Assembly (NCBI RefSeq): GCF_013870525.1
Contig: NZ_JACBXD010000039.1
Location: forward strand, 1 to 64,000
Length of the DNA: 64,000 bases
Direction: 5' to 3'
DNA from: Amycolatopsis pittospori
Lineage (GTDB): Bacteria > Actinomycetota > Actinomycetes > Mycobacteriales > Pseudonocardiaceae
Shown here: positions 1 to 64,000 of the stretch, piece after piece
Layout: each line of letters begins with the position of its first letter
How positions within the stretch are numbered: position 1 is the stretch's first letter
The notes under the pieces: model-generated
Seen by the model: the letters and a program-made list of their open reading frames with translations, nothing else
Database searches by the model: none
What the model was told of the DNA's origin: nothing
Translations under genes and position numbers: made by a program

Positions 1-351
1 CTCTCGACCGGGGAAGTGCACGGCGCGAACCCGGGTACGGCGCGTGCCGCCCTCGCCACCAGCTGTGCGGCGACAACGTTGGCACTGACCGGTCCGGCCC
101 GCGGTGGCTGGCACCGGATCGCCTCGATGGCCGCCGGTTCCGGATACGCGGGGATGGTCGGCCGGGCGCAGGCGGACGCCGTCCGCGACCCGTCGGCGAA
201 GTCCGTCCGCACCGCCACCAAGACCGGCATCCACGGCATGGTGCCGCTGCAGGCGGCGGTCACGGCCAAGGGTTCGGTGCTCGGGGCCGCGCTGGTCGCC
301 GCCGCGCTGCCGATCGCCCGCAAACTGTCGCGGAAGGTGAGCCCCACATGA
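1..351 (+). CDS. UbiA/SCO3242-type prenyltransferase, C-terminal fragment (EboC-like)
   Basis: The reading frame is open from the first base, so the gene begins left of the window; a GTG at 16 is internal. The visible end has the character of the last segment of SCO3242-type UbiA prenyltransferases: a hydrophobic alanine-rich helix, then a DPSAKSVRTATKTGIHGMVP stretch, a second hydrophobic helix and a basic tail. UbiA enzymes are membrane proteins that prenylate small acceptors; the aspartate-rich catalytic motifs would lie outside the window. The stop overlaps the next start (ATGA at 348-351), so the two genes are translationally coupled. The assignment rests mainly on the Ebo context that follows and on this conserved tail. 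Confidence 0.7.
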   Translation, partial: LSTGEVHGANPGTARAALATSCAATTLALTGPARGGWHRIASMAAGSGYAGMVGRAQADAVRDPSAKSVRTATKTGIHGMVPLQAAVTAKGSVLGAALVAAALPIARKLSRKVSPT

Positions 352-1772
352 CGTTTTCCCTGGGATACGGCACCAACGGGTTCTCCAACCACCGCCTCGA
401 CGACGCGCTCGCGGTGATCGCCGACCTCGGTTACACCGGGGTGGCGCTGACCCTGGACCACGACCACCTCGACCCGTTCGCCGACGATCTGGCGCACCAG
501 GTCGACCACGTGGCCTCGCGGCTTTCGGCGCTCGGCCTGAACCGCGTCGTGATCGAAACGGGTGCGCGCTACCTGCTCGACCCGTGGCGCAAGCACTCGC
601 CGACACTGCTGTCCGACGATCCCGCGCCCCGGATCGACTTCCTGGCGCGGGCGCTGCGGATCGCGGGCGATCTCGGCGCGGATTGCGTGTCGTTCTGGTC
701 CGGTGTGTCGACTCTTGACAGCACTGTGGACGACGACGTCGCGTGGACCCGGTTGCGCGAGGGCGTCGCGGCGGTCCTGGAACACGCGTCGCGGCTGAAC
801 GTCCGACTGGCCATGGAACCCGAACCCGGGCACCTCGTGCAGCATTTGAGCCAGGTCCTCGACCTGCGCAAGGAACTCGGCGAACCGGAACTGTTCGGTG
901 TCACGCTCGACGTCGGGCACTGCGTCGCCGTCGAACCGGCCAACGCGGCCGACTGTGTCCGTCTCGCCGGGCCGCTGCTGTGGAACGTGCAACTGGACGA
1001 CATGCTGCCGAGGGTCCACGAGCATCTGGAGTTCGGCGACGGGCATCTGGATCTGCCGGGGACGCTCGCCGCGCTGGCGGAGATCGGCTACACGGGACTG
1101 GCCGCGGTCGAACTGCCCCGGCACAGCCACGCCGCACCGGACACCGCCCGCCGTGCGTTCGAGGCGCTGACGGCCGCGATGCCGCAGACGTGGCTGAACA
1201 AGGCGGAGGGCCGGATCCGGGAGAAGCCGTCGATCGTCGGCGCGCTCTTCCCGGCCGTCGGCCGCGAGGTCGGCCGGGCGGCACTGCGGCCCGAGACCGA
1301 TCCGCAGGGTCTGGTCCACGGCACTCTCGACGACCGGGCCCGGGTCCGGCTCGTCACCGTGCTGGCGGACGTCCTCGACTCCTCGGCGCTGGCCACGGAG
1401 CTGCGGGACCTCTACCGCTACGGGGACGACGCCGAGCGGCGCGGGGTACTGCGCGCGCTCAACTCGTTGGCGTCCCCGGACGGCGAAGTCGTCGACACCG
1501 GTGTCCGACTGGTCCAGGACGCGTTGCGGGCCAACGACATCCGCCTGGTCGCCGCCGCGATGGGGGCCTTCGCCCGGTTCCTGGACGACCACACCTGGCG
1601 CCACGGCGTCCTGAAATGCGTTTTCGTCGGCGTGCCGCTGGCCGCCGTCGCGGATCTCACTTCCCGCGCGGACGACGAGCTTCGGAGAATGCTCGCCGAC
1701 TTCGCCGACGAACGCAGGGCGGCCGGACGTGACGTTCCCGCCGACGCCCTCGAACTCCTCAAGGAGAACTAG
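348..1772 (+). CDS. eboA: TIM-barrel isomerase/epimerase fused to an EboA domain
   Basis: 474 residues. Residues 1 to about 280 are a xylose-isomerase-like TIM barrel with metal-site strands (MEPEPGH near 155, TLDVGH near 187, VELPRHSH near 253). Residues about 285-474 form the helical EboA-type domain, running from TWLNKAEGRI to the C-terminus. In many bacteria EboA and the TIM-barrel protein are separate. Ebo operons are known from cyanobacteria, where they are needed to move a scytonemin precursor to the periplasm, and from pseudomonads and algal endosymbionts; the reaction catalysed is not established. Start ATG 348 overlaps the upstream stop. An AAGGAG near the 3' end (1761-1766) serves the next gene. 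Confidence 0.8.
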   Translation: MTFSLGYGTNGFSNHRLDDALAVIADLGYTGVALTLDHDHLDPFADDLAHQVDHVASRLSALGLNRVVIETGARYLLDPWRKHSPTLLSDDPAPRIDFLARALRIAGDLGADCVSFWSGVSTLDSTVDDDVAWTRLREGVAAVLEHASRLNVRLAMEPEPGHLVQHLSQVLDLRKELGEPELFGVTLDVGHCVAVEPANAADCVRLAGPLLWNVQLDDMLPRVHEHLEFGDGHLDLPGTLAALAEIGYTGLAAVELPRHSHAAPDTARRAFEALTAAMPQTWLNKAEGRIREKPSIVGALFPAVGREVGRAALRPETDPQGLVHGTLDDRARVRLVTVLADVLDSSALATELRDLYRYGDDAERRGVLRALNSLASPDGEVVDTGVRLVQDALRANDIRLVAAAMGAFARFLDDHTWRHGVLKCVFVGVPLAAVADLTSRADDELRRMLADFADERRAAGRDVPADALELLKEN

Positions 1773-1776
1773 CACA

Positions 1777-2640
1777 GTGCGCATCTTCGATCCCCACATC
1801 CACATGTCCTCCCGGACCACCGACGACTACGAAGCCATGTACGCGTCCGGCGTCCGAGCTCTCGTCGAACCCGCCTTCTGGCTGGGTCAGCCGCGCACCA
1901 GTGTCGGCTCGTACACTGACTACTTCGACGCGCTCATCGGCTGGGAACGGTTCCGCGCCGCGCAGTTCGGCATCCGGCACCACTGCACGATCGCGCTGAA
2001 CCCCAAGGAGGCCAACGACCCCCGCTGCCGCGAGGTGCTCGACGTGCTCCCGAGGTACCTGGCCAAGGACGGCGTCGTCGCGGTCGGTGAGGTCGGCTAC
2101 GACTCCATGACCAAGGAAGAGGACGAGGTGTTCGCGCAGCAGCTCGCGCTCGCCCTCGAACACGACCTCCCGGTGCTGGTGCACACTCCGCACCGCGACA
2201 AGCTGGAAGGCACCAAGCGCACGCTGGACGTCGTCCGGGAGGCCGGGGTCGCGCCGGAGCGCGTGGTCGTCGACCACCTCAACGAGGTCACCGTCAAACT
2301 GGTCAAGGACTCCGGCGCGTGGATGGGTTTCTCCATCTACCCGGACACCAAGATGGACGAACACCGGATGGTCGAGATCCTGCGCCAGTACGGACTCGAC
2401 AACATGATCGTCAACTCGGCCGCGGACTGGGGCCGCTCGGATCCCCTGAAGACCGCCAAAACCGGGCAGGCGATGCTCGACGGCGGCTTCACCGAGGCCG
2501 ACGTCGACAAGGTGCTGTGGCAGAACCCCGTCGACTTCTACGGCCAAAGCGGACGGCTCACGCTCGACCCGCTGCCCGGTTTCACCGGCGAGGCCGCGAC
2601 CTTCGAGGGCAACTCGGTGCTGCGAGGTGCCCGCAAATGA
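1777..2640 (+). CDS. TatD-family metal-dependent hydrolase of the Ebo operon (EboB-like)
   Basis: 287 residues from GTG 1777, chosen because AAGGAG at 1761-1766 lies 10 bases upstream and because the protein then begins directly with the first metal motif (FDPHIHM, residues 4-10). Further metal-site strands are GEVGYDSM, LVHTPHRDK and VVDHLNE, as expected for an amidohydrolase-fold TatD-like protein. TatD enzymes are usually nucleases or phosphoesterases, but the natural substrate of the Ebo member is unknown. It follows the EboA fusion by 4 bases and overlaps EboE by ATGA, so it belongs to one translationally coupled operon. Confidence 0.83.
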   Translation: MRIFDPHIHMSSRTTDDYEAMYASGVRALVEPAFWLGQPRTSVGSYTDYFDALIGWERFRAAQFGIRHHCTIALNPKEANDPRCREVLDVLPRYLAKDGVVAVGEVGYDSMTKEEDEVFAQQLALALEHDLPVLVHTPHRDKLEGTKRTLDVVREAGVAPERVVVDHLNEVTVKLVKDSGAWMGFSIYPDTKMDEHRMVEILRQYGLDNMIVNSAADWGRSDPLKTAKTGQAMLDGGFTEADVDKVLWQNPVDFYGQSGRLTLDPLPGFTGEAATFEGNSVLRGARK

Positions 2641-3716
2641 TCTCCTACTGCACGAACGTCCACCCCGCCGAGGATGTCGCCGGCATCGTCGCGCAGCTGG
2701 AGCGGTACGCGCTCCCGGTGCGTGAGCGGCTGGGCGCCGACAAGCTCGGCGTCGGACTGTGGCTTTCCGCTCCGGTCGCGCGCGGACTCGCCGACGACGC
2801 CCAAGCACGCAAGGACTTCCGTGCCGAACTCGACGCGCGTGGGCTCAGCGTCTACACGCTGAACGCGTTCCCGTACGGCGGTTTCCACGACGAGGTCGTC
2901 AAGCACGCGGTCTACCGTCCTCTGTGGACGGAAAGCGAACGGGTCGCCTACACGATCGACTGCGTGACCGTGCTCGCGGACCTGCTCGCCGAAGACGCCA
3001 CCTACGGCAGTATTTCAACTCTGCCGTTGGCTTGGCGTGAACCGTGGAACGACCAAGACGACCACGCCGCCGCGGCGGCCTTCGAACAGGTCGTCCGCGC
3101 GATCCGGGCGACCGGGGACCGGCCGATCCGGTTGGCCGTCGAGCCGGAGCCCGGCTGTGTGCTCGACACCGTGGCCGACGCGCTGGCGTGGCTGTCCGGC
3201 CGTGTCGACCCGGAGTACGTCGGGCTGTGCCTGGACACCTGTCACCTCGCGGTGTCGTTCGCCGACCCGGCGGAGACCCTGGCCGCGATCGCGGCGTCCG
3301 ATGTGGACATCGTCAAGGTGCAGGCGTCGGCAGCTCTCCACGTCGAGAAGCCGGCCGAGGCGCGAGAGGCTCTGGCCGCTTTCGCCGAACCGCGCTATCT
3401 GCATCAGGTCCGCGAGTTTTCGGGTGGTGTCGTGCACAAGGCCGACGATCTGCCCGAGGCATGGACGGACTTGCCGGGGGAGGGGCCGTGGCGTGTGCAT
3501 TTCCACATGCCGCTGCACCAGGCCCCGGCCGCGCCGCTGGCCACCACGACCGACGTCCTGCGCACGGTCGCCGCCGGGTTGCCCGGTGAACCGCATGTCG
3601 AGGTCGAGACCTACACCTGGAGCGTGCTCCCGGACGCGGGCGACCTCGTCGGCGGGATCGCCGCGGAACTCGAGTGGGCACAGCAGAACCTCGTCAAGGA
3701 AGGGGTTTCCGCGTGA
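2637..3716 (+). CDS. eboE: Metabolite traffic protein EboE (TIM-barrel)
   Basis: 359 residues beginning MISYCTNVHPAED, the characteristic opening of EboE proteins. The whole chain is a single xylose-isomerase-like TIM barrel with likely metal-binding strands at LAVEPEPGC and LCLDTCHLAV. Start ATG 2637 overlaps the TatD stop (ATGA), and the stop overlaps the next gene's GTG. EboE is a core member of the operon linked to export of small secondary metabolites toward the periplasm; its chemistry is not known. A sequence match to a family of unknown mechanism is the basis here, so the name says more about context than activity. Confidence 0.85.
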   Translation: MISYCTNVHPAEDVAGIVAQLERYALPVRERLGADKLGVGLWLSAPVARGLADDAQARKDFRAELDARGLSVYTLNAFPYGGFHDEVVKHAVYRPLWTESERVAYTIDCVTVLADLLAEDATYGSISTLPLAWREPWNDQDDHAAAAAFEQVVRAIRATGDRPIRLAVEPEPGCVLDTVADALAWLSGRVDPEYVGLCLDTCHLAVSFADPAETLAAIAASDVDIVKVQASAALHVEKPAEAREALAAFAEPRYLHQVREFSGGVVHKADDLPEAWTDLPGEGPWRVHFHMPLHQAPAAPLATTTDVLRTVAAGLPGEPHVEVETYTWSVLPDAGDLVGGIAAELEWAQQNLVKEGVSA

Positions 3717-5086
3717 AGCCGCTGGTCGTCATCGACGTCGTCGGGCTGACCCCGAAGGCGCTGCGGGACATGCCGAAACTGTCCGCCGTCGCCCGCGACG
3801 GCTGGCAGGCCGAACTGGGCACGGTACTGCCCGCCGTCACCTGCAGCGCGCAGTCGACGTTCCTCACCGGGCTCATGCCCGCGCAGCACGGGATCGTCGG
3901 CAACGGCTGGTACTTCCGCGAGCTCGGTGAGATCTTCCTGTGGCGCCAGCACAACCGGCTCGTCGGCGGCGAGAAGCTGTGGGAGACCGCGCGGGCGGCG
4001 CACCCCGGCTACACGTCGGCGAACGTGTGCTGGTGGTACGCGATGGGGATGAGCACCGACGTCACGGTGACCCCGCGGCCGATCTACCACGCCGACGGCC
4101 GCAAGTCCCCGGACGCCTACGTGCGCCCGCCGGAACTGCACGATCAGCTGACCGGGCAGCTGGGGGAGTTCCCGCTCTTCCAGTACTGGGGACCGACGGC
4201 GTCGATCAAGTCGAGCAAATGGGTGATCGGCGCGTCCCGGCAGATCCTGCGCGAGAAGCGCCCGGACCTGCTGCTGACCTACGTCCCGCATCTGGACTAC
4301 GACCTGCAGCGTTTCGGTCCCGACGCGCCGCAGGCCCGGAGTGCGGCGCGGGAATTGGACAACGCGCTCGCGCCACTGCTCGACGACGCCCGCAACGCCG
4401 GGGCGACCGTGGTCGCGCTCAGCGAGTACGGGATCACGAACGTCAGCAGGCCGGTCGACATCAACCGGGCACTGCGTCGCGAGGGCCTGCTGGAGGTCTA
4501 CACCCAGGCGGGCATGGAGTATCTCGACCCGTGGGCGTCGCGCGCGTTCGCCGTCGCCGACCACCAGGTCGCGCATGTCTACGTCCGCGACTCGTCCGAT
4601 GTGGAGCGTGTCCGGTCGATCGTCGGCGAACTGACCGGTGTCGACGAGGTCCTCGACCGGGAAGCGCAGGCGAAGTACGGGATCGACCACGAACGCGCCG
4701 GCGAACTGGTCGCCGTCGCCGAACCGGATTCCTGGTTCACCTACTACTACTGGCTCGACGACGCGCGCAAGCCCGACTTCGCACGCGGCGTCGAGATCCA
4801 TCGCAAGCCGGGCTACGACCCCGCCGAGCTGTTCTTCGACCCGGAGGACAAGTTCGCCAAGGCGCGGGCCGGGCTCAACCTGGCGAAGAAGTTCGCCGGG
4901 CTGCGGTACGCGATGGACGTCGTCCCGACCGACCCGCGTTGGGTACGCGGCTCGCACGGACGGCTTCCGGATTCCACTGAGGACGGTCCGGTGCTGCTCT
5001 GCTCCGACCCGGCCTTCCAGCCGTCCGGCCGCATCGGTGCCACCGACGTGCATCCGTTGCTCCTTTCCCTGCAAGGCCTGAAGTAG
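3713..5086 (+). CDS. Type I phosphodiesterase/nucleotide pyrophosphatase family protein (EboF-like)
   Basis: 457 residues from GTG 3713, overlapping the eboE stop by 4 bases. It has the alkaline-phosphatase-superfamily layout: first metal aspartate in VVIDVVGLT (near residue 8), candidate nucleophile threonine in PAVTCSAQSTFLTGLMPAQHG (about residues 42-62), the metal-site strand YVPHLDYDLQRFG, an SEYG strand and a late SHGRLPDS segment. Such enzymes hydrolyse phosphodiester or pyrophosphate bonds. No signal peptide is present, so it is cytoplasmic. It closes the Ebo operon; EboD (dehydroquinate-synthase-like), usual in these operons, is not in the window and may lie to the left. Confidence 0.82.
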   Translation: MKPLVVIDVVGLTPKALRDMPKLSAVARDGWQAELGTVLPAVTCSAQSTFLTGLMPAQHGIVGNGWYFRELGEIFLWRQHNRLVGGEKLWETARAAHPGYTSANVCWWYAMGMSTDVTVTPRPIYHADGRKSPDAYVRPPELHDQLTGQLGEFPLFQYWGPTASIKSSKWVIGASRQILREKRPDLLLTYVPHLDYDLQRFGPDAPQARSAARELDNALAPLLDDARNAGATVVALSEYGITNVSRPVDINRALRREGLLEVYTQAGMEYLDPWASRAFAVADHQVAHVYVRDSSDVERVRSIVGELTGVDEVLDREAQAKYGIDHERAGELVAVAEPDSWFTYYYWLDDARKPDFARGVEIHRKPGYDPAELFFDPEDKFAKARAGLNLAKKFAGLRYAMDVVPTDPRWVRGSHGRLPDSTEDGPVLLCSDPAFQPSGRIGATDVHPLLLSLQGLK

Positions 5087-5108
5087 GAGGAAACATGCCG
5101 GTGCCGAC

Positions 5109-5161
5109 GTTGCGAAAGCCACTTTCGCAACCCCCAACGTTGCGAAAGTGGCTTTCGCAAC
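5109..5161. repeat. Twin 23-bp palindromes (GTTGCGAAAG...CTTTCGCAAC)
   Basis: Two copies of a 23-bp near-palindrome lie at 5109-5131 and 5139-5161 in opposite orientation. Each has 10-base arms GTTGCGAAAG and CTTTCGCAAC around a 3-base centre (CCA or TGG). The same pair, again in opposite orientation with 7 bases between, occurs at 47848-47900. Each unit can form a hairpin, and the pair can also fold as one long stem. This is an intergenic repeat family; the role is unknown. Confidence 0.85.
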
Positions 5162-5204
5162 ACCTCAAGTCAGCTCGGGCGTAACGACTACTTCGGTCCA
5201 GCGG

Positions 5205-5250
5205 GTCGTGAGTGGCGATTCGGGTTCTAACCCGAATCGCCACTCACGAC
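5205..5250. repeat. Long hairpin of the TCGTGAGTGG repeat family
   Basis: A perfect 22-bp inverted repeat (left arm 5205-5226, right arm 5229-5250) begins GTCGTGAGTGGCGATTCGGG and has almost no loop. Related hairpins with the same outer arms occur at 28687-28732 and 45792-45839, and one arm at 47788-47807. It lies about 120 bases after the Ebo operon and may act as a terminator, but no U-tract follows. Confidence 0.8.
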
Positions 5251-5366
5251 CACCCCGACCCACCACCCACCCGCACCCTCCCTCCCTGCCACCACTTCAC
5301 GAAAGGAAGCTCCACCCGCATTCCGTTCCTTGATCGCCGCCGCTCATCGAAAGGATCGCCACTGCT

Positions 5367-8300
5367 ATGTCCTTGAAACGACGACTAGGCGTGCTCGTCA
5401 CGTCGATGGTCACGGCTTTGACAGGCGTCGCGCTACCGGTGCAAAGCGCATCGGCGCACGAAGCGGCGACGGTGCTCGTGTTCTCCAAGACCGCGGGTTT
5501 CCGTCACGACTCGATCCCCGCCGGGATCCAGGCGATCAAGGAACTGGGTGCGCAGAAACACTTCGGGGTGGAAGCCACCGAGGACGCGGCGGCCTTCACC
5601 GACGCGAACCTCAAGCGGTTCAACGCCGTCATCTGGCTTTCCACCACCGGTGACGTGCTCAACGCGGAGCAGCAGGCCGCGTTCGAACGGTATGTGAAGG
5701 GAGGCGGCGGGTACGTCGGTGTGCACGCCGCCTCCGACACCGAATACGACTGGCCCTGGTACGGCCAGCTGGTCGGGGCGTACTTCAAGTCCCATCCGCA
5801 GATCCAGAAGGCGAACGTCAAGGTCGAGGACCACGACCACGTTTCCACCGCGGGACTTCCGGAAACCTGGCCGCGCACCGACGAGTGGTACAACTACCGC
5901 GAAAACCCGCGCAGCAACGTCCACGTGCTGGCGAGCCTCGACGAGAAGAGCTACCAGCCCGGTGACGGCGCGATGGGCGACCACCCGATCGCCTGGTGCC
6001 ACGAGAACTCCGGCGGCCGCTCCTGGTACACCGGCGGCGGGCACACCAAGGAGTCCTACGCCGAACCGGCCTTCCGCGACCACCTCGCCGGTGGCATCGA
6101 GTACGCCACCAAACTGAGCGAGGCGGGCTGCGCCAAGGAGACCCAGGAAGACCCGGTCGACGCGGACTTCGACCAGATCACCCTGGCCAAGGGCGAAGAG
6201 AAGACCGGTGAGCCGATCGCGCTTTCCGTACTGCCCAACCGCGACGTCCTGCACACCTCGCGCGACGGGCGCGTCTGGTACACCAGCTCCAGCGCGACGA
6301 CCAAACTGGCCGCGACGATCCCGGTCTACAACCACGACGAAGACGGCCTGCAGGGCGTCGCGATCGACCCGGACTTCGCGAAGAACCGCTGGGTTTACCT
6401 CTACTACGCGCCCAAGCTGAACACCCCGGCCGGTGACGCGCCGGAGAACGGCACTCCGGCCGACTTCGCGCCGTTCAAGGGTTACAACCAGCTCTCGCGG
6501 TTCAAGCTCAACGCCGAGAACAACCTGGACCTCGCGAGCGAGCAGGAGATCCTCCAGGTCCCGGCCGAACGCGGTATCTGCTGCCACGCCGGCGGCGAAA
6601 TCGACTTCGACGCGAAGGGCAACCTGTATCTGTCCACAGGGGACGATTCCAACCCGTTCTCTTCCGACGGTTACACCCCGATCGACGAGCGCGCCGACCG
6701 CAACCCGGTCTATGACGCGCAGCGCAGCTCCGGCAACACCAACGACCTGCGCGGCAAGGTGCTGCGGATCAAGGTCGACGCCAAGGGCAAGTACACCGTG
6801 CCCCAGGGCAACCTCTTCCCCAAGGGCAAGGCCAAGACCAAGCCCGAGATCTACGCCATGGGCTTCCGGAACCCGTTCCGGTTCGCCGTCGACCGCAAGA
6901 CCGGCTGGATCCACCTCGCCGACTACGGGCCCGACGCCGGCGCGGCCGACCCGAAGCGCGGTCCCGGTGGCACGGTCGAGTTCAACCTGATCAAGAAGCC
7001 GGGCAACTTCGGCTGGCCGTACTGCGTCGGTGACAACCAGCCGTTCATCGACTACGACTTCGCCACCAAGCAGTCCGGTGCGGCCTTCGACTGCGCCAAG
7101 CCGAAGAACACCAGTCCGCACAACACCGGGCTGACCGACCTTCCCCCGGTCGAGAAGGCGTGGATTCCTTACGACGGCGGTTCGGTGCCCGAGTTCGGGA
7201 CCGGTCCGGAGTCCCCGATGGGCGGCCCGGTCTACCGGTTCGACGCGAAGAACCCGTCGCAGACGAAGTTCCCGGAGTACTTCAACGGCAAGACCTTCGC
7301 CTACGAATGGGAACGCGGCTGGATCAAGGAGATCACCGTCGGCCCGAACGGTGAGCGCGGCGCCATCAAACCGTTCTTCGACTCGATGGACCTGGTCCGC
7401 CCGATGAACGTCGAGTTCGGCCCGGACGGCGCGATGTACGTCCTCGACTACGGCACCGGCTATTTCGGTGGCTCCAAGGAATCCGCCGTCTACCGCATCG
7501 ACTACACCAAGGGACGCCGGACGCCGGTGGCCCAGGTGGCTGCGGACAAGACGTCGGGCCAGGCGCCACTGACCGTCAAGTTCGACCCGGCCGGGACGAA
7601 CGACCCCGACGGTGGTGCGCTCACCTACGCCTGGGACTTCGACGGGAACGGAACGACCGATTCCACCGAAGCGGGCCCGGTGACGCACACCTACAGCGCG
7701 AACGGCCAGTACACGGCGAAGCTTTCGGTCACCGACCCCACCGGGCTGACCGGGGCGGCGAGCACGGTGGTCACCGTCGGCAACACCGCGCCGGTGGTCA
7801 CGTTGAAGACCCCGGTCAACGGCAGCGTGTTCAGCTTCGGTGACACGGTCCCGTTCAAGGTCGAGGTGACCGACGCCGAGGACAACCCGATCGACTGCTC
7901 GAAGGTGACCGTCGAATACATCCTCGGTCACGAGGGTCACGGGCATCCGCTCAGCCGCGCGACCGGCTGCGAGGGCACCATCGCCACCCCGGCGGACGAG
8001 GGCCACGGCGCCGACGCCAACGTGTTCGGTGTCATCAACGCCAGCTACACCGACAACGGCGGCAACGGCGTCCCGGCGCTGACCGGCGAAGCGGAATCCT
8101 TGCTGCAGCCCAAGTTGAAGCAGGCGGAGTTCTACACCCAGTCCAGCGGCATCGAGGTCGTCGGGCACGACGGCGCCAGTGGCGGCAAACGCGTCGGTCA
8201 CATCGAAGCCGGTGACTGGATCAAATTCGACCCGGTGAACCTCGTGGGTGTCAGCGGCATCGGCTACCGGGTCTCCTCCGGTGGCGCCGGCGGCACGATC

Positions 8301-8528
8301 GAGGTCCGCTCGGGCGCGGTGGACGGCCCGCTGGTCCAGACGGTCACCGTCGCCAACACCGGCGGCTGGGACACGTATGCCGACATCCCGGCCGCCGCGA
8401 TCACCGACCCCGGTGGGACCGGCCCGCTGTTCCTCGTGTTCAAGGGCGGTTCCGGCGGTCTGTTCGACGTAGACGCGATCACCTTCGAGCGCCCTGGGGG
8501 CGGAGCCGAGGTGAACCCGAAGAAGTGA
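5367..8528 (+). CDS. Secreted ThuA / glucose-sorbosone dehydrogenase / PKD / CBM6-like mosaic protein
   Basis: 1053 residues with a Sec signal peptide (about 1-30, ending QSASA). In order: ThuA-like domain (about 33-255, with HAASDTEYDWPWY and PIAWCHENSGGRSWY), a six-bladed glucose/sorbosone-dehydrogenase propeller (about 270-710, with RGICCHAGGEIDF and STGDDSNPF), a PKD domain (about 719-806, YAWDFDGNGTTD), an Ig-like segment and a C-terminal CBM6-like jelly roll (about 926-1045). ThuA domains are linked to 3-keto-disaccharide metabolism, and the propeller oxidises sugars, often with PQQ. An exported sugar-oxidising role is likely; substrate and cofactor cannot be read from sequence. ATG 5367 follows AAAGGA by about 12 bases. 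It heads a same-strand cluster reaching 17563. Confidence 0.85.
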   Translation: MSLKRRLGVLVTSMVTALTGVALPVQSASAHEAATVLVFSKTAGFRHDSIPAGIQAIKELGAQKHFGVEATEDAAAFTDANLKRFNAVIWLSTTGDVLNAEQQAAFERYVKGGGGYVGVHAASDTEYDWPWYGQLVGAYFKSHPQIQKANVKVEDHDHVSTAGLPETWPRTDEWYNYRENPRSNVHVLASLDEKSYQPGDGAMGDHPIAWCHENSGGRSWYTGGGHTKESYAEPAFRDHLAGGIEYATKLSEAGCAKETQEDPVDADFDQITLAKGEEKTGEPIALSVLPNRDVLHTSRDGRVWYTSSSATTKLAATIPVYNHDEDGLQGVAIDPDFAKNRWVYLYYAPKLNTPAGDAPENGTPADFAPFKGYNQLSRFKLNAENNLDLASEQEILQVPAERGICCHAGGEIDFDAKGNLYLSTGDDSNPFSSDGYTPIDERADRNPVYDAQRSSGNTNDLRGKVLRIKVDAKGKYTVPQGNLFPKGKAKTKPEIYAMGFRNPFRFAVDRKTGWIHLADYGPDAGAADPKRGPGGTVEFNLIKKPGNFGWPYCVGDNQPFIDYDFATKQSGAAFDCAKPKNTSPHNTGLTDLPPVEKAWIPYDGGSVPEFGTGPESPMGGPVYRFDAKNPSQTKFPEYFNGKTFAYEWERGWIKEITVGPNGERGAIKPFFDSMDLVRPMNVEFGPDGAMYVLDYGTGYFGGSKESAVYRIDYTKGRRTPVAQVAADKTSGQAPLTVKFDPAGTNDPDGGALTYAWDFDGNGTTDSTEAGPVTHTYSANGQYTAKLSVTDPTGLTGAASTVVTVGNTAPVVTLKTPVNGSVFSFGDTVPFKVEVTDAEDNPIDCSKVTVEYILGHEGHGHPLSRATGCEGTIATPADEGHGADANVFGVINASYTDNGGNGVPALTGEAESLLQPKLKQAEFYTQSSGIEVVGHDGASGGKRVGHIEAGDWIKFDPVNLVGVSGIGYRVSSGGAGGTIEVRSGAVDGPLVQTVTVANTGGWDTYADIPAAAITDPGGTGPLFLVFKGGSGGLFDVDAITFERPGGGAEVNPKK

Positions 8529-8674
8529 CCACATGCGTGAACCCGCCCAGCCGAAGGCTCCGCGATCGCGGTGGCAGGGCGCCCCGTTCACCCGTAGTGA
8601 CGTGATTTCTCAAGCTGCGCCCTGCCGACGTCTATCGCGGCCGCGGGTTCACACAAGCCAAAGAAGGAGTCTTG

Positions 8675-9679
8675 ATGAGCCGTCCGATCACCTTGTTCAC
8701 CGGCCAGTGGGCGGATCTCCCGTTCACCGAGGTGTGCAGGCTGGCCAGCGAATGGGGCTACGACGGCCTCGAGATCGCGTGTTCCGGCGATCACTTCGAG
8801 GTGGACCGGGCACTGTCCGAAGAGGACTATGTGCCGGGACGGCTGAAGTTGCTCGCCGACCACGGCCTCAAGGTGTGGGCCATCTCCAACCACCTCGTCG
8901 GCCAGGCCATCTGTGACGACCCGATCGACGAACGCCACCAGGCCATCATCCCCTCCCGGGTGTGGGGGGACGGTGAGCCCGAGGGTGTCCGGCAGCGGGC
9001 CGCGAAGGAGATGGCCGACACCGCCCGCGCGGCGGCGAAACTCGGCGTGGACACGGTGATCGGTTTCACCGGCTCGAAGACCTGGAAGTACGTCGCGATG
9101 TTCCCGCCGGTCTCGCAGGCGGTCATCGACGACGGCTACTCCGACTTCGCGGACCGGTGGAACCCGATCCTCGACGTCTTCGACGAGGTGGGCGTGCGGT
9201 TCGCCCACGAGGTCCACCCGTCGGAGATCGCTTACGACTACTGGACCACGAAGCGTGCGCTCGAAGCCGTCGGCGACCGTCCGGCGTTCGGGCTGAATTG
9301 GGATCCTTCGCATTTCATCTGGCAGGACCTCGACCCGGTCGGCTTCATCCTCGATTTCGCCGACCGGATCTACCACGTGGACTGCAAGGACACCAGGAAG
9401 CGGTTCGACGGACGGAACGGAAGGCTCGGCTCGCATCTCCCCTGGGGAGATCCCCGACGCGGCTGGGACTTCGTTTCGACCGGGCACGGCGACGTGCCCT
9501 GGGAGGACTGTTTCCGGGCACTGAATTCGATCGGCTACGCCGGTCCGATCTCGGTGGAGTGGGAAGACGCCGGCATGGACCGGCTCCGGGGCGCGGCGGA
9601 AGCCGTGACCTATCTGCGGGGGCTCCTGTTCGACAAGCCGTCGGCGGCCTTCGACGCGGCTTTCAGCAACCAGAAGTGA
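8675..9679 (+). CDS. Sugar phosphate isomerase/epimerase (xylose-isomerase-like TIM barrel)
   Basis: 334 residues, cytoplasmic. ATG 8675 follows AAGAAGGAG (8660-8668) at good spacing; a TTG three bases upstream is in frame but less likely. Divalent-metal-site strands are visible: [11 protein letters not shown] near the N-terminus, [25 protein letters not shown] and ISVEWEDAG. The fold matches IolE/ThuB-like isomerases and 2-keto or 3-keto sugar converting enzymes. Its position between a ThuA-dehydrogenase protein and a Tat-exported homologue suggests it handles the imported product of extracellular sugar oxidation, which is inference. Confidence 0.85.
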
Positions 9680-9689
9680 GGGCGGTTTC

Positions 9690-10592
9690 ATGTGCGGTGA
9701 AGAAGCTGAGCGGTTCCACTCTCGACGGTCGCTCCTCCGAGGTGCCGCGACGGCGGCGGCCGCGGTCGGTGCGGCGGTAGCCCTGCCGGGTCTCGCGAAC
9801 GCGGCCCCGTCGGCCGAGAGCACGGCGGAGACCCAGGGACACGGCCATGGTCACGGGCACGGCCGGGTCCCGGTGGACAAGATCAGCATCCAGCTCTACT
9901 CCCTGCGCACCGCGCTGGAGGCCGATCTGCCGGGCACCCTGTCCGCGCTGGCCGACATCGGCTACCGGAAGGTCGAATTGGCCGGGACCTACGGCCGGAC
10001 GGCGCAGGAGTTCCGCGGTCTGCTCGACAAGAACCGCATCCGGGCGACGTCGACGCACGTCGGCATCGACGGGGACATCGACAAGACGATCGCCGACGCG
10101 AAGGTCCTCGGGAACACCCGGGCCAACGTGCCGTTCGCGGCCTTCGACACCATCGACGGCTGGACGCAGTTCGCCGGACGGCTCGACGCGGCGGCGCGGA
10201 AGTTCCGCAAGGCCGGGATCCCGCTCGGCTACCACAACCACGCGCACGAGTTCGCGCCCATCGGCGGCGTGCGCCCGTACGACGTGCTCACCAGGAACAC
10301 GAATCCGCGTTACGTGCACCTGGAGATCGACCTGTTCTGGGCGGTGGAGGGCGGCGTCGACCCGATTTCCCTTTATCGGCAGCACTTTCCGCGCGTCGTC
10401 CAGTACCACGTCAAGGACCGGACGGCGGACGGGAAGATGGTCGACCCCGGCAAGGGCGTCATCGACTTCCCCCGCATCTTCCGGAACACCCGCGCGAATC
10501 TGCACGAGTACATCGTCGAGCACGACAACCCCACGGATCCCCTGAGCACCGCCCAGACCGGATTCACCTATCTCCGTAACGTCCGCTTCTGA
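9690..10592 (+). CDS. Tat-exported sugar phosphate isomerase/epimerase-like TIM barrel
   Basis: 300 residues. The N-terminus is a twin-arginine signal (SRRSLLRG at about residues 11-18, then an alanine-rich hydrophobic stretch ending near NAAPS). A short histidine-glycine run (GHGHGHGHG) follows, then a xylose-isomerase-like TIM barrel with metal-site strands YHNHAHEF, HLEIDLFW, YHVKD and YIVEHDN. Export of this enzyme class is unusual compared with its cytoplasmic neighbour; Tat use implies folding, perhaps metal loading, before export. Start ATG 9690 lies 10 bases after the previous stop, in one operon. Confidence 0.83.
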   Translation: MCGEEAERFHSRRSLLRGAATAAAAVGAAVALPGLANAAPSAESTAETQGHGHGHGHGRVPVDKISIQLYSLRTALEADLPGTLSALADIGYRKVELAGTYGRTAQEFRGLLDKNRIRATSTHVGIDGDIDKTIADAKVLGNTRANVPFAAFDTIDGWTQFAGRLDAAARKFRKAGIPLGYHNHAHEFAPIGGVRPYDVLTRNTNPRYVHLEIDLFWAVEGGVDPISLYRQHFPRVVQYHVKDRTADGKMVDPGKGVIDFPRIFRNTRANLHEYIVEHDNPTDPLSTAQTGFTYLRNVRF

Positions 10593-10606
10593 CTGGGGAC
10601 TCCACA

Positions 10607-11626
10607 ATGGACAAGAACAAACGCGGGCTGTCCCGCAGATCGATGCTCGCGGGCACCGCGGCCGGGGTCATCGCCCCGGTCGTGGTGTCGGCCAGCGCCG
10701 GTTCGTCACCCGCGGCCGCGGCCGGGATGACCCGCAACATCACGGTGTACGCCGACTACGTTCCCGGTTCGACCCGGGTCGGTTACGGGCTGGAACCCGG
10801 TAAACCGACGATCCCCGGGCCGCTCCTGGAGTGCTACGAGGGCGACACGCTGGTGATCGAGCTGGTCAACAACACCGACGAGCGGTTGTCGATCCACCCG
10901 CACGGGGTCAACTACGACACCAAGTCGGACGGCTCTCCGTTCAACGACTCCTTCAACAAGCCGTACGAGACCAAGACCTACACCTGGAAGACGCGGACGG
11001 CTTACCAGGCGGCCAACGGTTTCTGGATGCCCGGCAGCGCGGGGTACTGGCACTACCACGACCACGCGTTCGACGGCGACCACGGCACCATCGGCCTGAT
11101 GAAGGGCCTCTACGGCGGCCTGATCGTGCGCAAACGCGGGGATCTGCTGCCCAGCAAGCAGTTCACCGTGGTGTTCACCGAGATGTGGATCAACCACCAG
11201 GTCGCCCCGAACACCCCGATCTTCGAGGCGAACCTGGGTGAACGCGTCGAGTTCATCTGCATCGGGCACGGCAACCTGATGCACACCTTCCACCTGCACG
11301 CGCACCGCTGGGCGGACACCCGCACCGGCATGCTCACCAGCGCGACCGACAACGCCCCGATCCTCGACAACAAGACCCTGGACCCCGGTAACTCCTTCGG
11401 GTTCCAGGTGATCGCCGGTGACGGCGTCGGGCCGGGCGCGTGGATGTACCACTGCCATGTCCAGCAGCACTCGGACGACGGCATGTCCGGGGTGTTCCTG
11501 GTCCGCAACGCCGACGGCGGGATGCCCGCGGGCGCCCAGGAGGCGATCGACCGGTTCAAGGGTCATCAGCACCCCACGACGGCGACCCCGAACGCCACCG
11601 GCGCTTCGGCGCATTCCCACCACTAG
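10607..11626 (+). CDS. Tat-exported two-domain multicopper oxidase (small-laccase-like)
   Basis: 339 residues with a twin-arginine signal (LSRRSMLAG, residues about 5-13). Four copper-ligand motifs are present: HPHG near residue 98, HYHDHAFDGDH near 148, HTFHLHAH near 226 and HCHVQQHSDDGM near 282. Two cupredoxin domains and this length fit the trimeric two-domain laccases of actinobacteria. These enzymes take electrons from phenols or a partner redox protein and reduce oxygen to water. The cytoplasm-to-exterior position beside sugar dehydrogenases and a cupredoxin protein suggests an oxidative chain, which is inference. The C-terminus is His-rich (SAHSHH). Confidence 0.88.
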   Translation: MDKNKRGLSRRSMLAGTAAGVIAPVVVSASAGSSPAAAAGMTRNITVYADYVPGSTRVGYGLEPGKPTIPGPLLECYEGDTLVIELVNNTDERLSIHPHGVNYDTKSDGSPFNDSFNKPYETKTYTWKTRTAYQAANGFWMPGSAGYWHYHDHAFDGDHGTIGLMKGLYGGLIVRKRGDLLPSKQFTVVFTEMWINHQVAPNTPIFEANLGERVEFICIGHGNLMHTFHLHAHRWADTRTGMLTSATDNAPILDNKTLDPGNSFGFQVIAGDGVGPGAWMYHCHVQQHSDDGMSGVFLVRNADGGMPAGAQEAIDRFKGHQHPTTATPNATGASAHSHH

Positions 11627-11645
11627 ACTTGAAAGGAGCGAGAAC

Positions 11646-14600
11646 TTGAGACGAATCTTTTCGCAACGACGGCTCCGCAGACGGTCACTGGCCGCGCTGG
11701 CCGTCGGCGCCGTCGTCACCTCCGGGCTTCCCCTCGCCATCGCCCCGGTGACCGCCGAAGCCGCGACGAACGTCCCGGTGAACGTCCTGGTCTTCCACGG
11801 CACCGCCGCGGACCAGAAGGACCCCGTCCTGCGCGCCACGGACGCGATCGCGAGCCTGGGCCAGGCGAACGGGATCACCGTGTCGTCCTCTTCGGACCCC
11901 GCGGTGTTCACCGGCGCGAACCTCGCGAAGTATCGCGGCGTCGTCTTCCTTTCCGCGCAGGGCATCACGCTCAACCGCGACCAGGAAACCTCGCTGCAGA
12001 ACTACATGAAGGCGGGCGGGGGCTTCCTCGGGCTGTCGGACGCCGCGCGGGCGCAGGACGGCTCGCAGTGGTTCTCCGGGCTGATCGGGGCGCGCCCGGT
12101 GGGTGCGCGTCCCACGCCGGAGGCCGTCGCCTCGGTCACCGCGAGTGCGGAGAACGCGCCCAACGAGGGCAAGGACAAGCTGGCCGACAACAACGAGAAC
12201 ACCAAGTGGCTGGCCTTCACGAACACCGCGTGGATCGCCTACAAGCTGGCCGCGCCGGTCGCGGTGAGCAGCTACGCGCTCGTCTCGGCGAACGACTTCG
12301 CCGGCCGTGACCCGAAGAGCTGGACCCTGCAGGGTTCGAACGACGGGACCGCGTGGACCGATCTGGACACCCGCACCAACGAGGTGTTCGCCGACCGGTT
12401 CCAGAGCCGTACCTTCACCTTCACCAACACCACGGCGTACTCGAACTACCGGCTGAACATCACCGCCAACGCCGGTGAATCGGCCACCCAGCTGGCCGAC
12501 TTCAAACTGTTCAAGGACCAGTCGACCACCCCGCCGCCGCCCGAGCCCGACCCGGCGCAGGCCACGGTCGACGTCCTCGACAAGGCGAACCCGGCCACCG
12601 CGGGCCTGCCGCAGAAGTGGGTCCGCACGGACCGGTGGCTGAACTGGGAGGTCAACCCGGTCGGCACCGTCCACACCGTCGCGCAGGTCGAAGAAGCGGG
12701 CTACAAGCCGGGTGTCGGCGCCAACGGCGCGTTCCACCCGATCTCGTGGTGCCGTGACTACGACGGCGGCCGCTCCTTCTACACCGGTATGGGCCGGACC
12801 GAGGCGAGCTACGGCGAAGCCCAGTTCCGTACCCACATCCTCGGCGCGCTGAAATGGACCACCGGCATGGTGCGCGGGGACTGCAAGGCGGGCATCGCGG
12901 CCAACTACAAGGTCGAACGCCTGACCGCGAAGAACCAGCCGGGCCAGATGGACCAGATCGGCGAACCGCACGGCCTGACCATCGCGCCGAACGGCCGGGT
13001 CTTCTACATCGGCCGCGCGGCCTGCGCCGGCAACACGGTGCCCGCGCCGAACGACTGGACCAACCCGGAGATCGGCGCCGGCTGCGGCACGATCCACCAG
13101 TGGGACCCGGTCACCAAGAAGCCGAAGCTGCTCACCACGCTCAAGGTGATGGGCAACCGCGGCAGCGGCGACGAACTGGTCAAGAACGAGGAAGGCCTCC
13201 TCGGGCTCGAGCTGGACCCGAAGTTCAGCGAGAACGGCTTCATGTACGCCTACTGGATGCCGCACGCGTCGATCGACATCGACAAGCGGATCGGCAAGCG
13301 CACGGTCTCCCGGTTCACCTACGACCTGACCAAGCAGACGCTGGACCAGGCGACCCGCAAGGACCTGCTCTCGTGGGACGTCCAGATCCACAGCTGCTGC
13401 CACGCCGGTGGCGGCATGGCCTTCGACAAGGACGGGAACCTCTACATCGGTTCCGGTGACAGCAACTCGTCGCAGGGCTCCAACGGATACTCCGGCAACA
13501 ACTGGACCCAGGACTACAAGGGCGTCTCGTTCCAGGACGCGCGCCGCACCGCCGGTAACACCAACGACCTCAACGGGAAGATCCTGCGGATCCACCCCGA
13601 GGCCGACGGCACCTACACCAACCCGGCGGGCAACCTGTTCCCCGAGGCCAACGACCCCGGGAACAAGACCAGGCCCGAGATCTACGTGATGGGCGTGCGG
13701 AACATCTCGCGTCTGCAGGTCGACAAGAAGACCAACTGGCTGACCGCCGCCTGGGTCGGTCCGGACGCGTCTTCGCCGAGTCCGGAACTCGGCCCGGCCA
13801 AGTACGAGACCGCCACGATCATCACCGAGGCGGGCAACCACGGCTGGCCGTACTGCATGGGCAACAAGCAGCCCTACCGTGACCGCAGCAGCACCGACGC
13901 CGCGGTCCTCACCGGCTGGTACGACTGCGACAACCCGGTCAACACCTCGCCGCGCAACACCGGCCTGGTGAACCTGCCGCCGGTCAAGAAGAACATGATC
14001 TGGTACTCGCCGGACGGCGGCGGGCCGGTGTTCCCCAACCGTCCCAACAGTTCCGTCCCGACGTACAACGCGGCCGAGGCCACCTACACGCAGCCCTACC
14101 TCAAGGGCGGCGGCCAGGCGGTCATGACCGGGCCGACGTACCACCGTGACCTGGTCAACACCACCAGCGGTGTCGCGTGGCCGTCGTACTGGAACGACAA
14201 GTGGTTCATCGGCGACCAGAGCAACGGGCAGAACCGGATCGCGGTCACCGTCGACGCGAACGGCGTTCCGAAGCAGGATCCGCCGGTGTTCGCCGAAACG
14301 GTGCGGCAGATCATCCCGTCCGGTGGCGGCGACACGAAGCTGCAGAGCTGGATGGACGCCGAGTTCGGTCCGGACGGGGCGCTGTACGCGCTCGACTACG
14401 GCAGCGGCTTCTTCACCCTGCAGGACAACCAGAAGCTGGTGAAGATCAGCTACATCGGCGGCGAGGCCACCCCGTCCGCCGCGGCGGCGTCGACCATGGT
14501 GCAGAACAAGCCGCTCACCGCGGCCTTCACCGGGTCGAAGTCCGGCGGCGTCTCCTACAAGTGGGAGTTCGGCGACGGCACGATCTCGACGCAGGCCGAC

Positions 14601-15611
14601 CCGCGGCACACCTACCCGCGCACCGGGCTCTACACCGCCAAGCTGACCGTGACCTACGCGGACGGCGAGACGGTGACCACGCGGAACTCGGTGAGCGTGG
14701 GGTGCTTCGTGGCGGATTCCAGTGCCACGGTGAGCATCGGTGACACCGATACCGGGGTGACCAACCGGAACGCCGGCGGTGGCTGCACGGTCGACGACAT
14801 GATCGACGACGAGAGCACGTGGACCTCCCACGCCGGGTTCGTCAACCACGTCACGCAGGCCGTGGACCGGCTCGGTGACCTCGGGGTGCTGAACGCGGCC
14901 GAGGCGGACAAGATCAACGCCGCGGCCGCCGCGTCGCCCATCGGCAACAAGGGCGTCACCGGCTACGACGCGATCTACGACGGCACGGCGGAATCGTTCC
15001 GTAACTGGTCGCAGGCGCCGTCCGGACAGTTCGCCATCCAGCCGGACGGGTCACTGCGACCGTCCGGTGGGCTGGGGATGCTGTGGTACTCGGCACGGCA
15101 GTTCGGCAACTTCTCGGTGAAGCTGCAGTTCAAGGACATCGCCCCCACCGGCAGCGCGAACAGCGGTGTGTTCGTCCGGTTCCCGGACCCGCGCACCCCG
15201 CTGGAGCAGCGTCCGCCGGGCAGCTGCGGCACCGTCGGGTCGGCGAAGACGTCGCAGGCCTGGGTCGCGATCTACTGTGGACACGAGGTCCAGCTGTACG
15301 ACGGGGCCACCGGTGAACCGCAGAAGACCGGGTCGATCTACAACTTCGACCCGCGGCCGCTGGACCAGGCGGGCGTGAAGCCGAAGGGGACCTGGAACGA
15401 GTACGAGGTCAAGGTCGTCGGCCAGAAGTACACGATCATCCGCAACGGCGTCGTGATCAACGAGTTCGAGAACGCGCCGGGGATCCAGTCGTCGCGGGCG
15501 GGCGATCCGTCGACCGACTTCCGGCAGTTCGTCAGCGGGTTCATCGGTCTGCAGAACCACGGTGACAACGACCTGATGGAGTTCCGCAACATCCGGGTGC
15601 GGCAGCTGTAG
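11646..15611 (+). CDS. Secreted ThuA (with inserted discoidin domain) / sugar dehydrogenase / PKD / DUF1080 mosaic
   Basis: 1321 residues from TTG 11646, chosen because GAAAGGAG (11631-11638) precedes it and a basic signal peptide (RRRSLAALAVG...TAEA) then starts the protein; the frame stays open upstream to 11418 through the multicopper oxidase gene, so the longer start is rejected. In order: ThuA first half (about 44-150), F5/8-type discoidin-like domain (about 152-290), ThuA second half (about 301-408), glucose/sorbosone-dehydrogenase propeller (about 436-938, CCHAGGGMAF), PKD (about 945-1017), an 80-residue module with NRNAGGGCTVDDMIDDES, and a DUF1080/GH16-like domain (about 1104-1321). 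DUF1080 proteins include 3-keto-disaccharide hydrolases, which fits ThuA and the dehydrogenase. Confidence 0.85.
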   Translation: MRRIFSQRRLRRRSLAALAVGAVVTSGLPLAIAPVTAEAATNVPVNVLVFHGTAADQKDPVLRATDAIASLGQANGITVSSSSDPAVFTGANLAKYRGVVFLSAQGITLNRDQETSLQNYMKAGGGFLGLSDAARAQDGSQWFSGLIGARPVGARPTPEAVASVTASAENAPNEGKDKLADNNENTKWLAFTNTAWIAYKLAAPVAVSSYALVSANDFAGRDPKSWTLQGSNDGTAWTDLDTRTNEVFADRFQSRTFTFTNTTAYSNYRLNITANAGESATQLADFKLFKDQSTTPPPPEPDPAQATVDVLDKANPATAGLPQKWVRTDRWLNWEVNPVGTVHTVAQVEEAGYKPGVGANGAFHPISWCRDYDGGRSFYTGMGRTEASYGEAQFRTHILGALKWTTGMVRGDCKAGIAANYKVERLTAKNQPGQMDQIGEPHGLTIAPNGRVFYIGRAACAGNTVPAPNDWTNPEIGAGCGTIHQWDPVTKKPKLLTTLKVMGNRGSGDELVKNEEGLLGLELDPKFSENGFMYAYWMPHASIDIDKRIGKRTVSRFTYDLTKQTLDQATRKDLLSWDVQIHSCCHAGGGMAFDKDGNLYIGSGDSNSSQGSNGYSGNNWTQDYKGVSFQDARRTAGNTNDLNGKILRIHPEADGTYTNPAGNLFPEANDPGNKTRPEIYVMGVRNISRLQVDKKTNWLTAAWVGPDASSPSPELGPAKYETATIITEAGNHGWPYCMGNKQPYRDRSSTDAAVLTGWYDCDNPVNTSPRNTGLVNLPPVKKNMIWYSPDGGGPVFPNRPNSSVPTYNAAEATYTQPYLKGGGQAVMTGPTYHRDLVNTTSGVAWPSYWNDKWFIGDQSNGQNRIAVTVDANGVPKQDPPVFAETVRQIIPSGGGDTKLQSWMDAEFGPDGALYALDYGSGFFTLQDNQKLVKISYIGGEATPSAAAASTMVQNKPLTAAFTGSKSGGVSYKWEFGDGTISTQADPRHTYPRTGLYTAKLTVTYADGETVTTRNSVSVGCFVADSSATVSIGDTDTGVTNRNAGGGCTVDDMIDDESTWTSHAGFVNHVTQAVDRLGDLGVLNAAEADKINAAAAASPIGNKGVTGYDAIYDGTAESFRNWSQAPSGQFAIQPDGSLRPSGGLGMLWYSARQFGNFSVKLQFKDIAPTGSANSGVFVRFPDPRTPLEQRPPGSCGTVGSAKTSQAWVAIYCGHEVQLYDGATGEPQKTGSIYNFDPRPLDQAGVKPKGTWNEYEVKVVGQKYTIIRNGVVINEFENAPGIQSSRAGDPSTDFRQFVSGFIGLQNHGDNDLMEFRNIRVRQL

Positions 15612-15618
15612 CGAAGGC

Positions 15619-15652
15619 CCGGCCGGGCGCGGCCTCCCTCGCGCCCGGCCGG
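15619..15652 (+). terminator. Hairpin after the DUF1080 mosaic gene
   Basis: A 13-bp perfect inverted repeat (15619-15631 and 15640-15652, CCGGCCGGGCGCG) with an 8-base loop begins 8 bases after the stop. It lies just before the ribosome site of the next gene, so it may attenuate rather than end transcription. Confidence 0.6.
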
Positions 15653-15679
15653 TCTCCCTGTACGGAAGGTTTTCCCGTG

Positions 15680-17563
15680 ATGTCCCCAAGAAACCTCGCT
15701 GTGGCCGTGCTGGTCGCGGCGTTCGCCATACTGGGCCTGGCCTTGCCCGGCTCTTCCGCGCCTGCCTCCGCCGCCCCGGTCCAGACCCTGGAATGGACCG
15801 CCGGCGACAGCACCGACCACTACCTCAGCGCGCCCACCACCGCGGTGGCCGGTGAGACCAAGATCCTCTTCAAGAACACCGAAGCACTCGGTTCGACGAT
15901 GTCGCACTCGCTGACGTTCGACACGACGACCGCGGGCTACAACCACGACGTCAACCTCAACATCCTCGCGAACCCGTTCGACGAGCAGAACGGCGAGCAC
16001 GAAGCGACCGTGACGCTGACGCCCGGGAAGTACCGGTTCTACTGCACGGTGCAGGGGCACAGCAAAATGGTCGGCGAGCTCGTCGTCACCGACGGCGGCG
16101 GCGCCGACACCACACCGCCGACCGTGACCGCCAACGTCACCGGCACCAAGGACACCGCCGGGAACTACGTCGGTTCCGCGACGGTGAATCTGGCCGCGAC
16201 GGACAGCCAGTCCGGTGTGGACAAGGTCGAGTACCAGCTCGACGGCGGAGCGTGGACCGCGTACTCGGCGCCCGTGGTGGTCTCCGCGGTCGGCTCCCAC
16301 ATGGTCCACTACAAGGCCACCGACAAGGCCGGGAACGTTTCCCCGGAGGGGATGTCGTCGTTCAGCGTCGTCACCGGGCAGCCCGGCGACACGACTCCGC
16401 CGACGGTGACCTCCGAAGTGACCGGGACCAAGGACGGCGAGGGCAACTACCTCGACACCGCCACCGTGAAGCTCACCGCCACCGATGCCGGCTCCGGCGT
16501 CGACAAGGTCGAGTACAAAGTGGACGAAGGCGCGTGGACCGCGTACACGGCTCCGGTCGCGGTGACCGCGCCGGGTATGCACATGGTCCACTACCGCGCT
16601 TCGGACAAGGCGGGCAACGTCTCCCCGGAGGGCATGGCGCATTTCACGGTGGTCAGCGGTGACACCACCGCGCCCACCGTGACCTCCGCGGTGACCGGCA
16701 ACAAGGACGCCGACGGCAACTACATCGGCAAGGCGACGGTGACCCTGACGGCCACCGACGCCGGGTCCGGTGTGGACAAGGTCGAGTACAAACTGGACGG
16801 CGGCCCGTGGCTGGCGTACTCGGCGCCGCTCGCGCTGACCGTCGTCGGCGCGCACACGGTGAACTACCGCGCGACCGACAAGGCCGGCAACGCCTCGCCG
16901 GAAGGCACGGCCACGTTCACCATCGTCGAAGGCGACGACAGCACCGCGCCGGTCGTCTCCGTGGTGGTGAGCGGTGACCTGGACGGAAGCTGGTCCTACA
17001 TCCAGGACGCGACCATCAACCTGACCGCGACCGACACCGGCTCCGGCGTCGACAAGATCGAGTACCAGCTGGACGGCGGGGCGTGGGCGGTCTACACCGC
17101 GCCGGTCAAGGTGACCGCGCTCGGCACGCACACGCTGACCTACCGGGCGTCCGACAAGGCGGGCAACGTCTCGGCGGAACAGGGCGGCGCGTTCACCATC
17201 GTCGCCGCACCGCCGGGTCCGGACGCCTGCCCGGACTCCGACGTCCGGGACACCGTGATCCTCGGCTCGGCGGACAGCCAGGTCGAGAACCGCGACACCG
17301 GCAACGGCTGCACGATCAACGACGTGATCGACGACGAGTCCGACTACTCGTCGAACGACCAGTTCGTCGTCTACGTGCGGGCGGTCACCCAGGAACTCCT
17401 CGACGGCGAGGTCCTCTCGTCCGATGAGCGGAACCTGATCGTGACGGCGGCCATCGAGTCCGGCATCGGCGGCTCGACCGCGGAACCGGAACCGCAGAAA
17501 CGGCCGGAGTCGAAGAACCCCGGCATGAAGAAGGTCGTGAAGACGCCCATCCGCGACGTCTGA
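15680..17563 (+). CDS. Secreted cupredoxin protein with four Ig-like repeats
   Basis: 627 residues from ATG 15680 (or GTG 15677; GGAAGG at 15664-15669 suits either). A Sec signal (about 1-33) is followed by a plastocyanin-like cupredoxin domain (about 40-140) with likely copper ligands in SHSLTF and YRFYCTVQGHSKM. Then come four tandem repeats of about 92 residues, each carrying GSGVDKVEY-, DGGAW- and DKAGNVS-like motifs (an OmpL47/Ig-like type found in extracellular enzymes). The C-terminus (about 513-597) has NRDTGNGCTINDVIDDES, matching the module in the upstream mosaic protein. A surface electron-transfer role with the multicopper oxidase or dehydrogenases is plausible but not shown. Confidence 0.82.
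   Translation: MSPRNLAVAVLVAAFAILGLALPGSSAPASAAPVQTLEWTAGDSTDHYLSAPTTAVAGETKILFKNTEALGSTMSHSLTFDTTTAGYNHDVNLNILANPFDEQNGEHEATVTLTPGKYRFYCTVQGHSKMVGELVVTDGGGADTTPPTVTANVTGTKDTAGNYVGSATVNLAATDSQSGVDKVEYQLDGGAWTAYSAPVVVSAVGSHMVHYKATDKAGNVSPEGMSSFSVVTGQPGDTTPPTVTSEVTGTKDGEGNYLDTATVKLTATDAGSGVDKVEYKVDEGAWTAYTAPVAVTAPGMHMVHYRASDKAGNVSPEGMAHFTVVSGDTTAPTVTSAVTGNKDADGNYIGKATVTLTATDAGSGVDKVEYKLDGGPWLAYSAPLALTVVGAHTVNYRATDKAGNASPEGTATFTIVEGDDSTAPVVSVVVSGDLDGSWSYIQDATINLTATDTGSGVDKIEYQLDGGAWAVYTAPVKVTALGTHTLTYRASDKAGNVSAEQGGAFTIVAAPPGPDACPDSDVRDTVILGSADSQVENRDTGNGCTINDVIDDESDYSSNDQFVVYVRAVTQELLDGEVLSSDERNLIVTAAIESGIGGSTAEPEPQKRPESKNPGMKKVVKTPIRDV
16106..17210 (+). repeat. Four tandem ~276-bp coding repeats
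   Basis: Within the cupredoxin gene, four consecutive units start near 16106, 16387, 16666 and 16936. Each encodes an Ig-like domain opening with TAPxVTxxVTG and carrying TDxxSGVDKxEYxLDGGAW and DKAGNxSxE. Divergence between units is clear, so this is an old expansion rather than a recent slippage event. Confidence 0.85.
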
Positions 17564-17578
17564 GCGAGCCGGTAGCGC

Positions 17579-17625
17579 GTGAAGGCCCTCTTCCCTCGGT
17601 TCAGCCGGGGGAAGAGGGCCTTCAC
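17579..17625 (+). terminator. Strong hairpin terminator (GTGAAGGCCC family)
   Basis: A perfect 17-bp stem (17579-17595 and 17609-17625, GTGAAGGCCCTCTTCCC) lies 15 bases after the cupredoxin stop. It shares its GTGAAGGCC arm with the hairpin at 19651-19707, so both belong to one repeated terminator type. Confidence 0.85.
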
Positions 17626-17669
17626 ACGTCTGCGGTCCGCGACTCGCCGGAGCACTTCGCCGGGTGGTG

Positions 17670-17778
17670 GGCGAAGACGTGACTCGCGTGTCTGGATGCC
17701 GCACTCGCGTGTGCGGTCTCCAAGCACGTGAGATCCGTCTCCGAACACGTGAGATCCGGGCTTGAGCACGCGAGCGCG
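17670..17778 (+). repeat. Intergenic repeat of the CACGTGAGATCCG/CTCGCGTG type, copy 1
   Basis: A stretch of about 110 bases, from GGCGAAGACG to GCACGCGAGCG, made of short degenerate units (ACTCGCGTG, CACGTGAGATCCG, CACGCGAG). The reverse complement of 44461-44573 matches it closely, including TGGATGCCGCACTCG, TGTGCGGTCTC and GAGATCCGTCTCC. It is therefore a dispersed non-coding repeat; it contains no supported gene. Confidence 0.8.
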
Positions 17779-17820
17779 GGGCCGCCGCACCCCGGGCACC
17801 ATAGGTTCGAAGGGCGGCCG

Positions 17821-17880
17821 GTTACCTTTCCGGTGCCGCACTCGTCATGTCCATGACGGATTCGGCGCGAGAAAGGTAAC
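17821..17880 (+). promoter_or_regulatory. Nested inverted repeats over the sigma-factor leader and ribosome site
   Basis: Outer arms GTTACCTTTC (17821-17830) and GAAAGGTAAC (17871-17880) are exact complements 40 bases apart. An inner dyad CGTCATG/CATGACG sits at 17843-17849 and 17852-17858. The right outer arm holds the AAAGG ribosome site of the sigma gene (ATG 17885), so the folded RNA would hide it. A protein-binding site is the alternative reading. Confidence 0.6.
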
Positions 17881-17884
17881 GGAC

Positions 17885-18772
17885 ATGACCGGAGCAGGTC
17901 CCGGCGATGCCCTGGCGGGCGCTTTCGAGGAGCAGCGCGGCCGCCTGGTGGCGGTCGCCCACCGGATGCTCGGTTCCCGCGCCGACGCCGAAGACGCGGT
18001 CCAGGAGGCCTGGCTGCGGCTCGCGCGCCAGGACACGGACACCATCGACAACCTGTCCGGCTGGCTGACCACCGTCGTCGGCCGCGTCTGCATCGACGTC
18101 CTGCGGTCCCGCAAGGCCCGGCCCGAGGCGACCTACGACGACGAACCGCCCGAGCTGATGGTCATCGAGGACGCCGACGCGGCCCCCGAGGAAGACGCCC
18201 TGCTCGCCGAATCGGTCGGGCTGGCGCTGCTGGTGGTGCTCGACACCCTCGGCCCCTCCGAACGGCTCGCGTTCGTGCTGCACGACCTGTTCGCGGTGCC
18301 GTTCGCCGAGGTCGGGGAGATCCTCGGTAAATCCGCGGACGCCGCCAAGATGCTCGCCAGCCGGGCCCGCCGGAAGGTGCAGGGACGGCGTCCGGCCGAC
18401 GAACCGCAGCAGCGCGCGGTGGTCGAGGCGTTCCTCGCGGCCGCGCGCGAAGGTGACTTCGACGGGCTGATCCAGATGCTCGACCCCGACGTCACCTGGC
18501 GTTCGGAGACCGCGCGAGGCGTGGTCGTCCGGCTGGGCGCGGCCGAGGTGGCGACCCGGGTGCAGCAGGGCGCCCGTGCCGTGGTGACCTCGCGTCCCGC
18601 ACTGGTCAACGGCAAGCCCGGCATCGTGACCTGGAAGAAGAACGGGAAGCTCGCCGGGGTGATGGCGTGCACCATCGCCGACGGCCGCATCGTCGCGATC
18701 GACTCCGTGAGTGATCCACGTCGCCTCGCGGCCATGGGTGTTACCTCTCCGGAGGCCCCCTCGTCCAAGTAA
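17885..18772 (+). CDS. ECF41-type sigma factor with C-terminal SnoaL-like domain
   Basis: 295 residues. ATG 17885 is chosen because AAAGG precedes it by 8 bases and the sigma region begins immediately; the frame continues open upstream without homology. Region 2 (RLVAVAHRMLGSRADAEDAVQEAWLRLAR), region 4 (SERLAFVLHDLFAVPFAEVGEILGKS) and a SnoaL_2-like C-terminal domain (about 190-285, VVEAFLAAAREGDF) are in the ECF41 order. In ECF41 the C-terminal domain modulates the sigma factor in place of a separate anti-sigma. The next gene is a CMD protein, the standard ECF41 target, supporting autoregulated control of this operon. Confidence 0.9.
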   Translation: MTGAGPGDALAGAFEEQRGRLVAVAHRMLGSRADAEDAVQEAWLRLARQDTDTIDNLSGWLTTVVGRVCIDVLRSRKARPEATYDDEPPELMVIEDADAAPEEDALLAESVGLALLVVLDTLGPSERLAFVLHDLFAVPFAEVGEILGKSADAAKMLASRARRKVQGRRPADEPQQRAVVEAFLAAAREGDFDGLIQMLDPDVTWRSETARGVVVRLGAAEVATRVQQGARAVVTSRPALVNGKPGIVTWKKNGKLAGVMACTIADGRIVAIDSVSDPRRLAAMGVTSPEAPSSK

Positions 18773-18801
18773 GTGAACAACGGACGAGAAGGAGAAATCC
18801 C

Positions 18802-19278
18802 ATGCAGGCAAGGCTCGAACTCTTCAAGACCGCTCTCGCGCCGAAGCTGGTCAAGCACCTCGTCTCGGCGGCGAAGGTCATCGAGGCCACGGAACTTCCC
18901 GCGGCGACAAGGGAACTGGTGAACATCCGCGCCAGCCAGATCAACGGCTGCTCGGGTTGCCTCGACATGCACACCAAGGACGCGGCCGAGGCGGGGGAGA
19001 CGTCGGTCCGGCTGAACCTGGTCGCGGCGTGGCGGGAGGCGACGGTCTACACCGAGGCCGAACGCGCCGCACTGGAACTCACCGAGCAGGGCTGCCGCCT
19101 CGCCGACGGCACCGGCGTCACCGACGAGGCGTGGGAAGCCGCCGCCAAGCACTACGACGACGAGCAGCTGCTGGCGCTGGTGACGCAGATCGCCCTCATC
19201 AACGCCTTCAACCGGCTGAACGTCATCACCCGGCAGCCGGCGGGCGACTACCGGCCCGGCCAGATTCCGGGGCACTGA
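18802..19278 (+). CDS. Carboxymuconolactone decarboxylase / AhpD-like protein
   Basis: 158 residues, ATG 18802 after GAAGGAG. The CMD core carries the AhpD redox pair in CSGCLDMHT (about residues 50-58), with the histidine that normally assists the cysteines. Proteins of this type act as peroxidase partners or gamma-carboxymuconolactone decarboxylase relatives; the CxxC makes a thiol redox role more likely. It lies 29 bases after an ECF41 sigma gene and overlaps DoxX by one base (TGATG), the usual ECF41 target arrangement. Confidence 0.88.
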   Translation: MQARLELFKTALAPKLVKHLVSAAKVIEATELPAATRELVNIRASQINGCSGCLDMHTKDAAEAGETSVRLNLVAAWREATVYTEAERAALELTEQGCRLADGTGVTDEAWEAAAKHYDDEQLLALVTQIALINAFNRLNVITRQPAGDYRPGQIPGH

Positions 19279-19643
19279 TGGACACCGCACTGTGGATCGT
19301 CGCCGGTTTGCTGGCGGTCATCTATCTCGTCTCCGGCGTCGGGAAACTGTTCATCCCGCGGGAAAAGATCGCCGGTGTGGGGTCCGCGGCGGGCTGGGTG
19401 CTGGATTTCAGCCCTGGCACGCTGAAGGCCATCGGGGCGATCGAGCTCGTGGGTGCCGTGGGCCTGATCCTGCCCGCGCTGCTCGACCTCGCCCCGGTAC
19501 TGGTGCCGCTGGCCGCGCTCGGGCTGGCGCTGGTCATGGCCGGCGCCGTGGTCCTGCGGATCCGCCGTCACGAACCCAAGGTCGCGCTGCTGGATCTGGG
19601 CTACCTCGCGCTGTGCGCCTTCGTGGCCATCGGCCGTGCGTGA
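19278..19643 (+). CDS. DoxX family membrane protein
   Basis: 121 residues with four predicted membrane segments (near residues 3-20, 48-65, 72-95 and 100-120), the normal size for short DoxX proteins. The family is membrane-bound, often next to thiol peroxidase genes, and may support redox balance; its reaction is not established here. ATG 19278 overlaps the CMD stop, so it is the third gene of the ECF41 operon. Confidence 0.82.
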   Translation: MDTALWIVAGLLAVIYLVSGVGKLFIPREKIAGVGSAAGWVLDFSPGTLKAIGAIELVGAVGLILPALLDLAPVLVPLAALGLALVMAGAVVLRIRRHEPKVALLDLGYLALCAFVAIGRA

Positions 19644-19650
19644 CCCCGGA

Positions 19651-19707
19651 AGTACGTGAAGGCCCCCTTCACTGCGCCTAGCGCAATGAAGGGGGCCTTC
19701 ACGTACT
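19651..19707. terminator. Bidirectional terminator between DoxX and BCCT genes
   Basis: A perfect 21-bp stem (19651-19671 and 19687-19707, beginning AGTACGTGAAGGCCCCCTTC) closed by a further TGCGC/GCGCA dyad. It lies between convergent genes at 19643 and 19713 and shares GTGAAGGCCC with 17579-17625. Confidence 0.9.
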
Positions 19708-19712
19708 TCAGA

Positions 19713-21470
19713 TCAGGACTTCTGCTTGGACCGTCCGAGGATGCGACGGCGGCCGTGGCCGTTCGTGCGTTCCTCGTGCAGTTCCTTCAGCGACAGCATC
19801 ATCGCGTCTTCCTGCTTCATCAGCGGGTCGTTGCGCAGGTCCTTCCAGACCGACGCGCACAAGCCGACCATCACGAACACGAACGGCACCGCGATCAGGA
19901 TGGTGAGATTCTGCAGACCGGTCAGCGCCTTGTCCCCGCCGACCAGCAGCATCACCGCCGCGACGGCGCCCATCAGCACGCCCCAGAAGATGACCACGTT
20001 CTTCCTCGGATGCACGCTTCCGCGCTGGGACAACGTGCCCATCACCACCGACGCCGCGTCCGCACCGGAGACGAAGAAGATGGACACCAGGATCATCACC
20101 AGGATCGCGATCGGGATGAACCACGGCAGGGTTTCGAGCAGTTCGAACGTCGCCGACTGCGCACTGCCCGCGCCCGCGATGTCCGTCCCCGCCCGCTGCC
20201 TGCTGATCGCCGCGCCACCGAAGATCGCGAACCAGATCAGGCTCACGACGCTCGGGATCGCGATGACACCGAAGATGAACTGGCGGATCGTGCGGCCGCG
20301 CGAGATCCGCGCGATGAACATGCCGACGAAGGGCGTCCACGAGATCCACCACGCCCAGTAGAAGACCGTCCAGCCGCCGAGCCAGGTCTGCATCTCGTCG
20401 CCACCGGTCATCCCGGTGCGGCCCGACATCTCCGCCAGTTCGCGGAAGTAGTCGCCGATCGCACCCGGCACGATGTTGAGGATCAGCACGGTCGGCCCGA
20501 CCACCAGGACGAACACCGCGAGGACCGCGGCGAGCACCATGTTGATGTTGGACAGCCACTGGATGCCCTTGGCCACACCGGACACCGCCGAAGCGATGAA
20601 CGCGATGGTCAGGATCGCGATGATCGCGACCAGCAGGCCCTTGCCCGGGTCGTCGATCCAGCCGACGGCGCCCATACCGCCACCCACCTGCAGGGCGCCG
20701 AGGCCCAGTGAAGCGGCGGAACCGAACAGCGTGGCGAAGATCGCCATGATGTCGATCGCCTTGCCCAGCGGGCCTTCCGTGCGCCGCTTGCCGATCAGCG
20801 GTGCGAACACCGAACTGATCAGCTGCGAGCGGCCCTTGCGGAAGGTGCTGTAGGCGATCGCGAGACCGACCACGGCGTAGATCGCCCACGGGTGCACGGT
20901 CCAGTGGAACAACGTCGTCGCCATCGCGGTGTGGACGGCTTCGTCGGAGTTCGGGGCCGCGGTGCCCGGGGGAGGGCTCGCGAGGTGGGAAACCGGTTCG
21001 TAGACACCGAAGAACATCAGGCCGATGCCCATTCCGGCACTGAACATCATCGCGATCCACGACGAGGTCCGGAATTCGGGCAGTTCCTTGTCCCCGCCCA
21101 GCGGGATCCGGCCGTAGCGGCTGATGGCGAGACAGACCGCGAAGATCACGAATCCGCTCGCGGTGAGGACGAAAGCCCAGCCACCGTAAGGAATCACGGC
21201 GTCGTTGAGGAGGGTCGACGCGACATTCGCGAGGCTCTCCGGCGCGAGGACGCCCCAGACGATGATCGCGAGCGCGAGGGCCGCCGCCACACCGAAGACG
21301 GTGCGGTCGGTTTCGGCGGGCCGTTCGGCGGCGAGGTCGAGCGGGACGTGCTCATCAGGCGTGTGCCCCGGACCTGTCGTATCCGGTGCGTGTGCGAGGT
21401 CTGTCGCGGCTTCGGCCACGACCTCTTCTTCCGCTTGTTTACCGTCCTGCGCACTCATGTTTTCAGCCAC
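19713..21470 (-). CDS. BCCT family betaine/choline/carnitine-type transporter
   Basis: 585 residues with a charged cytoplasmic N-terminus of about 65 residues and about 12 membrane segments. The family's glycine motif appears in FSAGMGIGLMFFGVYEPVSH, and the tryptophan-rich signature in WWISWTPFVGMFIARISRGR. BCCT proteins take up trimethylammonium compounds with sodium or protons, often for osmoprotection. The C-terminal tail is basic (HGRRRILGRSKQKS). Start GTG 21470 or ATG 21458 are both possible. No betaine-synthesis genes are adjacent, so the substrate is not assigned. Confidence 0.92.
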   Translation of the reverse strand: MAENMSAQDGKQAEEEVVAEAATDLAHAPDTTGPGHTPDEHVPLDLAAERPAETDRTVFGVAAALALAIIVWGVLAPESLANVASTLLNDAVIPYGGWAFVLTASGFVIFAVCLAISRYGRIPLGGDKELPEFRTSSWIAMMFSAGMGIGLMFFGVYEPVSHLASPPPGTAAPNSDEAVHTAMATTLFHWTVHPWAIYAVVGLAIAYSTFRKGRSQLISSVFAPLIGKRRTEGPLGKAIDIMAIFATLFGSAASLGLGALQVGGGMGAVGWIDDPGKGLLVAIIAILTIAFIASAVSGVAKGIQWLSNINMVLAAVLAVFVLVVGPTVLILNIVPGAIGDYFRELAEMSGRTGMTGGDEMQTWLGGWTVFYWAWWISWTPFVGMFIARISRGRTIRQFIFGVIAIPSVVSLIWFAIFGGAAISRQRAGTDIAGAGSAQSATFELLETLPWFIPIAILVMILVSIFFVSGADAASVVMGTLSQRGSVHPRKNVVIFWGVLMGAVAAVMLLVGGDKALTGLQNLTILIAVPFVFVMVGLCASVWKDLRNDPLMKQEDAMMLSLKELHEERTNGHGRRRILGRSKQKS

Positions 21471-21619
21471 GCGCCGATGACAGCGCGATCTCCTTCCGCC
21501 CGAGTTAACCCATTTGCACTACTGCACCCTAGTCACAAACCGGGTGCACGGCAGAACGGCGGGACGGAGCGGCCGACGCTCTCGTGAGAGCGTGGCTGAA
21601 CCGGTCGTCCTTTCCGACC

Positions 21620-21853
21620 TTACTTGCCACCGGCGATCGCCGCGACTCGAGTGATCCGGCCGGTGTTCTTCTCGGCGGGTAAGGAAAAACGCGTAAATGT
21701 CCTTTGTGGACTTGAGTTCAGGGCGAAGGCGCGGTCCCGGTCGTCGGCGTGGACGAGGCCGGCGACTCGCGGGTTTCCCTGCCGCGCGTGGTTGCGCTGC
21801 AGGCCGTAGGTGACGAGGGCGATGAAGGCGACTGTGACGATGATTGCGGTCAT
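21620..21853 (-). CDS. Small membrane-anchored protein of unknown function
   Basis: 77 residues. One hydrophobic segment at residues 2-19 (TAIIVTVAFIALVTYGL) is followed by a basic, soluble tail. I do not recognise a family. It is divergent from the GlxA-type regulator with 86 bases between starts, and those bases contain a CTGCCA/TGGCAG dyad. The ribosome site is weak, so the call rests on the clear membrane segment and position. Confidence 0.45.
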   Translation of the reverse strand: MTAIIVTVAFIALVTYGLQRNHARQGNPRVAGLVHADDRDRAFALNSSPQRTFTRFSLPAEKNTGRITRVAAIAGGK

Positions 21854-21880
21854 GGCAGTAAGTTTGCGCCACTCGACATC

Positions 21881-21896
21881 CTGCCAAAAGTGGCAG
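21881..21896. promoter_or_regulatory. Dyad CTGCCAAAAGTGGCAG upstream of the GlxA-type regulator
   Basis: Six-base arms around AAAG, in the divergent region between a small membrane protein and the regulator gene. ATCCTGCCA recurs at about 21917-21925. It is a candidate operator for autoregulation. Confidence 0.45.
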
Positions 21897-21939
21897 TTCT
21901 GTCGTTGTGCGTCAAAATCCTGCCAGCTATGCTTCGGTC

Positions 21940-22902
21940 ATGCTGAAGAGCGTCGCCGTAGTGCTGATAGACGACTTCGCCGCCTTCGAGTTCGGCGTCG
22001 TCTGCGAGGTGTTCGGTGAGGACCGCACCGATGACGGAGTGCCACTACTCGATTTCCGTGTGTGCGGGGAGAAGGCGGGAGAACCACTGAGCCTCGGTCA
22101 CGGCGTCAAGGTGACCCCGGAATACGGGCTCGAAGCGACCGAAGACGCGGACCTCGTCGTGATGTCGGCTTGTGACGTTCGCGACGAGTACCCGCCTGCG
22201 GTGCTTGAAGCACTTCGCGCGGCTTCGGCCCGGGGAGCCACGCTGCTCTCGGTCTGCACGGGCGCGTTCGTGCTGGGGGCCGCCGGCCTGCTCGACGGAC
22301 GGCGGTGCACGAACCACTGGCGGCACAGCACCAGGTTCCGCAAACGCTTCCCGCTGGCCGAACTGGACCCCGACGTCCTCTTCGTCGACGACGGCGACAT
22401 CATCACCAGCGCGGGCACCGCCGCCGGCATCGACGCCTGCCTGCACCTGGTGCGGCGCGAACTCGGCTCCGCCGTGGCCACCGCGATCGCCCGGCGCATG
22501 GTGGTGCCACCGCAGCGCGAGGGCGGGCAGCGGCAGTTCGTCGAGACGCCGATCCCGGAGTGCACGAGCGACAGCCTGCAGCCGGTGCTCACCTGGATGC
22601 TCGACACCATCGACCGCGAACACCCCGTCGCGGACCTCGCGCGCCACGCCCGGATGTCCGAGCGCACCTTCGCCCGCAAGTTCGTCGCCGAGACCGGCAC
22701 GACGCCGCACCGCTGGCTTTCCACCCAGCGGGTGCTGCACGCCAGGTCGCTGCTGGAGCGGACGACGCTGGGCATCGACGAGGTCGCGCGCCGCTGCGGT
22801 TTCGGCTCGGGTGCCCTGCTGCGCCACCATTTCCACAAGGTCGTCGGGGTTTCCCCGCAGGACTACCGGAAGACCTTCTCGCCCCAGTCGGTCAGAGGCT
22901 GA
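21940..22902 (+). CDS. GlxA family transcriptional regulator (DJ-1/PfpI + AraC HTH)
   Basis: 320 residues from ATG 21940; a GTG at 21907 is in frame but would add 11 residues lacking family character and lie against the upstream dyad. Residues 1-165 form a DJ-1/PfpI-like domain with the nucleophile-elbow cysteine in LLSVCTGAFVLGAAGLL. Residues about 205-315 hold two AraC helix-turn-helix units (DLARHARMSERTFARKF and IDEVARRCGFGSGALLRHHF). Family members are transcription activators or repressors responding to small metabolites. Its 3' end overlaps the converging TraB-like gene by 11 bases. Confidence 0.9.
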   Translation: MLKSVAVVLIDDFAAFEFGVVCEVFGEDRTDDGVPLLDFRVCGEKAGEPLSLGHGVKVTPEYGLEATEDADLVVMSACDVRDEYPPAVLEALRAASARGATLLSVCTGAFVLGAAGLLDGRRCTNHWRHSTRFRKRFPLAELDPDVLFVDDGDIITSAGTAAGIDACLHLVRRELGSAVATAIARRMVVPPQREGGQRQFVETPIPECTSDSLQPVLTWMLDTIDREHPVADLARHARMSERTFARKFVAETGTTPHRWLSTQRVLHARSLLERTTLGIDEVARRCGFGSGALLRHHFHKVVGVSPQDYRKTFSPQSVRG

Positions 22903-23584
22903 AGACGGTCACGTACTCCGCGTCCCGCACCACGTAGCCGAAGCGTGCGCGGAGCTCGCGGACGACGGCGCGCATGTGTTCGGCGCCGTAGACGACGGCG
23001 ATCGGCCCGGGCTCGTGATGCCTCCGCTCGTGCAGTTCGGCCAGCGCGTCCACGAGCAGTTTGTCGCGGCTGCCGCCGAGCAGGTCGTCGAATTCGGGGA
23101 TGACCTCGGCGGTTTCGGTCCAGGAGTCGTCTTCGTCGTCGACGGTCAGGAAACGCGCCAACATCCCACGGGTGCCGAAGCCGCGGAGGAAGACGCCCAG
23201 TGCGGGCGCCAAGAGGGAGAGCATCAGCCGGTCACCGAGCGGGACCCGGCGCCAGCCCTCGGTGAACGCCGGGCCGTCGAGGTCCGGGCGGACGGTCGGC
23301 GCGGTGAAGGTGTCGGCCTTCAGGTCCTGTACTACCAGGCCCAGCCGCTTGTTCCGGGCAGCCAACCGGTACGCCGCCGTCAGCCGGGTCGCCGCTTTCG
23401 CGTCCCCGACGCCTTCGGCCACCACGACGTCGCACGCGTTCGCCTGCCGCCGCACGGCGTCGAAATAGGACCGGGTCCCGAGATGGATCATCGGGAACAG
23501 GCGGAAAGTGAGCCCCGATCCCTTGGCCCGCAGCGTCAGTATGACGGCGCGTACTTCGAGTTCGTTCGCGACGATGATCTCCAT
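22892..23584 (-). CDS. TraB/GumN-like domain protein
   Basis: 230 residues from ATG 23584, preferred over GTG 23590 because GGGGAGG then lies about 7 bases upstream. The N-terminal part has FPMIHLGTRSYFDAV and CDVVVAEGV, and the C-terminal part PIAVVYGAEHMRAVV...GYVVRDAEY, a pattern resembling the TraB/GumN/PrgY fold (early histidine, a glutamate and a late G..H). That family includes predicted metal-dependent peptidase or haem-related proteins of unsettled activity. The match is by motif only and no neighbour clarifies it. Confidence 0.55.
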   Translation of the reverse strand: MEIIVANELEVRAVILTLRAKGSGLTFRLFPMIHLGTRSYFDAVRRQANACDVVVAEGVGDAKAATRLTAAYRLAARNKRLGLVVQDLKADTFTAPTVRPDLDGPAFTEGWRRVPLGDRLMLSLLAPALGVFLRGFGTRGMLARFLTVDDEDDSWTETAEVIPEFDDLLGGSRDKLLVDALAELHERRHHEPGPIAVVYGAEHMRAVVRELRARFGYVVRDAEYVTVFSL

Positions 23585-23642
23585 GGCCACCCCTCCCCGT
23601 GTCCGGAGAACGCGCGTCAGGGTCGAAGGGTTGCCCTGGGAC

Positions 23643-24128
23643 TCAGCGTCGGGTGGCTTCGAAGACGTTGTACATCAGCACAGCCGCGCCTTCGGTGTAT
23701 CCGTTGATGAGCACCTTGCGGCCGTCGGCGAGTTCGACCAGACAGCCGACGTCGCCCCCGAAGGTCCTGGCGAGGATGTTGTTCTTGCTCTGGTCGGTGA
23801 CCGTGGCGATCGTGGTCCACGGCACCACCGTGGTCGTCTTGCCCCAGGTGTGCACGAACCCGGCTTCGTAGAGGGTGAACACCTCGCCCCGCCGCCTGAC
23901 GGACTGCCAAGCGAGCGAGATGCCCAGCAGTGCCAAGCCCAGCCCACAGCCGATGATGACGCCGGGGATGGCCTGGTTGGCGCCGCCTCTGCCCTGCTCG
24001 CCGACCCAGAACAAGAAAGCCCCGAGAGCGGCGAAGGGCAGCCCGAGCACCATCGCGACCACGGCCATCAGAGCGCGTCGCCGATTGTTCGTTTCGTAAC
24101 GCTCGACGTAGGCACCCAGTTCGGTCAT
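23643..24128 (-). CDS. Membrane protein with PH-like tail (DUF6585-type)
   Basis: 161 residues. Two hydrophobic segments (about 20-42 and 55-75) are followed by a compact domain starting RRGEVFTLYEAGFVHTWGKTTTVVPW, the style of DUF6585/PH-like membrane proteins. Such domains are found in actinobacteria beside unrelated genes, with no known function. ATG 24128. It lies 58 bases upstream of the TraB-like gene on the same strand, so co-transcription is possible. Confidence 0.6.
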   Translation of the reverse strand: MTELGAYVERYETNNRRRALMAVVAMVLGLPFAALGAFLFWVGEQGRGGANQAIPGVIIGCGLGLALLGISLAWQSVRRRGEVFTLYEAGFVHTWGKTTTVVPWTTIATVTDQSKNNILARTFGGDVGCLVELADGRKVLINGYTEGAAVLMYNVFEATRR

Positions 24129-24165
24129 GGGGCAGCACGCTAACGACGAGCGCGGGGACCGGTCC

Positions 24166-24369
24166 CTACTCTTTGGGGGCTTTGTCCTTGGTGGACTTGG
24201 TGAAGAGACCGAGGGACTGCGCGACGGCCGCGCCGCCGACCATCACGGCGATCGGCAGGCTCTTGATCCAGAAGGCGCCCGCGTCGAGAGAGATCAGTAA
24301 CGCGATCGTTCCGCCCGCCAACACGAGCAGGACGAACATGCCGATCGTGACGCGAAGCTTCGAGACCAT
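24166..24369 (-). CDS. Small membrane protein of unknown function
   Basis: 67 residues, ATG 24369 preceded by GGGAGAG on the minus strand. Two hydrophobic segments (about 7-25 and 34-53) with a charged tail (KSTKDKAPKE). The frame is open farther upstream, but the good ribosome site and hydrophobic start favour the short form. No family recognised. Confidence 0.6.
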   Translation of the reverse strand: MVSKLRVTIGMFVLLVLAGGTIALLISLDAGAFWIKSLPIAVMVGGAAVAQSLGLFTKSTKDKAPKE

Positions 24370-24485
24370 GTGCTCTCCCAGGGTGTCAGGTGGAAGGCAA
24401 GCTTGGCGAGAGCTTCGAGGCCGGGTGAGGTCAATTTTGCCGGTGGTCCGGAACCCTGTCCGGGTTCCGGGCCACCGGCATCCGC

Positions 24486-24854
24486 TCAACGGCAGCGCGA
24501 GCCGCCGTCCACGGAGGTCCAGATCGGGTGCGGCGCGATCTTGGCGACATTCAGCTTCACGCACTTTCCCTTGCTCTTGGCCACTTTCGCGGTCACGACG
24601 ACGACCGCGAACCCCGCCGCGCACGCACCGTTACCCGGTGTGGGAATGGCGGCGCACAGGCCGGCCGCGGCGAGACCGTCGCTGGCGATGGTGTTCGTGG
24701 CCTTCTTGGTGAAGACGTAGCTGCAGCTCGCGATCCCGCAATCGAACTGCCCCTCGGCCGTTGTCTCGGCGGCGTTCGCCGGTGTCGCCGAGACGAGCAC
24801 GGTGGCGCCGATCGTGAGCGCGGAGAGCAGACCGAGCTTCCTGGTGGTGTTCAT
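24486..24854 (-). CDS. Small secreted cysteine-containing protein
   Basis: 122 residues with a clear Sec signal peptide (residues 1-28, cleavage near PANAA). The mature part has six cysteines (in FDCGIASC, GLC, GAC, KGKC and SRC), enough for three disulfides, and a long alanine-glycine-rich hydrophobic stretch near residues 60-90. I do not recognise a family. The even number of cysteines and signal peptide suggest a compact extracellular protein; nothing in the neighbourhood gives a function. Confidence 0.6.
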   Translation of the reverse strand: MNTTRKLGLLSALTIGATVLVSATPANAAETTAEGQFDCGIASCSYVFTKKATNTIASDGLAAAGLCAAIPTPGNGACAAGFAVVVVTAKVAKSKGKCVKLNVAKIAPHPIWTSVDGGSRCR

Positions 24855-25247
24855 GTCGACCGTCCTTTGTGGTCATTTATGGGACGTGATCGACGCTAGG
24901 AACGGGTGCTGGGCGGGCGCTAAGGATCCCGCGGGGAGCGGCTTAGTTCGTCGCTCGGGCGGGTGATCATCACGGGATTCGATCACTCGGTCGCGTGAAT
25001 GGTGTCGGGGCGGCGACTTTCCGGCGATTCGACGACCCGGGCGGGGCCGTTCTCGGCGAGGTCAACGTGCCCGCGGCGATGCCCGAGCGCAGAGGGTCAC
25101 GGTCGCCGTCTGGTCCGCGCCGTGCCGGCTCGACGACAGGGGCGCGTGCGTGCTCGGGCGACCCTGTGACCACCGAGTTTGTCGGCTGCTCGAAGTCGGG
25201 CGTACGATCAGGGCATTCGTACAGGACGAACGCCCTAGGAGGCGGAT
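24855..25247. other. Divergent intergenic region
   Basis: About 390 bases between the small secreted protein gene (minus) and the TetR gene (plus). It contains the operator-like dyad at 25210-25236 and presumably two promoters. Short frames here have no codon bias or ribosome site that I would support. Confidence 0.5.
25210..25236 (+). promoter_or_regulatory. Operator-like dyad before the TetR gene
   Basis: Arms AGGGCATTCGT (25210-25220) and ACGAACGCCCT (25226-25236) are complementary at 10 of 11 positions with a 5-base centre. The dyad ends immediately before AGGAGG (25237-25242), so a bound repressor would block the start of the operon. Size and position are typical of TetR self-regulation. 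Confidence 0.65.
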
Positions 25248-25826
25248 GTGGCAGTCTCACCGGCCGCGGCGCGAGGCCAGGCCGTACGGGGGCGGTTGCT
25301 GGAGGCCGCGGTCGCGCTGGTGCCCGAACTGGGCTGGTCCGCGGTGAGTACCCGGATCCTGGCTGAACGCGCCGGGGTCACGCCGAGCGTCGTGCACTAC
25401 CACTTCCCGTCACTGCAAGCGCTGCTGATCGAGGGCGTGCTGGGTGCGATGCGCGAGGTCGCCGGCGTCTTCGAGCCGATGCTGGAAACCGTCGAGACGC
25501 CCGAGGAGATGGTGGACGCGGTGCTGGCGTCGATCGGCGGATACACCGGCACCGACCCGATGTCGCTGCTGTTCGCCGAGGCGTACCTGGCCGCGACGCG
25601 TGACGACGACGTGCGGCGGGAGATCCGAGACCTCCTCGCCGGGCTGCGGACGACGGTCGGTGCCTGGCTGGCGGAGCGCGGAGTGGCCGACGCCGACGGC
25701 ACGGCCGCGGTGCTCTTCGCGACGGTCGACGGTCTTCTGCTGCACCGCGCGCTCGAACCGGAAACCGACCCCGGCGTCATCGCCGGTGTCCTGCGCAGGC
25801 TGGTCCGAAAGGGAGGAACCCGATGA
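25248..25826 (+). CDS. TetR family transcriptional regulator
   Basis: 192 residues from GTG 25248, 5 bases after AGGAGG; an ATG at 25246 is out of frame. The N-terminal helix-turn-helix is clear (VSTRILAERAGVTPSVVHYHFPSLQALL, about residues 25-52); the rest is the helical ligand and dimer domain. Its stop overlaps the FAD monooxygenase start (ATGA), and a dyad operator precedes it, so it probably controls its own operon in response to a substrate of the monooxygenase. Confidence 0.9.
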   Translation: MAVSPAAARGQAVRGRLLEAAVALVPELGWSAVSTRILAERAGVTPSVVHYHFPSLQALLIEGVLGAMREVAGVFEPMLETVETPEEMVDAVLASIGGYTGTDPMSLLFAEAYLAATRDDDVRREIRDLLAGLRTTVGAWLAERGVADADGTAAVLFATVDGLLLHRALEPETDPGVIAGVLRRLVRKGGTR

Positions 25827-27019
25827 GGGTGGCGATCTGCGGTGCCGGGATCACCGGGCTGGCGCTGGCGCACCGGCTCGCGGCGCGGGATGTCGAGGTC
25901 GTAGTGCTGGAACGGGCCCCGGGCCCGCGCGACCAGGGCTACATGATCGACTTCTTCGGCCCGGGTTACGACGCCGTCGAGGAAATGGGCCTGCTGCCGC
26001 AGGTCAAGGACGTCGCGTACCAGGTGGACGAAGCAAGCTTGCTGGACGAGCACGGACGTCGCCGGGCGGGGATCGACTACGTCCGGTTCGCCAAGTCGGT
26101 GGGTGGCAGGCTGTGCAGCATCATGCGTCCCGATCTGGAGCGCGTGCTGCGTTCGGAACTTCCGTCCACAGTGGACGTACGCTTCGGTGCCAGGGTCACC
26201 GACGTGGAGGACTTGGGCGACCGGGTGCGGATCACCGTCGTGGACGGCGAGGTGATCGAGGCCGATCTGCTGGTGGGTGCGGACGGAATCCACTCGACCG
26301 TACGGAGACTGGTCTTCGGAGACGAGCGACGATTCCTGCGATATCTCGGTTTTCATACCGCGGCGTTCGTCTTCGAGGACGCGACGATCCGCGAGGAGGT
26401 GGGGGAGCGGTTCTGCCTGACCGACACCATCGGGGCGCAGATGGGCTTCTACGGTCTCCGCGACGGCAGGCTCGCCGCGTTCGCCGTACATCGCGCGACG
26501 GACCCGGCCCTGCCGAGCGATCCGCGAGCGGCCCTCCGCGCGGCCTACGGTTCTCTCGGCTGGGCCGTGCCTCGGGCGCTTGAACTCTGCCCACCTCCCG
26601 GCGAGGTCTACTACGACCAGGTCGCGCAGATCGACATGCCGTCCTGGAGCCGCGGACGGGTCGTTCTCGTCGGCGACGCTTGCTACGCCGTCTCACTGCT
26701 CGCCGGGCAGGGCGCCTCCCTGGGAATCGCCGGCGCGTTCGTGCTGGCCGAGCAGCTCGCACGGACGTCCTCGATCCCGGCGGCTCTCGCGGAGTACGAG
26801 CGGTTGGTCCGGCCGGTGGTGACCGAGAAGCAACAGGTCGCTCGTCGTGGCGCACGGTGGTTCTTGCCTGCGAATCGGTTCCTGCTTCAGGCACGTCGGG
26901 TCTTTCTTCGTGTGGCAAGGCTTCCGGGGCTCGAACGGCCGCTTGCCGCTGCTGTCACGGGGAAGTCGACGGCGTTGGTCACGAACCTGCGGCGGGGGAG
27001 CGAGCTTCGGAGCCGGTGA
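25823..27019 (+). CDS. FAD-dependent monooxygenase (PHBH fold)
   Basis: 398 residues. Class A flavoprotein motifs are intact: GAGITGLALAHRL at the N-terminus, DLLVGADGIHSTVRR near residue 150, and GRVVLVGDACYAVSLLAGQGASLGIAGA near residues 277-304. Such enzymes hydroxylate aromatic or polyketide substrates with NAD(P)H and oxygen; some inactivate antibiotics. The coupled TetR gene suggests induction by a small compound. The substrate cannot be read from sequence. The last 60 residues are basic, which is common in the family. Confidence 0.9.
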   Translation: MRVAICGAGITGLALAHRLAARDVEVVVLERAPGPRDQGYMIDFFGPGYDAVEEMGLLPQVKDVAYQVDEASLLDEHGRRRAGIDYVRFAKSVGGRLCSIMRPDLERVLRSELPSTVDVRFGARVTDVEDLGDRVRITVVDGEVIEADLLVGADGIHSTVRRLVFGDERRFLRYLGFHTAAFVFEDATIREEVGERFCLTDTIGAQMGFYGLRDGRLAAFAVHRATDPALPSDPRAALRAAYGSLGWAVPRALELCPPPGEVYYDQVAQIDMPSWSRGRVVLVGDACYAVSLLAGQGASLGIAGAFVLAEQLARTSSIPAALAEYERLVRPVVTEKQQVARRGARWFLPANRFLLQARRVFLRVARLPGLERPLAAAVTGKSTALVTNLRRGSELRSR

Positions 27020-27256
27020 GGGCTGTGGCCGGTGGGGCGGTGGGTCGGTGCTGTCGCGGGCGGAACGGGTCGGTCACCTCCGCCTGGTGATTCGTAGCGT
27101 TTAGTCCTCTGAATGCGGTTGAAGGCGGGGGAACCTTTGGCGGGAACGTCACACCATGTCTCTCGATAAGAGGCGGATTTCTGTCCGTGGTCGGCCGGTT
27201 ATGGCAAAGTCACCCTTCCGGGTTATTTGGACCACTTTAAATGTTGCCTAAGATTA

Positions 27257-27270
27257 CGAACACATGTTCG
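27257..27270 (+). promoter_or_regulatory. LexA/SOS box CGAACACATGTTCG
   Basis: This is a perfect match to the CGAAC-N4-GTTCG box bound by LexA in actinobacteria and Gram-positive bacteria. It lies 24 bases upstream of the GTG start at 27294, with a TATTCT -10-like hexamer at 27282-27287 between. 13E12/DUF222 genes are members of the mycobacterial LexA regulon, which supports the call. Confidence 0.8.
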
Positions 27271-27293
27271 ACAGGGTTTGGTATTCTTGGGGT

Positions 27294-28556
27294 GTGTCCG
27301 AGACGACGTTCGTTCCCGAGTTGCCGCAGGAGCTGTGGCGCGCAGGCAAGCTGGAGCTTGCTCATGGCGTGCAGCAGTTCCTGCAGCTGATGCGGGTCGC
27401 GTCGGCTGGTCTGGGCCGGTATTTGGCGGAGATCGAGTCTCGTGGTTCCAAGGATTTGTATGGGTATGGGACGACGTTGGCGTGGTTCGCCGATGTCGCC
27501 GGTTTGTCTCAGGCTGAGGCGCGTCCGTATGTGAATCAGGCGATCGATCTGAATCCCACGCGTGCCTTGGATGGTCGTGAGATTCCCGCGTTCGCGCCCG
27601 CGACGGCTGCTGCGGCGGCGGACGGTGCGATCGGGCAGGAGCGGATCAAGCAGATCTTGGGGATCTTGAAGGAGATTCCGGCTGAGGTGTCTGTCGAAGC
27701 TCGGGAGCGTACGGAGAAGACCCTCGTCGACCTGGCTCGGGATGCGGGTCCCAGTGAAGTTTCGGAACTGGGGAGCACCCTGCTGGGCTTGCTGGATCCT
27801 GACGGCACGGAGCCGAAGGATCCCGAACCCTCTCAGCCGCGTCGTGAACTGACCGTGGAACGCCGTAAGGACGGGTTCTGGAAGATCAAGGGCCTTCTTG
27901 ATGATGAGTTGGGTGCCCGGACCGCGGCAGCGCTTGAGGCTTATGCGAAGCCTCGCCCGGCCGATGAGTTCGGTCAGGCCGACTTCCGCACCAAAACAGA
28001 ACGCCAAGGCGACGCGTGGGCCGAACTCCTGGACCTCGCGATCGCGTGCCCGGATCAGCCCGGCACCAACGGCTACCGGACCCTGATCCACGTGACCGTC
28101 GGTCTCGATGAGCTGAAGACCGGGATCGGCAAGGCCTGCCTGGACTACGTCGGGGAGATGACCGCCCGCGAAGCCCGCATGGCCGCCTGCGACTGCCTCA
28201 TGTTGCCGGTGGTGCTCAACGCCGCTGGTGAGCCCCTCGATGTGGGGCGGCTGAGGCGGTTCGTCACACCCGGCCAGCGACGGGCGTTGAACATCCGCGA
28301 CGGCGGCTGCGCGTTCCCGGGCTGCCATCGGCGACCGAAGAATTGTCACGCACACCATATTCATCACTGGGCAGACGGCGGACGGACCGACCTCCGGAAC
28401 CTCGTGTTGCTCTGTGGCTTCCACCACCGGCTGATCCATCACGGTGAGTGGGAAGTGCGGATGGCCGCCGACGGGTTACCGGAGTTCATCCCACCCCAAT
28501 ACCGCGACCCACTTCGAAGTCCCCGGCGCAACACCCTCCACCGCGCCGCCGCTTGA
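27294..28556 (+). CDS. DUF222 / HNH endonuclease protein (13E12 family)
   Basis: 420 residues from GTG 27294. ATG 27264 is in frame but falls inside the SOS box, and a -10-like TATTCT ends 6 bases before GTG, so a leaderless transcript is likely. The N-terminal half is DUF222 (ELPQELWRAGKLELAHGV). The C-terminal HNH domain is intact: CAFPGC, CHAHHIHHWADGGRT, NLVLLCGFHH. The first half uses many T-ending codons unlike its neighbours while the last third is ordinary high-GC, suggesting a mosaic or transferred origin. The family is multicopy in actinobacteria and may be a selfish or DNA-damage-linked nuclease. Confidence 0.88.
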   Translation: MSETTFVPELPQELWRAGKLELAHGVQQFLQLMRVASAGLGRYLAEIESRGSKDLYGYGTTLAWFADVAGLSQAEARPYVNQAIDLNPTRALDGREIPAFAPATAAAAADGAIGQERIKQILGILKEIPAEVSVEARERTEKTLVDLARDAGPSEVSELGSTLLGLLDPDGTEPKDPEPSQPRRELTVERRKDGFWKIKGLLDDELGARTAAALEAYAKPRPADEFGQADFRTKTERQGDAWAELLDLAIACPDQPGTNGYRTLIHVTVGLDELKTGIGKACLDYVGEMTAREARMAACDCLMLPVVLNAAGEPLDVGRLRRFVTPGQRRALNIRDGGCAFPGCHRRPKNCHAHHIHHWADGGRTDLRNLVLLCGFHHRLIHHGEWEVRMAADGLPEFIPPQYRDPLRSPRRNTLHRAAA

Positions 28557-28686
28557 CCGCAGGAACCGAAGAGCCCGCCACCGAACCGGCGACGGGCCCT
28601 TCGGCACGCCCACGCCCCGGCGCTGACCACTCGTCGGACCGGAACCAGGGCCGCGCTCGAACCTCGGACAGCACTGGGGCAAGCGC

Positions 28687-28732
28687 GTCGTGAGTGGTAA
28701 GGGTCGTTCTAACCCTCCTTATCACTCACGAC
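28687..28732. repeat. TCGTGAGTGG hairpin repeat, copy 2
   Basis: An imperfect inverted repeat with outer arms GTCGTGAGTG and CACTCACGAC, and inner GGGT/ACCC. It is related to 5205-5250 and 45792-45839. It lies between the HNH gene and a decayed methyltransferase. Confidence 0.75.
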
Positions 28733-28751
28733 CCACCGGCCCGCGTAGCTC

Positions 28752-29176
28752 TTGCGTGGCCTCGCCGCGTTCGAGCTCTACGCCGCCCGGGACGACGGCG
28801 CGTACGAACTCGCCCCGCTCGGTGTGGCGCGGCGTGGACGGGGATGGCGGACACCGTGCGCACCGGCACGCTTCTCGCCCGGTTGCTGGGTGAGCACGCC
28901 GACGCCGAAGGGGTGCTGCTCGACAGCCAGAAGGTCGCCGCGACCGCGAGCGCGCGGATGCACCGCGCCGGGCCGGCGCAGCGCTGCACCACGATCGGCG
29001 GCGACTTCTTCGGCGAGGTTCCCGGGGGTGGCGATCTCTATGTGCTGCGCCAGATCCTGCACGACTGGGACGACGAATGCTTCGGCGACCTGCTCGACAA
29101 AGCGGGCTTCACGGTCCGGCGGGTCCACCGGCTGCCGACGGCGGTGGCGGTCATCGAAGCGGTGCCTATGCCCTGA
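28752..29176 (+). pseudogene. Decayed O-methyltransferase
   Basis: Pieces of an acetylserotonin-type O-methyltransferase are spread over two frames. LRGLAAFELYAARDDGAYELAPLG (from 28752) is the N-terminal dimerisation region. After a frameshift, GEHADAEGVLLDSQKVAATA, IGGDFFGEVPGGGDLYVLRQ and ILHDWDDE are the SAM-binding and catalytic region. It then jumps directly to LLDKAGFTVRRVHRLPTAVA, the C-terminus, so about 80 residues are missing. Together with the lost start this cannot make an active enzyme. Its stop overlaps the converging KAS III gene. Confidence 0.75.
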
Positions 29177-30152
29177 AGCACAAGGTTCCCCACTGGAATC
29201 CCGCGCCGATCGCCGAGACCACGAAGGTGTCACCCGGTCGTACAGAGCCCTCCTCGAAGCCCTTGTGGAGCACGGTGAACACACCCGCCGAACCGGTGTT
29301 CCCGAGCTTGTCGACGGTGATCGGCGCGCGGTCGCGCGGGACCCCGAGTTTGTCCATCGCCGCCTGGACGATGTTCAGATTGGCCTGGTGGAGGAAGAAG
29401 TGGGTCACTTCGTCCACCGGCAGCCCGGCGCGGTCCGTGGCGTTCAGGACGCTGTCGGGCAGGCACCGGGTCGCGGTGTCCCAGACGGTCCGGCCGTTCA
29501 TCTTGAGATAGTGCCGTCGGTCGGTGAACGTCGTCGCCCCGGCGGGCTGCCGCGAGCCGCCTGCCGGGATCTCGACGTCGTACGACAGTTCCGCGCCGAA
29601 GTCCCAGCCGAGCAGGCCCGTTCCGGGCGTCGTCGCCCGGGTCACGACGGCGGCGCCCGCGGCGTCTCCGAAGAACACGCGCGTGGTGCGGTCCTCCGGG
29701 TCCGTCACGCGGGACGCGCTGTCGGCCGCGACCACCAGGACCCGTTCCGCGGCACCGGTTTCCACCAGCAGCGACGCGAGGAACAGCGCCTGGACGCCGT
29801 TCGCGCAGGCGGCCTGCGTGATGTCGAAGGTGAGCGCCCGGTACGCGCCGAGCGCCTCCTTGACGATCAACGCCGTCGAGGGCAGTGGCTGATCGTAGGT
29901 GTAGGTCGCGACGATGATCGCGTCGACGTCCCTCGCGGTGCATCCGGCCGTCGCGAGCGCGGGCCGCGCGGCCGCCACACACATGTCCGAGGTGGCGAGA
30001 TCCGGTGCGAGCCAACGGCGTTCGCGGATCCCGGTGCGGTTGACGATCCACTCGTCGGAGGTGTCGAGGGTTTCAGAGAGCCGCCGGTTGGTGACGATGT
30101 CCGGCGGCAGGTGCACGCCGGTGCCGGCGATCCGGACGGGGAGCGGGCTCAT
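29166..30152 (-). CDS. 3-oxoacyl-ACP synthase III family protein (KAS III)
   Basis: 328 residues from ATG 30152, which overlaps the upstream ThiF-fusion stop (ATGA); the frame is open 22 codons further but that would lie inside the neighbour. The catalytic triad is present: Cys116 in DITQAACANGVQ, histidine in FFLHQANLNI and asparagine in LGNTGSAG. KAS III enzymes start fatty-acid or secondary-metabolite chains, or act as acyltransferases. Isolation from fatty-acid genes and coupling to the acyltransferase-ThiF fusion point to a specialised metabolite role. Confidence 0.9.
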   Translation of the reverse strand: MSPLPVRIAGTGVHLPPDIVTNRRLSETLDTSDEWIVNRTGIRERRWLAPDLATSDMCVAAARPALATAGCTARDVDAIIVATYTYDQPLPSTALIVKEALGAYRALTFDITQAACANGVQALFLASLLVETGAAERVLVVAADSASRVTDPEDRTTRVFFGDAAGAAVVTRATTPGTGLLGWDFGAELSYDVEIPAGGSRQPAGATTFTDRRHYLKMNGRTVWDTATRCLPDSVLNATDRAGLPVDEVTHFFLHQANLNIVQAAMDKLGVPRDRAPITVDKLGNTGSAGVFTVLHKGFEEGSVRPGDTFVVSAIGAGFQWGTLCFRA

Positions 30153-31954
30153 GTGACCGTGCTCCGTTCGGGGCTGAGCTGACGGTCGAGGTCGGTGTAG
30201 AACCGGCCGGAAGCGCAAGGCAAGCCGAGCAGGATGCGTCGCGCGGCCTCGCCGCAGAGCGCGCCACCGAGGGCCACGCCGGAGGCCAGTTGCGGCCAGC
30301 TGCTCAGCGTGCGGCCCAGTTCACCGAAGGACGCGGCCAGTTCCGGGCTGATCCGGTCGGCGTCGACCATGGCCAGGATGAGCTCCACCTTCTCCTGGGG
30401 GGTCAGGTCGGCGACGTCCACGGATTTGATGTCGCCGAGCAGGCCGTGCAGCAGTGGCCGGTCCGGTTCGAGGTCGAAGCGTTCGACGTCGAGCATGCCG
30501 CGGTCGTTGCAGTCCATGACGACGGGGAGGCGCAGGTCGCGTGCGTACTCACGGGCGGCGACCTTGACCCATGGCGTGTCGCATTCCTCGATGAGCAGGT
30601 CGATCGAGCCCTGTCCGCCGACGAAGAACGCCTCGATGTTGTCCTCGGTCAGCCCGCCCCGGTGGATCTCGATGTCGAGGTACGGGTCGATCTCGAACAT
30701 CTGGCGTGCGGACAGGACCGCCTTGTTGACACCGAGTTCGTGGATGCCCGCGCGCAGCCGGTTCAGGTTCGAGAGGCTGAAGTCGTCGAAGTCGGCGAGT
30801 TTGTAGGCGCCGCCGATACCTTCGAGCGCGAAGGTGAGCGCCGCGCTGTTGCCGACCGAGAGCCCGATGATCCCGATCCGCTTGCCCAGCAGACGGCGCT
30901 GTTCGGGACGGTCGACCTTGCCGCGGTTGCGATCGGTGCGGACGAGGCGGTACTCGTCGCGTGGCAGTACGTGCACGAGCCGCTGCGACCACGGGTACCA
31001 GACCCAGCTGCCGTACTCCCACATCGTCAGCCCGGCGAGCTGTTCCCGTTTCCTGGCCTCGATTTCGGTCGAGTCGCGGCACGACGGTTCACGGCTGCGG
31101 ATCAGCTCCGAGAGCTGTTCGTCGATGGTGTCGTGGACTTCGCGGACCTCGCCGGAGGCCAGTAACGCCGTCAGGGCTTGGAAATCAGTGGGGTCGCGGG
31201 GCGCGAGCAGCGTCGGCTGCCACACGTCGCGATCGGGTCCGGAGACGCCGGCCAGCGCGGTGGGCGCGAGCCGTCCGGACGGCTCTTCGGAGAGCAGCGG
31301 CGAGGGCCCGGCGGCGGCCATCGCCGGGAATTCGTCGCGCAACCGGCTGACGAGATCGTGGTGCCGTCCGGCGCCCTCGGCGACGCGGTGGAACATGATC
31401 ACGACGTCTTCGGTGTACTGCTCGACATAGCGGCGAGTGCCCGGCATGGAACGGAAACCGAACTGCTCGTGGAAGCGGTCCTGGCCGTCCTTCGTACCCG
31501 ACGTCCCGATCATCGCGTGGGCGCCGAGGTGGTGCGCCGCGCCGATCGCGAGCGCGTTGAGGTACTGCCCGAGTCCGAGTTTCCGGGACCGGTGCTCGAC
31601 GACGAGCCTGCTGTGTTCGAACGTGTCCGCCACGTCGATGCCTTGTGTGGCAAGCAGTTCCTCGTAGCGTTCAGTGCCGAGGTAGGCCCGTGACTGGAAA
31701 CGGTCGCCGGTGGTGGGGGTGGAGAGCCGGATGTAGCCGAGCGGCGGGCCGTCCGGATGCTGGCGGGCGATGAAATGCCAGGCCCCGAAGTCGAGATCCT
31801 GGTCGTCGGCATGGGAACCGTCCGCTCGGCGGAAGGCCGGACGGCGGCCGCGGTCGAACAGGATCCGCGCCCGGAGTTCGCGCACGGAATCGAGCAGGCA
31901 GGCGTCGGCCCCGAGGAACGCGGTCACGATCCACGGGTTGGTCAAATCCGTCAA
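30149..31954 (-). CDS. Acyltransferase-like domain fused to ThiF/E1-type adenylyltransferase
   Basis: About 601 residues from TTG 31954, which follows AAAAGG at 6 bases; the frame is open to a GTG at 32071 with no ribosome site and a non-family-like 39 residues. Residues about 1-230 look like a GNAT or N-acyl-amino-acid-synthase fold (GYIRLSTPTT, EHSRLVVEHRSRKLGLGQYLNALA). Residues about 345-600 are an E1/ThiF domain: RIGIIGLSVGNSAALTFAL, LADFDDFSLSNLNRLR, GVNKA and ECDTPWVK. ThiF domains adenylate carboxyl ends or bind NTP; paired with an acyltransferase and KAS III the product may be an acylated, adenylate-activated metabolite. Substrates unknown. Confidence 0.8.
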   Translation of the reverse strand: MTDLTNPWIVTAFLGADACLLDSVRELRARILFDRGRRPAFRRADGSHADDQDLDFGAWHFIARQHPDGPPLGYIRLSTPTTGDRFQSRAYLGTERYEELLATQGIDVADTFEHSRLVVEHRSRKLGLGQYLNALAIGAAHHLGAHAMIGTSGTKDGQDRFHEQFGFRSMPGTRRYVEQYTEDVVIMFHRVAEGAGRHHDLVSRLRDEFPAMAAAGPSPLLSEEPSGRLAPTALAGVSGPDRDVWQPTLLAPRDPTDFQALTALLASGEVREVHDTIDEQLSELIRSREPSCRDSTEIEARKREQLAGLTMWEYGSWVWYPWSQRLVHVLPRDEYRLVRTDRNRGKVDRPEQRRLLGKRIGIIGLSVGNSAALTFALEGIGGAYKLADFDDFSLSNLNRLRAGIHELGVNKAVLSARQMFEIDPYLDIEIHRGGLTEDNIEAFFVGGQGSIDLLIEECDTPWVKVAAREYARDLRLPVVMDCNDRGMLDVERFDLEPDRPLLHGLLGDIKSVDVADLTPQEKVELILAMVDADRISPELAASFGELGRTLSSWPQLASGVALGGALCGEAARRILLGLPCASGRFYTDLDRQLSPERSTVT

Positions 31955-32388
31955 GTGATGCCTTTTCTGAAGATTGCGCCGGGAATCGGCGAGATAAACG
32001 TGGGAATAGTCCGGAAAATCGGCGAAATGCGAACCGTGCCGGACGAGACGGGACTGTAGCAGTCTGACCACGGAGAGTCGTCGGATGTGCGCGGCGGCCA
32101 GGGAAGCGCACCGGGCATGCAGAAAACGATTACCGTTCTCATTATCGACGCTGAGTCACGAGGAGGGTCATCAGACTTGATGAAGCCCGCCGGAATTCCC
32201 ACCCGATGGTGTTGAGGGTGGTTTCGCAGAGGAAGCGCAGTGCTTCGCAGCGTGTGGTAGAGGTCACAGAGGGTGGGTGATGTTCAGGCGGTTCCAGGGC
32301 GCCGTCGGTGACGACGTGGCGAAGCCGGCCACAACCGTGCGTGACGCTCCGCTCAGGAATGGTTCGCCGCTGAAAGGGCGAACCGTGA
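31955..32388. other. Intergenic region upstream of the ThiF fusion
   Basis: Lower-GC sequence of about 430 bases holding the promoter for the minus-strand pair and the 3' flank of the SDR gene. A dyad GAAAACG-ATTAC-CGTTCTC at 32122-32140 has some resemblance to zinc-repressor sites but the spacing differs from known Zur boxes. No gene supported. Confidence 0.45.
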
Positions 32389-33141
32389 TCACCAGGTGGG
32401 GCGGGCGGATATGCCTCCGTCCACGGTCAGGTCCTGGCCGGTGATCCACGCCGCGAGTGGCGAGGCGAGGAACAGGCACGCGTTCGCGACGTCGCCAGGG
32501 GTGCCGAGCCTGCCCAGCGGCGCGGCGTCGTGCCAGCGGCGGACGCCGTCCGGCCACGCTTCGCCGAGTCCGGGCCGGTCGATGAGGCCGGGGGAGACGG
32601 AGTTGACGCGGATGCCCCGTGGCCCGTACTCGAGCGCGGCGGCGCGGGCGTGCATGACCAGCGCGGCCTTGGCGCTGCTGTAATGCGCGTGCCCCGGCGC
32701 CGGATGGGCCGCCTCGATGGAGGCGATGTGGACGACGCTGCCGCCGCCGGTCATCACCTCGGCCGCGGCCTGGGTGCACGAGAACGCGCTGGTGAGGTTC
32801 GTGTCGATCACCGCGCGCCAGCTCGCGGCCGACATCCCCGGCAGCGGTTCGATCGGTTGTACTCCGGCGTTGTTGACCAGGGTGTCCAGCCGTCCGGTCC
32901 ACGCCGTGGCGGCGGCCACGAGCCGGCGGCACTCGTCGTCGTCGGACAGGTCGGCGGCGAACGCCTTGGCCTTGCCGCCGGCCTTCTCGACGCGTTCGAC
33001 GAGCGCGAGCGCCGATCCCTCGTCGCGGTGGTAGTGCACGGCGACGGCGCTGCCCGCCTCGGCGAACCGCCGGGCGATTCCCCCGCCGATCCCGCCGCTG
33101 GCCCCGGTGACGAGGGTCGTGGTGCCGGTCAGTTCGAGCAT
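32389..33141 (-). CDS. SDR family oxidoreductase
   Basis: 250 residues. Classical short-chain dehydrogenase motifs are present: the dinucleotide-binding TLVTGASGGIGGGIA, NNAGVQ near residue 90, and catalytic Ser/Tyr/Lys with HIASIEAAHP and HYSSAKAAL. RVNSVSPGLID follows. The C-terminus ITGQDLTVDGG is typical of 3-oxoacyl-ACP-reductase-like members. It lies 10 bases after the ABC permease stop, with AAAGGA upstream, so it is the last gene of the GntR operon. Substrate not assignable. Confidence 0.9.
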   Translation of the reverse strand: MLELTGTTTLVTGASGGIGGGIARRFAEAGSAVAVHYHRDEGSALALVERVEKAGGKAKAFAADLSDDDECRRLVAAATAWTGRLDTLVNNAGVQPIEPLPGMSAASWRAVIDTNLTSAFSCTQAAAEVMTGGGSVVHIASIEAAHPAPGHAHYSSAKAALVMHARAAALEYGPRGIRVNSVSPGLIDRPGLGEAWPDGVRRWHDAAPLGRLGTPGDVANACLFLASPLAAWITGQDLTVDGGISARPTW

Positions 33142-33151
33142 CGCTGTCCTT

Positions 33152-34198
33152 TCAGGCGAGACGACGGCGGATCCACCAGAAGCAGAACCCGGCGAGACCG
33201 AAGGCGAGGGCGAGATAGATCGCGCTTTCGATCCATTGGAAGGGCCAGAACCGGGTGGGTGCGTGGTAGACGAGTTCCTGCCGGTAGCCGAGGCGGTTGA
33301 TCTCCTTCAGGCACAACGTCATCGGATCGGTCGCACTGCCCGGGGCCCCGGCGCCGGAAGACGGGGCGCAGGGGCCGGACGACGTCGATGTGGTGACGCT
33401 TTCGACCGTGTTCCCGGAGGCGTCGACGGTCCGGCCGGACAGCAGCCAGCCGCCCGGATCCGGTGCCTGGGGTTCGAACCGCATCTCGCCGGTATGGGGG
33501 TTCCGGCTGATCCCGTCCACGGTGGACGGTGTGATTTCGACGGTCGCCACGGTCGCCGGAAGCAGATAGGGCCGGACCACGACGGGCATCGCGATCTGGA
33601 TCGCGGCGAAGGCGGCGAGTGTGATGGCCATCGCGGGCAGGCTACGGCGCACCAGCATCCCGATGGTCACACCGAGCGCGAAGGCGAAGGCCGAATACGC
33701 GATGGGGACGACACCGCGTGCGTCGAAGACCATCGCCGAGAGCCGGGGGAAGTCCTCGATCGCGGCCTGGTCGAAGGTGCTCGCCCACCAGGTGACCGCC
33801 AGGCTGCCCAGTCCGCCGGCGAGCATCGCGGCCAGTCCGGTGATCCCGAGTTTGACGGCCAGCCAGCGTGTCCTGGTGACGCTCTGGTTCCAGATCAGCC
33901 GGTGCGTGCCGGTTTCGAGTTCGCGGGTGAACAGCGGCGCGCCCCAGAAGAGTCCGATGAGCGCTGGCAGGAGGAGGACGATCGCGGTGACGGCGAGGAA
34001 GGTGCCTTGATGGTCGTTGAAGAAGCGATCGACGAAATCCCGGCAAGCGCCGGAATCGCCCGCGCAGGAAGCGATTCCGGAGGCGTAGTCGTCGGCGATC
34101 CCGGGGCCGGTGACGGCCAGGAGGGCCGCGAACGCGGCGAGCACACCGAAGACCGCGAAGGCCGGAGCCCGGAATTGGCGCCAGGTCAGCCAGATCAT
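33152..34198 (-). CDS. ABC-2 type transporter permease
   Basis: 348 residues with about six membrane segments (near 15-35, 95-120, 150-170, 180-205, 220-240 and 320-345) and a soluble extracellular loop of about 80 residues before the last helix. This matches the MIWLTWRQFR-starting permeases partnered with YtrA-type regulators in actinobacteria. ATG 34198 overlaps the ATPase stop (ATGA), so the two subunits are made together. The transported compound is unknown; such systems often respond to cell-envelope antibiotics. Confidence 0.88.
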   Translation of the reverse strand: MIWLTWRQFRAPAFAVFGVLAAFAALLAVTGPGIADDYASGIASCAGDSGACRDFVDRFFNDHQGTFLAVTAIVLLLPALIGLFWGAPLFTRELETGTHRLIWNQSVTRTRWLAVKLGITGLAAMLAGGLGSLAVTWWASTFDQAAIEDFPRLSAMVFDARGVVPIAYSAFAFALGVTIGMLVRRSLPAMAITLAAFAAIQIAMPVVVRPYLLPATVATVEITPSTVDGISRNPHTGEMRFEPQAPDPGGWLLSGRTVDASGNTVESVTTSTSSGPCAPSSGAGAPGSATDPMTLCLKEINRLGYRQELVYHAPTRFWPFQWIESAIYLALAFGLAGFCFWWIRRRLA

Positions 34199-35082
34199 CT
34201 CCGCACCTCCAGGGTCTGCCGGCGCGGGGCGGCGGACTTCGTCAGATAGGCCAGGACAAGGTCTTCGAGACTCAGCCTGCTCACCGTCCAGACGGGGTCG
34301 TGGATGGGCTCGCCGGTGCGGACGACGAACGTGCTTTGGACGTCCGTATGGCTTTCCGACACGACGTGCTGGCTCGACGGGAGCCGGGCGGCGTCGCGGC
34401 GCGGGCCGGTGAGGCGGTGGTGGGTGGCGAGCAGGTCCTCCACCTCACCGGACACCTGGACGTGCGAGTCGATGAGCACGATCAGGTAGTCGCAGGCACG
34501 TTCCAGATCTGAGACGAGGTGGGACGACAGCACCACGTTCAGTTCCTGCTCGACGGTGGCTTCCAGCAGACCCTGCAGGAATTCCCGGCGCGCCAAGGGA
34601 TCGAGCGCGGCGACGGGTTCGTCGAGGATCAGCAGTTCGGGTCGTTTCGCGACGCCGAGGGTGAGGGCGAGCTGGGCGCGCTGACCACCGGAGAGCTTCC
34701 CGGCCTTCCGCGCGGGGTCGAGGCCGAGCCTCTCGATCCGCTCCTTGGCGAGTGCGCCGTCCCAGCCGGGGTTGAGCCGCGCGCCGAGCTCCAGATGGTT
34801 CGCGACCGAGAGACCGGCGTAGGTCGGGGTGTCCTGCGCGACGAAGCCGACCTTGGCGAGCTGCGCCGGGCCGGCCCCGGGACTCCCGCCCAGTACGGTG
34901 ACCCGGCCGGTGGTCGGCGGCAGCTGACCCGCGGCCATGTTCAGCAGCGTGGTCTTACCCGCTCCGTTGGGGCCGACCAGCCCCACCACGTGTCCGGCCG
35001 GGATGTCCAGCGTGCAGTCGGAAAGCGCCCAGATCTTGCCGTATCTCTTGCCGAGACCCTCGGTCTGCAGGACGGCGGTCAT
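34195..35082 (-). CDS. ABC transporter ATP-binding protein
   Basis: 295 residues from ATG 35082, overlapping the GntR stop (ATGA); upstream in-frame codons lie inside that gene and are rejected. Walker A is GPNGAGKTTLL, the signature LSGGQRAQLALTLG and Walker B LLILDEPVAALD. The extra C-terminal 70 residues are typical of CcmA/YtrB-type exporters. Works with the adjacent permease. Confidence 0.92.
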   Translation of the reverse strand: MTAVLQTEGLGKRYGKIWALSDCTLDIPAGHVVGLVGPNGAGKTTLLNMAAGQLPPTTGRVTVLGGSPGAGPAQLAKVGFVAQDTPTYAGLSVANHLELGARLNPGWDGALAKERIERLGLDPARKAGKLSGGQRAQLALTLGVAKRPELLILDEPVAALDPLARREFLQGLLEATVEQELNVVLSSHLVSDLERACDYLIVLIDSHVQVSGEVEDLLATHHRLTGPRRDAARLPSSQHVVSESHTDVQSTFVVRTGEPIHDPVWTVSRLSLEDLVLAYLTKSAAPRRQTLEVRR

Positions 35083-35471
35083 GCTATTTCCTCTCCAGCG
35101 GCGGTCCGAAAGGTCGTCATGAACAGCGCCTCGATGCTCTCCTCGTCGAGTCCGGCCTTCCGGGCCTTGCCCAGCCAACGCTGGAGTTCCATCCGTAGCG
35201 GGCCGTGCGCGGCGAGCGAGCCGTCGGTGAGGGTGGCGGTCACGAAGGTGCCGACTCCCGGCCTGGCGGCGACGAGGCCTTCGTGCTCCAGCTCGCGATA
35301 GGCCTTGAGCACGGTGTTGGGGTTGATCGCCAGCCGGGCCACCACCTCTTTGACCGTCGGCAGCTGGTCGCCCTCGCGGAGCAGGCCGAGGCGCGAGGCC
35401 TGTCGCACCTGACGGACGATCTGCAGGTACGGCGACAGGCCGGAGTGGTCCTCCAGGTGGAACTCGATCAT
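35079..35471 (-). CDS. GntR family regulator, YtrA type
   Basis: 130 residues: an N-terminal winged helix (LPTVKEVVARLAINPNTVLKAYRELEHEGLVAARPGVGTFV) and only a short C-terminal dimerisation tail, the YtrA subfamily layout. YtrA regulators repress their own operon of ABC transporter genes. The order regulator, ATPase, permease, SDR with overlapping genes and a perfect palindrome at 35487-35498 just upstream fits that model. Confidence 0.92.
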   Translation of the reverse strand: MIEFHLEDHSGLSPYLQIVRQVRQASRLGLLREGDQLPTVKEVVARLAINPNTVLKAYRELEHEGLVAARPGVGTFVTATLTDGSLAAHGPLRMELQRWLGKARKAGLDEESIEALFMTTFRTAAGEEIA

Positions 35472-35486
35472 CGTGACTCCATTTAT

Positions 35487-35498
35487 CTAGTTAACTAG
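35487..35498 (-). promoter_or_regulatory. Palindromic operator CTAGTTAACTAG for the GntR operon
   Basis: A perfect 12-base palindrome sits 16 bases upstream of the regulator start, in an AT-rich patch that includes a TATAGT -10-like hexamer on the minus strand. Its position between promoter and ribosome site suits self-repression. Confidence 0.65.
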
Positions 35499-35553
35499 TA
35501 CTATAGGAGTCTAGGCAGATGTGATGTCAAGGTTTCGCTGGGAAGACGGTGTG

Positions 35554-36753
35554 CTAGTTCGTTGAAGTGACGCGGTTCCGCAGCGCGATCACGCCCGAAA
35601 CGACGATGAAGAGCAGCCCCGCGAGTACGTAGCAATTACCCAGCCACTGCTGGGCGGTCGTCCAGGTCTGGCCCGGCCGGTCGAACGCGGGGAAGTAGCG
35701 GAAGGGCGCGGCCACGAAGACCGTGGCGCCGACGCCGGTGACGGCGATCCAGGCCAGTGCCTTGCGGTGATCCCGGCGGCGCAGAACGGCGCAGGCCGCG
35801 GTGGTGAACAGCGCCGGGGCGACCCACACCCAGTGGTGCGACCAAGACGTCGGCGAGATGAGGAGGGCGAAGGCGGCGTTCAGCAGGAGTGCCGGCACCA
35901 GCGCCGAGCGGTACATCGTCACCGTGACCAGCGCCAGGAGTGCGAGGGTGAGGACGATCCACAACGGCTTCGCGGCGGCCTGCTCGATTCCGAAGCGTGC
36001 GAGGACGGCCTGCAGGGTCTGGTTGGTGTGGAACGTGGTCCCGCTGATGCCCGACGCCCCGGCCAGCCCGCCGAACCAGTAGCGCGCCGACGCCTCCGGG
36101 GCGACCAGGAACGCGACGGCGGACGCGGCGGCGAAGGTGCCCAGCGCGGTCAGTGCGCCGCGGAAGTCCTTGCGCACCAAGAAGAAGAGCAGGAACGCCA
36201 TCGGGGTCAGCTTGACCGCCGCGGCGAGGCCGACACCGATTCCCCGGTAGCGGCCGCGCGCCAGCAGGCAATCGGCCGCGACCATCCCCATCAGCAGCAG
36301 GTTGATCTGGCCGAAGCCGAGCGTCTGGCGGACCGGTTCCAGGAAGAGCGCCGGCGTGATCGCCAGCGAGGCGACGAGCAGCGCCTTCCGCCGGTCACCG
36401 GAGGGCCACAGCGCGCGCGTGATGCCGTAGAAGGTGATGCCGAGTGCGGCCAGGCTGAGCAGGAACAGCACGATGACCGAGTAGGTCCACGGCACCAGGG
36501 CCAGCGGAGTGAGCAGCAGCGCGGCGAACGGCGGATAGATGAACAGCAGCGGGATGCCGGCGTCCGAAAGCGGCAAGGCCCCGTAGAGGTCGTCGCCGTT
36601 CCAGAGCGCGTCGACGCCGAAGCGGTAGATCTCGAGGTCGCTGTGGGAGGTGCCTGCCGTCAGCATGGCCACGACGCACGCCGTCGCCAGCGCGGCGAGT
36701 ACGCCGAGCGACCACCAGGCCGGCCCGCGCGACCGCGACAAGGCCGGGAACAT
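35554..36753 (-). CDS. Glycosyltransferase family 87 membrane protein
   Basis: 399 residues with about ten membrane segments. The first extracellular loop has SDLEIYRFGVDALWNGDDLYG, the expected position of the catalytic aspartate and substrate loop of GT87 (polyprenyl-phosphate-mannose-dependent alpha-mannosyltransferases). LFIYPPFAALL and VKLTPMAFLLFFLVRKD are also family-like. These enzymes extend mannan-type glycolipids in actinobacterial envelopes. It is a single gene; the next gene upstream (arsR) starts 413 bases away. Confidence 0.88.
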   Translation of the reverse strand: MFPALSRSRGPAWWSLGVLAALATACVVAMLTAGTSHSDLEIYRFGVDALWNGDDLYGALPLSDAGIPLLFIYPPFAALLLTPLALVPWTYSVIVLFLLSLAALGITFYGITRALWPSGDRRKALLVASLAITPALFLEPVRQTLGFGQINLLLMGMVAADCLLARGRYRGIGVGLAAAVKLTPMAFLLFFLVRKDFRGALTALGTFAAASAVAFLVAPEASARYWFGGLAGASGISGTTFHTNQTLQAVLARFGIEQAAAKPLWIVLTLALLALVTVTMYRSALVPALLLNAAFALLISPTSWSHHWVWVAPALFTTAACAVLRRRDHRKALAWIAVTGVGATVFVAAPFRYFPAFDRPGQTWTTAQQWLGNCYVLAGLLFIVVSGVIALRNRVTSTN

Positions 36754-36800
36754 CGCGTGAGTGACCCTTCAACGAGCGGTGAGGTGATCGACTGTACCGG

Positions 36801-37166
36801 TCAGGACCACTGTGCTCGCCGGTCGGCCAGCGGCCCGCCCGGGCGCAGCAGGGTCTCCAGGCCGGCCAACGGTTCGGGAACGACGCTGTACCAGCTCCAG
36901 GTGCCCCGGCGTTCCCGCGCGAGGATGCCGGCGGAGACCAGGACGCGCAGGTGGTGGCTCAGCGACGGCTGCGGCATGTCGAACTCCTCGGCCAGGTCGC
37001 AGAAGCAGGCTTCGCCCTCCGGTGACTGGCGCACGAGGGACAGCAGCCGGATCCGAACCGGATCGGCGAGCGCCTTGAACAGCTTCGCGGCCGTTTCGGC
37101 GTCGGCGGGGTCGACGACGGCGGCGGGTTCGGCCATCAGCAGGGTCACCGGGACCGGCTTCGTCAT
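36801..37166 (-). CDS. arsR: ArsR/SmtB family arsenic-responsive repressor
   Basis: 121 residues with a winged helix (FKALADPVRIRLLSLVRQ... FDMPQPSLSHHLRVLVSAGIL). Cysteines in EACFCDLAEEF fit the arsenite-sensing CxC type within the DNA-recognition region. It is divergent from arsC across a 100-base region that contains a long dyad and two near-repeats. It should repress both directions until arsenite or antimonite binds. Confidence 0.92.
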   Translation of the reverse strand: MTKPVPVTLLMAEPAAVVDPADAETAAKLFKALADPVRIRLLSLVRQSPEGEACFCDLAEEFDMPQPSLSHHLRVLVSAGILARERRGTWSWYSVVPEPLAGLETLLRPGGPLADRRAQWS

Positions 37167-37195
37167 GTCGTCCTCCGTTCCTGGACGAGACTATA

Positions 37196-37254
37196 CCGGC
37201 TTGGATTGACAAATATCGATCCAAGCCGGTTCACTTGGATCGGCAAAATTCGAT
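37196..37254. promoter_or_regulatory. ArsR operator region between arsR and arsC
   Basis: Arms CCGGCTTGGAT (37196-37206) and ATCCAAGCCGG (37219-37229) are exact complements with a 12-base centre. The 21-base stretch at 37200-37220 recurs imperfectly at 37234-37254 (CTTGGATCGGCAAAATTCGAT). Both sites contain the ATCGAT/TTCGAT cores seen again before the arsR-arsN fusion, and both lie over the divergent promoters. Confidence 0.7.
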
Positions 37255-37266
37255 GCAGGAGGCAGT

Positions 37267-37671
37267 GTGACTCGCACACCCGAGGTGTTGTTCGTCTGTG
37301 TGCACAACGCGGGCCGGTCGCAGATGGCGGCGGCTTTGCTGCGGCATTACGCACTGGGCCGGATCGCCGTGCGTTCGGCCGGTTCGGCACCCGCGGGGAC
37401 GGTGAACCCGGTGGCCGCGCGGGCACTGGCCGAATGGGGACTGGACATCACCGGCGAGGTGCCGAGCAAGCTGTCCACGGAGGACGTCGAGGACTCCGAC
37501 GTGGTGATCACGATGGGCTGCGGCGACGCCTGCCCGGTGTTCCCCGGCAAGCGGTATCTCGACTGGCAGCTGGACGACCCGGCCGGACGGGACCTGGAGA
37601 CCGTCCGGCCGATCCGGGACGAGATCGACCGCCGTGTCCGCGCGCTCGTGGGCGAGCTCCTCGATGCCTGA
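37267..37671 (+). CDS. arsC: Arsenate reductase, LMW-phosphatase-like
   Basis: 134 residues from GTG 37267. The phosphatase-loop cysteine is in FVCVHNAGRSQMA; further conserved elements are ITMGCGDACPVFPGKRYLDWQL and DPAGRD. This is the actinobacterial type of ArsC that reduces arsenate with mycothiol-linked electrons. Its last bases overlap the acr3 start (ATG 37664), coupling reduction to efflux of the resulting arsenite. Confidence 0.93.
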   Translation: MTRTPEVLFVCVHNAGRSQMAAALLRHYALGRIAVRSAGSAPAGTVNPVAARALAEWGLDITGEVPSKLSTEDVEDSDVVITMGCGDACPVFPGKRYLDWQLDDPAGRDLETVRPIRDEIDRRVRALVGELLDA

Positions 37672-38779
37672 GGCCCCCGAAGACACTGACGTTCTGCGTG
37701 GACTGTCCTTTCTGGACCGATTCCTGCCCGTCTGGATCATCGCCGCGATGGCGGCGGGACTGGTGCTGGGCAGTGTCCTGCCCGGGTTCCAGGGGGTCTT
37801 GGACGCGGTGAAGATCGGTCAGGTGTCCCTGCCGATCGCGCTCGGGCTGCTGCTGATGATGTACCCGGTGCTGGCCAAGGTCCGCTACGACCGGCTCGGC
37901 ACGGTGACCCGTGACCGGCGCACGATGGTGCTTTCCCTGGTCCTCAACTGGGTCGTGGGGCCGGCGCTGATGTTCGCGCTCGCCTGGCTCATGCTCCCGG
38001 ACCTGCCGGAATACCGGACGGGGCTGATCATCGTCGGCCTAGCCCGCTGCATCGCGATGGTGATCATCTGGAACGACCTGGCCTGCGGGGACCGCGAGGC
38101 CGCGGCGGTGCTCGTCGCGCTGAACTCGGTCTTCCAGGTGGTGATGTTCGGGGTGCTCGGCTGGTTCTACCTCGACCTGCTGCCCGGCCTGCTCGGCCTC
38201 GACACGGCCACCCTCGACTTCTCGCCGTGGGAAATCGCGTTCAGCGTCGTCGTCTTCCTCGGTGTCCCGCTCGCCGCCGGCTACCTCTCGCGGCGGATCG
38301 GCGAGCGCCGCAAGGGACGCGACTGGTACGAACGCCGGTTCCTCCCGAAGATCGGCCCGATCGCCTTGTACGGCCTGCTCTTCACGATCGTCGTGCTGTT
38401 CGCGTTGCAGGGGGAGACCATCACGGCCCGCCCGTTCGACGTCGCCCGGATCGCCCTGCCGCTGCTCGTGTACTTCGCGCTGATGTGGGGCGGCGGCTAT
38501 CTGCTCGGCAAGGCGGCGGGGCTCTCGTACTCGCGGACCACGACACTGGCGTTCACCGCCGCGGGCAACAACTTCGAACTCGCGATCGCCGTGGCGATCG
38601 GCGTGTTCGGGGTCGCTTCCGGGCAGGCGCTCGCCGGTGTCGTCGGTCCGCTGATCGAAGTCCCGGTCCTGGTCGGCCTGGTCTACGTCAGCCTCTGGCT
38701 GCGCGGCCGCTGGGACGGTGCGGAAAGGGTCAGGACTTCGGGTTCCGGTGTCGCGCAGCAACCGCCCGCCGACGGCTGA
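37664..38779 (+). CDS. acr3: ACR3 family arsenite efflux protein
   Basis: 371 residues, ten membrane segments. The conserved arsenite-site region GLARCIAMVIIWNDLACGDREAAAVLVALNS holds the essential cysteine, and GNNFELAIAVAIGVFG is the second family hallmark. ATG 37664 lies within the last codons of arsC. It exports arsenite driven by proton motive force. The 3' end overlaps the converging flavoprotein gene by 97 bases, an unusually long overlap. Confidence 0.94.
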   Translation: MPEAPEDTDVLRGLSFLDRFLPVWIIAAMAAGLVLGSVLPGFQGVLDAVKIGQVSLPIALGLLLMMYPVLAKVRYDRLGTVTRDRRTMVLSLVLNWVVGPALMFALAWLMLPDLPEYRTGLIIVGLARCIAMVIIWNDLACGDREAAAVLVALNSVFQVVMFGVLGWFYLDLLPGLLGLDTATLDFSPWEIAFSVVVFLGVPLAAGYLSRRIGERRKGRDWYERRFLPKIGPIALYGLLFTIVVLFALQGETITARPFDVARIALPLLVYFALMWGGGYLLGKAAGLSYSRTTTLAFTAAGNNFELAIAVAIGVFGVASGQALAGVVGPLIEVPVLVGLVYVSLWLRGRWDGAERVRTSGSGVAQQPPADG

Positions 38780-40014
38780 TCCGGTTCGTCGAACAGGCCC
38801 GATCCGCCGCATACGCCGGTTTCGGCCAGGTGCAGCTCGACCCGCTCGGCCGCCTCGTGGTCCCCCGCCAGCCGGGCGGCGATACTGCGCACCTGCTCGT
38901 AGCCGGTCGCGGCCAGGAACGTCGGCGCCCGGCCGTAACTCTTCATCCCGGCCAGGTAGAAGTCCTGCTCCGGATGTGCGAGTTCCTTGGCGCCGTGCGG
39001 GTAGACCGTGCCGCACGAATGCACGTTCGGGTCGATCAGCGGGGCCAGCGCCGTCGGCGCCTGCAAGGTCGCGTCCAAGCCGAGCCGGATCTCCGAAAGC
39101 CAGCTCAGGTCGGGCCGGAACCCGGTCAGCGCGACGACCTCGTCGACCTCCTCGATCCGGTGCCCGGCCGAGGAGACCAGGGTCAGGCCGGGTTCGACGG
39201 ACTCGGTCCGGAAGCCCCGGACGACGGTGATCCGGCCGGACTCCACGGCTTCCTTCGCGCGGGAGCCGAGTGCGCCGCGCGCCGGCAGCTCGTCGGCGTC
39301 GCCGCCGCCGAACGCGTTGCCGACCGAACCGCGACGCAGGACCCAGCTGATCCGGGTACCGGGCAGCGTGGACAAGGCGACCAGGGCGGTGAGCGCGGAG
39401 TGCCCGCTGCCCGCGACCACGACGTGCCCGCCCGTGTAGCGCGCGCGGACCGCGTCGTCGCCGAGATCCGGTACGCGGTAGGTGATCCGGTCCGCCGCGG
39501 CCTGCTCTCCGATGGCCGGAAGTCCCTCGCCGCCGAGAGGATTCGGCGTAGTCCAGGTACCGGAGGCGTCGATCACCGCCCGCGCCGCGATCCGTTCCTC
39601 GGCGCCGCCGGGGGTGCGGACGTGCACGGTGAACGGCTCGCCGTCGCGGCCGCTGTCGACGACGCGATCCCGGCCGCGGCGGGCCACCCCGATCACCTCG
39701 GCGTCGAGACGTACGCGTTCGTTCAACGCTTCGGCCAGTGGCCGGAGGTACGACCCGGCCCATTCCTCGCCGGTCGGGTACGACCCGCCGTCCGGGCGGC
39801 TCCAGCCCAGGGTTTCGAGCAGCCGCCCGGCCGCCGGGTCGACGAGTTCGGACCACGGGGAGAACAGCCGCACGTGACGCCACCTCGCGACCGCGGCCCC
39901 CGCTCGCGGACCGCGTTCGAGGACCAGGGGGTCGAGTCCGCGTTCGGCCAGATGCGCGGCCGCGGCCAGGCCCACCGGCCCGGCGCCGATCACCACTACG
40001 GGCAGCTCGGTCAT
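38683..40014 (-). CDS. FAD/NAD(P)-binding oxidoreductase of the ars cluster (ArsO-like)
   Basis: 443 residues from ATG 40014, chosen for AAAGG 10 bases upstream and the immediate start of VVVIGAGPVGLAAAAHLA. A second dinucleotide site is VVVAGSGHSALTALVAL. The layout is like flavin monooxygenases found in arsenic operons (ArsO type). The C-terminus has cysteines (GVCGGSG and GGCCATPE) in the part that overlaps acr3. Divergent from the arsR-arsN fusion. It probably acts on an arsenical, but the reaction is not proven for this family. Confidence 0.8.
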   Translation of the reverse strand: MTELPVVVIGAGPVGLAAAAHLAERGLDPLVLERGPRAGAAVARWRHVRLFSPWSELVDPAAGRLLETLGWSRPDGGSYPTGEEWAGSYLRPLAEALNERVRLDAEVIGVARRGRDRVVDSGRDGEPFTVHVRTPGGAEERIAARAVIDASGTWTTPNPLGGEGLPAIGEQAAADRITYRVPDLGDDAVRARYTGGHVVVAGSGHSALTALVALSTLPGTRISWVLRRGSVGNAFGGGDADELPARGALGSRAKEAVESGRITVVRGFRTESVEPGLTLVSSAGHRIEEVDEVVALTGFRPDLSWLSEIRLGLDATLQAPTALAPLIDPNVHSCGTVYPHGAKELAHPEQDFYLAGMKSYGRAPTFLAATGYEQVRSIAARLAGDHEAAERVELHLAETGVCGGSGLFDEPDQPSAGGCCATPEPEVLTLSAPSQRPRSQRLT

Positions 40015-40020
40015 TTCCGG

Positions 40021-40110
40021 ACACCTTTCATCGATGAACTTCGATCGAGTAGTCGTCCGGACTGTATCGACGGCGATCGATTGACGCAACCATCGATCCT
40101 GGTCGATACT
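40021..40110. promoter_or_regulatory. Second ArsR-type operator region
   Basis: The 100 bases between the flavoprotein and the arsR-arsN gene contain repeated ATCGAT-type cores: CATCGATGAACTTCGATCGA (about 40029-40048), GCGATCGATTGACG and CCATCGATCCTGG. They resemble the sites at 37196-37254 and suggest the fusion protein or ArsR binds here. Confidence 0.6.
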
Positions 40111-40117
40111 GGGGGAC

Positions 40118-40963
40118 ATGACCAGCGTCGCCCCCGTGTCCGCCGCCGGGCTCCTGCCCGATCGTGAAGCCGCGACCTACGCCGAATGGTTCGCCTGCCT
40201 GGCCGAGCCGATGCGCGTCAAACTGCTGCACGCGGTCGCGACGGCGTCGCGAGGGCTCACCGTGGGCGCGCTCACCGAGATCCTCGGGACGAGCCAGTCC
40301 ACCTGCTCCCATCACGTGCGCAAACTGGCCGAGGTCGGCTTCCTGCACTTGCGCAAGGAGGGCACGGCCACGGTCGTGACGATCAACCAAGCGTGCTGCA
40401 GCGGGCTTCCGCACGCGGCCGACGCGGTGATGGGCCTGCTCGCCCCGCGCCCCTGCTGTCCCGGCGACCTGCCCGCCGACGTCACCGTCCGCGCCGCCGT
40501 CGAGGACGACTGGGTCGCGGTGCGCCGGATCTACGGCGAGGCGATCGCCACCGGGTCCGCGACCTTCGAAACCGAGGTGCCCGCGAAGCGAGCCCTCGAC
40601 CGGAATTGGCTGCCGGAACACCGCTGGGTGGCCGAACTCGACGGCGAGGTCGTCGGCTGGGCGGCCGCGACCCCGGTCTCGGATCGGGAAGGCGACGAGG
40701 GTGTCGCTGAAACGTCCGTCCAGGTCGCCGAAGGGCACCGGGGCCGCGGCGTCGGCAAAGCCTTGATGTACAAGCAGGTCACCGAAGCCGACGCCGCCGG
40801 TCTCTGGACCTTGCAGGCATCGGTGTTCACGGAGAACCGGGCCGGGATCGCCCTGCATCACAGTGCCGGCTACCGGACGGTCGGCGTCCGCGAACGTGTC
40901 GGCCAACGCGAAGGCGTCTGGCATGACACCGTTTTCCTCGAACGCCGGAGCGCGGCCGTCTAG
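40118..40963 (+). CDS. ArsR repressor fused to ArsN-type N-acetyltransferase
   Basis: 281 residues. Residues about 15-115 are a winged-helix ArsR domain (LAEPMRVKLLHAV, GTSQSTCSHHVRKLAEVGF) with cysteine pairs NQACCSGLP and RPCCPGDLP that may bind As(III). Residues about 125-275 are a GNAT domain of the phosphinothricin/arsinothricin acetyltransferase kind (VRRIYGEAIATGSATFET, VAEGHRGRGVGKALMYKQ, HHSAGYRTVGVRERVG). ArsN1 acetylates arsinothricin and phosphinothricin. One polypeptide thus both senses and detoxifies. Divergent from the flavoprotein across shared operators. Confidence 0.9.
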   Translation: MTSVAPVSAAGLLPDREAATYAEWFACLAEPMRVKLLHAVATASRGLTVGALTEILGTSQSTCSHHVRKLAEVGFLHLRKEGTATVVTINQACCSGLPHAADAVMGLLAPRPCCPGDLPADVTVRAAVEDDWVAVRRIYGEAIATGSATFETEVPAKRALDRNWLPEHRWVAELDGEVVGWAAATPVSDREGDEGVAETSVQVAEGHRGRGVGKALMYKQVTEADAAGLWTLQASVFTENRAGIALHHSAGYRTVGVRERVGQREGVWHDTVFLERRSAAV

Positions 40964-41064
40964 AAACGCCGGAAATACCTCGGTCAAGCAACTTCCGTCG
41001 GCAGCGACGGCACCACGTATTGGTCTAGACTTTTTATCCCCAGTGTGGTGAAAGGGACCGGTCC

Positions 41065-41970
41065 ATGCGTGGAACAACGGTGTTGCCGAGGACGCCTTGC
41101 CTGCAGCCGAAGGCGGGGGAATTGCCATTGCACCGGCTGGAGGTCCGCGCACCGGACGCCCTGCCGTTCACGGTCGGTACGTTCGACACGATCGGGCCGA
41201 TGTCGCGGGCCGCTTTCCCGCATCGGCACACTTTCTACGAAATCGTCCACATCACCGGCGGTTCCGGTGACCATGTCGTCGACTTCACGCGCTGGGAATT
41301 GGGGCCGCCTCAACTCGCGGTCATAGCACCGGGGCAGGTACATCATTGGGATGCCCGTGATCTCAGCGGATTCGTCGTCCTTTTCACCGACGACTTCCTG
41401 CTCGAACATCCGGCGGACCGCGAAACGCTGCGGCGATTGAGTCAGCAGCCGTGGCGGCTCGACGAACGCGCGGCCGAAGAGACGACGCGGCTGATCGCCG
41501 AATTGGACGAGGAGTTCCGCTGTGGCGGGCAGGGTACCGATTCGGTGCTGCGCGCCCTGATGCACGTTCTCATCGTCCGCGCCGGACGGCTTCCCGGCCT
41601 GGCGGATCCGCGTCCGCCGGCGCGGGCACAAGCGGTGGGAACGGAATTCGCCCGGCTGCTCGGCAGGCCCGACCTCGGTCTTTGGTCGGTGGGGGCGCTC
41701 GCGGAACGCATCGGCGTCACCCCGGGATATCTGACGGACGCGGTGAAAACGGCGACCGGGCGCACGGCGGCGCAGTTGATGCGCGAGGCGCGGACGCGGG
41801 AGGCGAAACGGTTTCTGCTCGGCACGGACCTCACCGTGCGGCAGGTCGCCAGCCGGGTCGGATTCGCGGATCCCGCGTATTTCTGCCGGTTCTTCCGGCG
41901 GGAAACGGGGTTGAGCCCCGGAGATTACCGGCGGACCGGCGACGCCGCCCCGGAGATTCACCACGACTGA
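41065..41970 (+). CDS. AraC family regulator with N-terminal cupin
   Basis: 301 residues. Residues 20-110 form a cupin-like ligand pocket (AAFPHRHTFYEIVHITGGSG, IAPGQVHHWD). The C-terminal 100 residues carry two AraC helix-turn-helix units (VGALAERIGVTPGYLTDAVKT and VRQVASRVGFADPAYFCRFF). It lies 78 bases upstream of the exported dioxygenase on the same strand and may control it in response to an aromatic or sugar ligand, which is inference. Confidence 0.9.
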   Translation: MRGTTVLPRTPCLQPKAGELPLHRLEVRAPDALPFTVGTFDTIGPMSRAAFPHRHTFYEIVHITGGSGDHVVDFTRWELGPPQLAVIAPGQVHHWDARDLSGFVVLFTDDFLLEHPADRETLRRLSQQPWRLDERAAEETTRLIAELDEEFRCGGQGTDSVLRALMHVLIVRAGRLPGLADPRPPARAQAVGTEFARLLGRPDLGLWSVGALAERIGVTPGYLTDAVKTATGRTAAQLMREARTREAKRFLLGTDLTVRQVASRVGFADPAYFCRFFRRETGLSPGDYRRTGDAAPEIHHD

Positions 41971-42048
41971 CCGAGTCAGTCCATCGTCCGCAGCTGATCT
42001 TCTCCATACCGTCGAGGGTGATTCCCGAAGCCCCCACGAGGAGCAGGT

Positions 42049-42897
42049 ATGGACGAAGAAAAGAAGCTCAGCCGCAAGACTGTGCTGAAGGTGGCCCTCG
42101 CCGCGGGTGTCGCGGCCCCCGTCGCCCTGATCGGCGGCCCCGCCCTCGCGCGCACCACCGTCGCGAGCGGCCGGACGCCCGAGCTGACCCCGGCCTGTGA
42201 CGACGGGGACGACCCGACCCCGGCGCAGACCGAAGGTCCTTACTTCAAGCCGAATTCCCCGCAGCGCACGTCGCTGGTCACGCCGAACACGCAGGGCACG
42301 AGGCTCACCGTCTCGGGCTACGTCTTCGGTCTCGGCTGCCTGCCGATCGCGCGGGCACTGCTGGACTTCTGGCAGGCGGACGTCAACGGCGCCTATGACA
42401 ACGTGGGGTACACCTTCCGCGGTCACCAGTTCACCAACGACCAGGGCGCGTTCACGCTGAGCACGATCGTGCCCGGCCTGTATCCCGGCCGTACGCGGCA
42501 CATCCACGTCAAGGTCCAGGCCCCCGGCAGGCCGGTGCTGACCACGCAGCTCTACTTCCCCAACGAGCCGCGCAACAACACCGACACGATCTTCGACCCG
42601 CGGCTGCTGATGACCGTGCGGGACGTGCCTCCCGGCAGGCAGGCCGCGTTCGACTTCGTGCTCAACGTGCCGCAGACGTCGACCACGCGGCCGACCAGTA
42701 CCACCCCGACCACGTCGAACCCGCCCACCACTTCGACCTCCAACCCGCCCGGCGGGACGACCTGGGCGGCGGGAACCGGCTATTCCGCGGGCGCCCGGGT
42801 CACCTACAGCGGTCGCGGTTACGTGTGCTTGCAGGGGCACACCGCCCAGCCCGGCTGGGAGCCGCCGTCCACGCCCGCGTTGTGGCGCGCGGAGTGA
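42049..42897 (+). CDS. Exported intradiol ring-cleavage dioxygenase with C-terminal CBM5/12-type module
   Basis: 282 residues. The N-terminus looks Tat-like with an RK pair (SRKTVLKVALAAGVA). The catalytic core (about 50-205) has the iron ligands expected for intradiol enzymes: tyrosines in NGAYDNVGYTF and GLYPGRTR and histidines in RHIHVKV. A Thr/Pro/Ser linker (about 210-236) leads to a chitin-binding type 3 domain (about 238-282: WAAGTGYSAGARVTYSGRGY). This domain pair is known in a Streptomyces enzyme that cleaves catechols on lignocellulose, so a role in extracellular aromatic degradation is likely. Confidence 0.9.
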   Translation: MDEEKKLSRKTVLKVALAAGVAAPVALIGGPALARTTVASGRTPELTPACDDGDDPTPAQTEGPYFKPNSPQRTSLVTPNTQGTRLTVSGYVFGLGCLPIARALLDFWQADVNGAYDNVGYTFRGHQFTNDQGAFTLSTIVPGLYPGRTRHIHVKVQAPGRPVLTTQLYFPNEPRNNTDTIFDPRLLMTVRDVPPGRQAAFDFVLNVPQTSTTRPTSTTPTTSNPPTTSTSNPPGGTTWAAGTGYSAGARVTYSGRGYVCLQGHTAQPGWEPPSTPALWRAE

Positions 42898-42925
42898 CGA
42901 GCAGCCGCTGCGGAGGGAGATAAAC

Positions 42926-42978
42926 GCGGGTGGATCCCGTTCGCCGGAACCCACACTCCGGCGGCGGGGTCCACCCGC
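42926..42978 (+). terminator. Hairpin after the dioxygenase gene
   Basis: A long imperfect stem (left 42926-42948, right 42956-42978), with GCGGGTGGATCC pairing to GGGGTCCACCCGC, lies 29 bases after the stop. A T-containing stretch (GGGGTTTTCCCCC) follows. Confidence 0.6.
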
Positions 42979-43089
42979 CCCTCGTTCGGTGGGGTTTTCC
43001 CCCATGCCAAGTCGGAGCCCTGCTACAGCGCGCCACCGCCGATGCGCGGGCGATGATCGCCTTCGACATCGAGTGAAGGGGCGAACGGC

Positions 43090-44430
43090 ATGGCGGACAA
43101 GAGGAAACACTGGGGAAGACGGGGACTGCTGACGGCCGCGATGGCCGCTGTGGTCGTGACGGGAGCGGTCGTCGCGCCCGTGGCGAGCGCGAGCACGGCC
43201 GGGCGTGATCCGGTGCGGTCGCTGGACCGGGCGGCGCATCCGCTGCGGTCGACCGAACCCGGCCGGAACACCGCGGATCTGCGGGCGCTGGGCGCGATGA
43301 TCGGCGACACGAAGGTGGTCGGTCTCGGGGAGGCCACGCACGGCTCCCACGAGTTCTTCACGCTGAAGGAGCGGGTCTTCCGCTACCTCGTCGAGGAGAA
43401 GGGCTTCCGCGCCTTCGCACTGGAACTGAGCTGGTCCGCCGGACTGGAGATCGACGAGTTCGTCCAGACCGGCAAGGGTGACGTCCGCGAACTCGCCAAG
43501 CGGACGCTGGCCGGTTCTCCGTGGGACCGCGAGGAGTTCGTGAGCCTGATCCGCTGGATGCGCGACTACAACCGCGCTCACCCGGGCCGCACCGTGCACT
43601 TCGTCGGGGACGACCTCGGCGCGCCGAGCTTGAACGAGAAGTTCTTCGCGCGGATCACCGACTACGTGCGCCAACATCACCCGAAGGCGTTGCCGCGGCT
43701 CAACGAGCTGTACACCGGACTGCGCCCGATCGACGACATCTTCGCCTACCTGGGCAAGCCGCGTGAGGAACGTCTTCGGCTCGCGGCCAAGGCGGAGCAG
43801 GCGTTGCAGCTGATCAGGAGTCTGAAGGGCGCGGGCTCGGACGCCTTCGACTTCGCCGAGCAGAACGCGTTGTCGGTCGCGCAGACGACGAAGTTCGCCA
43901 CGGTGGACCCCAAGGATCCGAAGTCGCTGGGGGAGGCGCAGATCCTCCGCGACGGGGCGATGGCGCAGAACGTCGCCTGGTGGCAGCGCCGGACCGGGCA
44001 CAAGATCCTGCTCTCGGCGCACAACAGCCACGTCGCCTATCTCTCGGGCGATCCGGTGATGTACCCGAAGGCGCAGGGCGCGTTCCTGCGCGAAACGCTG
44101 GGCGCGGGTTACGTGACGATCGGCTTCACCTTCGACAGGGGTTCGTTCCTGTCCAAGGACGCGGCGCTCGTCGGCGACTGGAAGCGGTTCTCCGTTCCCG
44201 CCGCGGCGCGGGGTTCGAACGAGGACACCCTCGACAAGGTCCGCTACCAGGACTTCTACCTCGACATGCGCACCGCGCCGCCGGCCGCGAAGGCCTGGCT
44301 CGGCACCGCCCGGCCCACCCGCAGCATCGGGACGCAGTTCCCGGTCGAGCCGCAGGACATCTCGCTCGCGCGGTCCTTCGACGTTCTCGTCCACCTGCAC
44401 GACGTCCGTCAGGCCGATCTGAGAAAGTAG
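43090..44430 (+). CDS. Exported erythromycin esterase family protein
   Basis: 446 residues with an N-terminal Sec-like signal (residues about 12-36, ending VASAS). The family core follows: GLGEATHGSHEFFTLKERVF (catalytic-histidine region), GFRAFALELSW, FVGDDLGAPS, LLSAHNSHVAY and a late FDRGSF segment. Family enzymes such as EreA/B open macrolide lactones, but most actinobacterial members have no assigned substrate, and export would be unusual for a resistance enzyme. Its last 12 codons are repeated without function at 44595-44629. Confidence 0.85.
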   Translation: MADKRKHWGRRGLLTAAMAAVVVTGAVVAPVASASTAGRDPVRSLDRAAHPLRSTEPGRNTADLRALGAMIGDTKVVGLGEATHGSHEFFTLKERVFRYLVEEKGFRAFALELSWSAGLEIDEFVQTGKGDVRELAKRTLAGSPWDREEFVSLIRWMRDYNRAHPGRTVHFVGDDLGAPSLNEKFFARITDYVRQHHPKALPRLNELYTGLRPIDDIFAYLGKPREERLRLAAKAEQALQLIRSLKGAGSDAFDFAEQNALSVAQTTKFATVDPKDPKSLGEAQILRDGAMAQNVAWWQRRTGHKILLSAHNSHVAYLSGDPVMYPKAQGAFLRETLGAGYVTIGFTFDRGSFLSKDAALVGDWKRFSVPAAARGSNEDTLDKVRYQDFYLDMRTAPPAAKAWLGTARPTRSIGTQFPVEPQDISLARSFDVLVHLHDVRQADLRK

Positions 44431-44453
44431 GGGCGCCGCGCCCGTTTAGGGGT
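44393..44453 (+). repeat. 61-bp direct repeat, copy 1 (contains the esterase 3' end)
   Basis: Begins ACCTGCACGACGTCCGTCAG and ends CCCGTTTAGGGGT. It spans the last codons and stop of the esterase gene. An identical copy lies at 44595-44655, 202 bases away. Confidence 0.9.
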
Positions 44454-44460
44454 GGCGCTA

Positions 44461-44573
44461 CACGCGATTTCGTGTGCTTGGAGACGGATCTCGCGTGCAC
44501 AGAGACCGCACAACCGAGTGCGGCATCCAGGCACGCGAGTCACGTGCCTGAGCACGCGAGTCGCGTCTTCGCC
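44461..44573 (-). repeat. Intergenic repeat of the CACGTGAGATCCG/CTCGCGTG type, copy 2
   Basis: The reverse complement of this stretch matches 17670-17778 over most of its length. It sits exactly between the two copies of the 61-bp direct repeat. No gene is supported between 44431 and 44759; that region holds this repeat, the duplication and the Spo0M promoter. Confidence 0.8.
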
Positions 44574-44594
44574 GCAGTAGACGCGGCAAAGGGA

Positions 44595-44655
44595 ACCTGC
44601 ACGACGTCCGTCAGGCCGATCTGAGAAAGTAGGGGCGCCGCGCCCGTTTAGGGGT
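44595..44655 (+). repeat. 61-bp direct repeat, copy 2
   Basis: An exact copy of 44393-44453, including a non-functional copy of the esterase's last codons and TAG. Followed by a T-rich stretch (TTTTTAACCC) and the Spo0M gene. Confidence 0.9.
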
Positions 44656-44759
44656 TTTTAACCCGGTTTGCCTGGCGTGCCGCGGCGGATCTCGGTAGTA
44701 GTCGAAGTGTTCGCTCTCGCGGCACCCCTTGTTCCAGTACCCAGCGGAGGAAATCCCTG

Positions 44760-45737
44760 ATGTTCAAACGGATGCTCAGCGCCTTCGGGGTCGGCGGCCC
44801 GTCCGTCGACACCGTGCTCGACTCGCCGCACGCCACACCCGGCGAGGTGATCACCGGCCAGGTCCGCATCCAGGGCGGTTCGAGCGACGCCCAGATCGAG
44901 GAGATCCTGCTCTCGCTGGTGACCCGGGTCGAGGTCGAGCACGGCGACCACGAGCGCGCCGGGACCGCGGAGTTCCTGCGGGTCAGCGCCGGGCGCAAGG
45001 TGAAGGTCACCGCGGGGCAGCCGACCACGGTCCCGTTCCAGATCGCGCTGCCGTGGGAGACGCCGATCAGTGCCGTCGGCGGGCGTGAGCTGCCGGGCGT
45101 GGTGGTCGGTGTGCGGACCGAACTCGTCATCGCCGGCGCGCCGGACAAGGGCGACCTCGACCCGGTGCTGGTCGGGCCGCTGGAGTCGCAGGACCGGGTG
45201 CTGGAGGCGTTCGGCGAGCTGGGCTTCCAGTTCCGCAGCGCCGACGTCGAAGCCGGGCGCCTGCACGGTGTCCGGCAGGAACTCGGCTTCTATCAGGAGA
45301 TCGAGTTCTTCCCGCCGTCGCGTTACGCCGGCCGCGTCAGCCAGGTGGAGCTGACCTTCGTCGCGAGCCCGGACGATCTGGTGGTGGTGCTGGAGGCCGA
45401 CAAACGCGGCGGCATGTTCCGCTCCGGCGGCGACTCCTTCGGCCGCTTCCACGTCTCGCACGAGGAGGCCCTGCGCACCGACTGGGCCGCGGCCATCGAC
45501 GGCTGGCTGGCCAAGGTCGCGGAATCCGGCGGCGGGCACGCGATGTTCGGCGGCCACGGTGGACACGGTGATCACCACGATTACGACCACCACGGTCACC
45601 ATGGTGGGCACGGCAGGCGTGGTCCTGGGATGGGCGGCGTCGTCGCCGGTGCCGCGGCCGGAGTGGTCGGCGGCATGATCCTCGGCGAGGTCATGGAAGA
45701 CGTCTTCGACGGCGGCGACGAGGGTTTCGAAGAGTGA
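44760..45737 (+). CDS. Spo0M-like protein with His/Gly-rich tail
   Basis: 325 residues from ATG 44760, after GGAGGAA. Residues 1 to about 250 are the arrestin-like Spo0M domain (MFKRMLSAFGVGG, VITGQVRIQGG, QIEEILLSLVTRVEVEH, LGFYQEIEFFPP). Residues about 258-290 are extremely rich in histidine and glycine (HGGHGDHHDYDHHGHHGGHG), then a glycine-alanine hydrophobic segment (about 297-312) and an acidic end. Spo0M controls sporulation timing in Bacillus; in actinobacteria its role is less clear. The tail probably binds zinc, copper or nickel. Confidence 0.88.
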   Translation: MFKRMLSAFGVGGPSVDTVLDSPHATPGEVITGQVRIQGGSSDAQIEEILLSLVTRVEVEHGDHERAGTAEFLRVSAGRKVKVTAGQPTTVPFQIALPWETPISAVGGRELPGVVVGVRTELVIAGAPDKGDLDPVLVGPLESQDRVLEAFGELGFQFRSADVEAGRLHGVRQELGFYQEIEFFPPSRYAGRVSQVELTFVASPDDLVVVLEADKRGGMFRSGGDSFGRFHVSHEEALRTDWAAAIDGWLAKVAESGGGHAMFGGHGGHGDHHDYDHHGHHGGHGRRGPGMGGVVAGAAAGVVGGMILGEVMEDVFDGGDEGFEE

Positions 45738-45791
45738 TCCTCGCTCAGTAGCGGGAAAGCGGTAAGCCGAAGGTATCCGCTCGGTGCCGTG

Positions 45792-45839
45792 GGTCGTGAG
45801 TGGTAGGTGTCGTCAGAACGTCACTTACCACTCACGACC
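45792..45839. repeat. TCGTGAGTGG hairpin repeat, copy 3
   Basis: Outer arms GGTCGTGAGTGGTA and TACCACTCACGACC pair exactly; the centre is unpaired. It lies between the convergent Spo0M and monooxygenase genes and may serve as a shared terminator. Confidence 0.8.
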
Positions 45840-45848
45840 GGCCGGGGA

Positions 45849-47054
45849 TCAGGTGTACCAGGTGGGTTCCGGGAGTTCGTTCAGGAGCGCGTAGGCGCCG
45901 ACCTCGCGGCGCTTGTACGCGACGGGGTCGTGGAGCGAGTGCGTCCGCAGATTGCGCCAGAAGCGGTCCAGGCCGTACTTCGTCGCGCTAGCGCGGGCGC
46001 CGGTCAGCTCGAAGACCTTCGTGCCGATTTCGAGTCCGGTGTCGATCGCGCGCTGCTTGGCGGCGGCGATGAGGACCGCGACGTCGCCGCGTGCCTCAGG
46101 CGTGAGTTCTTCTCGCGGCGCGTGCAGTACGGCCGAGATCGCGGCGCCCGCCTTGTCCGCCAGTGCTTCGGCGGCCCACAGTTTCGCCTGCAGATCGCCG
46201 TAGCTGTCGAGGATGTACCACTCCTCGCCCGCCGACGCCTTGTTGTCGCCGCCGTACGGCCAGGCGCGGGTGTGCTCGCGCGTGTACTCCAGCGCGGTTT
46301 CCAGCGCGCCCTGGGCGATACCGAGGTAGAAGTTGGTGAACACCAGCTGGATCGCCGGGACGTTGAGCGTGTTGTAGGTCAGCGGGTGGAACTTCTTGTC
46401 GACGTAGCCGGCGGCACTCGCCCACGGGACGCGGACGTCGGTGATGGTCACGCTGCCCGATTCGGTGAGCCGTTGGCCGATGTTGTCCCAGTCGTCGTGG
46501 AAGACGATACCGTCCTGTTCGGACGGAACGATCGCGAAGATGTGGTCCTCGGTGCCTTCGAGGATCCCTTCGAGCACGGTCAGGTCGGAGACCTTGCTGC
46601 CGGTGGAGAACGACTTGTGTCCGTTGTAGACGATCTCGTCGCCGTCCTCGGTGATCTTCAGATCGGAGTCGCGGGGATTGACCGCGCCACCGAAGAAGAA
46701 GTTGTTCTTCGTGTACAGCTCTTCGACGGCGGCGACCTGATCGTCGGTCGCGACCAGTCGTGCGGCCCAGGCCCAGAGATAGTGGTAGCCGAGCAACTGC
46801 CCGATCGAGCCGTCACCGCGGGCGACCTCGCGGATCACCTGATAGGCGGTCTCCCAGCTCTGCCCGCCACCACCGTGCTCGACCGGGCCGAGCAGGGTCA
46901 CCAGGCCGGAATCCTTCAACCGCTGGACTTCCGTGTACGGCGTTTCGTTCTTCCGGTCGCGTTCCGCCGCGTCCACCGCGAGTTCGGCGGCGACGTCCTT
47001 CGCGGTGGCCAGCCATTCCGTGGCGGACCGTACCGGGTTCTCGGTCGTGGTCAT
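45849..47054 (-). CDS. Acyl-CoA-dehydrogenase-fold flavin monooxygenase (SfnB/DszC-like, sulfur acquisition)
   Basis: 401 residues from ATG 47054; the frame upstream runs through a leader region and is not used. Family features are the flavin-site stretch YNGHKSFSTGSKVSDLTVL and the C-terminal THSLHDPVAYKRREVGAYALLN typical of DszC/SfnB-type monooxygenases, which desulfurise organic sulfur compounds with reduced flavin. A cysteine-containing leader peptide gene 83 bases upstream, of a type attached to sulfur-assimilation genes, strongly supports the sulfur role. Divergent MarR gene beyond. No flavin reductase is adjacent. Confidence 0.85.
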   Translation of the reverse strand: MTTTENPVRSATEWLATAKDVAAELAVDAAERDRKNETPYTEVQRLKDSGLVTLLGPVEHGGGGQSWETAYQVIREVARGDGSIGQLLGYHYLWAWAARLVATDDQVAAVEELYTKNNFFFGGAVNPRDSDLKITEDGDEIVYNGHKSFSTGSKVSDLTVLEGILEGTEDHIFAIVPSEQDGIVFHDDWDNIGQRLTESGSVTITDVRVPWASAAGYVDKKFHPLTYNTLNVPAIQLVFTNFYLGIAQGALETALEYTREHTRAWPYGGDNKASAGEEWYILDSYGDLQAKLWAAEALADKAGAAISAVLHAPREELTPEARGDVAVLIAAAKQRAIDTGLEIGTKVFELTGARASATKYGLDRFWRNLRTHSLHDPVAYKRREVGAYALLNELPEPTWYT

Positions 47055-47060
47055 GCTGAA

Positions 47061-47120
47061 TTCCGTTCTGTACGAGGGTGAACGGGTATTTCGGGCAGGG
47101 CGAAGCGCCCGGGATACCCG
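47061..47120 (-). promoter_or_regulatory. Structured leader between the Cys leader peptide and the monooxygenase
   Basis: On the minus-strand RNA, CGGGTAT pairs with ATACCCG to enclose a GGGCG-CTT-CGCCC hairpin. The structures lie between the leader-peptide stop and the monooxygenase start and are candidates for an attenuator or ribosome-site mask released by ribosome stalling. The exact switch is inferred. Confidence 0.45.
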
Positions 47121-47137
47121 GGAAGGCGAAGGCTGTT

Positions 47138-47212
47138 TCAGGCAGTACAGAAGCAACCCGCGACGCGGACCAGGTCCACGTGGCGGCGACGGGTCAAGCG
47201 GATGCCGTCCAT
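47138..47212 (-). CDS. Leader peptide with C-terminal Cys codons (sulfur-responsive type)
   Basis: 24 codons, too short for usual ORF calling. The peptide contains LTRRRHVDLVRVAG, the conserved core of actinobacterial sulfur-operon leader peptides, followed by GCFCTA with two cysteines just before the stop. A TTGACA -35 (47243-47248) and TCTACT -10 (47220-47225), 17 bases apart, end 7 bases before ATG 47212, so the transcript is probably leaderless. Ribosome stalling at cysteine codons when cysteine is scarce would then control the monooxygenase downstream, as reported for mycobacterial leaderless cysteine leaders. Confidence 0.82.
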   Translation of the reverse strand: MDGIRLTRRRHVDLVRVAGCFCTA

Positions 47213-47219
47213 GCGTCCG

Positions 47220-47248
47220 AGTAGAGCAGTGGGACTACAGGGTGTCAA
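47220..47248 (-). promoter_or_regulatory. Promoter TTGACA-17-TCTACT of the leader-peptide operon
   Basis: A perfect -35 hexamer at 47243-47248 and a 4/6 -10 hexamer at 47220-47225 on the minus strand, spaced 17 bases. Predicted transcription start coincides with the leader ATG. Confidence 0.7.
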
Positions 47249-47286
47249 CGAACGTCCGCGCTCTGAGACCGGGGTAATCTCCGGGA

Positions 47287-47778
47287 GTGCCGGACCACGT
47301 TGATCACATTCTGAGCCAGTGGGCGGAAGCCCGCCCCGACCTGGACGTCTCCCCGATGGGGGTGATCGGGCGGCTGAGCAGGCTCGCCCGGGTTTTGGAC
47401 GGCGAACTGCGCAAGACGTTCGCCCGGCACGACCTCGACCGGTCCTCCTTCGACGTGCTCGCCACCCTGCGCCGGGCCGGCACGCTCACCCCGGCCGACC
47501 TGATGCACTCCGCGATGATCACCTCCGGCGCCGTCACCCAGCGCCTGGACAGGCTTGAGGAACGCGGCCTGGTGGTCCGCGCGCCGGACGAGACGAACGG
47601 CCGCCGGGTGCTCGTCGACCTCACCGAAAAGGGTCTCGAGCTCATCGACCGGGCGCTGCCCGACCACGTCGAGACCGAGCACCGCCTGCTGAGCGCGATC
47701 AGCGTGGGAGAACGCGACGAACTCGCCGCCCTGCTGCGGAATCTGTTGAGTTCGTTGGGAGACGTCGCCGAAGAGTGA
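47287..47778 (+). CDS. MarR family transcriptional regulator
   Basis: 163 residues from GTG 47287. The winged helix is clear (LDRSSFDVLATLRRAGTLTPADLMHSAMITSGAVTQRLDRLEERGLVVR, with the wing DETNGRRVLVDLTEKG). It is divergent from the leader-peptide operon, with only 74 bases between the two starts, so it may regulate both. It could also act on the twin palindromes before the MFS gene 230 bases beyond its stop. Confidence 0.9.
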   Translation: MPDHVDHILSQWAEARPDLDVSPMGVIGRLSRLARVLDGELRKTFARHDLDRSSFDVLATLRRAGTLTPADLMHSAMITSGAVTQRLDRLEERGLVVRAPDETNGRRVLVDLTEKGLELIDRALPDHVETEHRLLSAISVGERDELAALLRNLLSSLGDVAEE

Positions 47779-47787
47779 GGTACCGGG

Positions 47788-47807
47788 GTCGTGAGTGGTA
47801 AGTCGCG
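47788..47807. repeat. Partial TCGTGAGTGG arm
   Basis: GTCGTGAGTGGTAAGTCGCG matches the left arm of the hairpin family (5205, 28687 and 45792), but the right arm is missing, so it looks like a decayed copy. Confidence 0.6.
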
Positions 47808-47847
47808 TCATTGAGGGGTAAGTCAAAGGTGGCGTGGATGGCGGGGT

Positions 47848-47900
47848 GTTGCGAAAGCCACTTTCGCAACGTTGAAGGTTGCGAAAGTGGCTTTCGCAAC
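47848..47900. repeat. Twin 23-bp palindromes, second location
   Basis: Units at 47848-47870 and 47878-47900, with the same GTTGCGAAAG/CTTTCGCAAC arms, the same opposite orientation and the same 7-base gap as 5109-5161. The stretch 47779-48158 has no gene; it holds this repeat, the partial arm at 47788 and the promoter at 48004-48042. Confidence 0.85.
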
Positions 47901-48003
47901 ACTCGAGGGGCAGGTAGGTGAAGGGACGGGCGGGCCCGTTCACCCGGGGTGACAGTGGGCGCGAGTGCGCCGCCCAGGTCGCCGCCGCTCCTCCGCTCAT
48001 CAT

Positions 48004-48042
48004 TTGACTTAGCGCTAAGACGTCCGATACCTTAGCGCTAAG
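48004..48042 (+). promoter_or_regulatory. Promoter with two CTTAGCGCTAAG operators before the MFS gene
   Basis: Perfect 12-base palindromes lie at 48008-48019 and 48031-48042, centres 23 bases apart (about two helical turns). A TTGACT (48004-48009) and TACCTT (48028-48033) with an 18-base spacer overlap them, so a repressor bound here would block RNA polymerase. Confidence 0.75.
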
Positions 48043-48158
48043 AGGTTCACGGGGCTGTCCCGTGAACCGGCAGACTTCGCGGACCGACACGCCCCGCCGC
48101 CGGATCTCCCGGCGCCGCAGGGGTTTCCTCGTCATGCCCGCGGATCGAGAGAGAAGAA

Positions 48159-49334
48159 ATGGTCACTCGAACCGAAAAAGCGCCTTCGACCTTGAGGGGC
48201 TGGGCGGGCGTGGCGGCGATCACCGCCAGCCTGTTCGTCTTCCTCACCACCGAACTGATGCCGGTCGGCCTGCTCACGCCGGTGAGTTCCAGTCTGGGCA
48301 TCTCCGTCGGCGTCGCCGGGCTGATGGTCACCCTGTACGGCGTCTCGGCCGGGCTGGGCGTCCCGTTCATCGTCGCGTGGACCCGGCGGATCAACCGGCG
48401 CGTCCTGCTTTCGACGATGCTCGGGATCCTGGCCGTGGGCAACCTGATCACCGCGCTCGCGCCCAGTTATCCGCTGGTGCTGGCGACCCGGCTCGTCATG
48501 GGGTTCGCCAACGGCGCCTTCTGGGCGATCGGCGTCGGGATGGCGATGCGCCTCGTCCCGGAACGGCACGCGAACCGGGCGGCCGCGGTGGTGATGTCCG
48601 GGATCTCGATCGCCACCGTGCTGGGTATGCCGCTGGGCACCGTCCTCGAAAGCCTGACGAGCTGGCAGACCACGTTCCTGATCTGGAGCGGCCTCAGCGT
48701 CCTCGTCTTCCTCGCCGTCGTCGCCCTGGTCCCGTCGCTGCCGTCACAGAACGCGGTCTCGGTCCGGGAGGTCTTCGGTCTGCCGCGCGAGAACGTGCGC
48801 CTGCGGTCGGTGCTGGTCACCGTGGTCTTGTTCGTGCTCGGTCACTTCGGGGTCTACACCTTCATCCGTCCTTTCCTGGAAGGGAATTCTTCCGCGTCGT
48901 CCGGCTTCATCACGGTATGCCTGATCGTCTTCGGCATCGGGGGAGCGGCCGGGAACTTCGTCGCCGGGTACTTCGTGACCAAGAACGTGCGGACGAGTTT
49001 CCTCGTGGGCGCCACCTCCCTCGTGGCGTCGTTGTTGCTGCTGCTCGCGATCGGCCACGGTCAGGCGGGCGCGATGATCGCGCTGGCGCTCTGGGGTGTT
49101 TCCTACGGCGTCGTGCAACTGAGTCAGCTCACGATGACGCAGAACGCCGCACCGGAGACCTTCGAGGCCGCCATGTCGCTGAACACGCTGGCGTACAACA
49201 CCTCCATCGCTCTCGGAGCGTTGTTCGCCGGCCTCTTCGCCGACAACGCCGGCATCACCAGTGTCGTGTGGTTCGGCGTGGTGCTGACGGCCGCTTCCTT
49301 GCTGTTCACCGCCGGCACCCGCCGAACCGCTTAG
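48159..49334 (+). CDS. MFS transporter (DHA1-type exporter)
   Basis: 391 residues, 12 predicted membrane segments. Early features FLTTELMPVGLLTPVSSSLGISVGVAGLMVTLYGVSAGLGVPF are those of the arabinose/drug efflux branch of DHA1 transporters. Expression is probably repressed through the twin palindromes upstream. Converges with the ABC genes with 4 bases between. The substrate is unknown; a drug or sugar efflux role is typical. Confidence 0.9.
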   Translation: MVTRTEKAPSTLRGWAGVAAITASLFVFLTTELMPVGLLTPVSSSLGISVGVAGLMVTLYGVSAGLGVPFIVAWTRRINRRVLLSTMLGILAVGNLITALAPSYPLVLATRLVMGFANGAFWAIGVGMAMRLVPERHANRAAAVVMSGISIATVLGMPLGTVLESLTSWQTTFLIWSGLSVLVFLAVVALVPSLPSQNAVSVREVFGLPRENVRLRSVLVTVVLFVLGHFGVYTFIRPFLEGNSSASSGFITVCLIVFGIGGAAGNFVAGYFVTKNVRTSFLVGATSLVASLLLLLAIGHGQAGAMIALALWGVSYGVVQLSQLTMTQNAAPETFEAAMSLNTLAYNTSIALGALFAGLFADNAGITSVVWFGVVLTAASLLFTAGTRRTA

Positions 49335-49338
49335 GTTT

Positions 49339-51051
49339 TCACGCTGGGGGTTTCGCCAAGGACAGGTCCCAGAATTCGGCGTACCGGCCGCCACGATGGA
49401 GCAATTCGTCGTGGCGGCCTTCTTCCACGATCCGGCCACCGTCGAGGAAGACCACCTTGTCGGCACGCTGGACGGTCCGCAGCCGGTGCGCCACCATCAC
49501 GACGGTCCGGCCCGCCATCAGCCGCTCGATTCCTTCGTGGACAGCGGTTTCGTTGACCGGATCCAGTGCCGAGGTCACCTCGTCGAGCAGCACGATGGGC
49601 GCGTTCTTCAGCAGCGCCCGCGCGATCGAGACCCGCTGACGTTCCCCGCCGGACAGCGAAGTGCCGCCCTCGCCGACGTTCGCCGACCATCCGCCGGGCA
49701 GCCGCTCGATGACCTCGTCCAGCCGTGCCGCCGTCGCCGCCGCACGCACTTCGGCGTCGTCGGCGTCCGGACGGCCGAGCCGGATGTTCTCCTCGATCGT
49801 GCCGTCGAAGAGGTAGACGTCCTGGAAGACGATGGCGATCCGCGCCATCAGGTCCTCGGTGCTGATCGCGCGGACGTCCACCCCGCCGACGCGCACCGCA
49901 CCGGAGTCCACGTCGTGGAACCGGGCGAGCATCTGGAGGATCGTGCTCTTGCCCGCGCCCGACGGGCCGACGACGGCGAGTCGTCGACCTTCTTCCACGG
50001 TAAGGGAGACGTCGTCGAGCACCGTGCGGTCGCCGTGCCGGAAGGTGACGGATGCGAACTCCAGGTCGTGGTGTTCGGGCCGGACCGGGTCGAGAGGCTC
50101 CGGAAGCGGTTCGGTCCGCAGGACGGTGTCGAGCCTCGCCAGTACCGAACGCGCGCCGCGGAGTTTGCCGCCGATGTCCGACAGCGACAGCAGCGGATCC
50201 GCGCAGCGGGCGGCCAGGACGAGGATCGTCAGCACCTCGGCCGCCCCGACCTTCCCGCCGAGCGCGAGGAAAGCGCCCAGTACCAGCAGAACGGTGAACA
50301 TCGCCTGCACCGTGAACGTCAGTCCCACGACGCCGGGCAACGCCGAAAGCGTGGAGCGGCGGGAGGCGCGCCGCAGATCGCGCAGTGAGTCGTCGAGCAG
50401 GCCGAACCGTTCGGCGGTGCGGCCGCCGGCCCGGAGCACCGGCTGGGCCTGCAGGTACTCGATGACGCGTCCGGTGGCTTCGTGATCGCGTTCGGCGCCT
50501 TCCCGGTCGGCGGCCGCCATCGAGCGGCCCGCGCGGACCTGGATCACCGCGACGAGCGGGACGGCGATCAGCGCGGCCAGCCCCAGTCGCCAGTTGAACG
50601 CGAGCATCACGAGCACGATCGTCAGGGGAGTGGCGCAGGCGGAGATGAACGGTGCGAGCAGATGCGCGATCACGCTCATCGCCCGCAGGACACCGGGTCC
50701 GGCCAGCACCGACACCTCGCCGACCCGGCCGGAGCCGAACCAGCCGATCGGCAGCCGTGCCAGATGATCGCCGAGCCGGTGGTACATCCCGCGCAGCAAC
50801 GTCGTTCCGACCCGGAAACCGGAGAGATCGCTGCGGTAGCGCAGGATCGCGAACACCGCGACCGCCGCGCCGAACGCGATCAGCCACGGCCGGGCGGCAC
50901 CGGGAGTGCTCCCGAAGAGCGCCTGTAGCAAAGGGACAAGCAGAGCGTAGGACAGGCCCTCGGCGATCGCGGTCGTCGTCATCAGGGCCACGGTGCGGCG
51001 CACCGGCCGGGCGTATTCCGGCCCCAGCACACGCAGCAACATCCGGATCAT
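49339..51051 (-). CDS. ABC exporter, fused permease-ATPase (second subunit)
   Basis: 570 residues: six membrane helices (about 15-300) then an ATPase with Walker A GPSGAGKSTI, signature LSGGERQRVSIARALL and Walker B IVLLDEVTSALD, all intact. ATG 51051 overlaps the partner gene's stop by 4 bases. Tandem half-transporters of this kind form heterodimers and resemble IrtA/IrtB- or YbtP/YbtQ-like systems for siderophores or peptides; no siderophore synthesis gene is adjacent. Confidence 0.92.
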   Translation of the reverse strand: MIRMLLRVLGPEYARPVRRTVALMTTTAIAEGLSYALLVPLLQALFGSTPGAARPWLIAFGAAVAVFAILRYRSDLSGFRVGTTLLRGMYHRLGDHLARLPIGWFGSGRVGEVSVLAGPGVLRAMSVIAHLLAPFISACATPLTIVLVMLAFNWRLGLAALIAVPLVAVIQVRAGRSMAAADREGAERDHEATGRVIEYLQAQPVLRAGGRTAERFGLLDDSLRDLRRASRRSTLSALPGVVGLTFTVQAMFTVLLVLGAFLALGGKVGAAEVLTILVLAARCADPLLSLSDIGGKLRGARSVLARLDTVLRTEPLPEPLDPVRPEHHDLEFASVTFRHGDRTVLDDVSLTVEEGRRLAVVGPSGAGKSTILQMLARFHDVDSGAVRVGGVDVRAISTEDLMARIAIVFQDVYLFDGTIEENIRLGRPDADDAEVRAAATAARLDEVIERLPGGWSANVGEGGTSLSGGERQRVSIARALLKNAPIVLLDEVTSALDPVNETAVHEGIERLMAGRTVVMVAHRLRTVQRADKVVFLDGGRIVEEGRHDELLHRGGRYAEFWDLSLAKPPA

Positions 51052-52790
51052 CGGGACTCCCCAGGGTCTTCGGTATGGGCATGCCAGAACTCGGCGAACT
51101 TTCCGTTCCGTGCCAGCAGATCCGCGGGCTTGCCACGTTCGGCGATCGTCCCGTTCTCCAGCATCACGACGACGTCGGCGTCGACGATCGTCTCCAGGCG
51201 GTGGGCGATGACCAGGGTGGTGCGATCGCCTTGTGACGCCGCCAGCGCCCGGCGCACGGCCGATTCGGTCTGCGGGTCGGCGAAGGCGGTGGCCTCGTCG
51301 AGCACCAGGACCGGAGCGTCGGCGAGCAGCGCGCGGGCCAGCGAGATCCGCTGTGCCTCGCCACCCGACAGCCCGGTTTCGTCCTCGAGCACCGTCTCGT
51401 AGCCGCGTGGCAGTTCGAGGATCCGTTCGTGGATGTTCGCCTGCTTGGCCGCGCGGACCACGTCGTCATGGCTCGCGCGCGGGACGGCGAGCGCGATGTT
51501 GTCCGCGACCGACGCACGCAGCAGCCGGACGTCCTGGAATACGAAGGAGACCGTCCGGTAGAGCTCCCGGCTGCCGACTTCGCGCAGATCGACGCCACCC
51601 AGCAGGACCGAACCGCTCGCCGGGTCGAAGAACCGCGGCAGCAAGTGGACCAGAGTGGACTTTCCGCTGCCCGAAGGCCCGACGATCGCGGTGACCGTCC
51701 CAGGCTCCAGGACCAGGTCGATTCCTCGCAGGACTTCGTGATCGTCTTCGTAGCCGAAGCGCACGTCCCGCAGTTCGACGCGGTGCCCTTGGGGCGCGAC
51801 GGGATTCGCGGGTTCCGGGAGTGGCGGCACCGCGAGGACGTCCCGGATCCGGCCGACCGCGCGACGGGCGGCCTGCAGCTCGTCGAACCCGTGCCCGAGC
51901 GCCGCCACCGGAGCGGTCAGACCGAGGCCGAGGACCAGGAACGGCAGGAGATCGGCCGGGGCCAGCTCGCCGCCGGTGATCAGGATCGTGCCGCCGATCA
52001 GCACCACCACCAGCACGAACGGCGGGGACAACGCCAGCTGCATCCCGGCCGCGGGCCCGGCCATCCCCCGTACCCAGCGGGTGAAGGTGCCGACGAAGGC
52101 GTCCGCGGCGGTGAGGAACCGGCGGTGGGCGCGGCCGGTGCCGCCGAACGCCTTGACCACGGCGATGCCCTGGACGAATTCGACGACCGCGCTCGAAATC
52201 CCCGCCATACCCCGGTCGAACTCCTCCTGTTCGCGAAGGCGCGACGGCGTCATCATCAGCGGGACCTGGAGGATCGCGAGCAGGACCGGGATCAGCGTGA
52301 TCAGGGTGAGCCGCCAGTCGATGGTGAGCAGGTACACCAGCGACACCAGCGGGACGACGAAGGCGGAGACGAGCTCGCCGGGGGTGTGCGCGATGAACGG
52401 GTGCACGGCGCTGACGTCCTCGCCCACCACCTTGGCCAGCTCACCGGTCCGGCGCCGCGAGAACCAGCCGATCGGTACACGCCCCAGGCGTTCGGCCAGC
52501 AGCCGCCGGAACGCCAGCTGGACCCGGCCGTCGAGCAGATGCCCGATCCCGGCCGACGCGGCCGTGAGCGCCAGCCGGACGAACAACCCGGCCGCGCCCA
52601 CGGCGACCGCGGTCCAGACCCGGCCGTCGTCGACCGGGCCGGGCGCCAGCAGCGCCCGGCCCAGTTCGACGACCGCCAGCAGCGGCGCCAACCCCGAGAC
52701 GGCGCCGATGACCTGAAGTACGACGACGGCCGCGAAACTCCCTGTGTAGGGGCGCAGCAGCCGCGCCAGAGTCGGAGCCGCGGTCGTCAT
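51048..52790 (-). CDS. ABC exporter, fused permease-ATPase (first subunit)
   Basis: 580 residues from ATG 52790; the frame is open far upstream but runs through the hydrolase gene, so the shorter start is right. Six membrane helices, then Walker A GPSGSGKSTLVHLL, signature LSGGEAQRISLARALL and Walker B VLVLDEATAFAD. Overlaps the hydrolase stop and the second subunit start, giving one tightly coupled three-gene operon. Confidence 0.92.
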   Translation of the reverse strand: MTTAAPTLARLLRPYTGSFAAVVVLQVIGAVSGLAPLLAVVELGRALLAPGPVDDGRVWTAVAVGAAGLFVRLALTAASAGIGHLLDGRVQLAFRRLLAERLGRVPIGWFSRRRTGELAKVVGEDVSAVHPFIAHTPGELVSAFVVPLVSLVYLLTIDWRLTLITLIPVLLAILQVPLMMTPSRLREQEEFDRGMAGISSAVVEFVQGIAVVKAFGGTGRAHRRFLTAADAFVGTFTRWVRGMAGPAAGMQLALSPPFVLVVVLIGGTILITGGELAPADLLPFLVLGLGLTAPVAALGHGFDELQAARRAVGRIRDVLAVPPLPEPANPVAPQGHRVELRDVRFGYEDDHEVLRGIDLVLEPGTVTAIVGPSGSGKSTLVHLLPRFFDPASGSVLLGGVDLREVGSRELYRTVSFVFQDVRLLRASVADNIALAVPRASHDDVVRAAKQANIHERILELPRGYETVLEDETGLSGGEAQRISLARALLADAPVLVLDEATAFADPQTESAVRRALAASQGDRTTLVIAHRLETIVDADVVVMLENGTIAERGKPADLLARNGKFAEFWHAHTEDPGESR

Positions 52791-53686
52791 TCGGCCAGCG
52801 CGCGGCGCAGGGCCCCGCCCAGTTCGGCGATCTGCCGGTGCGAGACCTCGGCGGACAGGATCGCCTGCGAACCGTGGAAGGTACCTGGCCACTGGTGCAG
52901 TTCGACCGAGACACCCGCCTGCATGAGGCGGACCGCGTAGTCGATGTTCTCGTCGCGGTTGGGGCAGAACTCCGCGGAGGCCACGTAGGCGGGCGGTAGC
53001 CCGGACAGATCGGCGGCCCGCGCGGCGGCGGCGTAGGGGGAAGGAGCAGGCCGTCCTTCCAGGTAGTGCCGCCACATCGCGGCGATCTTGTCGCGGTTCA
53101 CCCAAGGGGTGTCGGTGAAGTTCCGGGCCGACCACGTCTCCTGCCGGTCGTCGAGGCTCGGCTGGTTGAGCAGCTGGAACCGGATCGCCGGGCCTTGTTC
53201 GTCGCGCGCTCGCAGCGCCGCGGTCGCCGCCAGCCCGCCGCCGGCGCTGTGCCCGCCGATCGCGATCCGGTCCGGGGTGACGCCGAGTTCGGCCGCGTGT
53301 CCGGCGGTCCAGTTCAGCACGGCGTAGACGTCGTCGAGCGCGGCCGGGAACGGATTTTCGGGCGCCAGGCGGTACTTCACCGAGATCACCACCGCGCCGG
53401 AACCCTCGGCGAGACGGGCGGCCCACGGGTGTTCCGTGTCCAGATCGCCCATCACGTAGCCGCCGCCGTGCAGCCAGACGATGGCGCCCTGGGCGTCGCG
53501 GGGACGATAGACGCGGATCGCCACGTCCGGGTCGCCGGGCACGATCCGGTCTTCGACGTCCATGGCCGAGGTGTCCGGCTGCGGCACCGAGGTCGCCAGC
53601 TTGGTGAAGTTCTCGCGCTCGGTGGCCGGGTCGTCGAGGGTGGCCGGCGGGAACAGGGCGATGAAGGCTTCCAATTCGGGATCCAT
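52787..53686 (-). CDS. Alpha/beta hydrolase (HSL/acetyl-esterase type)
   Basis: 299 residues from ATG 53686. The HSL family oxyanion motif is WLHGGGYVMGD, the nucleophile elbow IAIGGHSAGGGLAA, and the late histidine is in WPGTFHGSQ. Such enzymes cleave short acyl esters or lactones. First gene of an operon with two ABC exporter subunits; it may process the transported compound, for example a siderophore or ester. Divergent from the PucR-like regulator with 95 bases between. Confidence 0.88.
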   Translation of the reverse strand: MDPELEAFIALFPPATLDDPATERENFTKLATSVPQPDTSAMDVEDRIVPGDPDVAIRVYRPRDAQGAIVWLHGGGYVMGDLDTEHPWAARLAEGSGAVVISVKYRLAPENPFPAALDDVYAVLNWTAGHAAELGVTPDRIAIGGHSAGGGLAATAALRARDEQGPAIRFQLLNQPSLDDRQETWSARNFTDTPWVNRDKIAAMWRHYLEGRPAPSPYAAAARAADLSGLPPAYVASAEFCPNRDENIDYAVRLMQAGVSVELHQWPGTFHGSQAILSAEVSHRQIAELGGALRRALAE

Positions 53687-53781
53687 GACGCCATGCTCCC
53701 GGCACCGGGCCGGGAGGTCGCCCGCCACTCGTCGCGCGTTCCGGGCTTCTCGCGCGACGATCGCCGCGTACCCTCGCCGTC

Positions 53782-54822
53782 ATGGAGGCACTGGCCGCTC
53801 GGTTGTCGCATCTGGATCCGGACGTCGAAGGCGTCATCCGCGTCGTGATGTTCTACGACACCCTGATGCGGCGGCGCGTCGATCTCCCCGTGCTCGCCCG
53901 CGCGTCGGCGGGGCTGGCGGAATGCGTGGCCGGGATCCGGCTCCACGGCACGGGACGGACGATCCGCATGGCGCCCGACGGCCGGGAGGTGGCCGCCCCG
54001 CTCGAACCCGCTTCCGTCTCGACGTCGGTGGCGGTCACCCTCGACGAGGAGGAGATCGGCACCGTCTGGCTGGAACGCGACGGCGGCCCCGCCTCGCTCG
54101 ACGAAGCGCTGCTGGACAGGCTCGCCATCGCCGCCGCCACGGTCGTCGAGCGGTACGGCCCGGCCCGCACCACCATGGCCGACCCGGCGCTCGTGGAACT
54201 CGTGATCAGCTCCACCAGCGACGACGCCGCCCGGAACCGGGCGCTGCGGCTGCTCGGATTCGCCGCCGAACCTCCGATCCACGTCGTCGCGGTCCGGTCG
54301 GGGATCCCGCTCGAGAAGCTCGGCGGCCTGGTCTGCCCGGGCCGCCCGGTCAGGGCCGCCCCACTCGGCGACGTCGGCATCATCCTGGCGACCGCGGTGG
54401 ATCCGGCCCGGCTGCCGGACGGTGTGCGCGCGGGGATCGGTGCCGCCGGCTGTCCGCACCGGTCCTGGCTGGACGCCCGGACCGCGCTCCGGTTCACCAC
54501 CGAGCGCCTTCCGGTCATCCATCACGACGACCTCGGTGCGTTGGCGCTGCTCGCACGGGTCCCCGAGGAAGACGTGCGCGGCAACGCCGACGTCGTCGCG
54601 ATCGCGGGCCTGGCAGCGGATCCGGAAGACCTGCGCACCCTGGACGCCTACTGCGTCACGGGTTCCGTCCGGCAGGCCGCCGATTTCCTGCACCTGCACC
54701 ACAGCAGCGTCGCGCGCCGGCTCACGCTGATCGGGAAGACCCTGGGTATCGAGCTGAACGACCCCGCCGGGCTGACCCGGGCCCGGCTCGCCCTCACCGC
54801 GTGGCGGCTCCTCGACGATTGA
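53782..54822 (+). CDS. PucR/CdaR-type helix-turn-helix regulator
   Basis: 346 residues. The C-terminal helix-turn-helix is clear (TLDAYCVTGSVRQAADFLHLHHSSVARRLTLIGKTLGI). The N-terminal and central parts have GGDEF/GAF-like character but no motif I can name with certainty. It is divergent from the hydrolase-ABC operon and is the likely regulator of it. Confidence 0.8.
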   Translation: MEALAARLSHLDPDVEGVIRVVMFYDTLMRRRVDLPVLARASAGLAECVAGIRLHGTGRTIRMAPDGREVAAPLEPASVSTSVAVTLDEEEIGTVWLERDGGPASLDEALLDRLAIAAATVVERYGPARTTMADPALVELVISSTSDDAARNRALRLLGFAAEPPIHVVAVRSGIPLEKLGGLVCPGRPVRAAPLGDVGIILATAVDPARLPDGVRAGIGAAGCPHRSWLDARTALRFTTERLPVIHHDDLGALALLARVPEEDVRGNADVVAIAGLAADPEDLRTLDAYCVTGSVRQAADFLHLHHSSVARRLTLIGKTLGIELNDPAGLTRARLALTAWRLLDD

Positions 54823-55068
54823 GGAATGTCCTCCGGGAATGCGCGATCGATCGAAATCCCTACTTTTGTCGGATTTCCGTTTCCGTTCCGTGTGTTAAGT
54901 GATCACGCCCCGCTGATCGATACGCATATACGCAGACAATGTCCGGCGAGTGTCATGGGGAAATAAATAGGTAGTCCGCGCGACTTTCGTCGGTTTCCGG
55001 ATTCCCTTGTCGCGACACAGAATCAGCGCGTTCGTCCCCACTGAAGCGGCCGGTGCCCGGCCGCAGAA

Positions 55069-55797
55069 ATGAGTCGGAACATGCGACTGCGCTCCCTCGT
55101 CCTGCTCGCCGGTACCGCCTTCATGGCGCTGCTCGGCTCGACCGCCCCCGCCGCGACCGCCGCAGAACCCTCCGGTGTGCAGCCGATGATCATCGGTGGC
55201 CAGTACGCGCAGAGCGGCCCGTGGGCGGCCCGGTTGTTCGTCAACGGCCAGCAGAACTGCAGCGCGACGATCATCGCGCCGCAGTACATCCTCACCGCCA
55301 AGCACTGTGTCGCCAGCAGCGGCAGCTACACCTTCCGCATCGGCAGCCTCGACCAGCAGAGCGGCGGCACGATGGCCACCGCGTCGACCATCACCCGCCA
55401 CTCCGGCGCGGACCTGGCCATCGTCAAGCTGACCAGCTCGGTCAACGCCACCTACGCGCCGCTCGGCACCACGAGCAACGTCGCGGTCGGCCAGAACGTG
55501 CAGGTCTACGGCTGGGGCGCGACCAGCCAGTGCGGTTCCGAGATCAACTGCCAGTCCCGCTACCTGAAGGTCGCCACCGTCCGGGTGAACTCGGTCAACT
55601 GCAGCGACTACAACGGCGGCGTCGCGGTCTGCGCGAACCGCGTCGACGGCATCACCGCCGGCGGTGACTCGGGCGGCCCGATGTTCTCCGGTGGCCGCCA
55701 GGTCGGTGTCGCCTCGACCAGCGACCGGTCGAACAACACCGCGTACACCAACATCACCCGGTACCGCAGCTGGATCCAGCAGGTCGCCGGCGTCTGA
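55069..55797 (+). CDS. Secreted trypsin-like serine protease (S1)
   Basis: 242 residues from ATG 55069 (ATG 55081 is also possible). A Sec signal (about residues 5-30) is followed by a short propeptide and the chymotrypsin fold starting near MIIGGQYAQSG. The catalytic triad is present: His in LTAKHC, Asp in SGADLAIVKL, Ser in GGDSGGP. Cysteines pair as in bacterial trypsins. Neighbours give no target; it is probably an extracellular digestive enzyme. The upstream 240 bases are AT-rich and hold its promoter. Confidence 0.92.
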   Translation: MSRNMRLRSLVLLAGTAFMALLGSTAPAATAAEPSGVQPMIIGGQYAQSGPWAARLFVNGQQNCSATIIAPQYILTAKHCVASSGSYTFRIGSLDQQSGGTMATASTITRHSGADLAIVKLTSSVNATYAPLGTTSNVAVGQNVQVYGWGATSQCGSEINCQSRYLKVATVRVNSVNCSDYNGGVAVCANRVDGITAGGDSGGPMFSGGRQVGVASTSDRSNNTAYTNITRYRSWIQQVAGV

Positions 55798-55810
55798 CCC
55801 CCGGTGAAAG

Positions 55811-55845
55811 AGGAGCCCTCCCCGGCGCGGTCGGGGAGGGCTCCT
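55811..55845 (+). terminator. Terminator after the protease gene
   Basis: A perfect 14-bp stem (AGGAGCCCTCCCCG at 55811-55824, complement 55832-55845) with a 7-base loop, 13 bases after the stop. Insulates the protease from the following operon. Confidence 0.88.
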
Positions 55846-55991
55846 TGCCGTTCGGCGCCGTTCGGGTGAACGCGGCAGCACAGATGCGCGGAGATGAATT
55901 TGTCATCTGAACACCGATCCCTGGGCCGATCGGCGCGATAATGTGGCGTTCAGCGCCGATGAGACGGCGCCTGGACCTTGGGAGGGGGCCA

Positions 55992-57803
55992 GTGGCGCAA
56001 CCGACGCAGGCTCTCGACCGCACGATCGTCGTCGTGGACGTCGCGGGATTCACCTCTCCCGAGCGGAATCCGCTCGACAGGCTCGCCGTGCGCCAGGGCA
56101 TGTACGAGGTGCTCAAAACCGCTTTCGCGGAAAGCGACGTCGACTTCGATTCCTGCGCACGCGAGGATCGCGGTGACGGCGCGCTGATCCTGTTGCCGCC
56201 TGGCACCACGAAGAGCCTGGTCGCCGATCGCTTACCGGATCGCATCGCGGTCGCTCTCCGCCGGTACAACTGGACAAGGACTTCGCAGGCGCAGATCCGC
56301 TTGCGGGTGAGCCTGAACTCCGGCGAGGTGCTGAACGACGGGAACGGGTGGGTCGGCGAAGCGGTCGACACTGCCTTTCGCATTCTGGACGCTCAACTGG
56401 CGAAAGAGGCGTTCGCGGAATCCGATCGGATGATCGCCTTCATCTCTTCCGAGCGGTTCTTCTCCGACGTCATCGCGCCGGATCCGGGACTGCTGCCCGA
56501 GTTGTACGACCCGATACCGGTTTCGGTGAAGACCTTCACCGGAATGGCTTATCTGCGACTACACGGCGAACTCACCGCCGCGGCGGCGAAAGCACCCGCC
56601 GTCGAGCCGGCGCGGCTCGACGACCGGCCTCTTCCCGAACTGGCCAGCGACGTCCTGGAGTTGATACCCCGCAAGGATCTCGCGGGCCTGCACCGCCATC
56701 TGACCCGGATGGAGGTACCGCATCTCGGCGTGATGATGAGCCGCGCGCTCGGCCCGGCGATCCCGCTGCCGCGGCTGGACGGCGTCACCGACGCGTGGAG
56801 TGCCTTCCACCTGCTCACGGATTTCAACGCGGGCCCGGACGGGATCCCGCCCGCCGTCACGTTTCTGCGGCTGCTGGCGGAACACGCCGGCGGCGAGGCG
56901 GGCGCCATGATCGCCGGCTGGATCGGTGACCAGGCGCGTTCGCTGCGACTCGGCCCCGCGCTCGGACATCAGCGGCAGAGCAGGCCGCCGATTCCTGAAC
57001 GTCCGCATTTGCATTTGACGATCATGCTCGAACCGGTTTCCGCCGACCCGACGCGATGCACTCTCGCATTCTGGCGCCAAGATGACCCGGAAGTGTGGCC
57101 TCCCGCGCTGGGTGGTGTGCGGGAAATCGGAATAGACGAGGTCGAGTTCAGGGTCGACGACGTCATCCTGGAGACTGAGGGAGTCTGGTCCGGCCAGAGC
57201 ATGTCCGCGTCGGTGGAATTCCTGCTGCCGAGGACGTTGATCAATTTGCCCGTGCAGCGATGGGCCAAGGAACATGGGACGGGCCAGCCTCAGCCGTTGA
57301 GGTACGGGTACCGGCTCGGGATAAGATCACTGGAGAGGATGCGGGCGAGGCATTGGCATCGCGCATGGCACGTTCGCTGGGACTCGATGGTGGAGGATCC
57401 GTCCGCGGACCGGCTGCACTATTCCGATCGTGCGGAGTTCGAGGATCACCCGATCGACGCAATACTGAGCGACGAGCACTGGATCGGGCTGGTATTGGCG
57501 AATCCGCCCGCCTCGCAAGCGGAACAGGGCACCGCACCGGACGAGTTGACGACCGCCATCCGGAGTGGGCTGCCCGTGATCCTCTGGCATCCGGACGCCG
57601 AACCCGAGAAGCTGCGCGAGTTGCTGGACTGGGTATTGGCCACGGAGACCGGCTTTATCGAACTGCCGGATCGCCGCAAACTGGCGAATTCGGGTGCGGC
57701 GGTACCGTTCAAGAATTCTCTGGCTCACGATCTGGTGGTAATGTGGGACGACCCGAAACGGGTAATTGTTCTCGACCAACCGTTGATCCCGACTCGACCG
57801 TAA
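55992..57803 (+). CDS. VMAP-type protein with nucleotidyl-cyclase-like N-terminus
   Basis: 603 residues from GTG 55992, after GGGAGGGGG. Residues about 9-190 resemble a class III nucleotidyl cyclase core: Asp16 in VVVDVAGFTS and Asp62 in REDRGDGALILLP are the two usual metal aspartates, and SLNSGEVLNDGNGWVGEAVDTAFRIL fits the later region. Residues about 215-300 (LPELASDVLELIPRKDLAGLHR) look like an effector-associated adaptor domain. Residues about 320-603 match the VMAP C-terminal domain (HLTIMLEPVSADPTRC, GLPVILWHPD, VIVLDQPLIP). VMAP, MoxR and vWA form ternary systems predicted to act in conflict or signalling; the cyclase part is probably the effector. Confidence 0.78.
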   Translation: MAQPTQALDRTIVVVDVAGFTSPERNPLDRLAVRQGMYEVLKTAFAESDVDFDSCAREDRGDGALILLPPGTTKSLVADRLPDRIAVALRRYNWTRTSQAQIRLRVSLNSGEVLNDGNGWVGEAVDTAFRILDAQLAKEAFAESDRMIAFISSERFFSDVIAPDPGLLPELYDPIPVSVKTFTGMAYLRLHGELTAAAAKAPAVEPARLDDRPLPELASDVLELIPRKDLAGLHRHLTRMEVPHLGVMMSRALGPAIPLPRLDGVTDAWSAFHLLTDFNAGPDGIPPAVTFLRLLAEHAGGEAGAMIAGWIGDQARSLRLGPALGHQRQSRPPIPERPHLHLTIMLEPVSADPTRCTLAFWRQDDPEVWPPALGGVREIGIDEVEFRVDDVILETEGVWSGQSMSASVEFLLPRTLINLPVQRWAKEHGTGQPQPLRYGYRLGIRSLERMRARHWHRAWHVRWDSMVEDPSADRLHYSDRAEFEDHPIDAILSDEHWIGLVLANPPASQAEQGTAPDELTTAIRSGLPVILWHPDAEPEKLRELLDWVLATETGFIELPDRRKLANSGAAVPFKNSLAHDLVVMWDDPKRVIVLDQPLIPTRP

Positions 57804-57816
57804 GGGGATACCGCGG

Positions 57817-58899
57817 ATGAGCGTGAACGACCAGGACGTGGCCGTGGACGGTCGGACGCCGCATTCCGATGCACCCGATTGGTGGATTTATCGGGGGACC
57901 GGCAGGCCGATCCACGACATCGACCTCGCGCAGTTGCTGCCCGCGCCGCCCCCCTGGCGTTCCTATCGCGGGGATCCGCCGCCGGAGCACGACGTGCCGC
58001 CACCGGACGACGGCGAGTCGGAGCGCCGCCTCGGTACCGCGTTCACGCTTTCCGAGCAGGATATCGACGACAATGAACTGAACATGGTGAACGCCGCGCT
58101 CTACCTGCGGCGTCCCTTGCTGGTGACGGGAAATCCGGGAACCGGGAAGTCGAGTCTCGCCTACCGGATCGCCAGGGAGCTCGGTCTCGGCCGGGTACTG
58201 CGCTGGGGGATCACCAGTCATACCGCGCTGAGTTCCGGTCTTTACGGCTACGACGCGATCGGCCGGGTGCAGGCCGCCGCGACGAGTCAGGCGCAGCTCG
58301 GCGGCGAGGGGGAAGAGCCGCCGATCGGCGATTTCGTCCGGCTGGGCCCGCTGGGTACGGCGTTCCTGCCCAGCAGGCTGCCCCGTGTCCTCCTGATCGA
58401 CGAGCTCGACAAGTCCGAGGCCGATCTGCCGAATGACCTGCTTTCGATCTTCGAAGACGGCGAATTCTCCATCGAGGAATTGGCGCGGGTGCGCAATCGG
58501 CATCCCGAGGTCACCGTGCACACCGCGGATCCGCAGCGCACCGCCGTCGTCCGTGACGGCCGGATAGCCTGCCACGCCTTTCCTGTCGTCGTCATGACCA
58601 GCAACGGGGAACGGGAATTCCCGCCCGCGTTCCTCCGCCGGTGTCTGCAATTGCGGATCGAGAACCCGGACCACGAACAGCTGGCCGCGATCGTGGCGAG
58701 CCATCTGGTCGGGCAGAACGGTGAGCACCGGGACGAGCTCATCCGCGAATTCGCCGAACGCAGCAAGGCGGAAGGCGGTCTGCCGACCGACCGGTTGCTC
58801 GACGCCGTGTATCTGGCCACGTCGGGTGCGTATCAGCCGGATCAGGAGGCGTGGCCGCGGCTGGTGGACGCGCTGTGGCAACGACTGACGGTGCGGTGA
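57817..58899 (+). CDS. MoxR-type AAA+ ATPase
   Basis: 360 residues. Walker A GNPGTGKSSLAYRIA (about 105), Walker B VLLIDELDKSEADLPNDLL (about 190), sensor VVMTSNGEREFPPAFLRRC. Members of this branch are paired with VMAP or SAV_2336 proteins. It starts 13 bases after the VMAP stop and ends one base before the next start, so the three genes are one operon. Role is probably ATP-dependent remodelling or switching of the vWA partner. Confidence 0.9.
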   Translation: MSVNDQDVAVDGRTPHSDAPDWWIYRGTGRPIHDIDLAQLLPAPPPWRSYRGDPPPEHDVPPPDDGESERRLGTAFTLSEQDIDDNELNMVNAALYLRRPLLVTGNPGTGKSSLAYRIARELGLGRVLRWGITSHTALSSGLYGYDAIGRVQAAATSQAQLGGEGEEPPIGDFVRLGPLGTAFLPSRLPRVLLIDELDKSEADLPNDLLSIFEDGEFSIEELARVRNRHPEVTVHTADPQRTAVVRDGRIACHAFPVVVMTSNGEREFPPAFLRRCLQLRIENPDHEQLAAIVASHLVGQNGEHRDELIREFAERSKAEGGLPTDRLLDAVYLATSGAYQPDQEAWPRLVDALWQRLTVR

Positions 58900-58900
58900 C

Positions 58901-61900
58901 ATGGGCGGGCCGGGCGGTGTCCCCGACTCGCGTTCCGTCCGGGCGGCGGAACGTCGGACCACCGACTTTCCCAAGAGTGGCAGGAAGTTCGAATTCGAGG
59001 ACCTGAACTGGACCGATGTCGCGGACATCGTCTGGCTGGCCGCGGCGATCGCGCCCGCGAGCACCGCCGCCGAGCCCGCGGCGGCGGAAGAACCGAAGCC
59101 GCCGGTGGAAGACGACGTGCGGATTCGCAACGCGCCTTCGGAATCGCGGGACGTCCCACCCCCCGCCGAACCGCGACGGCGGCCGATCCCCGCTATACCG
59201 TCGCCCGGGCAGGACGAAGACCAGACCGCCGAAATCGAGGTCGCCCCCGCGGACCTGCCCGAACCGGCGGTGGACGGCGCCGGCACCGGGGGTGTCGCGT
59301 TGCTCGAATCGCTGGAGTACTTCCGCGCACTGAGAACGCTGAAACGCGAGACCACTTCCCGGCGACACAACGATGTGGTCCTGGACGAGGAGGCCACCGC
59401 CGTCCGAGCCGCCGAGACCGGACGATGGTGGCCGGTCACCCGGATGAGAAAAGAGCGCTGGCTCGACCTGACGCTCGTCCTCGACAACGGTCCCTCCATG
59501 GCGTTGTGGCGCCCCCGTGTGTCCGCGTTCGTCGACCTGCTCGGGCAGGTGGGTGCTTTCCGCACCATTCAGGTCCGCCTGTTGGAAACCGCCAAGGACA
59601 ATGGGCAGGACGGTCTCGTTCTCCGTGGTGGCACTCCCGGCGCGCCCGCGCGCGACCCGGACGAAATCCTGGATCCCTCCGGGCGGCGCGCGGTACTGCT
59701 GCTGACCGACGGGGTCGGGGACGCCTGGCAGAAGAAGGACGCGCTGTACCCGATCCTGGCTCGCTGGGGCCGCACGATGCCGGTGAGCATCGTGCATCTG
59801 TTACCGCAGTGGCTTTGGGGCCGCTGCGGAATGAGTCCCCACAAGGCCCTGATCCGGGTCCCGAACGCGTTGGCCCCCAACGAGAGATGGACGTTCGGCC
59901 TGACCGACGCCTGGCTCGACCCCGGGGCTTCGGTGCCCGCCGGGACCGTTCCGGTGCCGGTGCTCGAACTGCGCCCGCGGTCGCTCGCGTGGTGGGCCGG
60001 ACTCATGACCGGCGAAAACAGCGCGGCCGCCGAAGGCGCGATCGTGCTCGCCACCGACCGCGTCGCACAGGCGGAATCTGTTGACCCGCCAGTAACTTTG
60101 TCACCCGCCGAAAGAGTGCACCGATTCCGCAGTGTCGCTTCGCCTCCGGCGCTACGCTTGGCCCAACTGCTCGCGGCGGTTCCGGTCCGACTCGACGTGG
60201 CGAAGCTGGTGGGACAACGGTTCGTGCCGGAAGCGGGGCTGGAGCACCTCCTGGAACTTCTGCTTTCGGGGATCATGTACGCTCCCGGACTCAGGGAAGG
60301 GAAGTCCACTTGGGACACAGGTGGGGTCTTCGCTTTTCCCGAGGCAGTCCGGGAATTGTTGCTCAGCGGCGCGCGGCGTTCGGAAACGGCCAGTGTCGTA
60401 CGAGTGGCCGCCACCCATTTAGGTGGCCGGATTCCGCTGCTCGGTCACCTCCGAGACGCCATCGCCGACCCGCACAACACGCCGGATCCGGTGCTCACCC
60501 TCGAGTCGTCGGCCGACGTGGAACTGGAAAGTGCAGTAATGCGCGCCCTTTCCGGTCCGTACCTGTCCCGGGCTGACCGGCTACGGAACGCGGTACAAGA
60601 CCAAGACCTCGTCGTACCCGAATCTGAATCAATCAAGACTGTGAGCCCCATGATGCCTGAGACGGCCGAACGTCCCCCTGCCTCGACTTCAGCGTCGGAG
60701 GGACGCTCGCGCCATTTCGGCGACACCGAATCGAACGAGCCGACGACGAGGATCGTTCACCCGTCGGCCTCGGGCAGTACGCGGAACTTCCCGGCACGCC
60801 AGCCGGAGGACCCGCCCTTGGTCTTCGGCAACGTACCGCCGAGGAACCCGAACTTCACCGGCCGCGACGAACTCCTCGACCAGCTGACCAGACGGCTGAA
60901 CAGCGGCACCACCGCGGTCCTTCCCTCGGCACTGCACGGTCTCGGCGGTATCGGCAAGACGCAGATGGCCACGGAATACATCTACCGGCATCTCCAGGAC
61001 TACGACCTGGTCTGGTGGATCGACGCCGCGCACACCACGCAGATCCGCGCCGGGCTGACCGAACTCGCCTCCATCCTCGGCATCCCGGGCGCGTCGGAGG
61101 CGAACATCGCGGTGCCCGCGGTGATCGAGGCACTGCGCACCGGACGTCCGTTCCGCCGCTGGCTCCTGGTCTTCGACGCCGCGGAAAGCCCGGAAGCCGT
61201 GCTGCCGTACTTCCCGCGCAACGGTCCGGGCGAAATCCTGGTCACCTCGCGGAACTCCGACTGGGCCGGGATCGCGCGCCCGCTGGAACTCGCGGTGTTC
61301 AAACGCGAGGAGAGCATCGAACTGCTCGGCAGGCGCGGTCCGGAGATCGATCGGGACGACGCCGACGAACTCGCGGAGAAACTCGGTGACCTGCCGCTGG
61401 CCGTCGAGCAGGCCGCGGCCTGGCGAGCGGTGACCGGGATGCCGGTGCAGGAATACCTGCGCCTGTTCGACGAGTCGGTCGAGGAAATCCTCGACACCGC
61501 CTCGGCACCCGACTACGAGGTCTCCGTCGCCGCCGCGTGGAACGTTTCGTTCGAGGAACTGAAGACCCGCAACCCGGCCGCACATCAGATCCTGCACATC
61601 TGCGCTTTCTTCTCCCCTGAACCGATTTCACGCGACCTGCTCACCGGGGTCAGCCGGGTCTCCATCTCGCCGGAACTCGACGCGGCCCTGCGTGAACCGA
61701 TCAAACTGGCGCGCGCCATCCGGGACATCAACCGGTACGGCCTCGCCAAGATCGACCACGGCAACAACACGCTCCAGCTGCACCGCCTGGTCCAGCTGGT
61801 GCTGCGAAACCGGGTGATGGCCCGTCAGGTGCACGCGCGGATGCAGCACGGGGCGCACCAGTTGCTCGCCGCACTCGATCCGAACGACCCCGAGTCGAGC

Positions 61901-63295
61901 AGGCACTGGTCGCGCTACCGCGAACTGCTCCCGCACGTCTACGCGGCGAACGTGCTGAACTGCGACGACGACTGGCCGCGTCAGCTCCACATCAATCTGA
62001 TGCGCTATCTGTTCGAGTACGGGGACCACGAGGAAGCGGCCCGGCTCGGCCTTGAAGCAAGGAAGCACCTCACCGAAAGCCTCGGTCCCACGCATCCGCA
62101 GACACTCGAGGTCTCGTCGAGGCTGGGGCTCTATCTGTGGGCGATCGGCCGGTACGCCGAAGCCGCGGAGCTCAACCAGCGCACGCTCGCGCTGCGCCTT
62201 CAGGTTTCCGGCGAAGAGAACGAAGAGACCTTCGCGCTCCAGCGGAACATCACGATCGACCTCCGGGCCCAGGGCGACTTCGCCGCCGCGGGCAAGCTCA
62301 GTGAGGAGATCTTCACCAAGGCCAAGCGCATGTTCGGCGAAGACGACCCGGAGACGCTCAACACCGCCTATCAGCACGCGATCAGCCTGCGGCTGTCCGG
62401 TGCCTATCGGGCCGCTGCCGAACTGGACCAGGAAACCCTCCGCCGGCGTATCGAGGTCCTCGGCCGCGAGCACGTCCGCACCTTCAGCGTCAACACCGCG
62501 CTGATCGTGGACCTGCGAGAGGCCGGTGAGTACGGGCAGTCCCGGGTCCAGCAGGAGCGGCTCACGGAGAACTTCCAGGCTCGCTTCGGCAAGGACCAGG
62601 TGGACACCGTGGTCAACAATTTCATGCTTGCCGTTGCCAGGCGGAAAGACGGTGACCACGCCGGTGCGATGGTCCTCTCGACGGAGGCATTGAGGAGGTT
62701 GCGTCTCGCCTTCGGGGACGACCACAGCATCACGATGTGCTGCGCCCTCGCGCACTCGATCGATCTCCGTCACTCGGGTGACCTGGTCGCCGCGGCCAAG
62801 CTCGGAGAGCAGACCTTCGAGCGGTACCGGAGCGGCCTCGGCGAGCACCATCCGCACACCTTGGCGGCGAGCGCAGACCTCGCGGTGACGCTGCGGCTCC
62901 AAGGGGACGTCGCGGCCGCACGTGTGCTCGACGAACGCGCTCTCGAGTACTTCCGCGCCAGCATCGGCCCCGATCACCCGTACGCCGTGATCGTCACGAT
63001 CAACCTGGCGAGCGAACTCTCCCAGTCAGGTGAACTCGACCGGGCGATCGAGCTGGGCCGGGACGCTGTCGAGCGTGGTCGTCAGGTACTCGGCGAGGAC
63101 CACCCGACCACCTTGGCCGCGGCCTTCAACCTGGGCCTCGATCTCGCCGCCGCCGGTCGTACCGACGAAGCCGCGCCTTTCCAGGAGCCGGTCCTGGCCA
63201 AGTACCGCCGAGTTCTCGGCGAGGCCCACCCGGGAACCCAGGCGGCTGTCCGCGGTGCTCGTGCCGACTGCGACATCGACCCGATGCTGATGTAG
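58901..63295 (+). CDS. SAV_2336/vWA-like + NB-ARC + TPR protein (FxsT-like)
   Basis: 1464 residues. Residues about 25-600 match the SAV_2336 N-terminal region, with a vWA-like core holding a modified metal site DNGPSM near 194. A linker (about 600-640) leads to an NB-ARC/STAND NTPase (about 643-900): FTGRDELLDQLTRR, P-loop GLGGIGKTQMA near 681, WLLVFDAAESPEAVLPYF, GPGEILVTSRN, GDLPLAVEQAAAWRA. TPR-type repeats of about 42 residues (LGxxHPxTLxxxxxLA) run from about 1030 to the end. FxSxx-COOH-system TPR proteins have this organisation. Probably a sensor that oligomerises on ligand recognition. Confidence 0.85.
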   Translation: MGGPGGVPDSRSVRAAERRTTDFPKSGRKFEFEDLNWTDVADIVWLAAAIAPASTAAEPAAAEEPKPPVEDDVRIRNAPSESRDVPPPAEPRRRPIPAIPSPGQDEDQTAEIEVAPADLPEPAVDGAGTGGVALLESLEYFRALRTLKRETTSRRHNDVVLDEEATAVRAAETGRWWPVTRMRKERWLDLTLVLDNGPSMALWRPRVSAFVDLLGQVGAFRTIQVRLLETAKDNGQDGLVLRGGTPGAPARDPDEILDPSGRRAVLLLTDGVGDAWQKKDALYPILARWGRTMPVSIVHLLPQWLWGRCGMSPHKALIRVPNALAPNERWTFGLTDAWLDPGASVPAGTVPVPVLELRPRSLAWWAGLMTGENSAAAEGAIVLATDRVAQAESVDPPVTLSPAERVHRFRSVASPPALRLAQLLAAVPVRLDVAKLVGQRFVPEAGLEHLLELLLSGIMYAPGLREGKSTWDTGGVFAFPEAVRELLLSGARRSETASVVRVAATHLGGRIPLLGHLRDAIADPHNTPDPVLTLESSADVELESAVMRALSGPYLSRADRLRNAVQDQDLVVPESESIKTVSPMMPETAERPPASTSASEGRSRHFGDTESNEPTTRIVHPSASGSTRNFPARQPEDPPLVFGNVPPRNPNFTGRDELLDQLTRRLNSGTTAVLPSALHGLGGIGKTQMATEYIYRHLQDYDLVWWIDAAHTTQIRAGLTELASILGIPGASEANIAVPAVIEALRTGRPFRRWLLVFDAAESPEAVLPYFPRNGPGEILVTSRNSDWAGIARPLELAVFKREESIELLGRRGPEIDRDDADELAEKLGDLPLAVEQAAAWRAVTGMPVQEYLRLFDESVEEILDTASAPDYEVSVAAAWNVSFEELKTRNPAAHQILHICAFFSPEPISRDLLTGVSRVSISPELDAALREPIKLARAIRDINRYGLAKIDHGNNTLQLHRLVQLVLRNRVMARQVHARMQHGAHQLLAALDPNDPESSRHWSRYRELLPHVYAANVLNCDDDWPRQLHINLMRYLFEYGDHEEAARLGLEARKHLTESLGPTHPQTLEVSSRLGLYLWAIGRYAEAAELNQRTLALRLQVSGEENEETFALQRNITIDLRAQGDFAAAGKLSEEIFTKAKRMFGEDDPETLNTAYQHAISLRLSGAYRAAAELDQETLRRRIEVLGREHVRTFSVNTALIVDLREAGEYGQSRVQQERLTENFQARFGKDQVDTVVNNFMLAVARRKDGDHAGAMVLSTEALRRLRLAFGDDHSITMCCALAHSIDLRHSGDLVAAAKLGEQTFERYRSGLGEHHPHTLAASADLAVTLRLQGDVAAARVLDERALEYFRASIGPDHPYAVIVTINLASELSQSGELDRAIELGRDAVERGRQVLGEDHPTTLAAAFNLGLDLAAAGRTDEAAPFQEPVLAKYRRVLGEAHPGTQAAVRGARADCDIDPMLM

Positions 63296-63298
63296 CGG

Positions 63299-64000
63299 TC
63301 AGCCGGGTACCACCTGCCCGATCCATGCCGCGAGCCGTTCCACGGACGGGGGAGAAGGGGCGAGGGTGCGCAGTTGCCGGTGGACCGCGCGGACGAGTTC
63401 TGGGCAGTGCAGCAGGGCACGAGCGGCCGGGTGCGGGCCTCGCGCGGAGAGCGCGAGGCCGAGTCCGACCAGTGACGTCGGCCGGTCGGGATCCTCGGAG
63501 AGTTCCGCGCGGTAGTCGTCGGCCGCTTTGGCGAAATCGCCTCGGGCGTAAGCGAAGTCGGCGCCGGTGGCCTCCGGTACGGCCCGCTTTCCGTCGCAGA
63601 CGGCGAGCCGGATCAGGTCCGTCCTGGCGTGGGACCAGGAGCCGTCCGGGACCGGGGTCGGCGGCAGGTCCGTCGGGTCCAGGGTGACGGGTGGTTTGGC
63701 GCGGCCGTTCAGCCAGGCCTCCGCGACCTCGCCGACCGCCGCCGGTTTCGGGCGCAGGTGACGGACGCGCCAGCCGGCGAAATGGTCCTGGGCGACGGCC
63801 GCGGCGAGTTCGTTCGCCTCCGCCGGTACGGGTTCCTCCTGCCAGGGCCCGAGGCGTTCGGCGATACCTTCGACGAACCGGCGTCCGGCGGTGGTCAGTT
63901 TCGCGTCCGTGCGCAGCAGCCCCAAGGTGTACCAGGTCTGCCTGCGCCAATAGGCGAACTCGAAGGCGGATCGGTGAGGCATCACGCCGGCACCGGCCAG
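63299..64000 (-). CDS. aKG-HExxH-type peptide beta-hydroxylase, C-terminal part
   Basis: The frame is open to the right edge, so the start lies beyond the window (a GTG at 63985 is internal). About 233 residues are visible, with FEFAYWRRQTWYTLGLL, LTTAGRRFVEGIAERLGPW and HFAGWRVRHLRP, which are typical of the C-terminal region of HExxH-motif peptide hydroxylases. The HExxH motif itself would be outside. Such proteins modify ribosomal peptides and often accompany Fxs (FxSxx-COOH) systems, where they can be fused to the radical-SAM maturase FxsB. It converges with the FxsT-like gene with 3 bases between. Confidence 0.75.
   Translation of the reverse strand: MAGAGVMPHRSAFEFAYWRRQTWYTLGLLRTDAKLTTAGRRFVEGIAERLGPWQEEPVPAEANELAAAVAQDHFAGWRVRHLRPKPAAVGEVAEAWLNGRAKPPVTLDPTDLPPTPVPDGSWSHARTDLIRLAVCDGKRAVPEATGADFAYARGDFAKAADDYRAELSEDPDRPTSLVGLGLALSARGPHPAARALLHCPELVRAVHRQLRTLAPSPPSVERLAAWIGQVVPG

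Follow-up and report, generated by a model that had tools for sequence, protein, structure and literature searches.

A gene for a putative sulfur-scavenging monooxygenase of Amycolatopsis pittospori is preceded by a short open reading frame (ORF) that ends in cysteine codons. Could such an ORF control the gene behind it in response to cysteine, and how much of the ORF would be needed for this? We considered these questions for the window, i.e. the whole stretch of 64,000 nt analyzed (contig NZ_JACBXD010000039.1, positions 1 to 64,000), along with 80 genomes of the genus and the best 80 of 212 homologous stretches in named genomes, the nearest of which came from Amycolatopsis.

The leader, its promoter and the gene it precedes

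An initial annotation of the locus had proposed a 24-codon ORF with two cysteines before its stop, situated 83 bases upstream of the monooxygenase gene and laid out as a leaderless one behind a TTGACA-17-TCTACT promoter. We found this anatomy in place (Table 1): Cys occupies codons 20 and 22, the gap to the monooxygenase ATG at 47054 is 83 nt, and the spacing from the promoter boxes to the leader ATG is what a leaderless-type transcript would have. The strict promoter scan of the locus accepted no promoter, as the TCTACT box has no A at position 2 of the −10 box. The block GTTGACA-N17-T[CG]TACTCGG, with a start 6–7 nt past TACT, recurs in relatives. The terminator scan returned 0 sites, that is, no G+C-rich stem with a U-tract after it.

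Table 1. Features of the leader–monooxygenase locus (positions in the window)
Feature	Position	Strand	Basis
Dyad-like element, degenerate copy TCTCAGAGCGCGGACG, just 5′ of −35; candidate operator or activator site	47253..47268	−	resembles element of sfnG promoters of the genus
−35 box TTGACA	47243..47248	−	sequence; kept in relatives
−10-like box TCTACT, 17-nt spacer, 7 nt 5′ of leader ATG	47220..47225	−	sequence; TACTCGG conserved in relatives
Leader ORF, 24 codons plus stop, MDGIRLTRRRHVDLVRVAGCFCTA then stop	47138..47212	−	sequence; NF042934 profile match
Segment TTCTGTAC, complementary to 47066-47073	47145..47152	−	MFE and centroid pairing; partly in consensus
Conserved block 1 CTGTACTGCCTGA, last Cys codon to stop	47138..47150	−	12 of 13 columns invariant in 13 relatives with truncated leaders
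Hairpin H, arms 47120-47107 and 47096-47083	47083..47120	−	both-side changes at 3 of 14 pairs
Segment GTACAGAA, partner of leader Cys-codon segment, directly 5′ of weak ribosome-binding site CGGAA	47066..47073	−	sequence; fold
MsuC/DszC/SfnB-type monooxygenase, 401 aa, no Cys, no internal Met	45849..47054	−	sequence similarity

The dyad-like element calls for caution. In Amycolatopsis sfnG promoters its form TCCCAC-N3-GTGGACG sits 4–5 bp 5′ of a −35-like TTG; it was also seen, with wider spacing, in Actinokineospora, and sfnG of the A. pittospori genome itself (L170) is among its loci. The pattern gave 32 matches in 31 of the 80 genus genomes and was not enriched over the reversed control, which matched more often; position is its sole support, 21 of 30 dyad loci lying directly 5′ of an sfnG-type gene (two of the 32 matches came without a locus). 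Perfect dyads numbered 7 in 89 regions versus 0 in 1780 simulated ones, with the consensus drawn partly from those same sequences.

The peptide matched the NCBIfam model NF042934, ‘putative leader peptide’, with 39.9 bits (cut-off 27, E 2.1e-10), which agrees with the earlier description of it as a Cys leader and places it, as a new member, among the leaderless cysteine leaders already published for actinobacteria. Traits of this family are present: the Cys codons stand at the end of the ORF, and the downstream gene is, by similarity, of the sulfur-metabolism type. The leader scored below the narrower Ms5788A equivalog NF042933 (31.9 bits, cut-off 45) and falls outside the contiguous-polycysteine class, its Cys codons being non-adjacent (Cys-Phe-Cys). 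Scanning the 8.4-Mb A. pittospori genome with NF042934 gave three matches above cut-off, the leader considered here at 38 bits; the other two precede a NIR_SIR-domain reductase and a pair of genes for a DUF4395 protein and a rhodanese-domain protein, and none of the genes behind these two reached an NCBIfam equivalog cut-off. Canonical leaders above cut-off occur somewhere in all 80 genus genomes. A text search of the literature had no match to the exact string LTRRRHVDL; a literature search that covered few subscription journals recognised nothing on such a leader before an SfnG/MsuC operon and nothing on truncated cysteine leaders. Rfam returned only two sub-threshold matches, to animal RNA families.

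The downstream protein had been called SfnB/DszC-like, and full-length similarity bears this out. Its best solved relative by sequence was methanesulfinate monooxygenase MsuC (PDB 6u76, 261.5 bits), followed by DszC chain 3x0x (247.6 bits), both matched over the full length; the scores against NCBIfam DszC (NF043015, 277.1 bits) and SfnB (TIGR04022, 260.5 bits) lie below the equivalog cut-offs of 850 and 430.9, respectively. The enzyme appears to be of the sulfur-scavenging type, with an organosulfur compound as its presumed substrate. It has neither Cys nor internal Met, ∼8.9 such residues being expected from the Cys+Met rate of the 43 ORF-called window genes (P 1.3e-4 for a single gene; it ranks lowest among the 43). 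Cys is absent from 78 of the 80 homologs, and 72 of them lack internal Met as well. Low Cys/Met content has been described in PMC8557817 for SfnG and other sulfur-acquisition enzymes of Rhodococcus. A Cys/Met-free enzyme is in line with the published idea of sulfur sparing and speaks for expression in sulfur starvation independently of any RNA argument. Low divergence at codon positions 1 and 2 (0.24 changes per site in 13 relatives) indicates that the gene is constrained; despite this constraint damaged copies exist, one with an in-frame TAG (G014) and one frameshifted near its start (G066). A monooxygenase start at TTG 47156 was ruled out: conservation (MTTTE) begins at the ATG, and the preceding sequence varies with indels.

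Outside the window the sulfur connection recurs. Among 77 loci with ≥1.7 kb upstream (from the best 80 of the 212 homologous stretches), a motif search found an SfnG-like gene upstream of the homolog in 51, and at least 30 of these 51 had a canonical Cys leader just before the SfnG-like gene; the number is a lower bound, since near-matches at L072, L073 and L082 were missed by the leader pattern. Leader-headed operons of this kind were seen in Saccharopolyspora, Actinokineospora, Streptomyces, Pseudonocardia and others, and the opposite strand of the same 77 loci carried no canonical leader. By pattern, 21 of the 51 SfnG-like loci had no leader, including the Amycolatopsis operon loci (L009–L019). 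SfnG-like proteins from five genera, five of the 51, were tested against TIGR04021 and all passed (593 to 622 bits, cut-off 382.95). The A. pittospori genome has its own SfnG on a different contig (611.8 bits), with no leader seen upstream of it.

At some of the Amycolatopsis operon loci the SfnG-like gene itself may start leaderless. At L074, L075 and L082 leader-like peptides stand both before the SfnG-like gene and between the SfnG-like and MsuC-like genes.

According to PMC13352529, the pathway runs dimethyl sulfone – SfnG – methanesulfinate – MsuC – methanesulfonate, and Acinetobacter MsuC shows low turnover, its mutant having no significant growth defect; an SfnG–SfnB neighbourhood is mentioned for Gordonia in PMC9861168. 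The initial annotation had tied the monooxygenase to sulfur through the leader. With the MsuC/DszC-type similarity and the recurrence of leaders at SfnG/MsuC-type operons elsewhere, sequence comparison strongly suggests a sulfur link of the locus. PMC8557817 describes Rhodococcus IGTS8 as encoding no homologs of known global sulfur regulators; some of the control that is missing there could be exerted by leaders like this one, which precede SfnG/MsuC-type operons in several genera of actinobacteria.

Leaders of 24, 8 and 5 codons in Amycolatopsis

A monooxygenase ortholog (E up to 1e-80) was present in 37 of the 80 genus genomes, and the promoter pattern, with up to two mismatches, matched in 18 of the 80. 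Among these matches a full leader was seen only in the window and in G058. Conservation of the peptide in relatives had been named as a check on the initial annotation, and here its reading did not hold: in 13 of 13 genomes of the sister clade the RRRHVD core is absent from the locus, while promoter, Cys codon, stop and hairpin are kept. What stands of that reading is the anatomy, the leader family and the sulfur-type enzyme; what does not is the expectation that the closest relatives would share the peptide core at this locus. The RRRH core expression likewise had no match near the gene in the five closest named relatives (L004–L008).

The leader of the sister clade has lost its core and shrunk to 8 or 5 codons, still with a Cys codon; this observation is new. 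The 13 truncated peptides are MLCTA (five), MRCTA, MRCPA and MEGTLCPA (two each), MDDIRCTA (one) and EGTLCTA (one); the last, from G013, has AGG instead of ATG as start codon and mismatches in hairpin H. Other variants are MDGSRFTRCTA in G066, MAGGRCRTA in G069 and a leader without Cys in G041. Protein-search loci, which exist for 30 of 40 places (G066 was read through L099), added G047, which keeps the full leader (MDGIQLTRRRHVDFVRGAGSRCTA), and G006, with neither start (GAG) nor Cys. By locus, the natural variants L118, L131 and L114 correspond to G014, G006 and G013. Truncated leaders were also found in the named genomes of A. keratiniphila, A. decaplanina, Amycolatopsis sp. WAC 01376, A. 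azurea and A. oliviviridis, some of which may duplicate genus genomes counted above. The canonical leaders listed for the 13 sister-clade genomes lie at other loci. The 5-codon pattern matched in nine of the 80 genus genomes, once in each and only at this locus, with no control matches.

The gene tree placed the window with the 13 sister genomes at 100% ultrafast bootstrap and the 13 by themselves at 99%; G058 joined them at 63% only. G047 belongs to another clade, along with G066, G006, G069 and G041 (99%); as it carries a full leader, the core must have been lost at least once in each clade. Two pairs of sisters, each with 100% support, combine a 5-codon and an 8-codon leader (G076 with G049, G063 with G052, respectively), so that the later shortening step, or else recombination upstream of the gene, took place more than once.

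What remained of the leader appears to be constrained. Block 1 (CTGTnCGGCCTGA) accumulated 0.31 changes per site, compared with 2.44 for the spacer and 1.46 for 167 four-fold sites (P 4.3e-4 with four-fold sites resampled; 13 relatives with truncated leaders), and in the same relatives 20 of 22 columns of the ribosome-binding-site block TTCGCCCTCGCACAGAACGGAA are invariant; the 13 genomes share ancestry, so these counts are not independent. The distance from the start to the aligned Cys TGT is 63, 15 or 6 nt, in frame in all 14 rows (window plus 13); distances computed separately are in frame by construction and make no independent test of frame. Between the stop and hairpin H the window has 15 nt, and each sister genome 25, 26, 27, 29 or 31 nt. 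The leader Cys codon is TGT in 13 of 13 genomes; the ratio of TGT to TGC is 24:124 in window genes, 41:24 in 41 leaders of other genera and 14:16 in 30 leaders at further loci, most of them from Amycolatopsis.

One could speculate that a leader of 5 or 8 codons (M-x-Cys-Thr/Pro-Ala-stop and longer forms) still works as a minimal cysteine sensor: the conserved peptide core would be dispensable as a whole, and a leaderless mRNA would need only one Cys codon, which could come as early as codon 3. We hold this reading tentatively, as a real possibility short of a probable one. If true, a single early Cys codon can regulate the gene behind it. The 24 to 8 to 5 codon series amounts to a natural deletion experiment on leader-peptide requirements.

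RNA folding and the possible form of control

Nested stems, noted after the leader in the initial annotation, are present in the predicted fold, which has an MFE of −60.2 kcal/mol (z −1.79) and was equalled or surpassed in stability by 9 of 200 shuffles. At hairpin H each of the both-side changes was confined to one sequence. In the window TTCTGTAC and GTACAGAA form a perfect 8-bp pairing, found in both MFE and centroid structures, and RNAalifold, given no structure, paired leader CTGT.CGG with CG.ACAG before the ribosome-binding site around hairpin H. This second helix had both-side changes at none of its eight pairs, i.e. no covariation. Its duplex energy was marginal in the window (6.4% of 500 shuffles as good) and unremarkable in the other 16 transcripts, where 17% to 99.8% of shuffles did as well; G047, in spite of its full leader, has almost no such pairing (0.01 expected pairs). 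As a control for covariation, the structure slid by −2 scored 0.050 versus 0.035 in place, with 56.2% versus 94.1% of cells paired. The modelled openness of the ribosome-binding site in the window was 0.40 for free RNA; a ribosome placed on the last Cys codon raised it to 0.57, and one placed on the stop to 0.51. Over 17 transcripts, a ribosome at the last Cys made it higher in 10, lower in 5 and equal in 2 compared with none; the comparison of last Cys with stop gave 8 higher, 8 lower and 1 equal.

We consider the element to be, more likely than not, a leaderless cysteine-responsive translation attenuator. Transcription would start at or beside the leader AUG, where a 70S ribosome would initiate directly. 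With plentiful Cys-tRNA the leader would be completed fast; its Cys-codon segment UUCUGUAC would then pair with GUACAGAA by the ribosome-binding site of the monooxygenase, the intervening spacer being folded into hairpin H, and monooxygenase translation would stay low. If Cys-tRNA ran short, a ribosome held up at the Cys codons would cover the segment and leave the ribosome-binding site free, so that the MsuC/DszC-type enzyme, itself free of Cys and internal Met, would be made and would release sulfur from organosulfur compounds.

Sequence comparison supports the anatomy, the family, the operon association elsewhere, the Cys/Met-free enzyme, the changes in hairpin H and the conservation of Cys codon and stop. 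In favor of this explanation we counted the NF042934 match, the association with SfnG operons, the enzyme composition, the genes behind the other two above-cut-off leaders of the genome, the leader–RBS pairing, the rise in modelled openness in the window from free RNA to a ribosome at the last Cys, and the mycobacterial precedent (see below); counted against it were the weak duplex statistics, the missing both-side changes, the mixed openness of the ribosome-binding site, the near-zero pairing in G047, the Amycolatopsis operon loci without leader, and G006 and G041, which have lost the leader Cys yet keep the monooxygenase gene.

Attenuation might instead act on transcription, with the leader ribosome determining which structure, hairpin H or a competing fold, halts RNA polymerase ahead of the monooxygenase, perhaps with the aid of Rho. 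The conservation of H with its both-side changes at three pairs would suit this, as would Streptomyces lividans, for which PMC8079986 describes leaders followed by hairpins with no clear terminator. The scan, however, found no terminator-like site, and the strong conservation lies at the ribosome-binding site; moreover, given the distance at which H begins after the stop and an assumed 13-nt downstream footprint, a ribosome at Cys or stop would miss H. We regard this form as unlikely. We find equally unlikely the view that the leader is decaying at the locus, with regulation carried by the promoter and the short forms of the relatives as remnants: it would account for the loss of the core in both clades of the tree, for the AGG start of G013, for G006 and G041, and for the damaged monooxygenase genes of G066 and G014, but it sits poorly with the slow change of block 1, with the full form kept in the window, G058 and G047, and with the 14-sequence alignment, in which the reading frame from start to Cys TGT is kept throughout while spacer lengths differ by 1, 2 or 4 nt.

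Very unlikely, in our estimate, is control of the monooxygenase by the divergent MarR-family regulator (47287-47778), with the leader incidental. The MarR gene begins 38 bp from the −35 box, and the MarR N-terminal motif stands beside the promoter in six of the 13 sister genomes; the other seven, however, keep promoter and leader without this motif, and the leader matches the NF042934 family.

Between the MarR and MFS genes we also saw a long inverted repeat (47845-47903, TTGCGAAAGTGGCTTTCGCAAC and its complement); other long palindromes adjoin the monooxygenase gene in relatives L115, L119 and L130. The palindrome CTTAGCGCTAAG, in two copies at 48008-48042 upstream of the MFS gene (48159-49334), is possibly an operator.

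Relation to known leader systems

Compared with MsuC, DszC and SfnB, the monooxygenase scores below both equivalog cut-offs and has no Cys and no internal Met; its gene stands alone here and behind SfnG in many relatives. Like the trp/ilv-type transcription attenuators, the locus has a leader peptide with sensor codons and then stems; unlike them, it has no terminator-like site that we could find.

The closest comparison is with the leaderless polycysteine short ORFs of mycobacteria, reportedly described by Canestrari et al. in 2020. These ORFs provide the precedent for translation attenuation (PMC9031893, PMC13236596 and PMC9094748); in the mycobacterial model, as outlined in PMC13236596, a stalled ribosome opens the downstream ribosome-binding site. 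The A. pittospori leader differs from them in having two Cys codons parted by Phe rather than contiguous ones and a single MsuC/DszC-type gene as its target; versions without the whole core exist in its sister clade, and its response to cysteine is a predicted one. What it shares with the mycobacterial ORFs is the short leaderless-type ORF, Cys codons near the stop and a sulfur gene downstream.
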